Shown: positions 1 to 64,000 of the stretch, in pieces
Layout: each line of letters begins with the position of its first letter
Numbering within the stretch: the first letter of the stretch is position 1
From: Streptococcaceae bacterium
Lineage (GTDB): Bacteria > Bacillota > Bacilli > Lactobacillales > Streptococcaceae
NCBI GenBank assembly: GCA_031269775.1
Contig: JAISYQ010000005.1
Coordinates: 62,001-126,000 of the forward strand
Reading direction: 5' to 3'
DNA: 64,000 nucleotides
Position numbers and translations under genes: made by a program
Notes under the pieces: generated by a model
Told to the model about the DNA's origin: nothing
Databases searched by the model: none
What the model saw: only the letters and a program-made list of their open reading frames with translations

Positions 1-1529
1 TCAATTTTATCAATATTTTCGGAAAAAAATTCTTTATCATTATCTTGATAAAAAATCATCTGCACCGGGATATCTTTATGTATTACTCCTTTGAATCTCA
101 CAAAAGATTCCACTTTATCTCGTTCTTTTTTAAAACTTATAGGGACCAAGTAAGTTGGCTCTGTTCCGCTAAAAAGCTTAGAAAGAGACAGCGGCAAATT
201 AAAATTAAGCTTTTTTAAATAATTTTGATTTGCTTCCATTAATAGATAAGCGTCTTTTTTAACATCCTTTTCATCTAGCCGCCCTCCATGTACTACGATA
301 TATTGAGCACTCGCTGTTTTTTCTAATTCTTTATAAAGTTTAAATAATTTCTTGCGTACTATATCATTACCATTAAGCTCTTCCTGAAACTCATTATCCT
401 TATATATAAGTTTTGCTAACGTTAGATAATTTTTCTCTTGTTCATAAACTTCTTTAACTTGTAATTCTTGTAAAAGGATTTTAAGTTCTTTAGACATAAG
501 CGGAATCGTCGCAATTAATGCCACAAAAATCAAAAACTTAAGCAGATAGCTTAAATAAAGGGAAAAGCGAAAGTTAAAGAAATTCTTTAAAACGTCTGCC
601 AATTTGAATTTGCGAATGATTACTAACATGATCATAGAAAACAATAAACAGATAGCTAAAATAATTAATTCAAGCACTGTCAACTTTAAAAAATAAGGCC
701 AATCACTCTCGCTTATAATTATCTTTTGCAAAGGAAGCGTTAATAGAAAAAAGAAAATAGCTGTCATTAATATCCGGTTATTTAGTTGCCCCCAGATATT
801 TAAACTTTTAAAGCCTAAAAGTTTCATAATTCCGATTTCTTTTAGTTTTGAAATCGGATAAAAAGCACTCATTAAACAAAAAATGGCTAAGATAATGATC
901 GAAAAGATTGAAGCTAATAAATAGATTGTTCCTTCTCCATATCCTTTACCATAAGTAGGAGTAATTAATTTTGCTTTTGCTATTTTAAAAACGACGGATA
1001 ATTGCTTAAGAACTGCCTCTTTATATTTAGGCTTAACAATTAAAGTGTATGTACCATTCACACTAATATTATTATTATTTTTTTGATAAAAATTTTTTAA
1101 TGGTCCAAAAATTAATGGCTGATCAGTAAATAAATCATGAATTTTGCCACTTTGTTTTTTATTTTTGGTATCGTATGTTGCTAAAAATTCATCCTTTTCT
1201 TGCGGCATTCGGCCGTTTACTAATTTAATCTTAAGCTTTTTAAAATAGTCTTTGGCATAAATGCCAGACTTATAGACAATTTGTTTATGATTTTTGGTCA
1301 GATTATCTGTGCGAATAATTGTTACTTGATATTTTTTAGCTAACTTAGTAAACTCTGACAACTCTTCTTCAATCGATAAAGCTGAATCTTTCACAAAGAA
1401 GGGTATAGCATTTTTAGTCATTTCGATATTATCAAGATATTGCTCGTCTCTTGCTTTTTCAGAATATGCAAAAGCAATACTTAAAAGGAGTGAAATGATG
1501 CATAAAAGCGAAATCATAATTTTTTTCAA
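1..1529 (-). CDS. Bacteriocin-associated integral membrane protein (DUF1430-like), partial
   Basis: The frame is open from a TTG start at 1529 to the window edge (about 509 codons; C-terminus missing). The TTG lies 8 nt after an AAAGGA ribosome site; an ATG at 1536-1538 is possible but abuts that site. The N-terminus is a signal anchor (KKIMISLLCIISLLLS), followed by a long extracytoplasmic region and then a cluster of membrane helices around residues 195-330. This is the architecture of the large membrane proteins paired with lactococcin 972-type bacteriocins, annotated as putative immunity or transport partners, normally 650-700 residues and followed by an ABC ATPase. It lies directly downstream of the lactococcin-972-like gene and a strong terminator, which supports the call. 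Immunity is a family inference, not shown here. Confidence 0.75.
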   Translation of the reverse strand, partial: MKKIMISLLCIISLLLSIAFAYSEKARDEQYLDNIEMTKNAIPFFVKDSALSIEEELSEFTKLAKKYQVTIIRTDNLTKNHKQIVYKSGIYAKDYFKKLKIKLVNGRMPQEKDEFLATYDTKNKKQSGKIHDLFTDQPLIFGPLKNFYQKNNNNISVNGTYTLIVKPKYKEAVLKQLSVVFKIAKAKLITPTYGKGYGEGTIYLLASIFSIIILAIFCLMSAFYPISKLKEIGIMKLLGFKSLNIWGQLNNRILMTAIFFFLLTLPLQKIIISESDWPYFLKLTVLELIILAICLLFSMIMLVIIRKFKLADVLKNFFNFRFSLYLSYLLKFLIFVALIATIPLMSKELKILLQELQVKEVYEQEKNYLTLAKLIYKDNEFQEELNGNDIVRKKLFKLYKELEKTASAQYIVVHGGRLDEKDVKKDAYLLMEANQNYLKKLNFNLPLSLSKLFSGTEPTYLVPISFKKERDKVESFVRFKGVIHKDIPVQMIFYQDNDKEFFSENIDKI

Positions 1530-1543
1530 AAAAAACATCCTTT

Positions 1544-1583
1544 CAAAAAAACGATACGTCTCTCTTTAAAACGTATCGTTTTT
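1544..1583 (-). terminator. Strong hairpin between bacteriocin and partner gene
   Basis: On the minus strand AACGATACGT and ACGTATCGTT form a perfect stem around an 11-nt loop and are followed by a run of seven T. It sits after the bacteriocin stop and before the membrane protein start. It can act as a terminator with partial read-through, a usual way to express bacteriocin well above its partner gene. Confidence 0.85.
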
Positions 1584-1599
1584 CTCGTAAATTTATTTC

Positions 1600-1884
1600 T
1601 TAGCAAAGACCATAGTAGAAATTACAGCCATGATAACGTGTTAAGCGAGCCTTAGCCCAATCACCTGGACTTGCTTCACCTTTATCATATTCATTTTTTC
1701 CATATTTCACTGTAGCACAATGATTTCTACCATTATGCTTATAATCAGAAAAAGATCCAGTAGCGCCTACTCCGTAATGCCACTCGCCTCCCTCGGGAGG
1801 ATTTGCTCAAGTACCAGCATTAACCACAATTTCAGTAGTGCTTAAAGCAAATAACGATAGTGCTAAAACAACAAATTTTTTCAT
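1600..1884 (-). pseudogene. Lactococcin 972-family bacteriocin precursor with in-frame TGA
   Basis: The 95-codon frame starts at ATG 1884, 8 nt after a GAGGA ribosome site. Residues 1-23 form a Sec signal peptide (MKKFVVLALSLFALST, cleavage near VNA). The rest matches lactococcin 972-type peptides: a GTW-like start, EWHYGVG, SFSDYKHNGRNHCATV, DWAKAR and an aromatic NFYYGLC end. These secreted, leader-cleaved bacteriocins interfere with septum formation through lipid II. Codon 26 (1807-1809) is TGA exactly where the family has the Trp of the G-T-W motif; one G-to-A change explains it. No other lesion is seen. Two cysteines in the mature part are unusual for the family. The peptide is made only if UGA is read through or the base is a sequencing error. 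Confidence 0.8.
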
Positions 1885-2031
1885 TCTTAATTCCTCATAA
1901 AAAATTTTTAATAACAACATAACTTTAAAATTAACAAAATAAGTGCAAATTTGCATTTTTTTTCAAATATCTGTCAATTTTCTTTTTACACAAAAACTTT
2001 TAAAAACAACAGATAAGCGCGCTTAAGGGGC

Positions 2032-2060
2032 ATGATACTCTTCCTTTTCTTGTTTGTCAA
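2032..2060 (-). promoter_or_regulatory. Promoter of the bacteriocin gene
   Basis: Minus strand: -35 TTGACA (2055-2060), 17-nt spacer, -10 TATCAT (2032-2037). The predicted start falls on the perfect palindrome TAAGCGCGCTTA (2014-2025), giving a leader of about 140 nt before the bacteriocin ATG. Confidence 0.75.
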
Positions 2061-2075
2061 TAGAAAAATAAAAAA

Positions 2076-2101
2076 ATTTTGTGTATCTTTCAACACAAAA
2101 T
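2076..2101. promoter_or_regulatory. Inverted repeat upstream of the bacteriocin promoter
   Basis: ATTTTGTGT and ACACAAAAT form a perfect 9-bp inverted repeat with an 8-nt centre, 15 nt upstream of the -35 box. Size and position suit an operator for a dimeric regulator. No regulator gene is in the window. Confidence 0.5.
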
Positions 2102-2162
2102 AAAGTAAGAACCAAAATATCAATAGATCTTTTAGAACATGTTAACGATCTTAGCTCCTTAT

Positions 2163-2314
2163 TAGACCTCCTTTTCTTTTATCCATCACCTAGAAGCCGT
2201 GCCTCTAGCGTCAAAAAATCTCAAAATAAAAACACGTATCTTTAAATTTTTTTCCTTGTATCAAGAAAAAATTGAAACGAATTCTCGTTAGACCCTAGCT
2301 TTCGAGGAGGTCTA
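2163..2314 (+). mobile_element. MITE-like repeat copy 1 (internally deleted)
   Basis: Both outer ends (TAGACCTCC and TCGAGGAGGTCTA) are present, but about 70 bp of the left half are missing: the sequence jumps from TAGACCTCC to the TTTTCTTTTATCC segment. The remaining 152 bp match the other copies closely, including the small hairpin CTAGAAGCCGTGCCTCTAG. The right end lies 14 nt past the ftsH stop codon and may serve as its 3' end. Confidence 0.85.
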
Positions 2315-2328
2315 TTTAATTTTCATAA

Positions 2329-4320
2329 CTATTTATCATGCTCTTTTTTATCTTTTTCTTCCAACGCTTTTTTGGCTTCTTCAAAAGTTAAAGCTCTTGT
2401 TGGCTTCTTAGAATCCTTATCATCAACTGGCATTTCACCTGTTTCATATAAAGATTTAATTTGCGCTGCATCTAAAGTTTCAAATTCTAGTAATTTTTCT
2501 GCAATTAACTGATGTTTTTCACGCTTATTTTGAATAATTTCATACGCTTTATCATGAGCTGCATTTAAAATTCTACGCACTTCCTCATCAATTTCATATG
2601 CTACACGCTCTGAATATCCCTTGCCTTGTCCATAATCACGACCTAAAAACACAGCATGATTTGCCTCGTATTGTACAGGACCTAATTTCTCACTCATTCC
2701 ATACTCAGCAATCATCGAACGCGCCATTTGTGTTGCTTGTTCAAAATCATTAGAAGCTCCAGTAGTCTGCGCTTGAAAAACAATTTCTTCAGCAACACGC
2801 CCCCCCATTAAACCAGCTAATTGTTCAAACATATCATCTTTAGAAAATAAATTTTGATCTTCTTTTGGTAAAGCAACCATATACCCACCAGCACGACCGC
2901 GTGGAACAATCGTTACTTTATGTACTACTCGCGCGTTTGATAGCGTTAAACCAACAATCGTATGCCCTGCTTCATGAAAAGCGATCATTTTTTGCTCTTG
3001 TTCATTAATCACCCGATCCTTCTTCGCAGGTCCAGCAATAACGCGATCTTCCGCTTCATCAATATCTGAAGCATCAATTTGTGTTTTATCTCTGCGAGCT
3101 GCCACTAATGCAGCTTCATTTAACACATTCTCAAGCTCAGCCCCCGCAAAACCTGGCGTTTGTTGGGCCACAACTTTCAAATCAACATCATCAGCCAATG
3201 GTTTATTTTTGGCATGAACACGTAAAATTGCTTCTCGTCCTTTCACATCCGGACGACCAACTAAAATCTGACGATCAAAACGTCCTGGCCGAAGTAGCGC
3301 TGGATCTAAAACATCTGAACGGTTTGTGGCTGCAATTACAATGATTCCTTCATTACCATCAAAACCATCCATTTCAACTAACAGTTGGTTAAGCGTTTGT
3401 TCCCGTTCATCATGACCGCCACCCATACCAGCACCGCGCTGACGACCAACTGCATCTATTTCATCAATAAAGATAATTGCTGGTGCATTTTTTTTAGCTT
3501 TATCAAACAAATCACGTACACGACTTGCACCAACACCGACAAACATTTCTACAAAATCCGATCCGGAAATAGAATAAAATGGTACAGCTGCTTCACCTGC
3601 GACAGCTTTTGCCAGCAATGTCTTACCTGTTCCAGGAGGCCCTTCTAATAATACTCCTGCAGGAATTCTTGCCCCTAAAGCCGCAAACTTACTTGGATCT
3701 TTTAAAAATTCTACAACTTCAACTAACTCTTGCTTTTCCTCCTCGGCACCAGCAACATCAGAAAAACGGATTTGATTGGCCTTTTTATCAGCTTCTTTAG
3801 CTTTTGATTTACCAAAAGACATTACTCCTCGATTACCACCTTGCTGGGCACTTCCCATGATTACATAGAAAAAAATAAAGATAAGGATCACTGGTAAAAG
3901 CGTCATTCCAAACGAAATCCACATACCGCTAGAAGACTCTTCCTTAACAGTAAAATTGGCTTTAGTTTCTTCTGCTAATTTTTGAATATTCGCAATTGTT
4001 GAATCACTTGGCAAAATCACTGTTGCAAAATTTTTCGTAGAAGTATCTGCTAAACCAAAAGTAGTCAGTCCACCAGAATTTTTAACCTGTTTTTTATTTT
4101 TATAAGTTCCTTTTACTTCATAAACGCCACCAGCTGGTTGCACCGTAAATTTTGAAATATCTCCAGCTTTTAATTGTTTTATAAATTCTGAATAATTGAT
4201 ATCCTCAACAATTTTACCTGATCCATTAAAAGCAATCTGCAATACTCCTACTAAAGCAATTAACACTAAAATAGAAAACAGAGAACTTTTCAAAAAGCTT
4301 CTCTTTTTCTTATTGTTCAT
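2329..4320 (-). CDS. ftsH: ATP-dependent zinc metalloprotease FtsH
   Basis: Membrane-anchored hexameric AAA+ protease that degrades misassembled membrane proteins and short-lived regulators. From the chosen start (663 aa) the order is: TM1 about residues 10-30, an extracytoplasmic segment to about 135, TM2 ([20 protein letters not shown]), the AAA module with Walker A GPPGTGKT and Walker B IIFIDEID, then the protease domain with zinc motif HEAGH. A charged tail follows. The ATG at 4320 has a purine-rich AAGAAAGAGAGAGA just upstream and begins [13 protein letters not shown]; the frame also has ATGs at 4347 and 4371 without a ribosome site. It is last in the divIC-S1-tilS-ftsH set. The hypoxanthine phosphoribosyltransferase gene that often sits between tilS and ftsH is absent. 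Confidence 0.97.
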
Positions 4321-4405
4321 AGAGTCTCTCTCTTTCTTTGAAATCATCGTTTTTTTTATAAGGTTTAACAAAAAAGTTATAGCTTTTTTTCTATTCCATC
4401 GCTTT

Positions 4406-4414
4406 ATTGTAGCA
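4406..4414 (-). promoter_or_regulatory. Extended -10 promoter for ftsH
   Basis: Minus strand TGCTACAAT is an extended -10 (TG-N-TACAAT) about 85 nt before the ftsH ATG; no good -35 is visible. It would give ftsH a promoter separate from tilS. Confidence 0.45.
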
Positions 4415-4535
4415 TAAAGCTAAGTTATTTATTTTGATAAACTTCTGGCTTAATACCCCAATATAAGACAAATTTCAATACTTTTCATTATAATATAATA
4501 ATTTAGGCTATGCAGCCAAAAATTCATTTGAAACA

Positions 4536-5864
4536 TTATAAACAGCCTCTTACATAAATAATCTCATTTGCCATTCTATCAGCCTCTAACTCTTTACTCA
4601 AATAAGAATATTTGAATTCTGGAATAAATAAAATTCCTCGCTTATCTTCCACTAACCATTGCTTTGAACGCTCAAGCATTGGCATTTTCTCATCTATAAA
4701 TAAACGTGCAATTTTTTTAGAAAAAGTAGAAGTTAAAAATATCCGATCCCCTGCTTTAAAATGTCTAACAGTAATCTTTGATAAAGGAGTTTGATATCTT
4801 TCAATCACAGCTTTTTTACTCTTATGATGGTTTACACCAAAGCCAAGCCATTGATTTTTTGAAAGCCAAACACTCTCCCCAAAATTAAGAGCATGTTGCA
4901 CATTACTTGTATCTTTTAAGCAATCTGTTATATAAGCTTTCTTATAAACCTTAACAAAACAAAAATCAGCTGAAATTTGATACCTCCAGTTTGGTTTAGC
5001 TCGATCAAGTAAAACTTCTAAAATCATCTCTAAATTAGCATCAGTTAAAGCAATGCCTCTTTGCGTAAAATAAACCATTAAATAAAGATAGCGCTTTGCT
5101 TTACTTAAAAGCAAAAAAGCATCTAAATCTAGAACTTCGCCTTTTTCAAACCACTCAGTAAAAGATTCTTTTAATAACTCCTCAAAAAAAGAAAGCTGTT
5201 TTGAAAAACGGTTCGCACAGACAACAGCATTAGGATTTTCCTTTTTTATCACAGGTAAAACTTGTTTACGAATACGATTTCGAAAATATTTTTCATCTTG
5301 ATTGCTAAAATCTTCATAATAAGCCAATTGACGTTTTTTTGCTTCCTGATATAAATCCATCTTAGTGAAGGGTAAAAGTGGTCGAGATAACCTACCATTT
5401 GCAAAAGCTTGCACTTCCATAATCCCTTTTAAACTTCCCAAAAAATTTCCGCGAAACCATTTCATCATTTGTGTTTCAATCTGATCATCTCCATGATGCG
5501 CTGTTACAAGGGAATTAAAATCAAATTTTTGCATCAAAGAAGCAAAATAAGTATATCGAAAAGATCTAGCTTTTTCCTCGATGCCTGTTTTTTGCTTAAA
5601 GGCTTCTAGCCATTCTTTTTCAAAATAAACTAATTGAAAATCTTTGGCCATCTTTTTTACAAAAAGTGCTTCTTCATCGCTTTTAAGACGCAATTTATGA
5701 TTAACATGGACAACTGCAATCTCCCATTGAAACATCTTTTGAAAATCTAACAGCAAAGAAAGCAAAACAGTTGAGTCCACTCCGCCAGAAACTGCTACCA
5801 AAATTTTCTCTTTAGAAAATAATATCTTTGTTCTTTGCACATGCTCTAAAAATCTTTTTTTCAT
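4536..5864 (-). CDS. tilS: tRNA(Ile)-lysidine synthetase TilS
   Basis: Essential enzyme that attaches lysine to C34 of the CAU-anticodon tRNA-Ile so that it decodes AUA. The 442-residue length is normal. The N-type ATP pyrophosphatase loop SGGVDS lies near residues 26-31, followed by the adenylation domain with VTAHHGDDQIET near 120. The central domain and the C-terminal substrate-binding domain (LTVRHFKAGDR-like region near 360) are present. It lies between the S1-domain gene and ftsH on the same strand, the conserved Bacilli arrangement. Confidence 0.95.
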   Translation of the reverse strand: MKKRFLEHVQRTKILFSKEKILVAVSGGVDSTVLLSLLLDFQKMFQWEIAVVHVNHKLRLKSDEEALFVKKMAKDFQLVYFEKEWLEAFKQKTGIEEKARSFRYTYFASLMQKFDFNSLVTAHHGDDQIETQMMKWFRGNFLGSLKGIMEVQAFANGRLSRPLLPFTKMDLYQEAKKRQLAYYEDFSNQDEKYFRNRIRKQVLPVIKKENPNAVVCANRFSKQLSFFEELLKESFTEWFEKGEVLDLDAFLLLSKAKRYLYLMVYFTQRGIALTDANLEMILEVLLDRAKPNWRYQISADFCFVKVYKKAYITDCLKDTSNVQHALNFGESVWLSKNQWLGFGVNHHKSKKAVIERYQTPLSKITVRHFKAGDRIFLTSTFSKKIARLFIDEKMPMLERSKQWLVEDKRGILFIPEFKYSYLSKELEADRMANEIIYVRGCL

Positions 5865-5936
5865 CCTGCTCTCCGATGTAAATTGCTAGACAGTCATTAT
5901 AATCTTGTTTAAAATCTAAAAAATTCAGATAAACTC

Positions 5937-6356
5937 TTATAAACGACGCCCTCCTCGCCCCCCTCTTTTACCTTCTGTATTTCTACGAAGAGAAGACAAT
6001 TTTTCTTCACTACTTTTTAAAAAAGAACTCATTAAAGCATCAAAACTGGCATCTTTTTTTACTTTATTACCTTTAAAATCTCCAGTTTTGGAATGAGAAA
6101 AATTTTTTTTCCGATTAACCAGCTTCAAAATTTGCTTAATAGATAAAGCAATCTTCCCATCATCTGACACTGATATAACTTTTACACTGATCTTATCTCC
6201 AACTTTAAGAACATCGCTTATCTCTTTAATGAACTTTGTTGAAACTTCACTAACATGGATCAATCCCCTCTTTTTTTCTGGCAACTTAACAAATGCTCCA
6301 AAGTTTGTAATTTTTGTAACTTTTCCTTGCAAAATCGAACCTACTTCGATTGACAT
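5937..6356 (-). CDS. S1 RNA-binding domain protein (YabR-like)
   Basis: A 139-residue protein with one S1 domain at residues 1-75 (GSILQGKVTKITNFGAFVKL, then GLIHVSEVS, VGDKISVKVISV). The tail is basic and ends in a Gly/Arg-rich stretch (GKRGGRGGRRL), both suited to RNA contact. Homologues of this size sit between divIC and tilS throughout Bacilli; the exact role is unsettled, probably ribosome or RNA association. It is 36 nt from divIC, so probably cotranscribed. Confidence 0.88.
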   Translation of the reverse strand: MSIEVGSILQGKVTKITNFGAFVKLPEKKRGLIHVSEVSTKFIKEISDVLKVGDKISVKVISVSDDGKIALSIKQILKLVNRKKNFSHSKTGDFKGNKVKKDASFDALMSSFLKSSEEKLSSLRRNTEGKRGGRGGRRL

Positions 6357-6392
6357 TTAAAATGATTACCTCCATAATTTTGCCCTTTACAT

Positions 6393-6761
6393 CTACCAAG
6401 AGTCAGGAACTGTGTAATTTTGCTCCCCTTCTTTTGAAAAATAATATTTACTTCGAGCTACCTTAGCTACGTAATCTTCATCTTTTAATAATTTAATTTC
6501 TTTTTTTAATTTTTCTTTTTGTTTTTTCAGAAATTTTTGCTGTTTTGTAACCTTGTCTTTAACAGCGCTTACTTTTACTGCTTTATCATAATTTATCTTT
6601 AACTGAATCGCAATAAATGAAAAAATAATAATACTAACAAATACAAACATCCCTAATCTTCGACGACGAAAAATAAATTCTCGAAATTTTTCCTTCTCTT
6701 TTCTTTGCAAACTTTTCATATAATCATTATTTAAAGTTGTAATATTCTCTTTTATTTTCAT
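6393..6761 (-). CDS. divIC: Septum formation initiator DivIC/FtsB family
   Basis: Small bitopic division protein of 122 residues: basic cytoplasmic N-terminus to about residue 34, one membrane helix (MFVFVSIIIFSFIAIQL), then an external coiled coil (KDKVTKQQKFLKKQKEKLKK) and a C-terminal segment with ARSKYYFSKEGE, the family's conserved end. It works with FtsL and DivIB at the septum. Position ahead of the S1 gene and tilS is as expected in Bacilli. It is the first gene of the minus-strand set. Confidence 0.92.
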   Translation of the reverse strand: MKIKENITTLNNDYMKSLQRKEKEKFREFIFRRRRLGMFVFVSIIIFSFIAIQLKINYDKAVKVSAVKDKVTKQQKFLKKQKEKLKKEIKLLKDEDYVAKVARSKYYFSKEGEQNYTVPDSW

Positions 6762-6920
6762 AATAACCTCACAAAAACAAAACTTAAAACAGTTTTTAAA
6801 GTCACAGCCATTATAGCAATATAGATCATTTACGTCTATAATTCGAATTTAACTTTCTTTTCGAGTAATGTGATTAGTATGTTTATATGTGCATAACATA
6901 ATTAATATTCATAAATTTGT

Positions 6921-7090
6921 TTACAAAGCTATTTTTGCGACTTTTTCTTTTCGGTGAACAACATTAAGATAATCACAACGTGCTTTTTTTCGATATATGC
7001 GTGGTTCTTTCTAAATTATTCATCTTACAAAGAGAAGCAATAACATTTTCGGCATATTCACGTGATCGTTTAATTCAGTGGCAGTCAAGT
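6921..7090 (-). pseudogene. Unidentified gene fragment in two frames
   Basis: The minus strand reads as protein in two adjoining frames: about IKRSREYAENVIAS, LCKMNNLER, then after a frameshift RKKARCDYLNVVHRKEKV, AKIAL and a TAA at 6921. A TGA lies just before IKRSRE. The basic composition suggests a DNA- or RNA-binding tail, possibly a transposase end, but I do not recognise the family. The rest of 6762-7111 shows no further gene. Confidence 0.3.
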
Positions 7091-7111
7091 ATTTGATACA
7101 GGAGGATAATT

Positions 7112-7376
7112 ATGCGAGCAGTACTAACAGTTAATGGGGAAAGATCGAGTTGGAATTATAGCAAGTGTTTCAGCAAAGTTAGCTGAGTTAAATTTAAATA
7201 TTGTGGACATAACTCAGACGTTAATGAATGATTTTTTTACCATGATGATGATAGAGTCAGATAATTCTTTAGATTTTAAAAAATTACAAGAAAATTTAGA
7301 GCACTTAGGCTCTTCAATAGAAGTTAAAATTCGCATTCAAAATGAAGAAATCTTTGATGCGATACATAAAATATAA
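7112..7376 (+). pseudogene. ACT-domain regulator (UPF0237-like), frameshifted near its start
   Basis: The ribosome site GGAGGATAATT precedes an ATG at 7112 encoding MRAVLTV; one extra base near 7132 shifts the frame. The rest reads in frame +1 as GKDRVGIIASVSAKLAELN, through to IFDAIHKI at 7376. Together they make the usual 89-residue ACT protein of Bacilli, a small ligand-binding regulator normally followed by a DUF711 gene. DUF711 is absent; a MITE lies 30 nt downstream. An internal ATG at 7134 could give an 80-residue product lacking the first beta strand, but it has no ribosome site. Confidence 0.75.
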
Positions 7377-7406
7377 AATCATGTTAAATTAAATTCTTTT
7401 TATCAG

Positions 7407-7628
7407 TAGACCTCCTTTGAAATTAGGTTATAATGAGAATTCGTTTCAATTTTTTCCTGAGACAAGGAAAAAAATTTAAAGATACGTGGTTCTATTTTGA
7501 GGCTTTTTGACGCTAGAGGTACGGCTTCTAGGTGATGGATAAAAGAAAATGAATGAAAATGAATTTTCTGTCGCCGTCAGGGAAAAAGAAAACGAAGTTC
7601 TCATACATCTACTTTTCAAGAAGATCTA
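7407..7628 (-). mobile_element. MITE-like repeat copy 2 (full length, inverted)
   Basis: A 222-bp copy in the opposite orientation to copies 1, 3 and 4. Its ends are TAGACCTCCTTTGAAATTAG and AAGAAGATCTA, the second diverged from CGAGGAGGTCTA. It contains the conserved hairpin and the GTCGCCGTCAGGGAAAAAG segment. Flanking TA on both sides fits a TA target duplication. The end facing the ACT gene is the same one that faces the stop codon in copies 1, 3, 4 and 6. Confidence 0.85.
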
Positions 7629-7773
7629 GTATATCTTTTAAGTAAAAAATCTAAAATATGAGCAACTGGAATCCCTTCGATAACAACAAAAAAATACCTG
7701 CTAAAAAATATTGTTTTTTTATAGAAGTATTGCTATAGTTTGCCTGTTGAATATTTTTATCCATTGACTATTT

Positions 7774-7789
7774 TATAGTTGATTAACTT
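7774..7789. promoter_or_regulatory. Palindromic operator-like site 1 upstream of fabH
   Basis: TATAGTTGATTAACTT contains the near-palindrome AGTTGATTAACT. Its exact reverse complement occurs at 8005-8020. Paired sites about 230 bp apart ahead of the FAS operon suggest a repressor, for example a FabT-type MarR protein whose boxes are also AGTTTGA-like palindromes. The link to FabT is inference. Confidence 0.45.
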
Positions 7790-8004
7790 GGAAACTATCA
7801 TATCTTTGTGAAAGATTTTGCTTTGAAATATTTTTTTTTGTGAGCGATTTTCAATCATAAACCCGTTTTAAGAGCCTATTAACAATCTTTAGTTAAATGA
7901 ATCGCTTAAAAATCGTTAACAGAATTTAAGAAAATACATGCTTCATTTTCTTTTATCCATTAAAGTAAGCATCGCTAACTTTTACAAATTTGGTGTTAAT
8001 TTTT

Positions 8005-8028
8005 AAGTTAATCAACTATATGTAGAAT
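8005..8028. promoter_or_regulatory. Operator-like site 2 with candidate fabH promoter -10
   Basis: AAGTTAATCAACTATA is the exact reverse complement of the 7774-7789 site. It ends 2 nt before TAGAAT (8023-8028), a candidate -10 about 45 nt ahead of the fabH ATG, so a bound repressor would cover the spacer. The -35 is weak. Confidence 0.45.
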
Positions 8029-8069
8029 ATGCAATGCTTTGCTCCAAAAATTCAATATGAGGTTAGCAA

Positions 8070-9047
8070 ATGGCGCAACATACTAAGATAAGTGCTACAG
8101 CTCACTATGTTCCTGAAAAAAAGGTGAGCAACGATGATTTTTCACAAATTACGGATACAAGTGACGAATGGATTAAAGCGCGCACAGGAATTGCTAATCG
8201 ACGTATTGCAACTATTGAAAATACATCTGATTTATGCATTAAAGTTGCTCAGTTTTTATTAAAAAAAGGTAAAATTTCAGCTAATGAGCTTGATTTTATT
8301 TTAATTGCAACGATGACTCCTGATTATCTTATGCCTAGTACAGCAAGCTTGGTTCAAGGGCAGATTGGAGCGCTTAATGCTTTTGCGTTAGATATTTTGG
8401 CCGCTTGTTCAGGCTTTGTTTATGCGCTTGCTTTAGCTGATAAGTTAATTTGTAGTCATGCATATAAAAAAGGTTTAGTGATTGGCGGTGAAGTGGTATC
8501 AAAACTTCTAGATTGGAATGATCGCTCAACATTTGTGTTATTTGGAGATGGGGCTGGTGGAGTATTATTAACATCTGATAACAAATCTCATGTGTTAGCT
8601 GAAAAATTACAAACTGATGGATTACGCGCAGATGCACTGACAGCTGGTGAATTGCCACTTCACTCACCGTATAGTTTTTCTAAGAAGGCAGATTCGTATT
8701 TGAAAATGGCTGGTCGAGAAATTTTTGATTTTGCTATTCGTGATATCCCTAAAAATATTAGCGCAGCTTTACAGGTAGCAAATCTTGATGTGGAGGATAT
8801 TGATTATTATTTATTGCATCAGGCAAATATTAGAATAATTGATAAAATTGCAAAAAAATTGAATATTCCTCGTTCAAAATTTTTAACAAATATAGAAAAA
8901 TATGGGAATACGAGTGCAGCATCAATTCCTATTTTGTTGGATGAAGCTGTAAGTTATGGGATATTAAATTTAGGTTCTGGACAAAAAGTAATGTTAACAG
9001 GTTTTGGTGGAGGATTGACATGGGGCAGTATGTTGATTTCTCTTTAA
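8070..9047 (+). CDS. fabH: 3-oxoacyl-ACP synthase III FabH
   Basis: Starts fatty acid synthesis by condensing an acyl-CoA primer with malonyl-ACP. The 325-residue thiolase fold has the catalytic triad in order: Cys in DILAACSGF (about residue 112), His in LLHQANIRI (about 250) and Asn in YGNTSAASIP (about 280), plus the C-terminal GFGGGLTWGS. The ATG follows GAGGTTAGC. It is first of eleven genes that form the entire FAS-II operon, preceded by a long leader with operator-like palindromes. Confidence 0.97.
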   Translation: MAQHTKISATAHYVPEKKVSNDDFSQITDTSDEWIKARTGIANRRIATIENTSDLCIKVAQFLLKKGKISANELDFILIATMTPDYLMPSTASLVQGQIGALNAFALDILAACSGFVYALALADKLICSHAYKKGLVIGGEVVSKLLDWNDRSTFVLFGDGAGGVLLTSDNKSHVLAEKLQTDGLRADALTAGELPLHSPYSFSKKADSYLKMAGREIFDFAIRDIPKNISAALQVANLDVEDIDYYLLHQANIRIIDKIAKKLNIPRSKFLTNIEKYGNTSAASIPILLDEAVSYGILNLGSGQKVMLTGFGGGLTWGSMLISL

Positions 9048-9091
9048 ACCGATAGCATAAAAAAACAATTAGATTACTGGAGGAATTACTA

Positions 9092-9316
9092 ATGGCAACA
9101 TTTGATAAAATCAAGGATATTATTGTAGAAGAATTAGGAAAAGAACCAGAAGAAGTAACACTAACAACTTCTTTTGAAGATTTAGATGCAGACTCTTTAG
9201 ATTTTTTTCAGATTATTAATGAGATTGAAGACGCTTTCGATGTGAAAATTGAATCTGAAGAAGGCTTAAATACGGTTGAAGATTTAGTTAAATTTGTTGA
9301 CGATCAAAAAGGTTAA
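9092..9316 (+). CDS. acpP: Acyl carrier protein
   Basis: A 74-residue acidic four-helix protein that carries growing acyl chains. The phosphopantetheine serine lies in DADSLDFFQ (Ser 35), preceded by the usual TTSFEDL. It has a textbook GGAGGAA ribosome site. Its place between fabH and fabK is typical of the lactobacillal FAS operon. A 198-nt gap with a hairpin follows. Confidence 0.96.
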
Positions 9317-9384
9317 AATTATAAATTTAATAAACCTGTTCTAAAACTAGGACGTGATTAAAATGGTATTCAATATGATATTCT

Positions 9385-9430
9385 CGTTCTAAAATTTGTA
9401 ATCAAGCAAAGCTTAAAACAAATCTTAGAA
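9385..9430 (+). other. Hairpin in the acpP-fabK spacer
   Basis: GTTCTAAAATTTGT and ACAAATCTTAGAAC pair over 14 bp with one mismatch around an 18-nt loop. There is no T-run, so it is not a classical terminator. It may protect the abundant acpP transcript or set the ratio of acpP to the downstream genes. The rest of 9317-9514 shows no gene. Confidence 0.5.
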
Positions 9431-9514
9431 CCCGACAGATCTAATATATGAAGGTGTTGTAACTTACGACTGTCACGTTTTACTATATTTTCATGATTTA
9501 AGGAAGAAAGACAT

Positions 9515-10474
9515 ATGAAATCAAAGATGATGGACTTACTAGGTATTAAATATCCAATTTTCCAAGGGGGAATGGCCTGGATAGCTGATGGTGATTTAGC
9601 TGGTGCAGTATCAAAAGCTGGCGGTCTTGGAATTATTGGTGGTGGTAATGCACCAAAAGAGATTGTTCAGAAAAATATTCGTAGAGTAAAAGAACTTACT
9701 GATAATCCGTTTGGTGTTAATATTATGCTGCTTTCTCCTTTTGTTGACGATATTGTGGATTTGGTAATTGAAGAAGGCGTAAAAGTCGTGACAACAGGCG
9801 CTGGCAATCCTGCAAAGTATATGGAGCGTTTTAAGAAAGCAGGGATGATCGTAATCCCTGTTATTCCTTCTGTTGCCTTAGCTTATCGGATGGAAAAAAT
9901 CGGTGTGGATGCCGTAGTTGCCGAAGGAATGGAGGCAGGCGGACATATCGGAAAACTTACAACGATGGCTTTGGTGCCTCAAGTAGTGAAAGCTGTTAAG
10001 ATTCCTGTTATTGCTGCTGGAGGAATTGGTGATGGTGCAGGGGTTGCAGCTTCTTTTTGTCTTGGAGCAAAAGCTGTACAGGTAGGAACACGTTTTGTTG
10101 TAGCAAAAGAATCTAATGCACATGTTAATTATAAACAAAAAATTATTAAGGCTCGTGATATTGATACGGTGATATCAGCTTCGCATTTTGGGCATGCTGT
10201 GCGTTCGATAAAGAACAAATTAACTCGTGCTTTTGATGAAGCTGAAAAAGCTGCTTTTAAACAGGATAATCCAGACTTAGAAATCTTTGAAGAGATGGGT
10301 GCAGGGAGGCTACCAGCATCAGTTATTGATGGGGATGTAGAAAACGGTTCGGTTATGGCCGGGCAGATTGCTGGCTTAATTTCTAAAGAAGAGACAGTTG
10401 AAGAGATTTTAAAAGATCTTTATGAAGGTGCACGAGAAATTATTGCTAAAGAAACTAAACTTTGGCTTTGGTGA
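9515..10474 (+). CDS. fabK: Enoyl-ACP reductase II FabK
   Basis: FMN-dependent enoyl-ACP reductase that completes each elongation cycle; it replaces the FabI type and is naturally insensitive to triclosan. The 319-residue TIM barrel of the nitronate monooxygenase superfamily begins with GIKYPIFQGGMAWI. It shows the flavin phosphate-binding segments GGIGDGAGVAASFCLGA and VQVGTRFV. The adjacent fabD and fabG identify it as FabK rather than a stand-alone nitronate monooxygenase. AAGGAAG precedes the ATG. Confidence 0.95.
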   Translation: MKSKMMDLLGIKYPIFQGGMAWIADGDLAGAVSKAGGLGIIGGGNAPKEIVQKNIRRVKELTDNPFGVNIMLLSPFVDDIVDLVIEEGVKVVTTGAGNPAKYMERFKKAGMIVIPVIPSVALAYRMEKIGVDAVVAEGMEAGGHIGKLTTMALVPQVVKAVKIPVIAAGGIGDGAGVAASFCLGAKAVQVGTRFVVAKESNAHVNYKQKIIKARDIDTVISASHFGHAVRSIKNKLTRAFDEAEKAAFKQDNPDLEIFEEMGAGRLPASVIDGDVENGSVMAGQIAGLISKEETVEEILKDLYEGAREIIAKETKLWLW

Positions 10475-10493
10475 AGATAAGGAGAATGTTTCT

Positions 10494-11432
10494 ATGACAG
10501 TGGCTTTCATCTTTGCTGGTCAAGGTGCGCAATATCTCGGTATGGGGCGTGATTTATATAATCAAGAAAAACTGGTTCAAGAGACTTTTGATGAGGCAAG
10601 TGATGTGCTTAGATACGATATTGCCAAATTAATTTTCATTGAAGAAGAAAAATTAAACCAAACACAGTTTACGCAACCTGCTATTTTAACATTGAGCGTT
10701 GCTCTTTGGCGTTTGCTTAATGCGTGCGGTTTTGAAGCTGATGTCATGGCTGGCTTAAGTCTTGGTGAATATTCTGCTTTAGTAGCTAGTGATGCACTTG
10801 CTTTCAAAGAAGCAGTATCTTTAGTAAATAAACGCGCAAGATACATGGCGGAGGCTACGCCAGCTAATGTTGGCAAGATGGTAGCAGTGCTAAATGCTAA
10901 TAAAGTATTAATTGAAGAAAAGTGTCAAGAGGCTTCAATTAAAGGAATCGTTAGCCCAGCAAATTATAATACGCCTGTGCAGATTGTCATTGGTGGTGAT
11001 TCTAAAGCAGTAGATGAGGCTGTTTCTTTATTAAGACAAGCTGGTGTTAAGAAAATGATTCCATTAAATGTTAGCGGACCTTTTCATACGTCTTTATTAA
11101 AGCCTGCTGCTGAAAAATTAGCAAAAACTTTAAAAGAAGTAAGTATTCATGAATTAAAGGTTCCTGTTATTTCAAACGTTACAGCCCAAGTTATGAAGCG
11201 TGATGAAGTAAAAAATTTACTTTATAAGCAAGTTATGTCAGCTGTTCGTTTTGATGAAAGTATTGAATTGATGAAAAATATGGGCGCAACAACTTTTGTT
11301 GAACTCGGTCCAGGAAAAGTTTTATCTGGCTTTTTGCAAAAAATCGATAAAAATTTAGTCATCTCACGTGTAGAAAACTGTGCTACTTTAAAAGAAACTT
11401 GTAAATTATTAGAAGTGAAAGGCAAAGTATGA
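10494..11432 (+). CDS. fabD: Malonyl-CoA:ACP transacylase FabD
   Basis: Transfers malonyl from CoA to ACP. The 312 residues show the nucleophile motif GLSLGEYSAL (Ser about 90), the initial FAGQGAQYLGMGRDL, the catalytic-His segment VSGPFHTSLL and the end FVELGPGKVL. The chosen ATG lies 20 nt past fabK with an AAGGAGA ribosome site; the frame extends upstream into fabK, but that part does not look like FabD. Its stop overlaps the fabG start (ATGA), suggesting translational coupling. Confidence 0.96.
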   Translation: MTVAFIFAGQGAQYLGMGRDLYNQEKLVQETFDEASDVLRYDIAKLIFIEEEKLNQTQFTQPAILTLSVALWRLLNACGFEADVMAGLSLGEYSALVASDALAFKEAVSLVNKRARYMAEATPANVGKMVAVLNANKVLIEEKCQEASIKGIVSPANYNTPVQIVIGGDSKAVDEAVSLLRQAGVKKMIPLNVSGPFHTSLLKPAAEKLAKTLKEVSIHELKVPVISNVTAQVMKRDEVKNLLYKQVMSAVRFDESIELMKNMGATTFVELGPGKVLSGFLQKIDKNLVISRVENCATLKETCKLLEVKGKV

Positions 11433-12166
11433 GTGTACAAGGGAAAAATATTTTTATTACAGGTTCAACTCGTGGTATTGGTAAAGCAATTGCTGAGAGT
11501 TTTGCTAAAAATGGAGCTAATGTTGTGGTAAATGCCCGCAAGGAAATTCCTGCTAAATTTTTAGCAGAATTAACACAGATGGGTGTTAAAGCGATTGGGG
11601 TTGGTGGTGATATTGCGGATTTCGCGCAAGCTGAAGCGATGATTTTTGAAGCTAACGAAAAATTAGGTCCAATAGATGTGCTCATTAATAATGCTGGCAT
11701 TACCAATGATAAATTGCTTTTGCGGATGAGCGAAGAAGATTTTGAAAAAGTATTGAAAGTAAATCTTACTGGAACATTTAATATGACGCAGGCTGTTTTA
11801 AAGAAAATGCTTAAACGCAAAATTGGTTCAATTATTAATATTAGCTCTGTGGTAGGCTTAATGGGAAACGTTGGCCAAGCCAATTATGCAGCCTCTAAAG
11901 CTGGCGTGATTGGCTTTACCAAAGCTGTTGCGCATGAAGTGGGTAGTCGTAAAATTACGGTTAATGCAATTGCACCAGGTTTTATTCAAACAGAAATGAC
12001 TGACAATTTACCAGATAAAACAAAAGTTGCAATCCTACAACAGATTCCTTTAAAAAAGTTTGGAGTCCCTAGTGATGTTGCTAAAGTGGCAATATTTTTA
12101 GCTGAGGCGGACTATTTAACAGGGCAAGTGATTAGTGTTGATGGCGGTTTGGTAATGAATGGGTAA
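11429..12166 (+). CDS. fabG: 3-oxoacyl-ACP reductase FabG
   Basis: NADPH-dependent short-chain dehydrogenase that reduces the 3-keto group. The 245 residues have the TGSTRGIGKAIAE Rossmann motif, NNAGIT, the active site Ser and YAASK (Tyr about 151), the PG motif IAPGFIQTEMTD and the C-terminal SVDGGLVMNG. The start codon overlaps the end of fabD by 4 nt. Confidence 0.97.
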   Translation: MSVQGKNIFITGSTRGIGKAIAESFAKNGANVVVNARKEIPAKFLAELTQMGVKAIGVGGDIADFAQAEAMIFEANEKLGPIDVLINNAGITNDKLLLRMSEEDFEKVLKVNLTGTFNMTQAVLKKMLKRKIGSIINISSVVGLMGNVGQANYAASKAGVIGFTKAVAHEVGSRKITVNAIAPGFIQTEMTDNLPDKTKVAILQQIPLKKFGVPSDVAKVAIFLAEADYLTGQVISVDGGLVMNG

Positions 12167-12202
12167 GCAACAAACGCTTAAGAGTTTGTAAAAGGTGAAA
12201 CG

Positions 12203-13432
12203 ATGAATCGAGTAGTAATTACAGGATATGGTGTAACTTCACCGATTGGAAATACACCTGAGGATTTTTGGAAGAGTCTGCATGATGGGAAAATTGGCCT
12301 AGATCTGATTACCAAATTTGATGCGAATGAAACCGGAATAAGCATTGCAGGAGAGATTAAAGATTTTCCCTTTGATAAGTATTTTCAAAAAAAAGATGGC
12401 AAGCGCATGGATTTGTTTTCGCTTTATGGTATTTATGCTACCTTAGAAGCAGTTGAGATGGCACATCTAAAAAAAGAAACTCTTGATGTTCAGCGTTTTG
12501 GTGTAATTGTAGGCTCAGGAATTGGTGGTTTGAAAACTATTCAAGAACAAGTTATTCGCATGCATGATAAGGGCATGAATCGGGTAGTTCCTTTATTTAT
12601 TCCAATGGCAATTTCCAATATGGCCGCAGGAAATATCGCTTTGCGTCTTGGAGCCAAGGGGATTTGTACATCGATTACAACAGCTTGTGCTTCAGCAACT
12701 AATGCAATTGGGGAGGCTTTTCGCAATATTAAATTTGGTTATTCTGATGTCATCATTGCTGGTGGAGTAGAAAGTTCGATTTGTCCGATTGGTATTTCCG
12801 GTTTTGCAGCATTAAAAGCTTTATCAAAAGAAACTGATCCAAATCGTGCTTCGATTCCTTTTGATAAAGATCGAAATGGTTTTGTAATGGGTGAAGGAGC
12901 AGGAATTCTTGTTTTAGAATCATATGAGCATGCAAAGAGGCGTGGTGCTCAAATATTAGGTGAAGTTGTTGGATATGGAACAACTTGCGATGCATATCAT
13001 ATGACAAGCCCAATTCCTGATGGTAGTGGTGCAGCAAGTGCTATGCAATTAGCCATTGATGAAGCGGGCATAACTTCTGATCAAGTAGGATATATTAATG
13101 CTCATGCAACTTCTACGCAAGCCAATGAAAAAGGAGAAAGTAAAGCAATTGAGACTGTTTTTGGTCAAAATAAAACAACACTAATCTCTTCAACAAAATC
13201 ATTTACTGGTCATTTGCTTGGTGCAGCTGGTGGGATTGAAGCAATTGCAACCATGCAAGCTTTAGAAAATCAATTTGTACCAGCTACCATGGGAACAAAA
13301 GAATTTGATTGTGATATGCATATCAATGTAGTAATTAAAAAAGGTGTTGAGCACTCGATGGAATATGCAATTAGCAATTCCTTTGGTTTTGGTGGGCATA
13401 ATGCTGTAATTGCTTTAAAGAAATGGAGTTAA
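12203..13432 (+). CDS. fabF: 3-oxoacyl-ACP synthase II FabF
   Basis: Elongating condensing enzyme. The 409 residues carry the Cys-His-His triad: TTACASATNAIG (Cys about 163), NAHATST (His about 300) and SFTGHLLGAAGG (His about 337), with the GFGGHNAV end. The ATG follows AAAGGTGAAACG. The operon then runs straight into accB. Confidence 0.97.
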   Translation: MNRVVITGYGVTSPIGNTPEDFWKSLHDGKIGLDLITKFDANETGISIAGEIKDFPFDKYFQKKDGKRMDLFSLYGIYATLEAVEMAHLKKETLDVQRFGVIVGSGIGGLKTIQEQVIRMHDKGMNRVVPLFIPMAISNMAAGNIALRLGAKGICTSITTACASATNAIGEAFRNIKFGYSDVIIAGGVESSICPIGISGFAALKALSKETDPNRASIPFDKDRNGFVMGEGAGILVLESYEHAKRRGAQILGEVVGYGTTCDAYHMTSPIPDGSGAASAMQLAIDEAGITSDQVGYINAHATSTQANEKGESKAIETVFGQNKTTLISSTKSFTGHLLGAAGGIEAIATMQALENQFVPATMGTKEFDCDMHINVVIKKGVEHSMEYAISNSFGFGGHNAVIALKKWS

Positions 13433-13437
13433 GGATA

Positions 13438-13887
13438 GTGAACCTTAAAGATATTCAGGATATTCTCAAACAATTTGATGATTCTTCACTAACAGAATTT
13501 GAGCTTAAAAAAGCCGATTTTGAATTATATCTAAATAAAAATAATCAATCTAGGAAAAATCAGACAACAGAAAACATTGCAACACAAACAAAAACGCAAA
13601 AAACAAGTAATGTTATAAAAGATGATTCCGTGCCTCAAAAAGGAGAAGTCATTACTTCGCCAATTGTTGGAGTGGTTTACTTACAATCTGACCCTGATGC
13701 CCACCCTTATGTGGCAATAGGAGATAGTGTAGCGGCAAATCAAACAGTCTGCATTGTTGAAGCAATGAAGATGATGAATGAAATTCCCGCTGGAAAAGAT
13801 GGTGTGATCACAGAAATATTTATAAAAAATGAACAAGTTGTCGGCATCGGTGAGCCATTATTTCGGATAAAATATACAGATTCTTAA
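13438..13887 (+). CDS. accB: Biotin carboxyl carrier protein AccB
   Basis: Carrier subunit of acetyl-CoA carboxylase, 149 residues. It has an N-terminal helical region (NLKDIQDILKQFDDSS), a flexible Gln/Thr/Lys-rich linker at about 40-70 and a C-terminal biotinyl domain with the biotinylation site EAMKMMNE. The GTG at 13438 follows AAGGAT at suitable spacing and gives the usual N-terminus; an ATG at 13423 inside the end of fabF is in frame but lacks a ribosome site. Confidence 0.94.
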   Translation: MNLKDIQDILKQFDDSSLTEFELKKADFELYLNKNNQSRKNQTTENIATQTKTQKTSNVIKDDSVPQKGEVITSPIVGVVYLQSDPDAHPYVAIGDSVAANQTVCIVEAMKMMNEIPAGKDGVITEIFIKNEQVVGIGEPLFRIKYTDS

Positions 13888-13930
13888 ATTTAATCAGACA
13901 AGTTATTATTTTATTTGTTATAAATACTAG

Positions 13931-13939
13931 TGTTATAAT
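13931..13939 (+). promoter_or_regulatory. Internal extended -10 promoter before fabZ
   Basis: TGTTATAAT is a perfect extended -10 (TG-N-TATAAT) in the 82-nt accB-fabZ spacer. It could support separate transcription of fabZ-accCDA. The -35 is poor, so this is a candidate only. Confidence 0.4.
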
Positions 13940-13969
13940 TTGAGAAATGATTATAAGGATGGAAAAAGT

Positions 13970-14398
13970 ATGTCAATTATGGATATCAATGAGATTAAAG
14001 CGATTATTCCTCATCGCTATCCGTTTTTATTAATTGATCGGGTGGAAGAGATAGTTCCTGGTGAAAAAATTGTTTGCAAGAAAAATGTAACAGCAAATGA
14101 AGATTTTTTTAATGGTCATTTTCCTAATGAGCCTGTAATGCCTGGTGTTTTAATTATTGAAGCACTAGCGCAAGCAGGAGCAATAACGCTTCTGACATTG
14201 CCAAAATTTAAAGGAAAAACAGTATATTTTGGTGGCATTGATAAAGCAAAATTTCGCAAAAAAGTAGTACCAAGTGATACCTTGATTTTAGAAGTAAAAA
14301 TTTTGAAACTTCGAAACGGTGCTGGAATTGGTAAAGGTGTGGCGACTGTAGAAGAAAAAAAAGCAGCTGAAGCACAGTTAACCTTTATGATAAGGTAA
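13970..14398 (+). CDS. fabZ: 3-hydroxyacyl-ACP dehydratase FabZ
   Basis: Removes water from 3-hydroxyacyl-ACP. The 142-residue hot-dog fold has [13 protein letters not shown] at the N-terminus and the catalytic His/Glu segment [20 protein letters not shown]. The ATG at 13970 follows AAGGATGG; an in-frame TTG ten codons upstream overlaps the candidate promoter and is unlikely. It sits between accB and accC as in other Lactobacillales. Confidence 0.96.
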
Positions 14399-14421
14399 TT
14401 TTAGATTGAGAGGCTACGCAA

Positions 14422-15786
14422 GTGTTTCGAAAAATTTTAATTGCTAATCGCGCGGAGATTGCCGTACGTGTAATTCGTGCTGCTCGTGAACTTGGAATTA
14501 AAACAGTAGCGGTGTATTCAAACGCAGATAAAGAGGCGTTACATACTCATCTTGCAGATGAAGCAGTATGTATTGGTCCTGCTAAAGCGCAAAATTCTTA
14601 TTTAAATATTAACAATATCTTAAGTGCAGCCATTGCGACTAATGCCGAAGCTATTCATCCAGGTTTTGGTTTTTTATCAGAAAATTCAAAATTTGTTACA
14701 ATATGCGAAGAGCTTAATATTAAGTTTATCGGGCCTAGTAGTGAAGTTATGGATAAAATGGGAGATAAAATCAATGCTCGATCTGAGATGGTAAAAGCTA
14801 AAATTCCAGTAATTCCTGGTTCTCTTGGAGAAATTTTTACGGTGGATGAAGCGATAAAAATTGCTGAAAAGATTGGTTATCCGGTAATGCTAAAAGCAAG
14901 TTCTGGTGGTGGTGGTAAAGGTATTCGTAAAGTGGAAACACTAAAAGATTTACCAGCTAATTTTATGAATGCACAACAAGAAGCAAAAGCTGCTTTTGGT
15001 AATGGCGCCATGTATATGGAGAAAGTTATTTATCCAGCGCGTCATATTGAAGTGCAAATTTTAGGAGACAGCTATGGAAATGTCTTACATCTTGGTGAGC
15101 GGGATTGTTCTTTACAGCGCAATAATCAAAAAGTTTTAGAAGAATCCCCTTCAATAGTAATTGATGCTAAAAAGCGCGCTGAGTTAGGTATTGCAGCTTG
15201 TAAAGCAGCAGCGCATGTTGGGTATGAAAATGCTGGAACAATTGAATTTTTATATAAAGATGATAAATTTTACTTTATGGAGATGAATACTCGCGTGCAA
15301 GTAGAGCATCCTGTAACAGAGTTTGTTACAGGTATCGATATTGTTAAAGAACAGATTAAAATTGCAGCTGGAGAAGCGTTACGCCTTAATCAAGAAGAAA
15401 TCAAGTTTCACGGACATTCAATTGAGTGTCGAATTAATGCCGAAAATCCGGTGCTTAATTTTGCTCCTGCTCCAGGAAAAATTTCAGAAATTTTTTTACC
15501 CAGTGGTGGTTTAGGCTTGAGAGTGGATTCAGCGGTTTATCAAGGATATGAAATTCCACCGTTTTATGATTCCATGATTGCAAAAGTGATTGTGCATGGT
15601 GAGAATCGAATGGAAGCTTTGATGAAAATGCAGCGTGCGTTATTTGAGCTTGAAGTTGAAGGTGTTATGACCAATACCGAATTTCAACTTGATTTAATTA
15701 CTGATCCTAAAGTGATTGCAGGAGATTATGATACAAGCTTTTTAATGGAAGAATTTCTACCAAATTGGCAAGCGAAATTATATTAG
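14422..15786 (+). CDS. accC: Acetyl-CoA carboxylase biotin carboxylase AccC
   Basis: Carboxylates biotin on AccB using ATP and bicarbonate. The 454 residues follow the ATP-grasp plan: N-terminal KILIANRAEIAVRVIRAARE, glycine-rich ATP loop SSGGGGKGIRKV (about 165), catalytic EMNTRVQVEHPVTE (about 288) and the C-terminal domain with HSIECRINAE. It begins at GTG 14422 shortly after fabZ. Length is normal for a stand-alone subunit. Confidence 0.97.
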   Translation: MFRKILIANRAEIAVRVIRAARELGIKTVAVYSNADKEALHTHLADEAVCIGPAKAQNSYLNINNILSAAIATNAEAIHPGFGFLSENSKFVTICEELNIKFIGPSSEVMDKMGDKINARSEMVKAKIPVIPGSLGEIFTVDEAIKIAEKIGYPVMLKASSGGGGKGIRKVETLKDLPANFMNAQQEAKAAFGNGAMYMEKVIYPARHIEVQILGDSYGNVLHLGERDCSLQRNNQKVLEESPSIVIDAKKRAELGIAACKAAAHVGYENAGTIEFLYKDDKFYFMEMNTRVQVEHPVTEFVTGIDIVKEQIKIAAGEALRLNQEEIKFHGHSIECRINAENPVLNFAPAPGKISEIFLPSGGLGLRVDSAVYQGYEIPPFYDSMIAKVIVHGENRMEALMKMQRALFELEVEGVMTNTEFQLDLITDPKVIAGDYDTSFLMEEFLPNWQAKLY

Positions 15787-15816
15787 ATCTTTTTCTAGGT
15801 CTAGATGGAGATCTTT

Positions 15817-16683
15817 ATGGCATTATTTAAAAAGAAAAAAAAATATATTAGGATTAACCCTTATCATAAAGAAGATGTAAAAAAACATCCGACACCTGAT
15901 GTTCCACATGAAATGTTTACCAAATGTCCGACATGTAAACAGTTTATTTATGCAAGAGATTTGGGAGCTGTGAAAATTTGTCCACATTGTTTTTATAACT
16001 TTCGTTTAAGTGCTTTTGAGCGTTTACAGCTTACAGTTGATGAGGGAGAGTTTATCGAGTGGGATGCTGATATGAAGATACAAGATCCACTTAATTTCCC
16101 AGGATATAAGGAAAAATTAGCTAAAGCCAAAGCAAATACTGGTTTAGAAGAGGCCGTTATTACAGGAATTGCTAAAATTTTAAGGTATAAGACGGCTCTT
16201 GCTATTATGGATTCAAATTTTATTATGGCAAGTATGGGGACAACTCTTGGTGAAAAAATAACACACTTATTTGAAAAAGCAACACAACTATCTTTACCGG
16301 TCGTGATTTTTACCGCTTCAGGTGGTGCGCGAATGCAAGAGGGAATTTTATCTTTGATGCAGATGGCTAAAATTTCTGCTGCAGTAAAGCGTCATAGTAA
16401 TAAGCATTTGTTATATATCACTGTTTTAACGGATCCTACAACTGGTGGCGTCACAGCTAGTTTTGCAATGGAAGGCGATATTATTTTGGCAGAGCCTCAG
16501 TCAATCGTAGGTTTTGCAGGAAGGCGTGTTATCGAGCAAACGATGAAAACTAAGTTGCCAGATAATTTTCAAAAATCAGAGTTTTTAAAGGAACACGGGT
16601 TTATAGATGTTATTTGTTCAAGAGGCGAATTACCTGAAAAAATCGCTACGATCTTAAAAATTCATCAAAAGCAGGAGAGATAA
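15817..16683 (+). CDS. accD: Acetyl-CoA carboxylase carboxyltransferase beta, AccD
   Basis: Pairs with AccA to move carboxyl from biotin to acetyl-CoA. The 288 residues have the N-terminal zinc ribbon CPTC...CPHC at about residues 37-59 and the crotonase-type core with [11 protein letters not shown] and [11 protein letters not shown]. The ATG at 15817 has GGAG 8 nt upstream; an in-frame ATG four codons earlier lacks one. It is 3 nt from accA. Confidence 0.96.
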
Positions 16684-16686
16684 TCA

Positions 16687-17475
16687 ATGAGCAAGTTAAA
16701 TGCAAATGAGATTGTTAAATTAGCACGAGCAAAGAAACGTTTAACGGCTCGTGAATATATTGCTGAAATTTTCAACGAATTTGTCGAATTGCATGGAGAT
16801 CGCACCTTTCGTGATGATTTAGCAATTGTCGGCGGCATAGCTTTGCTTAAAAGTCAACCTGTAACAGTTATAGGCATTCAAAAAGGTCGAGATTTAAAAG
16901 AAAATATGGAAGTAAACTTTGGGCAACCTCATCCTGAAGGATATCGCAAAGCACTTCGTTTAATGAAACAAGCCGAGAAATTTAATCGTCCTGTTATTAC
17001 CTTAATCAATACAGCTGGGGCGTTCTCTGGAGTAGGCGCTGAAGAGCGTGGACAAGGAGAAGCAATTGCTAGAAATTTAATTACGATGAGTGATTTAAAA
17101 GTACCAATTATTGCAGTAATTATTGGGGAAGGTGGATCAGGTGGTGCTTTAGCATTAGCAGTGGCCAATCGTGTTTGGATGCTAGAAAATACAATATATA
17201 CCATTCTTTCACCAGAAGGTTTTGCTTCAATTCTCTGGAAAGACAGCACACGTGCAAAAGAGGCTGCTAAGTATATGAAATTAACTGCAACTGAGTTATT
17301 GAAAATGGGTGTTATTGATCAAATTTTGCCAGAAACTTTGAACGGAAAACCTTTAGATCCTTTAAAAGTTGCCAAAATAATAAAAAAAGCTTTGGTTGAG
17401 GAATTAAAAGAATTATCAAAAATGAGTATTGAAAACTTGATAAAACAACGCTACCAACGCTTTCGTAAATTTTGA
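16687..17475 (+). CDS. accA: Acetyl-CoA carboxylase carboxyltransferase alpha, AccA
   Basis: Alpha subunit of the carboxyltransferase, 262 residues, short as usual in Lactobacillales. It shows the HGDRTFRDD entry motif, GRDLKENM, the oxyanion-forming [17 protein letters not shown] and [14 protein letters not shown]. It is the last gene of the operon; TGA ends it. No strong terminator follows before the MITE at 17689, and the 17476-17688 spacer contains no gene. Confidence 0.96.
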
Positions 17476-17688
17476 TCAGTAAAAGCAAAAACAAATAAAT
17501 CCGTAAATCAACAAAATACGCTCTTAACCAATGCTCAGTAGGTAAAAATAATGCTTATTTTAACCAATCTTTTGCATGTAACATATGCTTTTCATTTTTT
17601 TCACTCCTTTTATACATATTAATCTAAGAATCTGTCTAGAATCTTTTTTTGTATAATCAATCCAAAAAAGGAAAAAGAGTTATAATAA

Positions 17689-17910
17689 TAGACCTCCTCG
17701 AAAACTAGATGTATGATAATTTCTTTTTCTTTTCCCCTGACGGCGACAGAAAATTCACTTTCGTTCATTTTCTTTTATCCATCACCTAGAAGCCGTGCCT
17801 CTAGCGTCAAAAAGCCTCAAAATAGCACCACATATCTTTAAGTTTTTTTCTTTGTCTCAGGAAAAAATTAAAATGAATTCTCTTTATATCCTAATTTCCG
17901 AGGAGGCCTA
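17689..17910 (+). mobile_element. MITE-like repeat copy 3 (full length)
   Basis: 222 bp between the convergent accA and clpB genes. Outer ends are TAGACCTCCTCGAAAACTAG and TTTCCGAGGAGGCCTA. The left and right 45 nt are imperfect inverted repeats, and TA occurs at both edges. The right end lies 12 nt past the clpB stop. Nearly identical to copy 4. Confidence 0.9.
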
Positions 17911-17922
17911 ATATACTAATTT

Positions 17923-20532
17923 CTAAGCTTTATTTTTTTGCTGAATTATTTCAAAAGTAAGTTTTTCATTCAATATATCGACAATTACTTTTGATTTTGT
18001 CAAAATTTTATCATTAAGAATTAATTTGGCAAGTGGCGTTTCAACTTCACGGGTTAAATATCTCTTTAGTGGTCTTGCTCCATAGGCTGGCTCATAAGCG
18101 TTTTCAGCAATCCATGTTTTGGCATTTTCTGCTATTTCAAGTTCAATTTCTTGCTCTTCTAAACGTTTCATCAATTGACGCATCATTTTGATAATAATCT
18201 CTTTTACATCTTCTAAACTTAACGGTGTAAAAAAACAAGTCTCATCAATCCGATTTAAAAATTCAGGTTTAAAATGCTCTTTTAACATAATCATCACTTG
18301 ATCTTTTATACCTTCTGGAATTGTGCCATTATTTTTTACACCTTCTAAAAGCAGTTGCGAGCCAATATTTGAGGTCATAATCAACACTGTATTTTTAAAA
18401 TCAGCCACAACTCCCTTAGAATCTGTCAAACGTCCATCATCAAGTACCTGCAACAAAATATTAAAAACATCAGAATGTGCTTTTTCCACTTCATCCAGCA
18501 AAACAATCGTATAAGGGTTTCTCCTAACCGCTTCAGTTAATTGTCCACCTTCTTCAAAACCAACATAACCAGGAGGCGCTCCAACTAGACGTGAAACACT
18601 ATGTTTTTCCATATATTCGCTCATATCAATGCGCACCATCTGTTCTCTAGAATCAAATAAATTCTCTGCTAAAGCTTTAGCTAGTTCTGTTTTACCAACC
18701 CCAGTCGGTCCCAAAAATAAGAAACTACCAAGTGGTCTATTAGGATCCTGCAGTCCAGCACGTGCGCGAATTACTGCATCGCTTACTGCATCAACTGCCA
18801 CGTCTTGCCCAATAACGCGTTTGTGAAGTGCCTCATTTAATTTTAATAATTTTCCTCGCTCACCTTCAACCAATTTAGTAACAGGAATGCCCGTTAAACG
18901 TCCGATAACTTCTGCTATCTCTTCTTCTGTTACCGACTCTTGTACTAAACGCAAATCATCATGCTTGCCTTTTTCTTCTAACTCTTTTAATTTCTTTTCC
19001 AAATCAGGAATTTTACCATGTCTTAAAACAGCTGCCTTCTCCAAATTATAATTTGCTTCAGCATCCTCTAAATCATGCCTTACTCGCTCAAGTTCAGCAC
19101 GCTTATTACTTAGCGCATTAACTTTTTCTTTTTCAGCTTCCCAACGCATCTTTAAATTATTCGTTTCTTCACGCAAATTGGTCAATTCTTCTTGCAAAAT
19201 TGTCAAACGTTTTTTTGATGCGTCATCGTTTTCTTTCTTCAGTGCTGCTTCTTCAATTTCAAGTTGCATTAATCTACGCGTTGCCTGATCGAGCTCTGTT
19301 GGCGAACTATTCATCTCAACACGAATATTGGCACTGGCCTCATCCACCAAATCAATTGCCTTATCTGGCAAAAAACGATCTGTAATATAACGGTCTGATA
19401 ATTTTGCTGCAGCAACTAGTGCATTATCATGAATACTTACGCCATGGTGCACTTCAAAACGCTCCTTTAGCCCACGTAAAATCGAAATCGTATCTTCAAC
19501 TGTTGGCTCTTTAATTACCACTCTTTGAAAACGACGCTCTAGCGCTTTATCTTTTTCCATGTATTGACGATACTCATCTAAAGTCGTGGCACCAATTAGA
19601 TGAAGCTCACCACGAGCTAGCATTGGTTTTAACAAATTTCCAGCATCCATTGAACCTTCAGTCTTCCCTGCGCCAACAATGGTATGAAGCTCATCAATAA
19701 ATAAAATAATTTCTCCATCAGATTTTTTAACTTCCTGTAAAACAGCCTTTAAGCGTTCTTCAAATTCTCCGCGAAATTTTGCACCTGCAATTAAAGAGCC
19801 CATATCAAGGGAAAAAATAATCTTATCTTTCAAATTTTCCGGCACATCTTTTCTTACAATTCGCTGCGCCAAACCTTCAACAATGGCTGTCTTACCAACA
19901 CCAGGATCGCCAATTAAGACAGGATTGTTCTTTGTTTTTCTAGATAAAATACGAATAACATCACGAATCTCTTCATCACGACCAATAATTGGATCAATAG
20001 AGCCATCACGTACTCTTTGCACTAAATCTATGCCATATTTTTCCAAAGCTTTATAAGTTTCTTCTACATTTTGACTCATCACACGCTCTCCTTTTCGCAT
20101 CTTTTCAATTGTTTTTTTAGCTTTTTTCTTTGTCAAACCAAGATCATTTAAAAATTTCGTCAATTCATAATTTTTCAATTCATATAAAGCTAGTAAAACA
20201 ATCTCTGTTGATAAATATTCATCATTAAATTCATTCATTAACTTTTCTGCTTGTGCTAGCAGTTGAAATAAATTTTGACTAAGGGATCTTCCATATTGAA
20301 CATTGCTCCTCCTTACAATAGAAATGTTATCTAAGGCTTGATCTACACGTACATTAAAACTTTCTATATCCACACCTAAATCCTTATAAAAATTATAAGC
20401 AAAATGATCTGGTTGTAAAAAAATTTTCCATAAATGAGGGATATCAACTTCTTGGTGTTTACGCACAAAAGCCACTTGCTGAGCCTCAGCAAAAGCAAGT
20501 TGTATAGTTGTTGTCCACTTTTCAAAATTCAT
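17923..20532 (-). CDS. clpB: ATP-dependent disaggregase ClpB
   Basis: Hsp100 chaperone that threads proteins out of aggregates with DnaK. The 869 residues are full length: N-domain to about 145, NBD1 with Walker [14 protein letters not shown] (about 207), the long M-domain coiled coil (about 405-530) that distinguishes ClpB from ClpC/ClpE, and NBD2 with [16 protein letters not shown] (about 608) and LDEVEKAH. No ClpP-binding loop is evident. A GTCAA-N8-TTGAC inverted repeat at 20616-20633 lies upstream. Confidence 0.96.
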
Positions 20533-20842
20533 AAAATCACCTTCTATGTTTAAAACATCTTATCTATGAATATTATACAAATATTGAACAAATAGAAATA
20601 TTATGATGCTACTTTGTCAAGCTTAAATTTGACGGATGATTGCTTCTTTGGTATTGTTTTAGTAATTGTTATACATAAGCATTCTACGAAATATTGTCCG
20701 TAATTGCTTTTATAAAGAACAAAAGGAGAAAATTCATTTTACGATTTATTCTTCTTTTGTTTTTTATTGCCTAAAAATGTAAAAAAGTAAAATTGTAACA
20801 AAAATTTAATATTTTAGAAACAATTAAAGGAGAGTGAACAGT
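20533..20842. other. Divergent control region of clpB and rpoB
   Basis: No gene is seen. The inverted repeat GTCAAGCTTAAATTTGAC (20616-20633) supplies a minus-strand TTGACA that could be a clpB -35; its GTCAA arms recall heptads of the CtsR operator, but the direct-repeat spacing of CtsR boxes is not met. A plus-strand candidate promoter for rpoB is listed separately. Confidence 0.4.
20648..20675 (+). promoter_or_regulatory. Candidate rpoB promoter
   Basis: -35 TTGGTA (20648-20653), 16-nt spacer, -10 TATACA (20670-20675), about 168 nt before the rpoB start. The long AT-rich leader contains other possible -10 boxes, so this is one of several candidates. Confidence 0.35.
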
Positions 20843-23800
20843 TTGTCTAGCCGCATAGTGAAATATGGTAAACATCGCAAGCGTCGCAATTTTGCACGGA
20901 TCAGAGAAATATTAGAATTACCGAATTTAATAGAGACTCAAAAGAATTCTTTTTGCTGGTTTATTGATGAAGGCTTGCGAGATGTTTTTAGGGATATTTT
21001 GCCAATTACTGATTTTAACGATAATTTATTATTAGATTTTGTGGATTATGAATTAAAAGAGCCTAAGTATACTTTAGAAGAAGCAAGAGATCATGATGCC
21101 AATTATTCAGCGCCTTTACATCTTAGATTACGCTTGCTTAACAAAGAAACAGGCGAAGTAAAAGAGCAGGAAGTTTTTTTTGGTGATTTTCCATTAATGA
21201 CTGAGATGGGCACATTTATTATTAATGGCGCAGAGCGAGTTGTTGTATCACAGTTAGTACGTTCTCCAGGAGTTTATTTCCATGAAAAAATGGATAAAAA
21301 CGGAAAAATTACCTTTGGTTCTACAATAATTCCTAATCGTGGTGCTTGGTTAGAGATGGAAACTGATTTAAAAGATATTTCTTATATTAGAATTGATCGA
21401 ACCCGAAAAATTTTATCTACGGTGTTAATACGTGCTTTAGGTTTTGGTTTAGATGATACAATTTTAGAAATTTTTGGTGATTCTGATTTTCTAAATAATA
21501 CGATTGAAAAAGACTTGCATAAAAATGCCAAGGATTCAAGAGTCGAAGAAGCTTTGAAGGATATTTATGATCGCTTGCGACCAGGAGAACCAAAAACTGT
21601 AGATAGTTCACGTAATTTATTAAATGCTCGTTTTTTTGATCCAAAACGTTATGATTTAGCAGCTGTGGGTCGTTATAAGATAAATAAAAAACTCGATCTT
21701 AAGATTCGTTTGTTGAATTTAACTTTGGCTGAAACATTAGTTGATGAAAAAACAGGAAAAGTTTTAGCTAAAAAAGGCACGGTTTTGACAAATGAAGTGA
21801 TGATTAATTTACATGCTGCTATTGATAATGGTTTAAATACCGTAACGTTTTACCCAACTGACGATGCTGTTTTGGTTGAACCTGTGAAAATTCAAATATT
21901 TAAAGTTTATTCTCCAAAAAATCCAGAACGTGTGGTTAATATTATTGGTAATGCTTATCCAGAAAATAAAGTACGTTCTCTTAAACCTGCTGATATTTTG
22001 GCATCTATTGGTTATTTTCTTAATTTAATGGAAGGAATTGGACAAATTGATGATATTGATCATTTGGGTAATAGACGAGTTCGCTCAGTTGGGGAGTTAT
22101 TGTTAAATCAATTTCGTGTTGGTTTGTCGCGAATGGAGCGTGTAGTTCGTGAACGTATGTCCATTCAAGATATCGAAACTGTTACCCCACAACAGCTGAT
22201 TAATATTAGACCTGTTGTTGCAGCCATGAAAGAATTTTTTGGTTCCTCTCAATTGTCTCAGTTTATGGATCAGCATAATCCATTATCTGAGTTAGCGCAT
22301 AAACGTCGTTTATCAGCTCTTGGCCCTGGTGGTTTAACGCGAGATCGCGCAGGATATGAAGTGCGAGATGTGCATTATTCTCATTATGGACGCATGTGTC
22401 CGATTGAAACCCCAGAGGGACCAAATATCGGTCTTATCAATTCACTCTCTTCTTATGCCAGAGTTAATAAATATGGCTTTATTGAAACACCTTATCGCAG
22501 AGTAGATTGGTCAACAAGAAAAGTAACTGATCAAATTGATTGGCTAACAGCTGATGAAGAGGATAATTATACTGTTGCGCAAGCAAACTCACCTTTAAAT
22601 GAAGATGGTACGTTTGTTCATGAATTAGTAATGGCACGTCATTCATCAAAAAATCAGGAAATTCCAGCAAGCCAGATTGATTATATGGATGTTTCACCTA
22701 AACAAGTGGTAGCAGTGGCAACAGCTTGTATTCCCTTTTTAGAAAACGATGATTCAAATCGCGCATTAATGGGAGCAAACATGCAAAGACAAGCAGTGCC
22801 TCTTATTGAACCGCATGCACCATTAGTTGGAACAGGAATGGAGTATCAAACAGCTCATGATTCTGGAGCAGCTTTAATTGCAAAGTACGATGGTATAGTA
22901 GAATATGCTGATGCAAGAGAGATTCGTATCCGTCGCAAGAATGATACTTTAGATAAATATTATGTAACAAAATTTCGTCGTTCAAATTCTGGAAATTCAT
23001 ATAATCAGAAAACATTAGTAGAAATTGGCGAGAAGGTTGAAAAAGGAGATATTATTGCAGATGGACCAGCGATGGAAAAAGGAGAGTTGGCCCTTGGGCA
23101 AAATCCTTTAGTGGCTTATATGACCTGGGAAGGGTACAACTATGAAGATGCTATTATTATTAGTGAGCGTCTGGTTAAAGATGATGTGTATACTTCTATT
23201 CATATCGAAGAATATAAATCTGAAGCACGTGATACGAAACTTGGATCAGAAGAGATTACTCGTGAAATTCCCAATGTGGGAGAAGATGCATTAAAAAATC
23301 TTGATGAAAATGGTGTAATTCGTATAGGTGCTGAGGTTAGAGAAGGTGATTTATTAGTTGGTAAAATAACACCTAAAGGAGTTACTAATCTTACTGCTGA
23401 GGATCGATTATTACATGCAATTTTTGGCGAAAAAGCACGTGAAGTTCGAGATACTTCACTTCGTGTTCCGCATGGAGCAGACGGGATTATTCATGATGTA
23501 GCGGTCTTTAAACGTGCATCAGGAGACGAACTTTCTCCTGGGGTTAATATTTTAGTTCGTGTTAATATTGTGCAAAAACGCAAACTTAGTGTTGGCGATA
23601 AAATGGCCGGTCGTCATGGGAATAAGGGCGTTGTTTCAAAAATTTTCCCAGTGGAGGATATGCCGTATTTACCCGATGGAACGCCAATTGATATTATGTT
23701 AAATCCGCTAGGAGTTCCTTCGCGGATGAATATTGGACAAATGCTTGAACTTCATTTAGGAATGGCTGCTCACACATTAGGCATTTACATAGCAACACCA

Positions 23801-24490
23801 GTATTTGATGGTGCGCAAGATAATGATGTCTGGGAGATAGTAAAAGAAGCAACTCTTACTTCTGATGCTAAAACAGTGCTTTATGATGGTCGTACGGGTG
23901 AAGCTTTTGATACCAGAATATCAGTTGGAATTATGTATATGATTAAGCTTCATCATATGGTTGATGATAAATTGCATGCCAGATCGATCGGCCCTTATTC
24001 ATTGGTAACACAACAACCGTTAGGCGGAAAAGCACAGTTTGGTGGTCAACGTTTTGGAGAAATGGAAGTTTGGGCTTTAGAGGCGTATGGCGCTGCTTAT
24101 ATTTTACAAGAGATTTTAACTTATAAATCAGATGACATATCAGGACGTGTTCATACGTATGAAAAAATTATTAAAGGTGAGCAAATTCCAAAACCAGGTG
24201 TTCCAGAATCTTTTCGTGTGTTGGTTAAAGAGCTTCAATCTTTAGGGTTAGATATGCGTGTTTTAGATGAAAAAAGCAGGGAAGTAGAGTTGCATGATTT
24301 AGATGACGATGATGCTAATTTTGTGGTTGAAGATGCTTTAGAAAAGTATATTAAAGAATATCAGGCAAAAAGAGAAGCAGAGGAAGCAAGATTAAAGAAA
24401 GAAAAAGAAATACAGGAAGATATCGATATTCCTAGCAAAGAAGAAAAGAAAGAGGAGGAGGAGATAGAAGAAATTAATGAAGAAATTTAA
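20843..24490 (+). CDS. rpoB: RNA polymerase subunit beta RpoB
   Basis: Catalytic beta subunit, 1215 residues from the TTG at 20843, which has AGGAG 10 nt upstream; a GTG at 20834 abuts the ribosome site. It starts [16 protein letters not shown] as in Bacilli. The rifampicin-pocket cluster reads [18 protein letters not shown], with His at the position of E. coli N518 and Ala at T525. [16 protein letters not shown] and the C-terminal switch region are present. The tail (about the last 35 residues) is strongly acidic and Glu/Lys-rich. Confidence 0.98.
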
Positions 24491-24535
24491 GAAGAATTGA
24501 ATAATGCGACACAAATGAGTTAGGAGGAATCTTTT

Positions 24536-27500
24536 TTGATTGATGTAAATAAATTTGAAAGTATGCAAATTTGTCTTGCTTCACCAGAAAAAGTACGTAG
24601 CTGGTCTTTTGGGGAAGTAAAAAAGCCAGAAACAATTAATTATCGAACATTGAAACCTGAACGTGAAGGATTGTTTGATGAGCGTATTTTTGGCCCAGTC
24701 AAGGATTGGGAATGTGCTTGTGGAAAATATAAAAGGATTCGCTATAAAGGGGTTGTTTGTGACCGTTGTGGGGTTGAAGTAACCAGATCAAAAGTGCGAC
24801 GTGAGAGAATGGGGCATATTGAACTTGCAGCTCCTGTGACTCATATCTGGTATTTTAAAGGTATTCCTTCACGAATGGGTTTGATTTTAGATATGAGTCC
24901 GCGTTCATTAGAAGAGATTATTTATTTCGCTTCTTATGTAGTAGTTGATCCAGGGAATACACAACTTGAACGCAAACAATTATTGACTGAGCGAGAGTAT
25001 CGTGAAAAACGAGTGCAATACGCTCAAGAGTTTAAAGCACAAATAGGAGCAGAAGCTGTAAAAAAATTACTTGAGCAGATAGATCTTGAAAAAGAGATCA
25101 CAGAGCTTAAGGAAGAATTAAAAGTAATTTCTGGGCAAAAAAGGATTCGCGCAATCCGTCGCCTTGACATTTTAGATGCTTTTTACAAATCAGGAAATAA
25201 ACCTTCTTGGATGATAATGGATGTTTTACCAGTAATTCCGCCAGATTTAAGACCGATGGTGCAATTAGAAGGAGGACGTTTTGCCACTTCTGATTTGAAT
25301 GATTTATATCGCCGTGTTATTAACCGGAATAATCGCCTAAAACGTTTGCTTGATTTAAATGCTCCTAGTATTATTGCCCAAAATGAAAAACGAATGTTAC
25401 AAGAAGCAGTTGATGCGTTGATTGACAATGGTCGCAGAGGGCGTCCAGTGGCAGGTCCTGGAAATCGCCCACTTAAATCTCTTTCGCATATGTTAAAAGG
25501 TAAACAAGGGCGTTTTCGTCAAAATTTGCTTGGTAAACGGGTGGATTATTCTGGTCGTTCAGTCATCGTTGTAGGCCCAAGTTTAAAAATGTATCAATGT
25601 GGTTTACCAAGGGAAATGGCCATAGAATTGTTTAAACCTTTTGTAATGCATAAATTGGTAAAAAATAATTTTTCGCAAAATATAAAGATGGCTAAACGCA
25701 TGATTGACCACCAAGATAATATCGTTTGGGATATTTTGGAAGATGTTATTAAGGAGCATCCAGTGTTATTAAATCGCGCACCAACACTTCATCGTTTAGG
25801 AATTCAAGCCTTTGAACCGGTATTAATTGAGGGCCGTGCCATTCGTTTACACCCTTTGGTTTGTGAAGCATACAATGCCGATTTTGATGGAGATCAAATG
25901 GCTGTTCACGTTCCTTTATCTGAAGAAGCACAAGCTGAGGCTATAATTTTGATGTTAGCAGCAGATCATATTTTAAATCCAAAAGATGGCAAACCTGTTG
26001 TAACACCTTCTCAAGATATGATTTTGGGAAATTATTATCTAACCATGGAAGAAGCAAATCTTAAGGGCGAAGGAATGATTTTTCGTGATGAAGAAGAAGC
26101 AATTTTAGCGTGGCGCAATGGTTATGCTCATTTACATACAAGAGTAGCAATTGCAGTAAATTCGCTTAATAAACCTTGGACAGATAAACAAAAAGGTAAG
26201 TTATTAGTTACAACTATTGGCAAAATTATCTTTAATGAAATTATGCCGATAGAATTCCCTTATTTAAATGAGCCGACTATGGAAAATTTAACAAAAAAAA
26301 CTCCTGATAAATATTTGGTAAATTCAACTATTGACGTAGCTGCTTATATTAAAAAACAAAAATTAGTAGAACCATTTAAGAAAAAAACGCTTGGAAGCAT
26401 TATTGGTGAAGTGTTTAAACGTTTTCGTTCAACCAGAACTTCAGAAATGTTAGACAAAATGAAAGATCTTGGTTATCATCATTCAACGCGTGCTGGATTA
26501 ACAGTTGGAATTGCTGATATTACAGTGCCTGAAGCAAAACACGTTATTGTTGAAAAAGCACATAGCCAGGTGGAAAAAATTACCAAAATGTTTCGTCGTG
26601 GAATGATTACAGATGAAGAGCGTTATAATCGTGTTATTGATGTATGGAATGCAGCAAAAGATAAGTTGCAGTATGAGTTAACCAAAATTCTTGAAGTGGA
26701 TAATCCCATTTTTATGATGAGCGATTCAGGTGCTCGTGGTAACATTTCAAACTTTACGCAGCTTGCCGGAATGCGTGGACTTATGGCAGCGCCAAATGGA
26801 AGAATTATGGAACTTCCAGTTATTTCAAATTTCCGTGAAGGCCTTTCGGTGCTTGAAATGTTCTTCTCAACGCATGGCGCTCGTAAAGGGATGACCGATA
26901 CAGCGCTTAAAACGGCGGATTCAGGCTACTTAACACGTCGTTTGGTTGATGTAGCACAAGATGTAATTATTCGTGAAGATGACTGCGGAACAGATCGTGG
27001 ATTAGTAATTTCAACAATCAAAAATGGAAATGAAATTATTGAAACACTAGGGGAACGTTTAATAGGTCGTTATACACGTAAATCCGTAGTTGATCCACAG
27101 ACTAAAGAAGTAGTAATTGCGGCTAATGAATTAATTACAGAAGATATTGCAGCAAATATTGTATCTTTAGAGATTGAAGAAGTAACGATTCGCTCTGTTT
27201 TTACTTGTAATACAAAGCATGGTGTATGCATTCATTGTTATGGAATGAATTTAGCCACAGGGGATGCGGTAGAAGTGGGGGAAGCAGTTGGGACAATTGC
27301 GGCCCAATCAATTGGAGAGCCCGGAACACAGCTTACAATGCGAACCTTTCATACTGGTGGAGTTGCTGGAGATGATATTACACAAGGTTTGCCGCGAATT
27401 CAAGAAATTTTTGAAGCTCGTAATCCTAAAGGAGAAGCAATAATCACTGAAGTTACAGGTGAGGTTGTAGATATTGCTGAAGAGGCTGCTACACGCATAA

Positions 27501-28228
27501 AAACAGTGACGATCAAAGGAAAAACTGATGAGCGAACTTATACGCTGCCATTTACTGCGCGCTTAAAAGTTGAAGAAGGAGATTTTATCCATCGTGGTGC
27601 GCCGCTAACAGATGGATCTATTGAACCTAAACATCTCCTTTCTATTAGTGATGTGATTTCTGTTGAAAATTATTTGTTAGCAGAAGTACAAAAAGTTTAT
27701 CGTATGCAAGGGGTTGAAATTGGTGATAAACATATTGAAGTAATGATCAGACAAATGTTACGTAAGGTCCGAATTATGGATCCAGGGGATACTGATGTCT
27801 TACCTGGAACCTTGATGGATATTTATGATTTTAAAGAAGCAAACTATGAGACATTAATTAGTGGTGGAGTGCCAGCGACAGCTAGACCTGTTTTATTAGG
27901 AATTACTAAGGCGTCTTTAGAGACAAATTCATTTCTTTCTGCTGCTTCTTTCCAAGAAACAACACGTGTTTTAACAGATGCAGCGATTCGCGGAAAAAAA
28001 GACGAACTTCTTGGTTTAAAAGAGAACGTTATTATTGGCAAAATCATTCCAGCAGGTACTGGCATGGTGCAGTATCGCAATATTGAGCCACAAGCAAAAG
28101 TTGTAGATATGCCATTTGGAGCATATTCTGTAAATGATATTAGTCATTCATTGCATCACTTTAGTGTTATGGAGGAAGACTCTTCTGCTTTAAGCTTTGA
28201 AAATAAAATTGAACCTAAAAAAAAATGA
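24536..28228 (+). CDS. rpoC: RNA polymerase subunit beta' RpoC
   Basis: Catalytic clamp subunit, 1230 residues from TTG 24536 after a TAGGAGG ribosome site. It shows the N-terminal zinc finger ([18 protein letters not shown]), the magnesium triad [15 protein letters not shown], the second zinc site ([16 protein letters not shown]) and the trigger-loop region RGLMAAPNG. The spacing of 45 nt from rpoB indicates one transcript. It ends with TGA, showing that UGA works as a stop in this genome. Confidence 0.98.
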
Positions 28229-28293
28229 AAAGATTGACAAATAAGATAAATAGATCCTAAAAAAACGATAATTTTGCTTCCAATTTCCTTTTT

Positions 28294-28322
28294 TTCAAAT
28301 TTTTTGCAAAATTTTGTTATAT
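28294..28322 (+). promoter_or_regulatory. Candidate ecsA promoter
   Basis: -35 TTCAAA (28294-28299), 17-nt spacer, -10 TTATAT (28317-28322), about 90 nt before the ecsA start. A copy of the TAAGAGTCTGTTTAT repeat (28350-28371) follows in the leader. Confidence 0.4.
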
Positions 28323-28412
28323 TCACGTTTAATTTTTTTGGACCTTTATTAAGAGTCTGTTTATTATTTCTAGTAAAATTATAAACAGCTAAAGCAAATG
28401 TGAAAGGATATT

Positions 28413-29150
28413 ATGAGTTTAAAAATTGAAAATTTAACAGGCGGATATGGTCATTTCTCTGTTTTACAAGATATTAGCTTTGAAGTAAAAAGCAAAGAAT
28501 TAGTTGGTTTGATTGGTTTAAATGGCGCTGGGAAAAGCACAACCATTAAGGAAATTATGGGCCTTTTAACCCCGCAAAAAGGTCAAATTTTTATAGATGG
28601 TTTAAGCTTAAAACAAGATCCTGAAAAGTATCATAAAAAAATTGGTTTTATTCCAGAAACACCTGTACTATATGAAGAACTTACATTGCGCGAGCATATT
28701 GAAATAACAGCGATGGCCTATGATATTGATCAAAATAAAGCTTTTTATCGTGCAGAATCGTTATTAAAACTTTTTCGCTTAGATAAAAAGTTGGATTGGT
28801 TTCCAACAAATTTTTCCAAAGGAATGAAGCAAAAAGTTATGGTACTTTGTGCTTTTTTGGTGAAGCCCAAGTTATTTATTATTGACGAACCATTTTTAGG
28901 CTTAGATCCACTAGCTATTCATGACTTATTAGAGATGATGAAGCAAGCTAAAGAAAATGGAGCTGCTTTACTTATGTCTACACACATTTTAGCAACAGCT
29001 GAGCGTTATTGTGATAAGTTTGTAATTTTACATGAAGGAAAAATTCGCGCGATTGGCAACATTGAAGAACTACGCATAGAATTTAACATGCAAAGGGCAA
29101 CTTTAGATGATATCTACCTTGCTTTAACAACTGAAGAAAGGTACATTTAA
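28413..29150 (+). CDS. ecsA: ABC transporter ATPase EcsA
   Basis: A 245-residue ABC ATPase: Walker A GLNGAGKSTTIKE (about 36), signature FSKGMKQKVM (about 137), Walker B LFIIDEPFLGLD and switch His in STHI. With EcsB it forms the Ecs transporter, which in Bacillus affects secretion, competence and intramembrane proteolysis; the substrate is not certain. The ecsB gene starts 3 nt later. The orientation and pairing are typical. Confidence 0.9.
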   Translation: MSLKIENLTGGYGHFSVLQDISFEVKSKELVGLIGLNGAGKSTTIKEIMGLLTPQKGQIFIDGLSLKQDPEKYHKKIGFIPETPVLYEELTLREHIEITAMAYDIDQNKAFYRAESLLKLFRLDKKLDWFPTNFSKGMKQKVMVLCAFLVKPKLFIIDEPFLGLDPLAIHDLLEMMKQAKENGAALLMSTHILATAERYCDKFVILHEGKIRAIGNIEELRIEFNMQRATLDDIYLALTTEERYI

Positions 29151-29152
29151 AA

Positions 29153-30373
29153 ATGAATGATTTATTTTCTAAAAGGTGCCGTCATCATTTTATACAAATG
29201 AACAAATATTTGCGCTATGTTTTAAATGATCATTTTGTTTTAGCATGCCTTTTTTTATTAGGAAGCACTACATATTATTACTCAGAAACTTTAAAAGTCC
29301 TTTCTCAAGATTTTTTGTTAGGAAAAATTTGTCTTCTTATTATTTTTACTTTGCATAGTTTATTTGGACATTTAGCCACTTTAATAAAAGAAGCCGATAA
29401 AGTTTTTCTATTGCCCAAAGAAAAAAAATTTAAAAAGTATTTTCATCAAGCAATCAACTATTCCCTTATTATGCCAACAGTTGGAGCTGTTTTATTAGTT
29501 GGATTTTTAATGCCTTTAATGATTATTAGTATGAAGGCAACTTGGCTAAGCTTTATTTGTGTATGCGTGGGATTATTTTTATGGAAGCGCGTTGATATTA
29601 TTTTTCAATTTCTGGTGTTTCTACAAGAAGGCATGACTACTCTTAGAGCAAATTTATTTTTAATTATTGAATTTATTATCCGACTTATAACTTTTTATAT
29701 TGGTGTTTTTATTTCACCAGTAGTGATGCTACTGTTAGTAGGAATTATTGCAATAGGCACAGAAATTTATTTACGAAATTTATCAAACAATTTTGCTTTA
29801 AAATGGGATTTATTAATTGACAAAGAAAGAATGAGGATTCATCGAATTTATCGTTTCTTTTCTTTATTTACAGATGTACCAGGGGTTGCTACTAAAGTTA
29901 AACGCAGAAAATACTTTGATGGTCTACTTAAAAAAATTAAACCAGTTCATAAAAATACTTTTTTATATCTTTACTGGCGGACATTTTTACGAGGAACAGA
30001 GTATAGTAGTTTAGTCTTAAGATTAAGTATTATTGGTGTTTTAGGTTTAATTTTTATAAATCAGCCAATCGTCTCTTTATTAGTTGCAGCTTTGCTTTTT
30101 TATTTGATTGGCTTTCAGTTATTGCCGATATATTCTTCTTATGATTACATGCAAATGACAAAGTTATATCCCGTATCAATAAAGGAAAAACAGCATTCTT
30201 TAATGGAGATCTTTACAGTTATTTTAGGCTTAGTTACTTGTTTATTTATTTTAATTAGTAGTATTACTTTTTCAGAAAAACGTTATCTTTTTCTATTAGC
30301 TTTACTTTTATTTATTGAAGGAATTTTTTTTATAAAATGGTATATGCCAAAGCGTTTAAAAATTCGTAGTTAG
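29153..30373 (+). CDS. ecsB: ABC transporter permease EcsB
   Basis: A 406-residue polytopic membrane protein with about eight predicted helices in two groups (residues about 25-210 and 275-400) separated by a cytoplasmic stretch containing FTDVPGVATKVKRRKYFD, a segment conserved in EcsB. Directly follows ecsA. Divergence is high in this family, so the call leans on the pairing and that motif. Confidence 0.88.
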   Translation: MNDLFSKRCRHHFIQMNKYLRYVLNDHFVLACLFLLGSTTYYYSETLKVLSQDFLLGKICLLIIFTLHSLFGHLATLIKEADKVFLLPKEKKFKKYFHQAINYSLIMPTVGAVLLVGFLMPLMIISMKATWLSFICVCVGLFLWKRVDIIFQFLVFLQEGMTTLRANLFLIIEFIIRLITFYIGVFISPVVMLLLVGIIAIGTEIYLRNLSNNFALKWDLLIDKERMRIHRIYRFFSLFTDVPGVATKVKRRKYFDGLLKKIKPVHKNTFLYLYWRTFLRGTEYSSLVLRLSIIGVLGLIFINQPIVSLLVAALLFYLIGFQLLPIYSSYDYMQMTKLYPVSIKEKQHSLMEIFTVILGLVTCLFILISSITFSEKRYLFLLALLLFIEGIFFIKWYMPKRLKIRS

Positions 30374-30553
30374 AGTTTGTTATTAATCGTTGACTAATTT
30401 GCAAATCGTTTTTTGTAAGCAGCAGTTGTACGATGCTCCTTTTTTTAAAAGCTGGCTATCATCTTTAGCGATGCATTTCACAAAAGTAATAAGCAGATCT
30501 CTTAGATATTGCTTCTAGAGTTCTATAGTTATTTACAAAATTTTCATCAAAAT

Positions 30554-30589
30554 AAAAAAAGAGCCCCAATTTTTCTTTAAAGGCCTCTA
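30554..30589 (-). terminator. Terminator of rplS
   Basis: On the minus strand AGAGGCC pairs imperfectly with GGGGCTCT and is followed by seven T. It lies about 26 nt past the rplS stop. Confidence 0.65.
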
Positions 30590-30614
30590 GACAACAAATA
30601 ATCTGAAATAAAAA

Positions 30615-30962
30615 TTATCTACGAATTTCTTTAATCCGTGCAGCTTTCCCGTGTAACGCACGCAAGTAATAAAGCTTTGCACGACGCACTTTACCATAAC
30701 GTATCACTTTAATTTTTGCTACACGTGGTGTATGTAATGGAAAAGTCCGCTCTACTCCTACACCATTTGAAATTTTACGAACTGTATATGTTTCACTAAT
30801 ACCACATCCACGACGTTTAATAACAACACCTTCAAAAATCTGAATACGTTCACGATTACCCTCAACAACCTTTGCATGCACACAAATCGTATCCCCTGGA
30901 TAGAATGATGGAATATCTGTACGTAATTGTTCTTTTGTTAAACTTTCAATTAATGGATTCAT
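30615..30962 (-). CDS. rplS: 50S ribosomal protein L19
   Basis: A 115-residue large-subunit protein located at the 30S-50S interface. It shows [20 protein letters not shown], the GVVIKRRG segment and [15 protein letters not shown], all diagnostic. Here it is a single gene with its own promoter and terminator rather than following trmD. The ATG has GGGAGAAG upstream. Confidence 0.97.
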
Positions 30963-31004
30963 AACTTCTTCTCCCTTTTAATATCCAAGCAAATCTTATG
31001 TTAA

Positions 31005-31033
31005 AATGTAGCATTTTTCATTTCAAATGTAAA
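31005..31033 (-). promoter_or_regulatory. Promoter of rplS
   Basis: Minus strand -35 TTTACA (31028-31033), 17-nt spacer, -10 TACATT (31005-31010), about 43 nt before the rplS ATG. Confidence 0.55.
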
Positions 31034-31207
31034 ATTCTAGCATTGCTTTACAAAAACACCAAAATATTTATCATCTAAAAGCAAACAGACAGTTTTTAAA
31101 GACAAATAACGAAGCTTTTATTTTCAATTTTAATTTAAAAATGATAAAATAAACGTCGCACTTAAATAACGCATTTTAGAATTACATTTTACATTATTTT
31201 GGAGGAG

Positions 31208-31309
31208 ATGACGGAACAAAATAATTTTAGTCTATTTAATCTAAGCGCAAGTAATGACTTACAACATAAAAAGATCATAAACAGACTCTTAAAACACCAT
31301 TTTTCATAG
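31208..31309 (+). CDS. Small ORF of 33 residues, unknown
   Basis: An ATG at 31208 directly after TTGGAGGAG opens 33 codons (MTEQNNFSLFNLSASNDL, then QHKKIINRLLKHHFS). A possible promoter (TTTTCA, 18 nt, TAAAAT) lies upstream. The hydrophilic product has no recognised family. It could be a true small protein or the surviving start of a decayed gene. It converges on the SRP RNA. Confidence 0.35.
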   Translation: MTEQNNFSLFNLSASNDLQHKKIINRLLKHHFS

Positions 31310-31311
31310 CA

Positions 31312-31391
31312 AATAAAAAGAGCACATGCTCTTTTTACTTAGTGCTGCTTCCTTCCGGATCTGACACGTTTCATAAACAGAACATTGCTCT
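31312..31391 (-). ncRNA. ffs: Signal recognition particle RNA (small bacterial type)
   Basis: The minus strand contains the universal SRP domain IV core GTCAGATCCGGAAGGAAGCAGCAC, of which GATCCGGAAGGAAGCAGC is the Ffh-binding GGAA-tetraloop hairpin. The flanks AGAGCA and TGCTCT pair to close the molecule at about 80 nt. The 3' end is a GAGCATGTGCTC hairpin followed by T-rich sequence, which acts as terminator. A perfect -10 TATAAT lies at 31398-31403. Confidence 0.93.
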
Positions 31392-31397
31392 ATTATC

Positions 31398-31403
31398 ATT
31401 ATA
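31398..31403 (-). promoter_or_regulatory. -10 box of the SRP RNA gene
   Basis: Minus-strand TATAAT 7 nt before the predicted RNA start. The -35 is unclear (TTGCTA at 31425-31430 gives a 21-nt spacer). Confidence 0.55.
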
Positions 31404-31438
31404 ACCCATTTTAATGAGATTTCATAGCAATTTTTTAA

Positions 31439-31660
31439 TAGACCTCCTCGAAAACTAGATTTATGAGAACTTCGTTTTCTTTTTCCCTGACGGCGACAGA
31501 AAATTCATTTTCGTTCATTTTCTTTTATCCATCACCTAGAAGCCGTGCCTCTAGCGTCAAAAAGCCTCAAAATAGCACCACGTATCTTTAAGTTTTTTTC
31601 CTTGTCTCAGGAAAAAATTGAAACGAATTCTCTTTATAACCTAATTTCAGAGGAGGTCTA
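31439..31660 (+). mobile_element. MITE-like repeat copy 4 (full length)
   Basis: 222 bp with ends TAGACCTCCTCGAAAACTAG and TTTCAGAGGAGGTCTA. It lies between the SRP RNA promoter and the 3' end of queG, whose stop is 12 nt from the right end. It differs from copy 3 at only a few positions, which suggests recent spread. Confidence 0.9.
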
Positions 31661-31672
31661 ATATACATAAGC

Positions 31673-32818
31673 TTAATTTCTCCATTTTTTTAAGACTTCT
31701 TGAAATTCTTCTCTTGTTTTGTCATCCGTTTCCTTCCTTAAAGCTAATACCATAAACTGTTTTAATGCATTTGAAGGCTTAGGCACCAACTGAAAAATAC
31801 TCCATGCGGCTGTTCCACGAATCATCGCTACCGGGTGAGATTTAATGACCTTACATAAATCAACAATCGCAGATGTATCATGATGATTTGCTAGAGCAAT
31901 TATAGCGTTTCTTTGCAAAGGCTTTTTCCCACGCCAAGCAGCAGACATCTTACCAAAACGTTTTTGAAACTCTTTATTGGTTATTGTAAGTAGTGGTTTT
32001 AATAATGGATAAACATTCTCTAAACTAGGTTCCATTTCCCTATGAAAATGAAAATCTTTACTCTTATTAAAAGGGCAAACCAACTGACAAATATCACAAC
32101 CATAAATCGTTGATCTTATCAATTTGCGAAATTCCTTAAGCATGTATCCTTTTGTTTGTGTTTGATAGCTTAAACAACGCTTACCATTCATTGGCCCATT
32201 TTTTAATAAAGCCCCAGTGGGACAATGATCAAGACAGCGTGTGCAATCTTCACATTGATTTTTTTTAGGGTTATCTGGTGTAAGTTTTAAATTAGTAACG
32301 ATCTCACCAAGATAAACAAATGAACCAAATTCTTCAGTAATCAACAAACCATTTTTGCCAATAAATCCAACTCCAGCTCTTTTTGCCACTGCAACATCAA
32401 TCAATTCTCCTGTATCTACCATAAGTTTAAATTTTGCACCTTCTTGAATTAATTCAGAAATTTTTTCAACCAGGTGCTGCATCTTTTGCTTTAAAATTTT
32501 ATGATAATCCTCTCCCCAAGAAACACGAGCAAAACTTCCACGTTTGCCTTGAGATTTATCTATTTTTTCATGAATTTTCGTTGGATAAGCTAAAGCAATG
32601 GAAATAATTGTTTTAGGATGATTAAAGATTTCTTTTGGATGAAGACTCTCTTTAAGAGATGGATGCTCAAAACCTGTAGTAAAACCAAGTTCTTTTTGTT
32701 TTATTAATGATTTTTCCAAATTTGAAAAATTTTGGGCTGTTGTAAAACCGATCTTATCAATACCTAAAACGCGACTTGTTTTAATAATTTTTCTTTTTAA
32801 CTCTTCTTTACCATTCAT
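31673..32818 (-). CDS. queG: Epoxyqueuosine reductase QueG
   Basis: Cobalamin- and Fe-S-dependent enzyme that reduces epoxyqueuosine to queuosine in tRNA, the last step of Q synthesis. The 381 residues have the N-terminal B12-binding region, two 4Fe-4S motifs (CEDCTRCLDHCPTGAL and CDICQLVCP) and a C-terminal HEAT-like segment (RGTAAWSIFQL). It follows tsaD by 14 nt in the helD-tsaB-tsaD-queG set. It uses B12, as metH does further along. Confidence 0.94.
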   Translation of the reverse strand: MNGKEELKRKIIKTSRVLGIDKIGFTTAQNFSNLEKSLIKQKELGFTTGFEHPSLKESLHPKEIFNHPKTIISIALAYPTKIHEKIDKSQGKRGSFARVSWGEDYHKILKQKMQHLVEKISELIQEGAKFKLMVDTGELIDVAVAKRAGVGFIGKNGLLITEEFGSFVYLGEIVTNLKLTPDNPKKNQCEDCTRCLDHCPTGALLKNGPMNGKRCLSYQTQTKGYMLKEFRKLIRSTIYGCDICQLVCPFNKSKDFHFHREMEPSLENVYPLLKPLLTITNKEFQKRFGKMSAAWRGKKPLQRNAIIALANHHDTSAIVDLCKVIKSHPVAMIRGTAAWSIFQLVPKPSNALKQFMVLALRKETDDKTREEFQEVLKKWRN

Positions 32819-32832
32819 TTACTTTTTCACCT

Positions 32833-33852
32833 TTATAAAGATAAAGAAGAATCTGCATTTAAATCCCATTTTGCAAAGTGCCCTTTTGAAGCTTCAACAA
32901 AGCCAGCTATTCCAATCATCGCCGCATTATCTCCACATAAATTTAATGGTGGGACCACTAATTTAACTAATGGATTATATCCTACACTTTCACTTAATGC
33001 TTCACGTAATCCTTTATTTGCCGCTACTCCACCAGCAACAACCAACATTTTTACATTCATTGTCTTAACCGCACGCATTGTTTTACCAACCAATACTTCT
33101 ATTACTGCTGTTTGAAAACTTGTTGCCAAATCAAAAAAATCAAGCACTTCTTTTTTTTGCTTGGCATTATGTAGCGTATTAACAAAAGCACTTTTTAAGC
33201 CACTAAAGCTAAAATCAAAATTCTCTTCCTTAAGCATTGCACGTGGAAAACTAAAAACATCTTTACCCTTATGTGCCATCTCATCAATTTCTTTTCCACA
33301 AGGATAAGCTAAACCTAATGCGCGACCTATTTTATCATAAGCTTCTCCTACAGCATCATCGCGCGTTTGCCCAATAATCTGATATTTACCATCTTCTTTC
33401 ATATAAACAAGTTCTGTATGCCCACCAGAAACAACCAAAGCAAGTAACGGAAATTTTAAAGTGGAAACCAATTTTGCTGCATAAATATGACCTGAAAGAT
33501 GATTTACTGGGATAAGTGGCAAGTTGTGCGCCCATGCAAAAGCTTTCGCAGCCGATAAACCAATCAATAACGCTCCTACTAAACCTGGACCATATGTTAT
33601 AGCTACCGCACTTAAATCTTCTGGAATAACATCTGCTTTATCTATTGCTTCCTTTATACAAATCGTAATCTGCTCTATATGATGACGGCTTGCTACTTCA
33701 GGAACAATGCCCCCAAAACGCTGATGACTCTTAATTTGCGAGATAATCACATTACTTAAAATTTTTGTTTCATCTTCAACAACTGCAACACTACTCTCAT
33801 CGCAACTTGTCTCAATAGCTAATATTAGCTTTCTTTTCTTAGAAAAGATCAT
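32833..33852 (-). CDS. tsaD: tRNA threonylcarbamoyladenosine transferase TsaD
   Basis: Catalytic subunit that makes t6A37 in ANN-decoding tRNAs with TsaB, TsaC and TsaE. The 339-residue ASKHA fold shows [15 protein letters not shown], the metal-binding histidines in the [10 protein letters not shown] and NHLSGHIYA segments, VSGGHTELV and [12 protein letters not shown]. It overlaps the end of tsaB by 14 nt, so translation is probably coupled. The rimI acetyltransferase gene often found between them is missing. Confidence 0.97.
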
Positions 33853-34618
33853 TTACTCTTTTCACTCCAATTGTCGTACTTAATAGCTGTGCTCTTTTGT
33901 GAATTTTTAGGTTACTTGAACTGTGTTTATTACCGAACCTTTTCAACCACTTTTCTTCAGCTTCCACACGTTTTAAATACCAAGGAACAAATGCATGAAC
34001 ATCTTTAACAGGTGCGATATCTTGGCTCATCAAAGCAAGATTTGCGGCATGAGGAATGTTTAAAACAGCATTTTGACAAATAACTGCTTGTGGCAGGAGG
34101 GTTTTAATTTTCGATTGAAATTTTTTCACATCTTCACCAATAAATAAGATTCGTTTTTTCTTATCAAAGGATGCCAACAATTCAGCAAATGAGATGTATT
34201 TATCTTTAATAGTAGAAGTTAATTTTCCTTCAATGAAACGATAATTTCCTGCATAAACATTATCCCTTAAAGCATCAAAGAGTGGTACAATCAAACCTTT
34301 GAAAAAGAACGCATTTTGTGCCATCAAAGCTAAACTTGAAATAGCTACTAAAGGTTTATTTAATGTATAACTAAGCGTTTTAGCCGTTGCTAGCGCTATT
34401 CGTACCCCTGTATATGAGCCAGGACCAGCACTAACAACAATTTTTTCTAATTGTTTAGGAACCCAAGAAGCTGCTTGAAACAAATGATCAATTGTCGGCA
34501 TTAAAGTTACACTATGATTTTTTTTGGTATTTAAAATAAAACTAGCTACTACAGAATCATTTTCCAGTAAAGCAACACTTAACGTTTTATTAGAAGTATC
34601 TAGCGCTAAAATTTTCAT
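33839..34618 (-). CDS. tsaB: t6A synthesis scaffold protein TsaB
   Basis: Inactive ASKHA paralogue that pairs with TsaD. From ATG 34618 it is 259 residues, beginning [36 protein letters not shown] and [15 protein letters not shown] are typical. The frame extends ten codons further upstream into helD, but ATG 34618 gives the family N-terminus. The C-terminal 30 residues ([15 protein letters not shown] onward) are longer and more basic than usual. Confidence 0.93.
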
Positions 34619-34622
34619 TTCA

Positions 34623-36836
34623 TTATGTACCAGCTTTCTTAATCCCAAACAAATGAGATTTTGATCCTTTATAAAGCAAAAAAATTTTTTTCATACCACG
34701 TGAAATACCTGTATAAAGCAATTTTTTATCATGTTTACTATGATAATTTTCTGCTGAAACATCATGAAGAATAACATTATCAAACTCTAATCCCTTAGCA
34801 ATACTAATTGGCAATAAATTAATACCAATACCTGGAACATGAGCAGTAGATTTTGTGAAACTATGAATTTTTAAAACTTTCATTAATTTTTTATTTAAAT
34901 ACTCTGCTTGTTTTACATCTTTAGTAATTAAAGCTGTACTTTGATCTTTGGGTAAGTGTTGCAAGATTGCAATTAACTTTTGCTCATAATCCTCTTTTGT
35001 TTTTGCTCCAATAAATTGCGGTTGATCCCCTGTTTCTTGAATAGTTACTACATTTATTGTTTTATGATTTTCTGCCAATTGTTTAAATAATGCAGTGATC
35101 GGCCCATTTGAACGATAAGAAGTAGCTAAATTTTTTTGCGTTACAGAATTTCCTGCTTTCTCAAAAATTTCTGTAATCGTTGAAAAATCAATATAAGTTT
35201 GAAAAATAGCCTGATTCTCGTCCCCTAATAAAGTAAAACTAGCACGTGGGTATAACTCTAGCAAAAGTCTAAGTTGAATTGGAGAATAATCTTGCACTTC
35301 ATCAACTAAAACAAAACGCACATTACGTTTTGTTAAAGACATTACAAAAAAATGCCAAATTATAAGTAAAATAACCCCTTCATCAACGGTTAACTCATCA
35401 TTTAAAATGACCTCTTCTTTTGTATATTCTTTATAAAAATCACAAAATAAAACTTTAAGATTAACCCAGTGGAAATTCTCAATTTGGCATACTGTTTTCC
35501 GATAAATCCGCTTTAAATATTGATAAGCTAAAACAGCAATTCTTGCTTTAGAATCATTTTTAATAAACTCATCAAAATACTTCTTTTGCTCTGCTTCAGT
35601 CATTTGTGTAATTTTATCATACATTTTCTGCGTGCGTGCTTTTTTTCGCAAACGTTTATCTAAATTTTGCTTAATGTGCTTAGCTAAAGCTTGAACTTGT
35701 TTATTTGCTATTTGCGTTTTTGGTATTTCAGTATAAAGCTTAACGATATCTTGTGGGGAAAAAATTTCTTTTTCTCTTCGTTTGATAGCTTTAAAATCCG
35801 TTGATTTAAAAGAATAATTTTGCATTTTTTTTACTAAAAATGTAAAAAAAGCTTCACTCCTTAAAACATTTGCTTGCTTTGATACAGTGCTTTTAGCAAT
35901 ACGTTTCAAATAAGCAAATTGATTTTCTAATTTATAACTATTTGGTAGTTGAAAATTAATAAGTTGGTGCATGGTAAAATTACTTGGATTTTTTTCTCCT
36001 AAATTAGGCAATACTTTTGAAATATAATTCATAAAAACCGGATTTGGTGCCAATAAAACAACATCTTCTGGAAGAAGATGTTGACGATACTGATACAATA
36101 AATAAGCAATTCGTTGCAAAACTGCAGAAGTTTTCCCTGATCCAGCAATGCCATTGACCAATAAAGTGTGACTTTTAATATCACGAATAATTTCATTTTG
36201 TTCCTTTTGAATAGTTGCTGTAATATCTTGCATATACTCAGAAGAATTTGAAGATAGTGCTTGAAGTAATAATTTATCATTAATTGCAACTGATGTATCG
36301 TAGTAATCAATTAATTGATCTTTTTTTAAATTAAATTGCCTACGTAAAACTAGATTCACATAAACTCTATCATCTTGAATTTTATAACTACTCTTACCTA
36401 AATCTTGATTATAATAAAGCTCAGCAATAGGTGCACGCCAATCAATCACACGATCTTCGTTTTCTAAAGTTCGAAACGAATTAACTCCCAAATAAAAACT
36501 CTCTACTCCTTTTTCATTTTCAAACTCAAGATCGATTCTTCCAAAATAAGGTTCTTTTAACAAACGGTTTACCGTATCTAAACGATAAGCCCAACTATCA
36601 TGTTTCATATTAAGCTGGTCAATTTCACGATTTTTTATTTCAATAGCGGAAAAAGTTTCTAATTGATTAGAGTAACTGGAAATATCACGACTAATTCCAT
36701 CTTTCATTGTCAACATTAGTTTGGTACCTTCTTTATGATGCTGATTTAAAACCTTTTCAGCTTTCTTTTTTACCACTAGTAATTCTTTATATATTGTACG
36801 CAGATGTTCTTGTTCTGCTTTAAAATCTTTTTTCAT
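34623..36836 (-). CDS. helD: HelD-type UvrD/PcrA-like superfamily 1 helicase
   Basis: A 737-residue SF1 ATPase. It has an N-terminal coiled coil (about 1-70) that in HelD enters the RNA polymerase channel, Walker A GIAGSGKTSAVLQRIA (about 205-220), Walker B LVDEVQDYSP (about 500), GDENQAIFQ and the motif VI-like YTGISRGMKKI near the end. Firmicute HelD removes stalled RNA polymerase from DNA and helps recycle it. The ATG at 36836 has a GGTGA site; a TTG at 36851 is possible. A promoter with an overlapping palindrome precedes it. Confidence 0.88.
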   Translation of the reverse strand: MKKDFKAEQEHLRTIYKELLVVKKKAEKVLNQHHKEGTKLMLTMKDGISRDISSYSNQLETFSAIEIKNREIDQLNMKHDSWAYRLDTVNRLLKEPYFGRIDLEFENEKGVESFYLGVNSFRTLENEDRVIDWRAPIAELYYNQDLGKSSYKIQDDRVYVNLVLRRQFNLKKDQLIDYYDTSVAINDKLLLQALSSNSSEYMQDITATIQKEQNEIIRDIKSHTLLVNGIAGSGKTSAVLQRIAYLLYQYRQHLLPEDVVLLAPNPVFMNYISKVLPNLGEKNPSNFTMHQLINFQLPNSYKLENQFAYLKRIAKSTVSKQANVLRSEAFFTFLVKKMQNYSFKSTDFKAIKRREKEIFSPQDIVKLYTEIPKTQIANKQVQALAKHIKQNLDKRLRKKARTQKMYDKITQMTEAEQKKYFDEFIKNDSKARIAVLAYQYLKRIYRKTVCQIENFHWVNLKVLFCDFYKEYTKEEVILNDELTVDEGVILLIIWHFFVMSLTKRNVRFVLVDEVQDYSPIQLRLLLELYPRASFTLLGDENQAIFQTYIDFSTITEIFEKAGNSVTQKNLATSYRSNGPITALFKQLAENHKTINVVTIQETGDQPQFIGAKTKEDYEQKLIAILQHLPKDQSTALITKDVKQAEYLNKKLMKVLKIHSFTKSTAHVPGIGINLLPISIAKGLEFDNVILHDVSAENYHSKHDKKLLYTGISRGMKKIFLLYKGSKSHLFGIKKAGT

Positions 36837-36874
36837 CGTGATTTTCACCAATTCTTTATTTTTATTTATTAATA

Positions 36875-36906
36875 AACATTATATTTAATGTTATCAAAGT
36901 ACACAA
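36875..36906 (-). promoter_or_regulatory. Promoter of helD with palindrome over the -10
   Basis: Minus strand -35 TTGTGT (36901-36906), 17-nt spacer, -10 TATAAT (36878-36883). The inverted repeat AACATTATATTTAATGTT (36875-36892) covers the -10, as an operator would. A separate hairpin (AAAACTC-CCAA-GAGTTTT) lies at 36929-36946. The rest of 36907-37071 shows nothing coding. Confidence 0.6.
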
Positions 36907-37071
36907 ACAAATACAAAAAATAAGTGAAAAAACTCCCAAGAGTTTTCTACGTTGATTTGAGAACGATTCTTTTCAAATATTTACTAAAAATTTTTAGCAG
37001 ATATAGCTAAACTTATAGTGATGAGGTTATAGCTTTTTTAATCTTTTGGAAGATGTAAAATATTTATCCAA

Positions 37072-37293
37072 TAGACCTCCTCGAAAGCTAGGGTCTAACG
37101 AGAATTCGTTTCAATTTTTTCTTGATACAAGGAAAAAAATTTAAAGATACGTGCTTTTATTTCGAGGTTTTTTGACGCTAGAGGCACGGCTTCTAGGTGA
37201 TGGATAAAAGAAAATGAACGAAAGTGAATTTTCTGTCGCCATCAAGGAAAAAGAAAACGAAATTCTCATACATCTAATTTCCGAGGAGGTCTA
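37072..37293 (-). mobile_element. MITE-like repeat copy 5 (full length, inverted)
   Basis: 222 bp with ends TAGACCTCCTCGAAAGCTAG and AATTTCCGAGGAGGTCTA, in the orientation of copy 2. It lies between divergent helD and the broken protease gene, the only full copy not placed next to a stop codon. TA is present at both edges. Confidence 0.9.
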
Positions 37294-37411
37294 ATACAAT
37301 AAAAATTAACAAAAAAGATTGCACGTTTAGCGAAATCATATTACAACGCAACTGGTTTTAGAAAGGAGGAATAAATTAAGATTGCTTATAATTTTATTAT
37401 TTGTAAAGGAA

Positions 37412-38329
37412 GTGAATTTTATTTTGTTTAAACTATTTAAAAAATCTTTTTCAAATGTTGTTATATTGTTTTGTTTTTTGTATCCATCTTTACTTGTTTC
37501 GGCACATCAATATCAAACTGACAAGAGGTTCATTGTTGTAATCTCAATGATCCTATTACTCAGCAGCTGCAAATTGACACTACTGATGCTGTGCAAGGAA
37601 ACACAAATTGGTGTTTGGCTACGTGCATGAATATTGCACATCGGGATATTTTGAATAAAAATGCGCTAATACTTTCGCTAGAATTTCAGAGGCTTGAGAG
37701 GATTGAAGATTTTGCAAAATTAGCTTTTATCTTTTCTCCAGTACAAAATGGAGTTATCTTACCGTTTCAAGTTAATCAAGATGCAGATATTCCCGCAATT
37801 AAATGCATGAGAACTTCTACAGCATATTTGAATTTTCCACAGACTGAAGACGAAATAGCTTGGGAATGTCAAGCTTTTCATGAAAATTTAAAAACTCTCA
37901 GTCTAGACAAAAGGGTAGAAATGTGGGATAGTAGTCCGTTTTTGTTCCCATTACATCAAAGATTAAAAGAGTTAATTCCTCTTAATAGAAACAGTAGTAC
38001 TGTTGAGGTTTTTCATCAAATAACAGGAAATCCCAATTTTTGTCAGTTCAATAATGCAATTTTTGATGGAACTAATCCTTGGAATCAAATCTACCAGGAG
38101 ATATGGGACCATGAACGTGTAGTGATCGTAAATATGGATAATGGAAGAGAGATTGGACATGCCCTTATTGCTTACGCAACTATACATTATTATTATAATG
38201 ATAGGCAGGTTATTTTAATGCATGATCCTGCTACAGGGTTACAGTCTAATTTTGATTGATTCTCCTCCTATAGTGGATATAAATGGTTCTACATATCAAA
38301 TTTTAAGTTATAATACTTTCAGTTATTAA
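37412..38329 (+). pseudogene. Secreted papain-like cysteine protease, two frameshifts
   Basis: A GTG at 37412 after AAAGGAA starts a signal peptide (KLFKKSFSNVVILFCFLYPS, then LLVSA). Near 37530 the frame shifts, and the downstream frame (in reading order LNDPITQQLQIDTT, DAVQGNTNWCLATCMNIA) carries the catalytic-Cys motif of papain-like C39/C70-type peptidases. The His segment is REIGHALIAYATIHYYY and the Asp segment LMHDPATG. After TGA at 38257 another frame continues (PPIVDINGSTYQILSYNTF) to TAA 38329. The longest intact piece is 222 codons. It was probably an exported protease; it now looks inactive unless frameshifting occurs. Confidence 0.65.
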
Positions 38330-38339
38330 GAAGGAGAAA

Positions 38340-38843
38340 ATGAAAAAAATAAAAGGTGGAGGTAACTATGAAGATTGTGAAGAAAATCAAGGAGGATATG
38401 TCTCTTTATTTGCTAATTTCACAAAACCACAAAATGAAGAGTTAAGTGAGGATGAATTCTTTACAATTACTGAAAGTACTGCTACTGAATATAATCAGAA
38501 AGTAATCGATCAGCAAATGGATGCCGCTTTTGAAAATCCAGCTTATAGCTGGATTAATGCTGGTGATACAAAAAGGGAGCTGGTTAATCTTCCTTGTAAT
38601 AGCTTTTCAGGATATGTGATAAGTAAGGGTGAAGATCGCCCGTCAATATTTTTTAGTTTATATAATTGTGTTAATTTAAGAATTTTTCAATATACGTTTA
38701 TACCCTGGAAAGAAGTACAAAAAAGAGTTGATCGTTGGCAGAGGCAACAAAATTTTAAAACTTCAGAAATTACTGCAAAAATTAGAACTACAGTAGCTGG
38801 TGCTTTTGATTTTAGTAAAATAAAATTTGGTGTAAAAAGTTAA
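38340..38843 (+). CDS. Unknown protein downstream of the papain-like protease
   Basis: A 167-residue hydrophilic protein after an AGAAGGAGAAA ribosome site, starting MKKIKGGGNYEDCEENQGGY. It lacks a signal peptide, membrane helix or recognised motif; the C-terminal half is mixed alpha/beta in character (FIPWKEVQKRVDRWQRQ). It lies 11 nt past the protease remnant and ends at a strong terminator, so the two were one unit. An inhibitor, chaperone or substrate of the protease is possible, but this is inference from context only. Confidence 0.5.
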   Translation: MKKIKGGGNYEDCEENQGGYVSLFANFTKPQNEELSEDEFFTITESTATEYNQKVIDQQMDAAFENPAYSWINAGDTKRELVNLPCNSFSGYVISKGEDRPSIFFSLYNCVNLRIFQYTFIPWKEVQKRVDRWQRQQNFKTSEITAKIRTTVAGAFDFSKIKFGVKS

Positions 38844-38851
38844 ACAGATTA

Positions 38852-38889
38852 ACTCCCCCCTCCTTTTTATAAGGAGGGGGCTTTTTTTG
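38852..38889 (+). terminator. Rho-independent terminator
   Basis: CCCCCCTCCTT and AAGGAGGGGG form a GC-rich stem with a short AT loop, followed by CTTTTTTT. It ends the protease-neighbour unit and is among the strongest terminators in the window. Confidence 0.93.
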
Positions 38890-39085
38890 ATATTTGGATT
38901 CATGTTGAGGTGAGATAAGCAAATGAGATGACGATTTATTTCTGTATTTTCAATTTTTAATCTTATAAAGTTCAAAAAAAGAAATTATATAAAATGTTGA
39001 TATGATATAAATCATTTAAACTTTCTATTAATTCGACGTACGTGCGTAAATTTGTTTAAAAACAAAATCTGCGTTTTACTTTTAA

Positions 39086-39403
39086 ATGCTTAGTTGTATA
39101 TCTATCTTTTTTAGTAATTTAACATTTTGTTCAACCAAATGGGAAAGTGAGCAAAGTTTAAAGATATCTGAATTGCCGTTTAATTTAAGGGATGATGATT
39201 TAAAATAATCCCTGTTAATCTTAGACTTTACTTAGGGTTATATATTAACACCTAATCTTGATGCACCAGTGGAAAGGGCAGTTATTTGGTTTGTTCATGT
39301 ACATCCAAGGTATGAAAATCGACAGTTTTATAACTTAAAAAGCGTTTTAGATACCCATTGGGGCATAAATAAAGCACTATATGAACCACTTTACCCTGCT
39401 TAA
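39086..39403 (+). pseudogene. Unidentified 105-codon gene remnant with two stops
   Basis: One frame reads as protein over 106 codons, interrupted by TAA (39206-39208) and TAG (39236-39238). Pieces include SLKISELPFNLRDDDLK, then after the stops LTPNLDAPVERAVIWFVHVH, and LDTHWGINKALYEPLYPA. Composition is clearly coding. I do not recognise the family. The surrounding 38890-39085 and 39404-39478 stretches show no gene. Confidence 0.4.
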
Positions 39404-39478
39404 ATTTTTACCTTAAATATATAAAAAATACATACTCGCTAATGCGGATACATCAGAGAAAAAACGACCTGAAAAAAG

Positions 39479-39727
39479 GTGGCCTTTTTATTGATAAGCA
39501 AGAGTATGACACAAACAATGCAACCTGACTTTGGCCGTAAATTCATCAAAAAGCTCTCCATATCAACATTTAAAATATTAAAAAATATCAGCAAAAGTCC
39601 AATTACTTTAAAACGTGTACTTTCGAAATTAGTAGAAGCAGACAAAATTCATAGAGTTGGAAAAGCTCGAGCAACAAAATATCAATATGTAAACAACGAT
39701 GCAAGTGAAAAAATTTACAGAAAATAA
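39479..39727 (+). CDS. Possible winged-helix fragment
   Basis: An 82-residue frame from GTG 39479. Residues about 30-70 (ILKNISKSPITLKRVLSKLV, then EADKIHRVGKARATKYQYV) resemble a C-terminal winged helix with the R-x-G-x-x-R-A-T-K-Y wing found at the end of some Fic-domain and helicase-like proteins. The first 28 residues look unrelated, so this is probably the tail of a lost gene. Whether it is expressed is doubtful. Confidence 0.35.
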   Translation: MAFLLISKSMTQTMQPDFGRKFIKKLSISTFKILKNISKSPITLKRVLSKLVEADKIHRVGKARATKYQYVNNDASEKIYRK

Positions 39728-39807
39728 AAATTCTAACGTCAACTTCAAGCACAATCTAAAAAATAATGATAAACTTACATAAAATACATAGCAATTGTGG
39801 AGACGAA

Positions 39808-41262
39808 ATGAAAAAGAAGGTTGTAATTGTTGGTGGTGGTTTAGCAGGGTCTTTCCTAGCAATGCTTCTTCAAAAAGATTGTAAGGTGACACTTTTAACA
39901 AAGACTCAGGTACAGGAGAGTAATTCGATGCTTGCTCAAGGTGGAATTGCAGCAGTTATGTCAAAGAGCGATTCTTTTGTTTCACACATTCATGATACCT
40001 TGGTTGCAGGAAATTTTCATAACGATGCTAGGCTCGTTAAAATAGTTGTAGAAGAGGGACCAAAAATTTTACAAGAATTAATGAATTTGGGTCTTTTTTT
40101 TGATAAAGATGAAAATGGCAATATCTTGTATGGAATGGAGGGAGCGCATTCTAAAAAGCGTATTTTACATAGTAAAGGTGATCAGACTGGTCGCATTATT
40201 ACTTCTTTTGTGCAAAGTTTGTGGCAGGATGTAAATATTATTGAAAATGCTTATGCAACAGAAATAATTAAAAATAAGAAAAATGGCTTAGGTTTACTTT
40301 ATTTAGATGAAAAAGAAAATTGGCAAGAGATTTTTGCCGATAAAATTATTTTAGCTACGGGTGGGATCGGTGGATTATTCTCTTATACAAGTAATGATAA
40401 GGCACTTACTGGAGATGGTATCGCTTTAGCCATGCGTGCAAAAGCAGAGGTGAAAGATTTAGAGTTTATTCAATTTCACCCAACCCTTCTTTTAATTAAT
40501 GGGCATTGTTGTGGTTTGATATCGGAAGCTGTGCGTGGAGATGGTGCGCGTTTAATTAATGATTTAGGTGAATATTTTATGAAGAAAGTTCATCATTTTG
40601 GTGATTTGGCTACGCGTGATATTGTAAGTCGCAAGGTTTATCAGCAAATATTAAACGGACGAAAAGTGTTTTTAGATCTTGCTAGTATTTCAAACTTTGC
40701 AAAACGTTTTCCGACAATTGATCAAAATTTGAAAAGATACGGGTTTAAAATTAAGGAAGATTGTTTAATTCCTATTCAACCGGGAGAACATTTTCTTATG
40801 GGTGGAATTAAGACAGACCTTTTTGGAGCAACGAGTATTCCTAATTTGTATGCAGTAGGAGAGGTTGCTTGTAGTGGTGTTCATGGAGCTAATCGTTTGG
40901 CAGGTAATTCTTTATTAGAGATTTTAGTCTTTGCTAAGAGAGTTGCTGCAGATATTAAAAGTAAAATTTTTGACTCGCAAGCTAAATTTGAAAAAAGAGC
41001 CAAAGAAATCAAAATTACACCAAACTTACCAACTATTCAAAACTTACAAAAACGCGCTTGGAACGCTATTGGCATTGTTCGCAAAACTTCTGAAATGGAA
41101 GATTTTTTAATATGGTTAGAACAATTTAATATTGTAGAAAAAATTCCTAAAAATTGGTCTAAAAAAGAAATTGAATGCTATAATTTATGTCAAATAGCTC
41201 GTAATATTACCAAAATGGCCTTGGCTCGTAAAAAAAGCTTAGGAGCACATTATGTTTTGTGA
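39808..41262 (+). CDS. nadB: L-aspartate oxidase NadB
   Basis: FAD enzyme that oxidises aspartate to iminoaspartate, the first step of de novo NAD synthesis. The 484 residues have the dinucleotide motif VIVGGGLAGSFLAM, the SNSMLAQGGIAAVM substrate loop, ATGGIGGLFSYTSN, HPTLL and the FLMGGI...GVHGANRLAGNSLLE region. ATG 39808 has a TGGAGACGA site; an in-frame start 14 codons upstream lacks one. First of nadB-nadC-nadA; no niaR-type repressor gene is adjacent. Confidence 0.95.
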   Translation: MKKKVVIVGGGLAGSFLAMLLQKDCKVTLLTKTQVQESNSMLAQGGIAAVMSKSDSFVSHIHDTLVAGNFHNDARLVKIVVEEGPKILQELMNLGLFFDKDENGNILYGMEGAHSKKRILHSKGDQTGRIITSFVQSLWQDVNIIENAYATEIIKNKKNGLGLLYLDEKENWQEIFADKIILATGGIGGLFSYTSNDKALTGDGIALAMRAKAEVKDLEFIQFHPTLLLINGHCCGLISEAVRGDGARLINDLGEYFMKKVHHFGDLATRDIVSRKVYQQILNGRKVFLDLASISNFAKRFPTIDQNLKRYGFKIKEDCLIPIQPGEHFLMGGIKTDLFGATSIPNLYAVGEVACSGVHGANRLAGNSLLEILVFAKRVAADIKSKIFDSQAKFEKRAKEIKITPNLPTIQNLQKRAWNAIGIVRKTSEMEDFLIWLEQFNIVEKIPKNWSKKEIECYNLCQIARNITKMALARKKSLGAHYVL

Positions 41263-41331
41263 AAAGATGTGGTGTAAAGTAATGAAAAGTTTCAGAATTA
41301 GAAGTAATCAAACGTTTCTATATGTTCTCAT

Positions 41332-41344
41332 ACATATCATATGT
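41332..41344. promoter_or_regulatory. Palindrome in the nadB-nadC spacer
   Basis: ACATATCATATGT is a perfect palindrome around a central C, inside a run of related ATACAT/ATGTAT elements in the 179-nt gap before nadC. It may be an operator or simply AT-rich symmetry. Confidence 0.3.
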
Positions 41345-41441
41345 CTTCATGTATATCATAATTTATCATGTAGAGAATTTACAAAATGCTTTTGGTGATT
41401 TGGATAAGAAATACAAATTCAAATAAAAGGAAGGTATTGTT

Positions 41442-42305
41442 TTGAATGATCTTTTAGCTAAAGAGAAGATAAAGAAGTTTTTATTTGAAGATATCGGTAC
41501 AGAGGATTTAACAGTATCAAGTATTTTTAGTGAGAATACGCAAGGTAGCGGTGAATTTATTGCCAAGTCTGATGGCATTATTTGTGGTTTAAAAATTCCT
41601 GCTATGGTGTATGAATTATTAAAAGATGCCGATTTTACACCTTTAGTTGTAGAAGGACAACAAGTTTACAAAGGAGATATTATCGGGCGTGCTAAAGGAA
41701 AAATTCAAACTTTATTAACTGGTGAGCGTGTAGCTTTAAATCTTATGCAGCGGATGAGTGGTATTGCAACTAAAACGGCAAAGGCTATTGCTAAGCTTGA
41801 TGATCCCACCATTCAAGTGTGTGATACACGTAAAACGATGCCGTATCTTCGTTTGTTTGATAAGTATGCAGTGAAAGTTGGCGGTGGTAAGAATCATCGT
41901 TTTGGCTTATATGATGGAATAGTGTTAAAAGATAATCATCTTTCTTATGCGGGTAGTTTAAAAGAGGCAGTTAAAAAAGTTCGCCGTATTCAGGGACATA
42001 TGATTAAAATCGAAGTAGAAGTTGAGACAAAAGAGCAGCTACTAGAAGCAGTTAAAGCAAACGTTGATATTATTATGTTTGATAACCGAACACCTGCAGA
42101 AATTAAAGAATGGCGTAAAATAGTGCCAAAAAGTATTTTATTGGAGGCCTCCGGAGGTATTACGATTAAGACAATTCATCAGTTTAGAGGTTGCGGGGTT
42201 GATTTTATATCAATGGGAGAGCTAACACATTCAGTGGATGCTTTTGATCTTAGTTTTTTGGATCCATTGAATAAAAAAGATTTTAGGAGGAAACAAAATG
42301 CTTGA
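41442..42305 (+). CDS. nadC: Quinolinate phosphoribosyltransferase NadC
   Basis: Converts quinolinate and PRPP to nicotinate mononucleotide. The 287 residues show FEDIGTEDLT, ERVALNLMQRMSGIAT, DTRKTMPYLRLFDKYAVKVGG, HRFGLYDGIVLKDNH and the C-terminal LEASGGI...GELTHSV. It starts at TTG 41442 after AAGGAAGG and overlaps nadA by 8 nt. Confidence 0.96.
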   Translation: MNDLLAKEKIKKFLFEDIGTEDLTVSSIFSENTQGSGEFIAKSDGIICGLKIPAMVYELLKDADFTPLVVEGQQVYKGDIIGRAKGKIQTLLTGERVALNLMQRMSGIATKTAKAIAKLDDPTIQVCDTRKTMPYLRLFDKYAVKVGGGKNHRFGLYDGIVLKDNHLSYAGSLKEAVKKVRRIQGHMIKIEVEVETKEQLLEAVKANVDIIMFDNRTPAEIKEWRKIVPKSILLEASGGITIKTIHQFRGCGVDFISMGELTHSVDAFDLSFLDPLNKKDFRRKQNA

Positions 42306-43407
42306 TTTAAAGGCATTTGAAAAGCAAGTAATTCCTGTAATGTATGATAAAGCAGATACAGCCGATTTAAAAGAAATTATCCGGAGGCAAAAAAAAAAGT
42401 TAGGAGAAAAATTAGTGCTTTTAGCTCATCATTATCAAAAAGATGACATTGTTGAATGGGCAGATGAAGTTGGAGATTCATTGGAGTTAGCGAAAAAAAT
42501 AAGTAAGTATAAACAGGCAGAAACAATTATTTTTTGTGGTGTTCATTTTATGGCTGAGACAGCAGATATGTTAGCAGGTAAAACTCAAAAAGTGTTATTG
42601 CCTGATATGAGTGCAGGTTGTTCCATGGCAGATATGGCAAGTGTTGCGCAACTTCAAGTTGCATGGAAGAAGTTAGAAGCTTTATTTGATGGTACAACTT
42701 TGCCTGTAACTTATATTAATTCTACAGCGGAAGTGAAAGCTTTTGTAGGAAAGCACGGTGGTGTTACTGTTACTTCTGGTAATGCTAAAGAGGTTGTTTC
42801 TTGGGCTTTTACGAAAAAGAGACGAATTCTTTTTTTACCTGATCAACATCTAGGACGTAATACAGCATATCTTTTGGGAATCCCGCTTAAGCAGATGGCT
42901 ATGTGGCATCCAGCAACGAAAGATTTAAGCTATGAGGAAAATTTACAAGATATTCGAGTGATTTTATGGGAAGGATTTTGTTCTGTTCATCAGCAATTTA
43001 CGCCACTGCAAGTTGAACGAATGCGTAAGCTTTTTCCTGATATAAAAGTCATCGTTCACCCAGAATGTCGCAGAGATGTTGTTGATCTGGCTGATGATTT
43101 TGGTTCAACAGCAAAACTTATAAAGCTAGCTTATAAAGCTAAGTCAGGGGAACGTCTTGCCATTGGTACAGATAATAATTTGGTTGAACGTTTACAAAAA
43201 GAAATGGCCAAAAAAGAGGTTTTTATTCATTTTCTAAATCCAATGGCTTGTGCATGTTTAACAATGAATCGCATTGATTTAGCTCATTTGGCTTGGATTT
43301 TAGATGAATTAGTAGCAGGGCGTGTGCAAAATCAAATTACCGTTTTAGATGAAACCACAAAATGGGCTAAGCTTACGCTTGATAAAATGCTTGAATTAAC
43401 GAAATAA
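42298..43407 (+). CDS. nadA: Quinolinate synthase NadA
   Basis: 4Fe-4S enzyme that condenses iminoaspartate with dihydroxyacetone phosphate. The 369 residues are of the long Bacillus-type form; candidate cluster cysteines lie in FCGVHFMAETADML, VHPECRRDV and MACACLTMNRI. LAHHYQKDDIVEWAD is the N-terminal substrate motif. AGGAGG lies inside the end of nadC, so the two are coupled. Confidence 0.96.
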   Translation: MLDLKAFEKQVIPVMYDKADTADLKEIIRRQKKKLGEKLVLLAHHYQKDDIVEWADEVGDSLELAKKISKYKQAETIIFCGVHFMAETADMLAGKTQKVLLPDMSAGCSMADMASVAQLQVAWKKLEALFDGTTLPVTYINSTAEVKAFVGKHGGVTVTSGNAKEVVSWAFTKKRRILFLPDQHLGRNTAYLLGIPLKQMAMWHPATKDLSYEENLQDIRVILWEGFCSVHQQFTPLQVERMRKLFPDIKVIVHPECRRDVVDLADDFGSTAKLIKLAYKAKSGERLAIGTDNNLVERLQKEMAKKEVFIHFLNPMACACLTMNRIDLAHLAWILDELVAGRVQNQITVLDETTKWAKLTLDKMLELTK

Positions 43408-43458
43408 TAATATTATAGATTTTCATAGGGGGTCGTTTATCTCTAAGGAGGTAAAAAA

Positions 43459-44106
43459 GTGAGTAATGATTGAAAATTATTTTTAGATCCATATATTCAG
43501 GCAGTAGGTGAATTAAAAGTAAAATTTAGAGGTATGCGTAAACAGTATCCAAAAGCAGAAAATATCTTCGCCTATTGAATTTGTAACAGGTCGCGTAAAA
43601 TCTGTTGAGAATATTTTAAAGAAAGCAAAAATTCGGGTTATGAATATGGATCATTTAGAAGAGGAAATGCAAGATATTGCAGGCCTTCGTATTATGGTAC
43701 AGTTTGTTGAGAATATTAATGTTGTTTTAAATTTATTACGTTTACGTCAAAATTTCAAAATTGTTTATGAACGTGATTATATTACCAATAAAAAAAATAG
43801 TGATTATCGTTTAGTAATTGAGTATCCTGTGCAAACTTTACAAGGTGAGAAAAAGTTTTAGCAGAAATTCAGCTTCATACTTTAGCAATGAATTTTTGGG
43901 CAACAATTGAACATTCGTTGAATTATAAATATAAAGGTGCCATTCCTGAAGATTTAAAAATGCGTTTAAAACACCCAGCAGAAACGGCTCATCTTTTGGA
44001 TCAAAAAATACCTAAAATTCGTGAAAAAATACAAAAAATACAGCGTTTAACTGAGTCTATTCGTAAAATTAGAGAAGAACTTGATGATGATTTTAAATGG
44101 TATTAG
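43459..44106 (+). pseudogene. relQ: Small alarmone synthetase RelQ, multiply disrupted
   Basis: After an AAGGAGG site a GTG (43459) starts SND, then TGA (43471) stands where relatives have Trp (NW-x-x-FL). Translation beyond it reads KLFLDPYIQAVGELKVKF, an unmistakable RelQ N-terminus. A +1 shift near 43560 leads to SPIEFVTGRVKSVENILKKA and DIAGLRIMVQF, another in an A-run near 43855 to LAEIQLHTLAMNFWATIEHS and the tail to 44106. The core motif GYRSYHL is also shortened (DYRLVIEYPV). At least three lesions, so (p)ppGpp synthesis by this gene is lost. The order relQ-nadK is conserved in Firmicutes. Confidence 0.88.
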
Positions 44107-44121
44107 AAGGGAAAATAATTA

Positions 44122-44919
44122 ATGAAAGTTGCTATTTTTTATAATCATGAAAAACAATCACTTGAAGCAGTAAAAAAGCTAAAAGAACTGCTTTTGCAAT
44201 TTTTTTTTGTTCTAGATGAAAAAAATCCCGATGTGATTTTATCAGTTGGAGGAGATGGTACGTTGCTTTCTGCTTTTCATAAATATGAAAAACAGCTAGA
44301 TAAGGTACAATTTGTTGGGATTCATATTGGTCATCTGGGTTTTTACACTGACTGGCATGAATTTGAGATGGAAGAGTTGGTGCGCGCATTAAAAGAAAAA
44401 AGTGCTGATAGTGTTTCTTATCCTTTGCTTGATGTTGTGGTAGAATATGAAGAAAAGAGCAAACATTTTTTAGCATTAAATGAGTCAACACTGCGTCGTG
44501 AGAGTAAAACATTGGTTGGCGATATTTATATTCATGATGAATTTTTTGAAAGTTTTCGTGGAGATGGCTTATCTGTTTCAACACCAACAGGATCTACTGC
44601 TCATAATAAATCAATTGGTGGTGCGGTGATTCACCCTAGCATCAATGCACTTCAATTAACAGAGATTGCTTCGTTAAATAATCGTCTTTTTAGAACTTTA
44701 GGCTCACCAATTGTGATTGGAGCACATGAATGGATAAAAGTACAGCTTTCTTTAAGTGATGATTACATGATTACAGTTGATCGAGAGGTTGTGGCTTCTA
44801 AAAATGTTCAGGCAGTGAATTTTAGGATTGCAAAAGAGCGTGTCCATTTTGTTTCTTATCGTCATCTTCATTTTTGGGATCGGGTCAAAGAATCGTTTAT
44901 CACTGGCCGCTTGAGCTAA
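44122..44919 (+). CDS. nadK: NAD kinase
   Basis: Phosphorylates NAD to NADP. The 265 residues have the GGDGTLLSAFH motif, the second conserved motif ALNESTLR and TPTGSTAHNKSIGGAVIHP. It is 15 nt downstream of the relQ remnant and was its operon partner. The rluD pseudouridine synthase gene that usually follows is missing. Confidence 0.96.
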   Translation: MKVAIFYNHEKQSLEAVKKLKELLLQFFFVLDEKNPDVILSVGGDGTLLSAFHKYEKQLDKVQFVGIHIGHLGFYTDWHEFEMEELVRALKEKSADSVSYPLLDVVVEYEEKSKHFLALNESTLRRESKTLVGDIYIHDEFFESFRGDGLSVSTPTGSTAHNKSIGGAVIHPSINALQLTEIASLNNRLFRTLGSPIVIGAHEWIKVQLSLSDDYMITVDREVVASKNVQAVNFRIAKERVHFVSYRHLHFWDRVKESFITGRLS

Positions 44920-44922
44920 AAA

Positions 44923-45039
44923 ATGTATTTTGATTGGATATTTAATAAAAAAAACTCCGCTCTTTATCCAAATATGACAATAGCCAATCGAGTTAAAAAT
45001 TATGAAGATATTATTGACCAAAAGCTATTTTATTTGTAG
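44923..45039 (+). other. Small open frame after nadK, doubtful
   Basis: A 38-codon frame (MYFDWIFNKKNSALYPNM, then TIANRVKNYEDIIDQKL) begins 4 nt past nadK in the place where rluD is usually found. There is no clear ribosome site. It may be the remains of the rluD N-terminus or chance. Confidence 0.2.
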
Positions 45040-45073
45040 GTTTTTAAAATTTATGATTTAAACAGGTGATATT

Positions 45074-46435
45074 ATGCACGAAAAAGAAATAGAAAAAAAA
45101 GAACTACACTTTAAACAGTTAATGAAATATATGGAAAATGATAATCTTAAAGTTTTTCGTAACTTGTTTTTATCTTTACATGCATATGAGCAAGGGAGGT
45201 TTTATCTTAAATTATCAAAATCTATGCGTATGCGTTTATATAGTTATATGTCTCCTTTAGAGTTAGCAGAGATGTTTGATCTTTTAGAAGAGGAAAATAG
45301 CGATATTGCAGATTATCTTTTAGAAATGTCCCCTGAATATGCTGCATCGATGATTGGGGATATGTATTCAGATAATGCTGCTGATTTATTACATCAAGTT
45401 AGAAATCAAGAAATCGTCTCAGATTATTTAAAGCGGATGAGTGTAGATGATGCTAGTGCTATTAAGGATTTAATGCATTATAGAAATGATACAGCTGGCG
45501 CTATTATGACGCGTGAATTTGTATCAATTATAGGCAGTCAAACTGTTTATTCTGCTATGCACGTTTTAAAAAACAAAGCTAAAGTAGCTGAGACGATTTA
45601 TTATGTATACGTAACCAATCAAGATAAAGAACTTAAAGGCATTATTACTTTAAAAGATTTGATTCTCAATAAAGAAGATGCATTGATTTTTAATATTATG
45701 AATGAACGTGTTATTTCCGTAAATGTTGATGATGATCAAGAAGATGTAGCGCAAAAATTTCGTGATTATGATTTTTTGGCATTACCTGTTGTTGATGCTA
45801 AAGGGCGTTTGCAAGGAATTGTTACAGTTGATGATATTATTGACGTTATCGATGATGAAGCAGTTAGTGATTATTCAGGCTTAGCAGGGGTCGATGTTGA
45901 AGAAGTGTCAAAAAACCCTTTTTGTGCAGCTTCTAAAAGATTACCATGGCTGATTGGATTAGTTTTTTTAGGATTAGGAACAGCTTTTTTAATTAATCAT
46001 TATGAAAATGTTATGGAAGAAGAAGTTGCATATCTTGCCGTTTTTTTAACGGTAATTACAGGAACAGCAGGAAATGCTGGAACGCAATCACTTGCTGTTG
46101 CTGTTCGTCGTTTGACTTTAAAGGATGAGGAAAAAAAATTTTCTTGGCGGATGATTTTTTCTGAACTGGCGACAGGAATTATTACTGGTTTAGTTGTTGG
46201 CTGTGCTATTTTTTTAATTGTTTCGTTATGGAAAAAAAATACTTGGTTTGGTTTTGCTGTTGGTTTTTCAATGTTTGCAGCAATTAATGTCGGCAATCTA
46301 GCAGGTAGCTTTATCCCCATGGGAATGAAAAAATTAGGGGTAGACCCTGCGGTTGCCAGTGGACCATTTATTTCAACATTAAGTGATTTAACCAGTGTCT
46401 TTATTTATTTTAATATTGCTCGCTTATTTTTATAA
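45074..46435 (+). CDS. mgtE: Magnesium transporter MgtE
   Basis: Mg2+ channel-transporter of 453 residues: cytosolic superhelical N domain (about 1-130) with LEEENSDIADYLLEMSPEYA, two CBS domains (about 135-255, MTREFVSIIGSQTVYSAMH and VVDAKGRLQGIVTVDDIID), a connecting helix and five membrane helices (about 285-450). GTAGNAGTQSLAVAVRRL and the pore motif with conserved Asp in TLSDLTSVFIYF are present. AGGTGATATT precedes the ATG. Confidence 0.95.
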   Translation: MHEKEIEKKELHFKQLMKYMENDNLKVFRNLFLSLHAYEQGRFYLKLSKSMRMRLYSYMSPLELAEMFDLLEEENSDIADYLLEMSPEYAASMIGDMYSDNAADLLHQVRNQEIVSDYLKRMSVDDASAIKDLMHYRNDTAGAIMTREFVSIIGSQTVYSAMHVLKNKAKVAETIYYVYVTNQDKELKGIITLKDLILNKEDALIFNIMNERVISVNVDDDQEDVAQKFRDYDFLALPVVDAKGRLQGIVTVDDIIDVIDDEAVSDYSGLAGVDVEEVSKNPFCAASKRLPWLIGLVFLGLGTAFLINHYENVMEEEVAYLAVFLTVITGTAGNAGTQSLAVAVRRLTLKDEEKKFSWRMIFSELATGIITGLVVGCAIFLIVSLWKKNTWFGFAVGFSMFAAINVGNLAGSFIPMGMKKLGVDPAVASGPFISTLSDLTSVFIYFNIARLFL

Positions 46436-46562
46436 AAGTCTATTAACAATCTTTCTATTGATAAATTGCGTTTACCAAATTGTATTAAACAAAGAAAGTA
46501 GGAAAGCTTGTCAAAAATTTACCTGATTGCTAGAAGAAGCACTAAATTGTGCAAAATCATGA

Positions 46563-46589
46563 TTGTTAAACATTTCTTTATAGTATAAT
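46563..46589 (+). promoter_or_regulatory. Promoter of dtd
   Basis: -10 TATAAT (46584-46589) with TTGTTA (46563-46568) 15 nt upstream, 17 nt before the dtd ATG. The short spacer is the weak point. Confidence 0.5.
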
Positions 46590-46606
46590 TTACAACGGGT
46601 GATTAA

Positions 46607-47053
46607 ATGAAAGCTGTCATTCAACGAGTAACTTCAGCAAGTGTCATAATTAATGATAAAATACACAACAAAATTCAAAAAGGTTTTTTAATTTTGATAG
46701 GTGTACACAAAAAAGATACATTAGAAGATGTAGAGTATCTTGTTAAAAAAATTACCAATTTACGCATCTTTGAAGATGAAGCAAAAATGATGAATCTTTC
46801 ACTTCGTAACGTTTCAGGAGAAATTTTATCGATTTCACAATTTACCCTTTATGCAAATACCAAAAAAGGCAATCGGCCAAGTTTTGTTGAAGCTGCAACA
46901 TCAGGTTTGGCAATAAAATTATATGAAGTATTTAATCAAAGGTTAGTAGAAAATGAAATCCCAGTTAAAACAGGTGTTTTTGGAGCAGATATGAAAATTA
47001 GTTTAGTAAATGATGGACCGGTAACGATTATTATTAATTCTACAGAAAGGTAG
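46607..47053 (+). CDS. dtd: D-aminoacyl-tRNA deacylase Dtd
   Basis: Removes D-amino acids and misplaced glycine from tRNAs. The 148 residues have the two active-site motifs SQFTLYA and GPVTIII (the cross-subunit GP motif) and start MKAVIQRVTSASVIIN. In most Firmicutes dtd lies directly behind relA; here it follows mgtE and no rel gene is nearby. It is 4 nt from the next gene. Confidence 0.96.
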   Translation: MKAVIQRVTSASVIINDKIHNKIQKGFLILIGVHKKDTLEDVEYLVKKITNLRIFEDEAKMMNLSLRNVSGEILSISQFTLYANTKKGNRPSFVEAATSGLAIKLYEVFNQRLVENEIPVKTGVFGADMKISLVNDGPVTIIINSTER

Positions 47054-47057
47054 AGAG

Positions 47058-50020
<2,963 letters not shown>

Positions 50021-50041
50021 AAAATTTGAAGGAGGTATGTT

Positions 50042-50311
50042 ATGATATTAGAATCATCAATTGATAAATTATTAAGTAAAGTAGAATCGAAATATTCTCT
50101 AGCTATTTTAGCTAGCAAACGAGCACATGAACTTCAAAAAGGTGAAGCACCAACTATGAAGTTTAAATCAATTAAAAATTTAGGAAAAGCATTAGAAGAA
50201 ATTGCAGCAGCAAACGTATATCCCCACTCGGATCCTAATGAAAAGCGTAAGCGAATGTATAAAAAAAAAGAATCTAGACTTGCAGCTGCTAAATTTAATA
50301 AAACAACGTGA
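50042..50311 (+). CDS. rpoZ: RNA polymerase subunit omega RpoZ
   Basis: An 89-residue omega subunit that chaperones beta'. It has [28 protein letters not shown] and the [12 protein letters not shown] segment. GAAGGAGG precedes the ATG, and gmk ends 21 nt upstream. The priA-fmt genes that usually follow are replaced by mnmE. Confidence 0.92.
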
Positions 50312-50320
50312 ACAGGTTTA

Positions 50321-51721
50321 ATGCAGATGAAAAAAAAATTATTTAGCTTTGATACCATTGCTGCTATTTCTACGCCTCCTGGTGTAGGAGCTATTGCTAT
50401 TGTTCGTTTATCAGGAGATAAAGCTATTAATATAGCTGATTGTGTATTTAAAGGTAGCAAACTAACCAAAGTTTTGAGTCATACAATTCACTATGGGCAT
50501 ATAATAGATCCTAAAACTAAGATAACCGTTGATGAAGTAATGATTAGTGTAATGCGTGCACCAAAGACATTCACATGTGAAGATGTTGTAGAGATTAATT
50601 GTCATGGTGGTATTATTGTAGTAAATCAGATACTAAAGTTATTATTAAACAATGGAGCAAGGATCGCAGAACCTGGAGAATTTACCAAACGAGCATTTTT
50701 AAACGGTCGGATTGATTTATCACAAGCTGAAGGTGTCATGGATTTAATTTATGCTAAGACTAACCAAGCTATGGATATGGCTTTTGAACAGTTAAAAGGA
50801 ACTTTATCTAAGCTTATTCGTAAAATACGCCAAGAAATTTTAAAAATCCTTGCTCAAATAGAAGTATCTATTGATTATCCAGAATACGATGAGGGAAAAG
50901 GTCTCCCTACGCAAATATTGCTAGAAAAAATTAAACAAATAAAAAAGCAACTGGATGATTTGTTAAAGACTGCTACTCAGGGAAAAATTTTAAAAGAAGG
51001 TTTAAAAACAGCTATCGTTGGTCGAGCAAATGTTGGCAAATCTTCATTGTTAAATACTTTATTACATGAAGAAAGAGCAATTGTAACAGAAATTGCTGGA
51101 ACTACTCGTGATGTGATAGAAGAAACAATCAATATTTGCAAAATTCCCTTAAAATTAATTGATACTGCAGGTATTAGAGAAACAAAGGATATTATCGAAC
51201 AAATAGGTATTAGCCGCTCACATAAAGCTTTACAGGAAGCTGATTTTATTCTTCTAGTTTTAAATGCAAGCGAGGCATTAACTAAAGAAGATTTAGAATT
51301 GATCAAAATTACCCAAAATTCAAAGCGAATTATTCTTTTAAATAAAATAGATTTAACACCAAAAATAAATTTTTCTAAGATTGCGCATTTATTGGAAAAA
51401 GACACCATAATAAAATTATCTGTTTTAAAAAATCAAGGCTTGGATGTGTTGGAGGAGAAAATTTCAAAACTTTTTTTTGATGGAGAAATAGCTATAAATA
51501 AAGATCTTACTTATTTATCTAATGCGCGCCATATTGCTTTAATTGGACAAGCTAAAAATGCTTTGAGCGAAGCGATTGCTAGTATAAAAACACAAATGCC
51601 AATTGATTTGGTAGAAATTGATATAACACGCTGTTTGAAGTATCTAGGAGAAATTTTGGGTGAGTCGGTGCAAGATGAGTTGATTACACAGTTATTTAGT
51701 CAATTTTGTCTTGGAAAATAA
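50321..51721 (+). CDS. mnmE: tRNA modification GTPase MnmE
   Basis: With MnmG builds the cmnm5U34 modification of tRNAs. The 466 residues have the N-terminal folate-binding domain ([20 protein letters not shown]), a helical domain interrupted by a Ras-like G domain ([14 protein letters not shown] about 226, DTAGIRE, NKID) and the C-terminal CLGK whose cysteine is essential. The ATG 10 nt after rpoZ suggests coupling; a second ATG lies two codons on. Confidence 0.97.
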
Positions 51722-51760
51722 ATCGTATTGCCTCGTATAAAAATACTCTGGCTGCTATAA

Positions 51761-52339
51761 TTATAAATCTTTCTTGCTAAAAGTTAATTCTGTTACATAC
51801 GCAAAAATATAAATAATTCCATAAGCAACAAAAATTTCGAACCAAAAAATAAAAAAGTCTAAAAAACAATTCTGAAATGAACATTTACTTATTAAAATAT
51901 TAAAGACTTGAGAAAATATTGTAGAGGTAATGATAGCTGAAATAGCAAATTGAAAAATATTAAGAGAAAAACTTAAAAATAACAAGATAGAAGAAAGCAC
52001 ACTTATAAAAAGAAAACAACTGCCCAAATAAAATGGTAAAAAATTCGGGATATTCTCGCCCGCTTTATTTGTGATAGAGCAAATAAAAACTGTAATTTTG
52101 TTGACTAAAAAAACAATCGTTGCAAATAATAAAGTGAAATTATATCTTGAAATAATAATATCATGCCTTTTATACTTTGCAGTCAAAAAACCGTTTAGCC
52201 CTGAAGATTGATTTTCTTCCATCTTAACTGAAGACAAGATAATAAATGGAAGGAAAAAATTCAAATTTAAAATTATTTGGTTTAAAACAGTCACGGAAAT
52301 AAACCCCATTTTATTGGCAAAAAATATCATAATTACCAC
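51761..52339 (-). CDS. ABC-2 type permease of the RiPP island
   Basis: A 192-residue membrane protein with six predicted helices. The first canonical start is GTG 52339, but coding sequence clearly continues upstream to about 52417 (SKYSFFLFKKINVHKKNF), where a GAAAGG site precedes only CTG or ATT in frame. The native start was therefore probably lost or is non-canonical. NGFLTAKYKRHDIIISRYNF matches a cytoplasmic loop of the plus-strand permease at 54308 (TTRYKKQDTVLSR), so they are paralogues. It pairs with the broken ATPase just upstream. Confidence 0.6.
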   Translation of the reverse strand: MVIMIFFANKMGFISVTVLNQIILNLNFFLPFIILSSVKMEENQSSGLNGFLTAKYKRHDIIISRYNFTLLFATIVFLVNKITVFICSITNKAGENIPNFLPFYLGSCFLFISVLSSILLFLSFSLNIFQFAISAIITSTIFSQVFNILISKCSFQNCFLDFFIFWFEIFVAYGIIYIFAYVTELTFSKKDL

Positions 52340-52413
52340 ATAAGGAATTAATAAAAAATTCTTCTTATGAACATTAATTTTTTTGAATAAAAAGAAAGAA
52401 TATTTGCTTATAA

Positions 52414-53264
52414 TCAGTGCCTTTCTGATATGGTCGCCAACATGATTTCTTCGATCGTTGAATGCAAAATCTCAAATCTTTCAAATTTTTCTTTCACAAA
52501 ACTCTCTTCTCCTTTGAAAAATCCTCTAACTTCTCCATTATTTTCAGTAACTTTAAGGAATATTTTCCGATTCTCATCATTATTTAATTTTGCATCTCCA
52601 ACCACAGTAAAATAAGAAACTTTCAAAGTGTGGATATTCTCATTTAAGATAATCTCGCCCTTATGGATGAAAACAATATTATCGGCAATTTTTTCAAGAT
52701 CTGAAGTAATATGGGAAGAAAACAAAACGCTTACACCTTCTTTTATAAGATCTTTTATAATTGTTAAAAATTCTTCACGAAAAAGTGGATCAAAACCACT
52801 TGTCGGCTCATCCATAATCAGTAGTTCTGCATGATGGGAAACACAAGAGCAAGCGAAAATTTCATCTTTATTCCTCTTGAAAGCTCTTTTAATTTTTGCT
52901 TTAAGGGCAAATCAAAACGATCAATAAATGCATCAAATTTTTCCTGATACCAATTAGAATACCCATGAGAAAATATTTCGGCTTGTTTTTTTACACTAAT
53001 ATCTGGATAAAAGTACTCTCCATCTAGCAAAAATCCCATACGGTCACGAAGTATGCCTTCATTCTTTGAGTTCATCACTTCCCCAAAAATGTGAATTTCT
53101 CCAGAATTTGGAATCACAAGACCCGCTATTGCTTTGATGGTCGTTGTTTTTCCTGTCCCATTAATTCCAATAAAACAGTAACTGTTCCTTTTTTTATCGA
53201 AAAATTTATGGAATTAAGGCAGAAATTATCATATTTTTTCGTTAAATTTACGATTTCTAAGATG
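52414..53264 (-). pseudogene. ABC transporter ATPase with two frameshifts and no start codon
   Basis: The minus strand encodes an ABC ATPase in three frames: LEIVNLTKKYDNFCLNSI from about 53260, a shift near 53170 (one T lost), Walker A FIGINGTGKTTTIKAIAG, then signature LSRGIKMKFSLAL, another shift near 52835, then HHAELLIMDEPTSGFDP and the C-terminus ending ATISERH at 52414. The first codon in frame is ATC where ATG is expected. It overlaps the stop of the preceding gene and is followed by the permease. It was the motor of an exporter in the RiPP island. Confidence 0.8.
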
Positions 53265-54306
53265 TTTTAAATGTCTTTTTTTTCCATAACATATCCTCAC
53301 TCATCTCTTTATTTTTTATTCCTTCCAACATAGGAATTTTGATATCTTGGCAAAAGCAAGACTCACTGACCCACTTGCCATGATTCATGGGAATTGCTTC
53401 ATTTAAAATGTCCTTTGCTTGAAATTTCAAATCAAATTTCTGTCGATCATGTGAAAGGGCCACACCAATAAATATTTTTTGATAGGAATCGTATACCAAA
53501 TTTTCAAACGCCACAATTCGATGAGATACATCTTCACATGAATCAGTGATACTTTCGTTAAAATTCGCTATAATTCTTTGATGCGAAATGGGATTTTCGC
53601 AATTCAAACTTGAATTACCAGAGTTTTCAATTTGAAGATATTTTGAATAACTTTCATTACTGATAAATCCTAAAATTTGACCGTTTTTTATAAAAAAATA
53701 TTCTTTAATTTTCGTACCCTCATAATCAAAAACAATTCCTTCATAAGGCAAAGAAATAAAGTTGAAATTTGAAGAAAATATTTTTTTCTGTAAATCATCT
53801 AGTCTATATTCTGCATTATTGAAATATATGTAATCCGAATAAAAAAAGCGAACATAGTTTTCAAGGAACGTAGTAAATGCTTTTTGGGTAAGTATAATTT
53901 TTTTTCCACTGGGATTGAGCTTAAATTTTTGGATATTTTTTTCTATAGAGTCATCAAACCAATCATCATTTAGAAATTTGTCTTTCCCTGAGTAAAATTT
54001 TTCAGGATTTGCTGGAGCAAAATAAAAAAGATCCGAATCTATGAAAATTGTTCAAAATTCTCTTTTGAAGTAATCAATTGATAACGATATAGTTCTATTT
54101 TGTAAAAAACACCCCAATCATCATGCTCCCTTAGTTGATTTTCTATCCAAGAATGATATAGCTAACGAATATAATTTTCTTTTCTCGTATTGACTTTTAA
54201 AAATCTTAGTTTGTTTATTATAACATTTAATGAAGTTGTCTGGGGGAATTTTTTTGATAAGATTATGTTCATTAAAAACGCATTCATTAGAATGAAGGTT
54301 CTTCAT
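53257..54306 (-). pseudogene. TldD-like (TldD/PmbA family) RiPP protease remnant, tentative
   Basis: Pieces in successive frames: MKNLHSNECVFNEHNLIKKI from ATG 54306, then after a shift and a TAG LYHSWIENQLREHDDWGVFY, another shift near 54045, then an intact stretch to the stop at 53257. The last part has IVFDYEGTKIKEYFFIKNGQ, followed by SNESYSKYLQIENSGNSS and SHQRIIANFNES, which resembles the C-terminal domain of TldD proteins. TldD/TldE pairs trim peptides in microcin B17-type pathways. At least three lesions. Its start overlaps head-to-head with the permease at 54308. The family call is moderate; the zinc motif region is not identifiable. Confidence 0.45.
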
Positions 54307-54307
54307 A

Positions 54308-54990
54308 TTGAAAAAATACATATATTTATTTCTTAAAGACTTAATGATTACAAAATACATCCTCCTTTTCTATATAGCAGCATTCTTATATATGCCTGCT
54401 GTAATGGACTTTTTTATATGTTCTTTGGATTCCAATTATGTCTTTGCCAATCTTTCTGAAAAAGCGTCAAATATCATTTTAATGCAAGTTTTTTAATATA
54501 GCACTTATATTTTTATTCTTTTTTCTTAGATTGTTACTATCAAAATGGTATGAAATTATCACTTACTACGCGATACAAAAAACAAGATACTGTTCTTTCA
54601 AGATGTTTTCTTGTCTTATTAAATTTTTTATGCATTTTATTCAGTACATTTTTATACTTAATGAGCTTTTTTAAAATTTTTTATTTAGAAATTCTTCCCA
54701 TATTTTTATTGTCTTATATAATGTACACCATGGTAATGAGTATCCTAATTCCCATTTCCTTATTAGTTAAAAATTTCTACATAGGTAGCGCTGTTAGTTT
54801 TATCCCTATTTTGCTTCTTGTTGAATTGTGTGTTACTGGAAATGACAATAGCGACTGGAGTTCATATAACAGATTTAAAGGAGATCTATTTTATTCACTA
54901 AACAATCTGCCAATTGCTATCAAGGCATTTTCATTAACAACTATTTTTTTAATAGTTTCCATTTATTTATCACTTCAAATTTTTACATGA
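54308..54990 (+). pseudogene. ABC-2 type permease remnant 1
   Basis: TTG 54308 (GAAGG site) starts KKYIYLFLKDLMITKYILLF. The frame stops at 54496 and a second frame runs from before 54550 (YYQNGMKLSLTTRYKKQDTV) to TGA 54990. At least one frameshift lies between 54480 and 54540. About six membrane helices in total. It is a paralogue of the permease at 51761 and the remnant at 55395. It stands directly before the candidate precursor gene. Confidence 0.65.
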
Positions 54991-55006
54991 AAGAAGGTGA
55001 GGAAGG

Positions 55007-55174
55007 ATGAAAAAAATGGAGAAACCTGAGATTCATATTACGGTAAATGCTGCTTTTTGTGCTGCTAAAAACAATAACATTGCAATTAAAATTGGAATAG
55101 GTGCATATGTAGTTGGCCTTCCTATGGTCTTAATCTGCAATGCAATTGCTGTCTTGTGCCTTCAAACTTGGTGA
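55007..55174 (+). CDS. Candidate RiPP precursor peptide (55 residues, three Cys)
   Basis: ATG 55007 follows AGGTGAGGAAGG at good spacing. The product starts MKKMEKPEIHITVN, a polar leader-like segment, then AAFCAAKNNNIAIKIGIG, AYVVGLPMVLICNAIAVL and CLQTW. Cysteines are at 18, 44 and 51; the core is hydrophobic and ends in Trp. Size, leader/core contrast and position ahead of a PqqD/radical SAM/SPASM maturase are what a sactipeptide- or ranthipeptide-like precursor would show. No known precursor sequence is recognised. The ORF is intact. It could alternatively be an unmodified membrane-active bacteriocin. Confidence 0.6.
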   Translation: MKKMEKPEIHITVNAAFCAAKNNNIAIKIGIGAYVVGLPMVLICNAIAVLCLQTW

Positions 55175-55233
55175 ACCTGCAGGTTAATATACTTTTTCCC
55201 TTATTTAGCTCAATTTTATAAAACATTGCATTT

Positions 55234-55286
55234 TTGTAATTCTCTTCGTTATTTTTTATTTCGTAGAGAATTACAAGCTTGTTTTT
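55234..55286 (+). terminator. Hairpin downstream of the candidate precursor
   Basis: TTGTAATTCTC and GAGAATTACAA form a perfect 11-bp stem around a 21-nt loop, followed by GCTTGTTTTT. It could end most precursor transcripts. A second palindrome, AACCTGCAGGTT, lies just past the stop codon (55174-55185). The rest of 55175-55394 has no gene. Confidence 0.5.
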
Positions 55287-55394
55287 CCAAAATCAATAAC
55301 AAGTTACCAATTAAACTGAACCACATTATGTAAATATAAGATGCGCATTGTATGAATCCAAGCTTAAATAAAAGTAGTTATACCAAAAATAACC

Positions 55395-55993
55395 ATGGTG
55401 TATAAAAATTTAATTAATCTTGTAAAAAAAGACCTTGCGGTCACAAAATACGTAGCTCCCTTTGCTATCTTCTTTATGACTACAATTTTGAGTGCAGATC
55501 TCCTTTTTTGTTACGAAGAATCTGAGTTTTTTATCGTAACACTCGCTATGATTCTTTTTGAAACAATCTCAATCGCTCAATATTTTGGAGCTGATTTTTA
55601 CTTTCTGCTGAAAATTTAATAATTTTTCTTTTGTTTTTAATTTCACTTCCAGATTTTCATTACACATATTTACCGATAATGCTTTGTTTTTTTTATGGTA
55701 TAAATGTTCTATATGTTTCAATATTACTCCCATGCTATTTTTATATTCGAACCATAATAATATTTTTTTGCATTGCAATTCCTATGAATTGGATTTTTAT
55801 GGGTTTAATTATATTGCTTAGTGGATTTTATTCCTAAATACGAAAATCTAATCCTTGAAATAATAAAATTTGTAAATAATTTCTTTATTTTTGTAAGTAT
55901 ATTGTTAACAATCACGATTATCTTGTGGATATCTATTTTTATATCAAAAAAAAAATTTGGCAAAAAAAGATTTTTAATTTCCGAGGAGATCTA
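55395..55993 (+). pseudogene. ABC-2 type permease remnant 2
   Basis: Three frames in succession: 55395-55619 (NLINLVKKDLAVTKYVAPFA), 55631-55837 (YLPIMLCFFYGINVLYVSIL), and a last frame to TAA 55993 (DFIPKYENLILEIIKFVNNF, then membrane helix ILLTITIILWISIFI). It is a paralogue of the permease at 54308. Its final codons coincide with a solo MITE end (TTAATTTCCGAGGAGATCTA), so the present stop codon comes from the repeat. Confidence 0.6.
55974..55993 (+). repeat. Solo end of the MITE-like repeat
   Basis: TTAATTTCCGAGGAGATCTA matches the right end of the 222-bp element; the rest of the element is absent. It lies 40 nt before the radical SAM gene. It marks either an excision scar or an old insertion whose other parts have been lost. 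Confidence 0.55.
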
Positions 55994-56032
55994 ATATCTA
56001 AAGTGACGTCTTTTTTTAATGGATGAGAAAAA

Positions 56033-57328
56033 TTGTATTTAAAATTAGTTGAAAAATCTTATATAAAAATCAATCCAAATCACTGCTCTTTAGTTTTTTA
56101 CAAAAATAGTTTTCGATCATCTTTTCCGATCAACAATTCTGCGTATGAAATTTTACGCTTGTGTGATGGAATTCATTCTTTTCAAGAAATTGTTGAAAAT
56201 TTGAAAAGCGTTTATGATGAAGAGCTAAAAACAATCCAAGAAAATGTTTCAGAATTTCTCACACCTATGATCGAAGGAGGATTTATTGAAAAAGTTTCTT
56301 CAAAGACTTGTTTTAAAACAGTCAAAGGTAGTACAGAAATTTACTATCCAGATAATCTGTGTTGGGAAATTACTGATTATTGTCCACTAAATTGCAGACA
56401 TTGCTACCTGCTTAACAAAAATAATACTTATATTTCTAGAAAAAATATCGATCAAGTGTTAAAAATCATGGATACTTATGGAATTAATACCGTCCAATTA
56501 ACGGATGGCGAAGCGTTGACACATCCATATTTTGATTATATTTTGGACGAACTCATAAAAAGAAGTTTAGTAATTAATATTTCGACCAGCGGTGTATATT
56601 TCAACGAGAAGTTACTAACAATTCTTGAAAAAATAAAGAAAATCAAAAGCAGCGTCGTCAAGGTGAGTTTAGACGGTAATGAAGATACCCATACTTTTAT
56701 TCGCAATAATTCTGAAAGCTATAAGAAAACGTTACAATTTTTGAGTGAACTGAGTCAAAGAAATATTCTATTCCAAATTGCCAGTGTACTCATTGACCAA
56801 AGCAAAGAAGAGATAAAAGATTTAGTATATACTGCGAAAAAATTAGGGACTGAGTTAATCGAAATCAGAAATATCTTAGAGCAAGGAAATGCCAGAAAAA
56901 ATCATTTAAAAACTAATTTAACTCCTAATGAACTAAGTAAGCTATTGAAAATTTTAAAAGACAAATACGAAGATAAAAATTTTGTTGTAAAAACTCCCGA
57001 TGCCAAAGAACAACCAAATCATCAAAATAATTGTGGAGCTGGATATATGATTCTTCGTTTTAAAGAAAATATGGATGTGACTCCTTGCCCAATCATTGAT
57101 TTTTGTTTAGGAAATTTACGTGAACAATCATTTGAGGCAGTCATGCAAGAATATGCTCATAAATTCAGTAAATTTCATTCCCCATGTGAACAATTTTGTA
57201 AAACATGCGAAAAAGATGATTACTGTGCTAATTGTACCGCATGTGGTATCAACAGTAAAGAAAAGGTACAACGATGCAATTGGTATGAAAAACAAAAGAA
57301 AATTTTTTTCCCTGAAAAAATTACGTAA
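56033..57328 (+). CDS. PqqD-like/radical SAM/SPASM RiPP maturase
   Basis: An intact 431-residue protein from TTG 56033. Residues about 1-95 form a PqqD-like RiPP recognition element (PINNSAYEILRLCDGIHSFQ). Residues about 110-320 are a radical SAM barrel with the 4Fe-4S motif CPLNCRHCY; the usual GGEP is seen as DGEALTHP. The C-terminal SPASM domain has CGAG, CPIIDFC and a cluster of CxxC-type cysteines for auxiliary Fe-S centres. Such enzymes install thioether or C-C links in ribosomal peptides. The likely substrate is the 55-residue peptide at 55007. All key cysteines are present, so it may be active. Confidence 0.88.
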   Translation: MYLKLVEKSYIKINPNHCSLVFYKNSFRSSFPINNSAYEILRLCDGIHSFQEIVENLKSVYDEELKTIQENVSEFLTPMIEGGFIEKVSSKTCFKTVKGSTEIYYPDNLCWEITDYCPLNCRHCYLLNKNNTYISRKNIDQVLKIMDTYGINTVQLTDGEALTHPYFDYILDELIKRSLVINISTSGVYFNEKLLTILEKIKKIKSSVVKVSLDGNEDTHTFIRNNSESYKKTLQFLSELSQRNILFQIASVLIDQSKEEIKDLVYTAKKLGTELIEIRNILEQGNARKNHLKTNLTPNELSKLLKILKDKYEDKNFVVKTPDAKEQPNHQNNCGAGYMILRFKENMDVTPCPIIDFCLGNLREQSFEAVMQEYAHKFSKFHSPCEQFCKTCEKDDYCANCTACGINSKEKVQRCNWYEKQKKIFFPEKIT

Positions 57329-57402
57329 CCCTTTATAATTTAGGGTAAATGTCATAAAAAATATTTCATTCGCTCTTTTTTTACTTTACGAGGAGATGGG
57401 AA

Positions 57403-58303
57403 ATGTTAGAAGTTATAAATTTACAAAAACATTTTGAAGATTTCTGTGCCATAAAGAATCTTTCCTTCACCATAAAATCTGAGCAAATCCTTAGGTTAAT
57501 TGGCCAAAATGGAACTGGAAAACACTACCTTCCGTTTAATTTTGAATCTTTTAAACAAAGAAACTGGAAGGGTTCTGTGGAATGGGGCATGATCTAAATC
57601 AATCAGATTATAACGAAATTGGCTTTTTACCTGAGGAACGCAGCCTTGATCCAAAAGATACGGTTGAAAATCAACTTTATTTCTTTGCTGCGCTTCATGG
57701 TAAGTCAAAAAAAGAAATCGATCCATTGATTGATAAATATCTGGAAAAATTTCAGGTAAAAGGAAAACGCAAAGGCAAAATAAAGAAGCTTTCAAAAGAG
57801 AATCAACAAAAAATTTAATTAATTACTACATTGATTCCTCAACCAAAACTAATTATTCTAGATGAACCATTTTCAGGTCTAGACCCTGTCAATACACAAA
57901 TTTTAATTGATGGCATTCTTGAAATTAAAGCAAATGGTACAAATATTATTTTTAGCTCTCATAACATGGATAATGTAGAAAGATTTGCGACCAACTCATC
58001 ATGCTTTGCAATGAAGAAGTGATTCTTGATGGTTTTGTTCAAGAAACTCGTGAGGGTTATGGTCGCACGCGATTAACGATTGAAAGCACACTTACAAAAC
58101 AAGAATTATTAAACATAGCAGATGTTGAATCCGTAAAAGAAACCTCTACTTCTGCTTACCATCTAATTTTAGAAAATCCGTTTATCGCACGCGACATCTG
58201 AAAAAAAGCAATGAAACAAACAGATTATCTACCTGTATTTTCTACAGAATCACCAACACTTGAAGAAATATTCAAAATGAAAGTAGGAGAAGCGCATGGA
58301 TAA
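57403..58303 (+). pseudogene. ABC transporter ATPase (NatA/YhaQ-like), at least five lesions
   Basis: An AGGAGATGGGAA site and ATG 57403 start MLEVINLQKHFEDFCAIKNL with Walker A GQNGTGK, then frameshifts near 57525 and 57590. NEIGFLPEERSLDPKDTVEN follows, a signature with Glu for Gly (LSKENQQK), a TAA at 57817 where Gln fits, Walker B LIILDEPFSGLDPVN, another shift near 57990, and a TGA at 58199 after which the frame runs on (KKAMKQTDYLPVFSTESP) to the natural stop at 58303. The domain order and the tail LEEIFKMKVGE fit NatA/YhaQ-type exporters. Confidence 0.85.
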
Positions 58304-58408
58304 ATTATGGGTAATCACACTTAGTGTATTTAAGAAAAATATAAAAAATATTGGGTTTTGGACGATGGTCTTATCACCAATTTTGAGTATTTCAATCGCT
58401 ATTGCTAT
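58296..58408 (+). pseudogene. ABC permease (YhaP/NatB-like) truncated by a MITE
   Basis: ATG 58296 overlaps the end of the ATPase gene and follows AGGAGAAGC. Only MDKLWVITLSVFKKNIKN and the start of a membrane helix (WTMVLSPILSISIAIA) remain before MITE copy 6 begins at 58409; no continuation is found beyond the repeat. Confidence 0.75.
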
Positions 58409-58692
58409 TAAACCTTCTCGGGAACTAGATGTATGAGAATTTCGTTTTCTTTTTCCTGACGGGATGTTAAACTTACTTTTGTTCGTTTTCTTTTATCTAT
58501 TACCTAAAAGCTTATGCTTAGCGTTAAAAGCCTCTAAATAGCACCACGTATATTTAGTTTCCAGTGGAGAAAACTCATGCTTCATTTTCCCTTATCCCAT
58601 TACCTAGAAACTGTGTTTCTAGCTTTCTAGCCTTGTATTAAGGGAAAAATTGAAACGAATTCTCTTTATACCCTAGTTTCCGAGGAGGTTTA
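58409..58692 (+). mobile_element. MITE-like repeat copy 6 (diverged, 284 bp)
   Basis: Ends are TAAACCTTCTCGGGAACTAG and TTTCCGAGGAGGTTTA. It is longer than the other copies because the TTTTCTTTTATC..ACCTAGAA segment occurs twice, once diverged. It is the most degenerate complete copy. The left end interrupts a permease gene; the right end is 33 nt past the sodA stop. The second half contains ATGCTTCATTTTCCCTTATC, which also appears at 7938. Confidence 0.8.
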
Positions 58693-58725
58693 ATAAAAAA
58701 GTAGTCGAATTTATTTTGTAGACAG

Positions 58726-59349
58726 CTAACTGCTCTTTTTTATTTGATGTGTTGCCATATAAAATTCATTTACTTTTTGCCAATTTATAATTTTCCAAAA
58801 AGTATCAATATAATCAGCTCGCAAATTTCGATATTTTAAATAATAAGCATGTTCCCAAACATCCAAGCATAAAATTGGCATTTGTCCGATAGATAAAGGC
58901 GAATCTTGATTAGCTGTTGAAGTAATTTTTAACTTGCCATCATCAACAACCAACCATGCCCATCCAGAGCCAAATTGAGAAAGTGCAACTGTTTTAAATT
59001 TTTCTTTAAATTTTTCTACACTAGTAAAATTCTTCTCAATAACATAACTAATCTCATAATTTGCAATTTTATCTTTATTAGCTGCTAATATTTTCCAAAA
59101 GAAACTGTGATTGGCATGTCCGCCTCCTTGGTTACGTATGCTATTACGTATTTCTTCTGGTATAGCAGGTAAATTAGTAAGTAATGTTTCAATAGTTTTT
59201 TCAGTTAATTCTGAATAATTTTCTAAAGCTTTATTTAGATTATTTACATATATTGCATGATGTTTATCATGATGCAAATGCATTGTTTGTTCATCAAGAA
59301 AAGGCTCTAGTGCATCGTATGGATATGGTAACTCAGGTAAAGAATACAT
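58726..59349 (-). CDS. sodA: Superoxide dismutase (Fe/Mn type) SodA
   Basis: Converts superoxide to peroxide and oxygen. The 207 residues show the metal ligands in [29 protein letters not shown] and [20 protein letters not shown]-type motif is GSGWAWLVV. Metal preference cannot be settled by eye, though Lactobacillales enzymes are usually Mn. It has a near-consensus promoter. Confidence 0.96.
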
Positions 59350-59396
59350 CCTATCTCTCCTTATTTTGTTACAAATTTTTATATTTTTATATAAGT

Positions 59397-59425
59397 ATTA
59401 TAAAATTGTAATTTTTTTATTGCAA
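59397..59425 (-). promoter_or_regulatory. Promoter of sodA
   Basis: Minus strand -35 TTGCAA (59420-59425), 17-nt spacer, -10 TATAAT (59397-59402), 47 nt before the sodA ATG. Confidence 0.75.
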
Positions 59426-59509
59426 TGGAATTTTTTTCACAAAGAACAAAAAAAAAATTTAGATTTGTGATATGGTTGAAGCAACTTTATGGGAAAAGAG
59501 TGGGGAATA

Positions 59510-60385
59510 ATGAAAATACAAGATATTTACAAACAAAATAAGCAAGCAAAAAAACCAACTATATCACTAGAGATTTTTCCACCAAAAAAAGATGGAAATA
59601 TTGAAATAATTTATCAAACTTTAGAAGAATTAGGAGATTTAAAGCCTGATTTTATCAGTGTGACATATGGTGCTGGCGGTAGTGGTACTGTTAATAATAC
59701 GCTTAAAATTGCTGCGCATATCAAAAAGCACTATAAAATTGAAAGTTTACATCATTTAACTGGGATTATGACCAATTATCAAGATATGCAAAATATGCTA
59801 AAAGCAATTCAAAAGCGTGGTATAGAGAATATTTTGGCTTTACGTGGAGATGTGCCAATCAACAGTAAAAATAATAAGTCTTTAAACACTTATCAATATG
59901 CTAAAGAGCTGATTAAAGATATTTGTGATTTTGGCAACTTTTGTGTTGGAGCTGCTTGTTATCCAGAAGGCCATATTGAGCATAACACAGCGGTTGAAAA
60001 CATGGAATATTTAAAACAAAAAGAAGAAGCAGGAGCTAAATTTTTTGTCTCTCAATTATTTTTTGATAATGATTCATTTTATCGTTTATTAGATAATGCG
60101 CGCTCAGCTCGAATTTGCGTACCCATTACCGCAGGAATTATGCCCATTTTAAGCCGCTTACAAGTGGAGAGGATGGTTTTTATGTGTGGAGTGACCCTGC
60201 CTTCAAAGTTGATTAAAATTATTCATAAGTATGAGCAAAATATTGATGATTTGCATAAAGCTGGGCTGGAATATGCTTTTGAGCAGATTGATGATTTGTT
60301 GACTTATGGTGTAGATGGAATTCATGTTTATACCATGAATCGCCCTAATGTAGCAAAATTTGCATTAATGCGTTATAAAGAATAA
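59510..60385 (+). CDS. metF: Methylenetetrahydrofolate reductase MetF
   Basis: Reduces 5,10-methylene-THF to 5-methyl-THF, the methyl donor for MetH. The 291-residue TIM barrel has SLEIFPPKKDGN, FISVTYGAGGSG, LALRGD, FVSQLFFD and the C-terminal GIHVYTMNRP. ATG 59510 has GTGGGGAATA upstream; an earlier in-frame ATG at 59489 lacks a ribosome site. The next two genes complete the pathway. Confidence 0.95.
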   Translation: MKIQDIYKQNKQAKKPTISLEIFPPKKDGNIEIIYQTLEELGDLKPDFISVTYGAGGSGTVNNTLKIAAHIKKHYKIESLHHLTGIMTNYQDMQNMLKAIQKRGIENILALRGDVPINSKNNKSLNTYQYAKELIKDICDFGNFCVGAACYPEGHIEHNTAVENMEYLKQKEEAGAKFFVSQLFFDNDSFYRLLDNARSARICVPITAGIMPILSRLQVERMVFMCGVTLPSKLIKIIHKYEQNIDDLHKAGLEYAFEQIDDLLTYGVDGIHVYTMNRPNVAKFALMRYKE

Positions 60386-60406
60386 AAAATAGGAAAGTGT
60401 GATTAT

Positions 60407-61078
60407 TTGTTGCCACTAAAAAAATCAGAAATTTTGCGTTATTTGGGATATCGTAAAAAACAAGAATTGACAACAGAAATTTCAACAATAATTGATGAGA
60501 TAATAATTGAAGCTCAAAAAATAGCTAAGCCGCGTTATTGTTATCAAATTTTTGGTTTAAAAATTGATGAAAACGATAACACAGTAGAAGTGTTAGAAAC
60601 AAAGCTTGTGCTAACAGGTAAAAAGATCATTAATCATTTGTATCAAGCTAAGCAAGTGGCTTTATTAGTTGCAACACTAGGAGTAGAAGTTGAACGAAAA
60701 ATGCAATGCTATGATATTAGTAATACAACAAAGTCGCTGATCATGGATGCAGTGTGCACAGACTACATTGAAAAAGTTTGTGATTTAGCTGAAATTGATT
60801 TGAAGAATAAGCTAGGGAACTTTTGGCATTTAAATTCTCGCTTTTCCCCAGGTTATGGAGATTTACCACTTAGTGTTCAGCCAAAACTATTAGAAATAAC
60901 GCAAGCTTTGCAAAAATTAGGAATTCATTTAAGTGAAAATTTGCTTATGACACCGAAAAAATCTGTAACGGGAATAATCGGTATTTTTGATCAAAAAGAG
61001 CTTGCTAAACCACGATGGAAAATGCCAAAAAAGATGAATATGGCAATGGTTCAACAATGTTCGTTACGGGTTAAATAG
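60407..61078 (+). CDS. Methionine synthase reactivation (AdoMet-binding) domain protein
   Basis: A 223-residue protein resembling the C-terminal activation domain of MetH, which binds AdoMet to re-methylate oxidised cobalamin. RFSPGYGDLPLSVQPKLLE and MTPKKSVTGIIGI are the signature segments. In the long MetH this domain is fused; here it is separate and lies just before a MetH that lacks it, as in several Firmicutes. TTG start at 60407, 22 nt past metF. Confidence 0.88.
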   Translation: MLPLKKSEILRYLGYRKKQELTTEISTIIDEIIIEAQKIAKPRYCYQIFGLKIDENDNTVEVLETKLVLTGKKIINHLYQAKQVALLVATLGVEVERKMQCYDISNTTKSLIMDAVCTDYIEKVCDLAEIDLKNKLGNFWHLNSRFSPGYGDLPLSVQPKLLEITQALQKLGIHLSENLLMTPKKSVTGIIGIFDQKELAKPRWKMPKKMNMAMVQQCSLRVK

Positions 61079-61286
61079 ATTATATACATCATAAATCATT
61101 TATAGTATTATTACCATAAGTAATAAAAAACAAGTATAATTTAGTATTTTTACTATACTTAGAAGAAAGAAATGCTTATTAAGCGATTGATTTTCGTCTT
61201 GTAAGAATCAACTTTATCGTCAAAAATTATTAAAAAAAGATGTGAGCATAAAATAGATTTACATCTTTAAGATAGGAGATTTTATT
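61079..61286 (+). promoter_or_regulatory. Leader region of metH with several inverted repeats
   Basis: No gene is seen. Inverted repeats include TTATTAC-N5-GTAATAA (near 61106), AAGTATA..TATACTT (near 61133), TTGATT..AATCAA (near 61187) and AAAGATGT..ACATCTTT (61236-61268), the last ending a few bases before the AGGAG ribosome site, where folding could hide it. No known SAM or cobalamin riboswitch consensus is recognised. Confidence 0.35.
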
Positions 61287-63668
61287 TTGAATTTAGATAA
61301 TAAGTTTATTTTATTTGATGGAGCAATGGGAACACAACTTCAAGTTTGTGGTTTATCAATTGGGGAGCATCCGGAATATTTTAATTTATCTCACCCAGAA
61401 ATTGTGCAAAATATTCATAAAAATTATGTAAATGCAGGTGCAGATGTTATCACAACTAATACCTTTCAGGCAAATCGAAAGAAGATTAAACAAAAAGATT
61501 TGCCGTCAATCATTTCAGAAGCTATTTCTCATGCAAAAAGTGCCAAAGCTTCATATGTAGCATATGATATGGGGCCAATCGGCCAATTACTAAAGCCCAT
61601 GGGAACACTATCCTTTGACGATGCGTATGATCTTTTTAAGGAACAGGTTGTATTAGCAGAACGCTTTGGTGCGGATTTAGTAGTGATTGAAACCATTTCT
61701 GATTTACTTGAAGCAAAAGCAGCTATTTTAGCGGTGAAAGAAAATACGCAGTTACCTGTTTTTGTAACGATGAGCTATCAAGCAGATTTGAGAACTTTTG
61801 TAGGAGTTGATCCCTTAACGGCAACATTAACTTTACAGGCTTTGGGAGTTAATGCATTGGGTGTGAACTGTTCATTGGGACCAATAGAGCTTTTGCCAAT
61901 TGTTGAGAAGATTTTAGAATATGCCAAAGTGCCAGTGATGGTTCAAGCGAATGCAGGTTTGCCAGAGATTGTAGATGGAAAAACAATTTATAGATTAACG
62001 GTTAAAGAGTATGCACAGTCCGTTAAGAAAATGATCGATAAGGGTGTCCGTATTGTTGGAGGCTGTTGTGGAACAACGCCAGAGTTTACAAAAGCTTTGC
62101 GTAATTTACTTGAAAATTCAAAAATTGTGCAAACAACACCAAAAGATGTCTGTGCTGTTACTAGTGGATTGAAAACGGTAATTTTAGATGATCGTTTGAC
62201 TTTAATCGGTGAGCGAATTAATCCTACAGGCAAAAAATTACTAAAAGAAGCGCTGCGCAATCAGAACTTAGCTTATATTTTAAAAGAAGGTGTGGCGCAA
62301 GCAAATGCAGGTGCTGATATTTTAGATGTTAATGTTGGCTTGCCAGAGATTGATGAAGGAAAAATGATGGTCCGTGTTGTTGAAGAATTGCAGGCGATAC
62401 TTTCAAATCCACTGCAAATTGATAGTTCTTCACTTCAAGCAATCGAGCAAGGAGCACGATACTATAATGGTCGAGCGTTAATTAATTCGGTAAATGGCAA
62501 ACAGGAGAATATTGAGGCTATTTTGCCGATTGTAAAAAAATATGGTGGTGTAGTGCTTGGTCTTTGTTTAGATGAAAGAGGGATTCCTAAAACAGCTTTA
62601 GAGCGCTTTACTATTGCCCAAAAAATTGTTTCAGAGGCTAAAAAATATGGAATTGAAAAATCTTCTGTGGTGATTGATCCGCTTGTTTTAACAGCATCAG
62701 CTCAACAAAATCAAGTGATTGTTACCCTTGAAACTTTGCGTTTGTTAAAAAAGAAATTAAAAGTGAAAACCGTTGTTGGCTTATCTAATGTTTCTTTTGG
62801 ATTGCCAAATCGCGAATTATTGAATACAACTTTTTTAGCACAAGCAGTAGGTGCTGGTTTAGATGCGCCAATTATGAATCCATTAAATGATTTGATGATG
62901 AGAACTTCTCAAGCCTTAAAAGTGTTTAATGCTCAAGATAAGAATTCAGTAGCGTATATTGAATATATAAGTAAGTCAGATGAAGCAAAGGCTAAATCAA
63001 CTCAAAGTGAAACTGCAAAAAAAGAAGATACGCAAGATTTAAAAGAAATTATTCTAACTGGTCGCAAGGAATTATCGGCTGAAGTAGTCAAAAAAATGCT
63101 TAAAACAAAAACGCCATTAGCAATTGTAAATGAATTTTTTATTCCTGCTTTAAATGAAGTTGGTGCTAAATTTGAACGTGGTGAGCTATTTTTACCACAA
63201 TTAATGCAATCAGCAGAAACGGTCAAAAATGCTCAAGAGCTTTTAAAAAAACATTTAACAAGCTCAGAAGATGAAGAAGACCCCTCCAATCATAGAAAGA
63301 TCCTCCTAGCAACTGTTGAAGGAGATATTCATGATATCGGTAAAAATATTGTAAAGATGATTTTAGAAAATTATGGGTTTCAAGTTTTCGATTTAGGAAA
63401 AGATGTGCCGATTCAAAGCGTTGTGGATACGATTTGTGAACATGATATTCGTTTAGTAGGCTTATCTGCTTTAATGACAACAACAGTGCAGAATATGAAA
63501 AAAACAATTGAAGCGGTTTGTGATGCCGGATTAGATGTAGCATTTTTCGTTGGAGGTGCGGTGCTAAATGAAGAGTATCGTGACTTTGTTGGTGCTGATT
63601 ATTATGCAAAAGATGCACTAGAAGCTGTAAAAATAGCACAGAAATTTTTTAAAAAAACTTTCAGCTGA
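61287..63668 (+). CDS. metH: B12-dependent methionine synthase MetH (without activation domain)
   Basis: Transfers methyl from methyl-THF to homocysteine through cobalamin. The 793 residues comprise the homocysteine domain (about 1-285) with zinc ligands in GVNCSLGP and GGCCGTTPE, the pterin-binding barrel (about 300-550, LTLIGERINPTGKK), the helical cap (about 580-665) and the cobalamin domain with VEGDIHDIGKNIV, whose DxHxxG His binds cobalt. It ends there; the activation domain is the separate protein at 60407. TTG start after AGGAGATTTTAT. Confidence 0.96.
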   Translation: MNLDNKFILFDGAMGTQLQVCGLSIGEHPEYFNLSHPEIVQNIHKNYVNAGADVITTNTFQANRKKIKQKDLPSIISEAISHAKSAKASYVAYDMGPIGQLLKPMGTLSFDDAYDLFKEQVVLAERFGADLVVIETISDLLEAKAAILAVKENTQLPVFVTMSYQADLRTFVGVDPLTATLTLQALGVNALGVNCSLGPIELLPIVEKILEYAKVPVMVQANAGLPEIVDGKTIYRLTVKEYAQSVKKMIDKGVRIVGGCCGTTPEFTKALRNLLENSKIVQTTPKDVCAVTSGLKTVILDDRLTLIGERINPTGKKLLKEALRNQNLAYILKEGVAQANAGADILDVNVGLPEIDEGKMMVRVVEELQAILSNPLQIDSSSLQAIEQGARYYNGRALINSVNGKQENIEAILPIVKKYGGVVLGLCLDERGIPKTALERFTIAQKIVSEAKKYGIEKSSVVIDPLVLTASAQQNQVIVTLETLRLLKKKLKVKTVVGLSNVSFGLPNRELLNTTFLAQAVGAGLDAPIMNPLNDLMMRTSQALKVFNAQDKNSVAYIEYISKSDEAKAKSTQSETAKKEDTQDLKEIILTGRKELSAEVVKKMLKTKTPLAIVNEFFIPALNEVGAKFERGELFLPQLMQSAETVKNAQELLKKHLTSSEDEEDPSNHRKILLATVEGDIHDIGKNIVKMILENYGFQVFDLGKDVPIQSVVDTICEHDIRLVGLSALMTTTVQNMKKTIEAVCDAGLDVAFFVGGAVLNEEYRDFVGADYYAKDALEAVKIAQKFFKKTFS

Positions 63669-63789
63669 TATATATCTTTAGTTGAAATTCTAGAGAAAAC
63701 ATATACCTATAAAAATTTGAAGGGGTATAGTATTTTTTATAATTCATTTTTGTCATCGAAATTAGTATGGCAAATTAGTTAGAATTTTA

Positions 63790-63809
63790 AAATTCCCGAG
63801 GAAGTCTAC
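63790..63809 (+). repeat. Possible diverged solo MITE end
   Basis: AAATTCCCGAGGAAGTCTA resembles the repeat's right end (AATTTCCGAGGAGGTCTA) with a few changes; nothing else of the element is recognisable in 63669-63790. Confidence 0.3.
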
Positions 63810-63884
63810 TATAAAATAAACGAACATTATGTAAAGATTTAATATTTATTTTTGAACGAATTATATTTTTTATAAGGGGGAGGT

Positions 63885-64000
63885 ATGTTTTAGTTAAAAA
63901 AATACTGAAGCAGAAGCACATGCATACCTAGATGGATACCTAGATCATGCCGAAATGAAGCGACTTAAAGATCCGAAAATTTCTTGGGAAGAACTTGATA
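63885..64000 (+). pseudogene. Damaged gene start running off the right edge
   Basis: A strong GGGGGAGG ribosome site precedes ATG 63885, but the third codon is TAG. Shifting frame by one, a clean coding stretch follows to the edge (NTEAEAHAYLDGYLDHAEM, then KRLKDPKISWEELD). The acidic, helical character would suit a small antitoxin-like or regulatory protein, but I do not recognise it, and the gene continues outside the window. Confidence 0.35.

Follow-up and report, generated by a model that had tools for sequence, protein, structure and literature searches.

A probable recently decayed RiPP gene cluster from a branch of radical SAM maturases beside the subtilosin AlbA group

In a 64,000-nucleotide stretch of a Streptococcaceae genome (hereafter the window) a 55-residue open reading frame (ORF) lies upstream of a gene for a radical SAM/SPASM enzyme, and an earlier note on this DNA proposed that the two belong to a candidate undescribed RiPP with a three-cysteine peptide. 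This raises the questions of whether the locus codes for a functional pathway and how it relates to known peptide clusters. We consider it likely that this locus is what remains of a RiPP cluster, recently decayed and from a branch sister to AlbA, whose intact form would combine sactipeptide-like crosslinks, leader digestion by a TldD/TldE pair and ABC-dependent export and immunity.

The small ORF is present where the earlier note had placed it (Table 1), upstream of an open maturase frame and with the leader and the cysteines (positions 18, 44 and 51) that had been reported. Genome mining for co-occurring homologues, which that note had proposed, recovered precursor and maturase together in other genomes, that is, the small ORF is conserved near the maturase. 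Within the genus, maturase matches occur in four of the five genomes, as do precursor matches; the precursor has 60 residues in G003 (locus L009) and 63 in G004 (L010), and the maturase downstream of it is 84% and 78% identical, respectively, to that of the window. Further pairs were found in G001 (L018), in a Lachnospiraceae contig (L011, with the ORF just downstream), and in two Enterococcaceae-like genomes of one family, presumably Enterococcaceae: G456 (L036), which has three tandem precursors, and G428 (L037). In each of these loci the precursor adjoins the maturase. A search of 3280 ORFs with a profile built from the genus precursors gave the L011 ORF as its top match (E 0.0047), followed by the L018 ORF (E 0.13); likewise, when a profile built on the three peptides of L036 was searched against 2934 ORFs, L018, L011 and L037 took ranks 1-3 (E 8.9e-5, 0.014 and 0.024). 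With homologues adjoining maturases in the sister species and in additional families, the 55-residue ORF is no mere chance frame. On plasmids, searches with the maturases of the window and of the Enterococcaceae returned no match at E 1e-20, and a cluster TldD as query in the same series recovered distant, generic TldD proteins only. The genus includes the MAGs Gsp477_bin117 and Roe453_bin115; since other MAGs with these prefixes were recovered from two termites, Glyptotermes and Roisinitermes ebogoensis (PMC11707648), a termite-gut origin is likely.

Alignment of the precursors revealed a short, M-x-(K)-P-E-I-like leader in which the pattern M..P.I is invariant. Two cysteines, corresponding to positions 18 and 44 of the window ORF, are likewise invariant, with the third variable; within the core region no other reactive side chain is conserved throughout. 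The precursors of the intact clusters are hydrophobic and 40-60 residues in length (63 in L010). Consistent with the reported lack of a match to known precursors, no Pfam or NCBIfam family was recovered for any precursor of these clusters, and Subtilosin_A (PF11420) did not match them, while the control, the L063 precursor from the M16 side of the maturase tree (see below), scored 70.4 bits. The DNA alignment further revealed a frameshift near the 3' end of the window ORF, at about 55155-55165, with a net shift of one base relative to L009. Given that the DNA 3' of this point still aligns with the relatives, but in another frame, the C-terminal QTW, which had been taken for the end of the peptide, is a product of decay. 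The reading of the ORF as an intact novel precursor was rejected on the basis of this alignment and of the cluster comparison, and a working three-cysteine peptide is not supported, with only two cysteines invariant, the end frameshifted and most of the cluster pseudogenised. As a separate observation, an orphan precursor of the same family (MKKMEKPCI...) lies behind a permease homologue in G004 (L020, contig C42, 7050-7232), with no maturase seen nearby; the maturase on contig C12 may act on it in trans. At 2656-2880 the same locus also has a hydrophobic ORF of 74 residues, with genes for membrane and ABC proteins after it; this ORF matches TIGR03651 (circularin A/uberolysin-type circular bacteriocins) below threshold (E 0.049).

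The maturase frame is open over 431 codons from a TTG start and recovers Radical_SAM (4.1e-18) and PqqD (5.1e-9) in Pfam searches, in agreement with the reported enzyme with a recognition domain, and the alignment displays seven SPASM-type cysteines. The description of the enzyme as intact holds for the frame but not for the SAM-binding motif, where the window protein alone has DGE; in the 17 others of the comparison the motif is GGE. Among solved structures SkfB comes closest to the maturase profile, with CteB (5wgg) also matched. The best NCBIfam model is AlbA, at a score far below its equivalog cut-off of 850 bits (107.3 bits for the window and 128.6 bits for L018). With a dN/dS of about 0.16, similar to that of the sister maturases, the gene is, by this measure, under purifying selection; since the ratio is still that of its sisters, the decay of the surrounding cluster appears to be recent.

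This decay was mapped by tblastn searches of the window with the L009 and L010 cluster proteins (Table 1).

Table 1. Features of the cluster remnant, in window coordinates
Feature	Position	Strand	Basis
permA, ABC-2 permease; ATG lost, frame open; shorter GTG frame 51761-52339	51764..52411	-	tblastn, translation, weak Pfam ABC2_membrane_5
ABC ATPase A; two frameshifts	52426..53287	-	three frames needed to match the intact L009/L010 protein
TldE-like partner remnant; first 117 residues missing, frameshifted	53284..54161	-	tblastn; PF19289 match
permB, ABC-2-type permease; one frameshift	54308..54999	+	tblastn with L010 permB, two frames
Precursor-like ORF, 55 aa	55007..55174	+	ORF list, homologues beside maturases, DNA alignment with sister species
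permC, ABC-2 permease; two frameshifts, no start region	55404..55973	+	tblastn with L009 permC, three pieces
Radical SAM/SPASM maturase with PqqD-type recognition domain; GGE motif is DGE	56033..57328	+	Pfam, alignment and motif check, dN/dS about 0.16
Second ABC ATPase, NatA-like; three frameshifts	57397..58297	+	four pieces, three frames against L009/L010
NatB-like ABC-2 permease, first 28 residues; about 390 residues deleted	58296..58379	+	tblastn; intact L009 protein PF12698

Of the three paralogous ABC-2 permeases in the earlier note, all three are present and related (the intact L009 permC matches Pfam ABC2_membrane_5), but frameshifts interrupt permB and permC, and permA lacks its ATG. 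The reported TldD-like protease remnant is likewise real, but it derives from the TldE-like partner and is the only PF19289 match in the whole genome; TldD, whose gene adjoins the TldE-like gene in the sister species, was absent from the window in tblastn searches with the sister-cluster proteins. The genome of the window measures 1.2 Mb and belongs to a genus of small Lactobacillales genomes. On another of its contigs (L021, G000:C14, about 7680-9481) a second maturase, of the L018 type, is interrupted by stops; ahead of it lie a permease-like ORF and a precursor-like frame that starts METPTIEV and is frameshifted. This is another decayed cluster of the same kind. Further radical SAM homologues with interrupted frames occur near several ABC ATPases in L024 (G000:C11, about 8100-10330), perhaps a further decayed peptide cluster. 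Two decayed copies would fit a process of genome reduction. It could be argued that the window cluster is functional and that its frameshifts are errors of sequencing or assembly, given an assembly in 32 contigs and a maturase frame that is open and constrained. However, at least nine frameshifts, the missing TldD and the deleted NatB fall within 7 kb whereas the flanking housekeeping ORFs are full length, and the second copy in this genome is likewise broken, which makes such errors an extremely improbable explanation. Going by the broken frames of protease, transporters and precursor, the pathway is very probably dead in this genome, with the maturase as its last long open frame.

The intact form of the cluster was found in two sister species, probably from termite guts, as a paralogue in a third, and in the two Enterococcaceae genomes. 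The loci L009, L010, L018, L036, L037 and L042 combine the maturase with ABC ATPase and permease genes and a TldD-like protein; there are several precursor genes per cluster and two ABC systems. The TldD-like protein retains the HExxxHxxExD motif and the C-terminal CxK in all six intact loci, and the partner lacks the motif in all six. The assignment of the former as TldD is supported by Pfam (PF19289) in L036, L037 and L042 and by NCBIfam in L009 and, weakly, in L018; for the L009 protein, E. coli TldD comes closest among solved structures. The partners in L009, L036 and L037 have a TldE-compatible PF19289 match; the 269-residue partner in L018 had no recognisable TldE match by Pfam or profile comparison. 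In G001, G003, G004, G456 and G428 these cluster genes are the only PF19289 genes of the genome, and for these five we reject the possibility of a chance housekeeping neighbour. No PF19289 genes were found in the M16-type genomes G564, G1337, G1240, G1399 and G1149; G428 and G564 are of one genus, and TldD/E is present only in G428, the one with this cluster. In the 3.6 Mb genome G738 (L042) adjacency is weak evidence, because that genome has 16 TldD/TldE-family genes, mostly in adjacent pairs. This count is in itself an unusual expansion. Just upstream of the maturases in L042, whose operon holds a TldD/TldE pair, and in L041 are short precursors of more subtilosin-like appearance with CxxC and SFP motifs (GCVGC..., ACAAC...), with no Pfam match and, for the one tested, no NCBIfam match.

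In the maturase tree the TldD/E-associated rows, on a side that also takes in four unlabelled rows, are separated from the M16-peptidase group by a branch with support of 100/99, and the branches to the AlbA-type group are long. On the subtilosin side M16 domains were detected in L061-L064 and the HxxEH motif in L038; L065 was labelled M16 in the tree as well, but an M16 domain was absent from its single tested protein, and the labelled group is to be read without it. No HxxEH motif was found in the long ORFs of the TldD/E-type loci. These sequence comparisons make the maturases a well-supported sister group to the AlbA-type maturases of subtilosin. Against the TldD/E reading count two maturases of the same branch without TldD in their genomes and without the two-cysteine precursor: in L053 (9581-9679) and L052 (8077-8250) they adjoin an MFS-like transporter and a different small peptide, possibly of another type, whose leader has KP-x-F and which ends in CAQGR followed by one more residue.

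Beyond the observed genes, motifs, co-occurrence, phylogeny and decay, we infer the following course for the intact pathway. The PqqD-type domain of the maturase would bind the short leader, and the radical SAM/SPASM center would most likely crosslink the two invariant cysteines to the alpha-carbons of residues in the core, the sactipeptide type of bond, a thioether chemistry suggested by relatedness. In microcin B17 maturation TldD/E cuts back unfolded N-termini until it meets modifications that can no longer enter (PMC5810440, PMC10885120); by analogy, the cluster TldD/TldE may digest the leader from its N-terminus until the crosslinks stop it. The ABC-2 transporters would then export the hydrophobic product, probably an antibiotic peptide, and protect the producer. 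It counts against this scheme that the sequence does not reveal the acceptor residues and that only two cysteines are conserved. The same cluster could instead install a ranthipeptide-type beta or gamma thioether, a carbon-carbon crosslink or an epimerisation: RRE-bearing radical SAM/SPASM maturases form several bond types (PMC6231123), and both the CteB match and the long branches to the AlbA-type group favor this. Yet the nearest characterised relatives by profile, AlbA and SkfB, are both sactisynthases, and the restriction of invariant reactive side chains in the core to cysteine speaks against a non-sactionine modification, which we regard as rather unlikely. That the peptide is a signal or regulator rather than an exported bacteriocin, with TldD/E as a turnover protease, might be suggested by the implication of TldD/E in roles beyond RiPP leader removal (PMC5810440, PMC10885120). 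However, the several precursor genes, the two ABC systems and the RRE-bearing maturase fit an exported RiPP better, leaving a signalling role very unlikely. Next to L036 lie AgrB, a sensor kinase and a LytTR regulator, and next to L037 an Rgg regulator. By these neighbours the cluster may be under quorum-sensing regulation; they could also be read in favor of signalling, but regulators of such types often control bacteriocins.

Returning to the preferred reading of a sactipeptide-like cluster, the branch beside subtilosin with its own TldD/TldE pair in place of M16 peptidases is apparently undescribed. TldD/E, which is known to cleave off RiPP leaders, is often encoded outside the RiPP cluster, with exceptions such as ammosamide (review, PMC10885120), and within the open-licence literature we found no paper on a sactipeptide or subtilosin with cluster-encoded TldD/E or PmbA, which is no proof of absence. 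More tentatively, and at not quite an even chance, we propose a RiPP lineage of its own, separate from subtilosin, with a dedicated, cluster-encoded TldD/TldE pair in place of the M16 pair AlbE/AlbF; the first crosslink would set the final N-terminus, and the chemistry is possibly non-sactionine. Two sister lineages with unrelated two-subunit metalloproteases make both the role of paired proteases in sactipeptide maturation and that of crosslinks as a stop signal for the protease testable. The combination of maturase group, TldD/E and M-x-(K)-P-E-I leader offers a search handle for precursors missed by curated families; thus the window copy, though a remnant, leads to intact, testable copies.

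With sactipeptides in general the clusters share an RRE (PqqD) and radical SAM maturase with the SPASM cysteine set, and a cysteine-bearing core behind a leader in a precursor next to the maturase. SkfB, from the SkfA/SkfB system, is the closest solved structure and has in common the RRE and radical SAM domains, but it has a Twitch domain where these maturases carry the SPASM cysteines, and its precursor and protease are different. Microcin B17 and E. coli TldD/TldE share the protease type, with HExxxH and a C-terminal cysteine ligand; that peptide is azole-modified with TldD/E encoded outside the cluster, whereas here the pair is cluster-encoded and the sole one in the genome. The closest counterpart is subtilosin A (sboA-albABCDEFG), with a related RRE, radical SAM and SPASM maturase (AlbA), a hydrophobic cysteine-containing precursor with a short leader, ABC transport and a two-protein metalloprotease. 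It differs in that the present precursors do not match Subtilosin_A, the maturases lie across the 100/99 branch and score 107-129 bits against the 850-bit AlbA cut-off, and a TldD/TldE-type pair stands where subtilosin-type clusters have the M16 peptidases AlbE/AlbF, which bears out the earlier note's view of a layout unlike that of standard sactipeptide clusters. By the tests made, the cluster is thus related to subtilosin biosynthesis and predicted to work like it, and it falls outside the subtilosin family.
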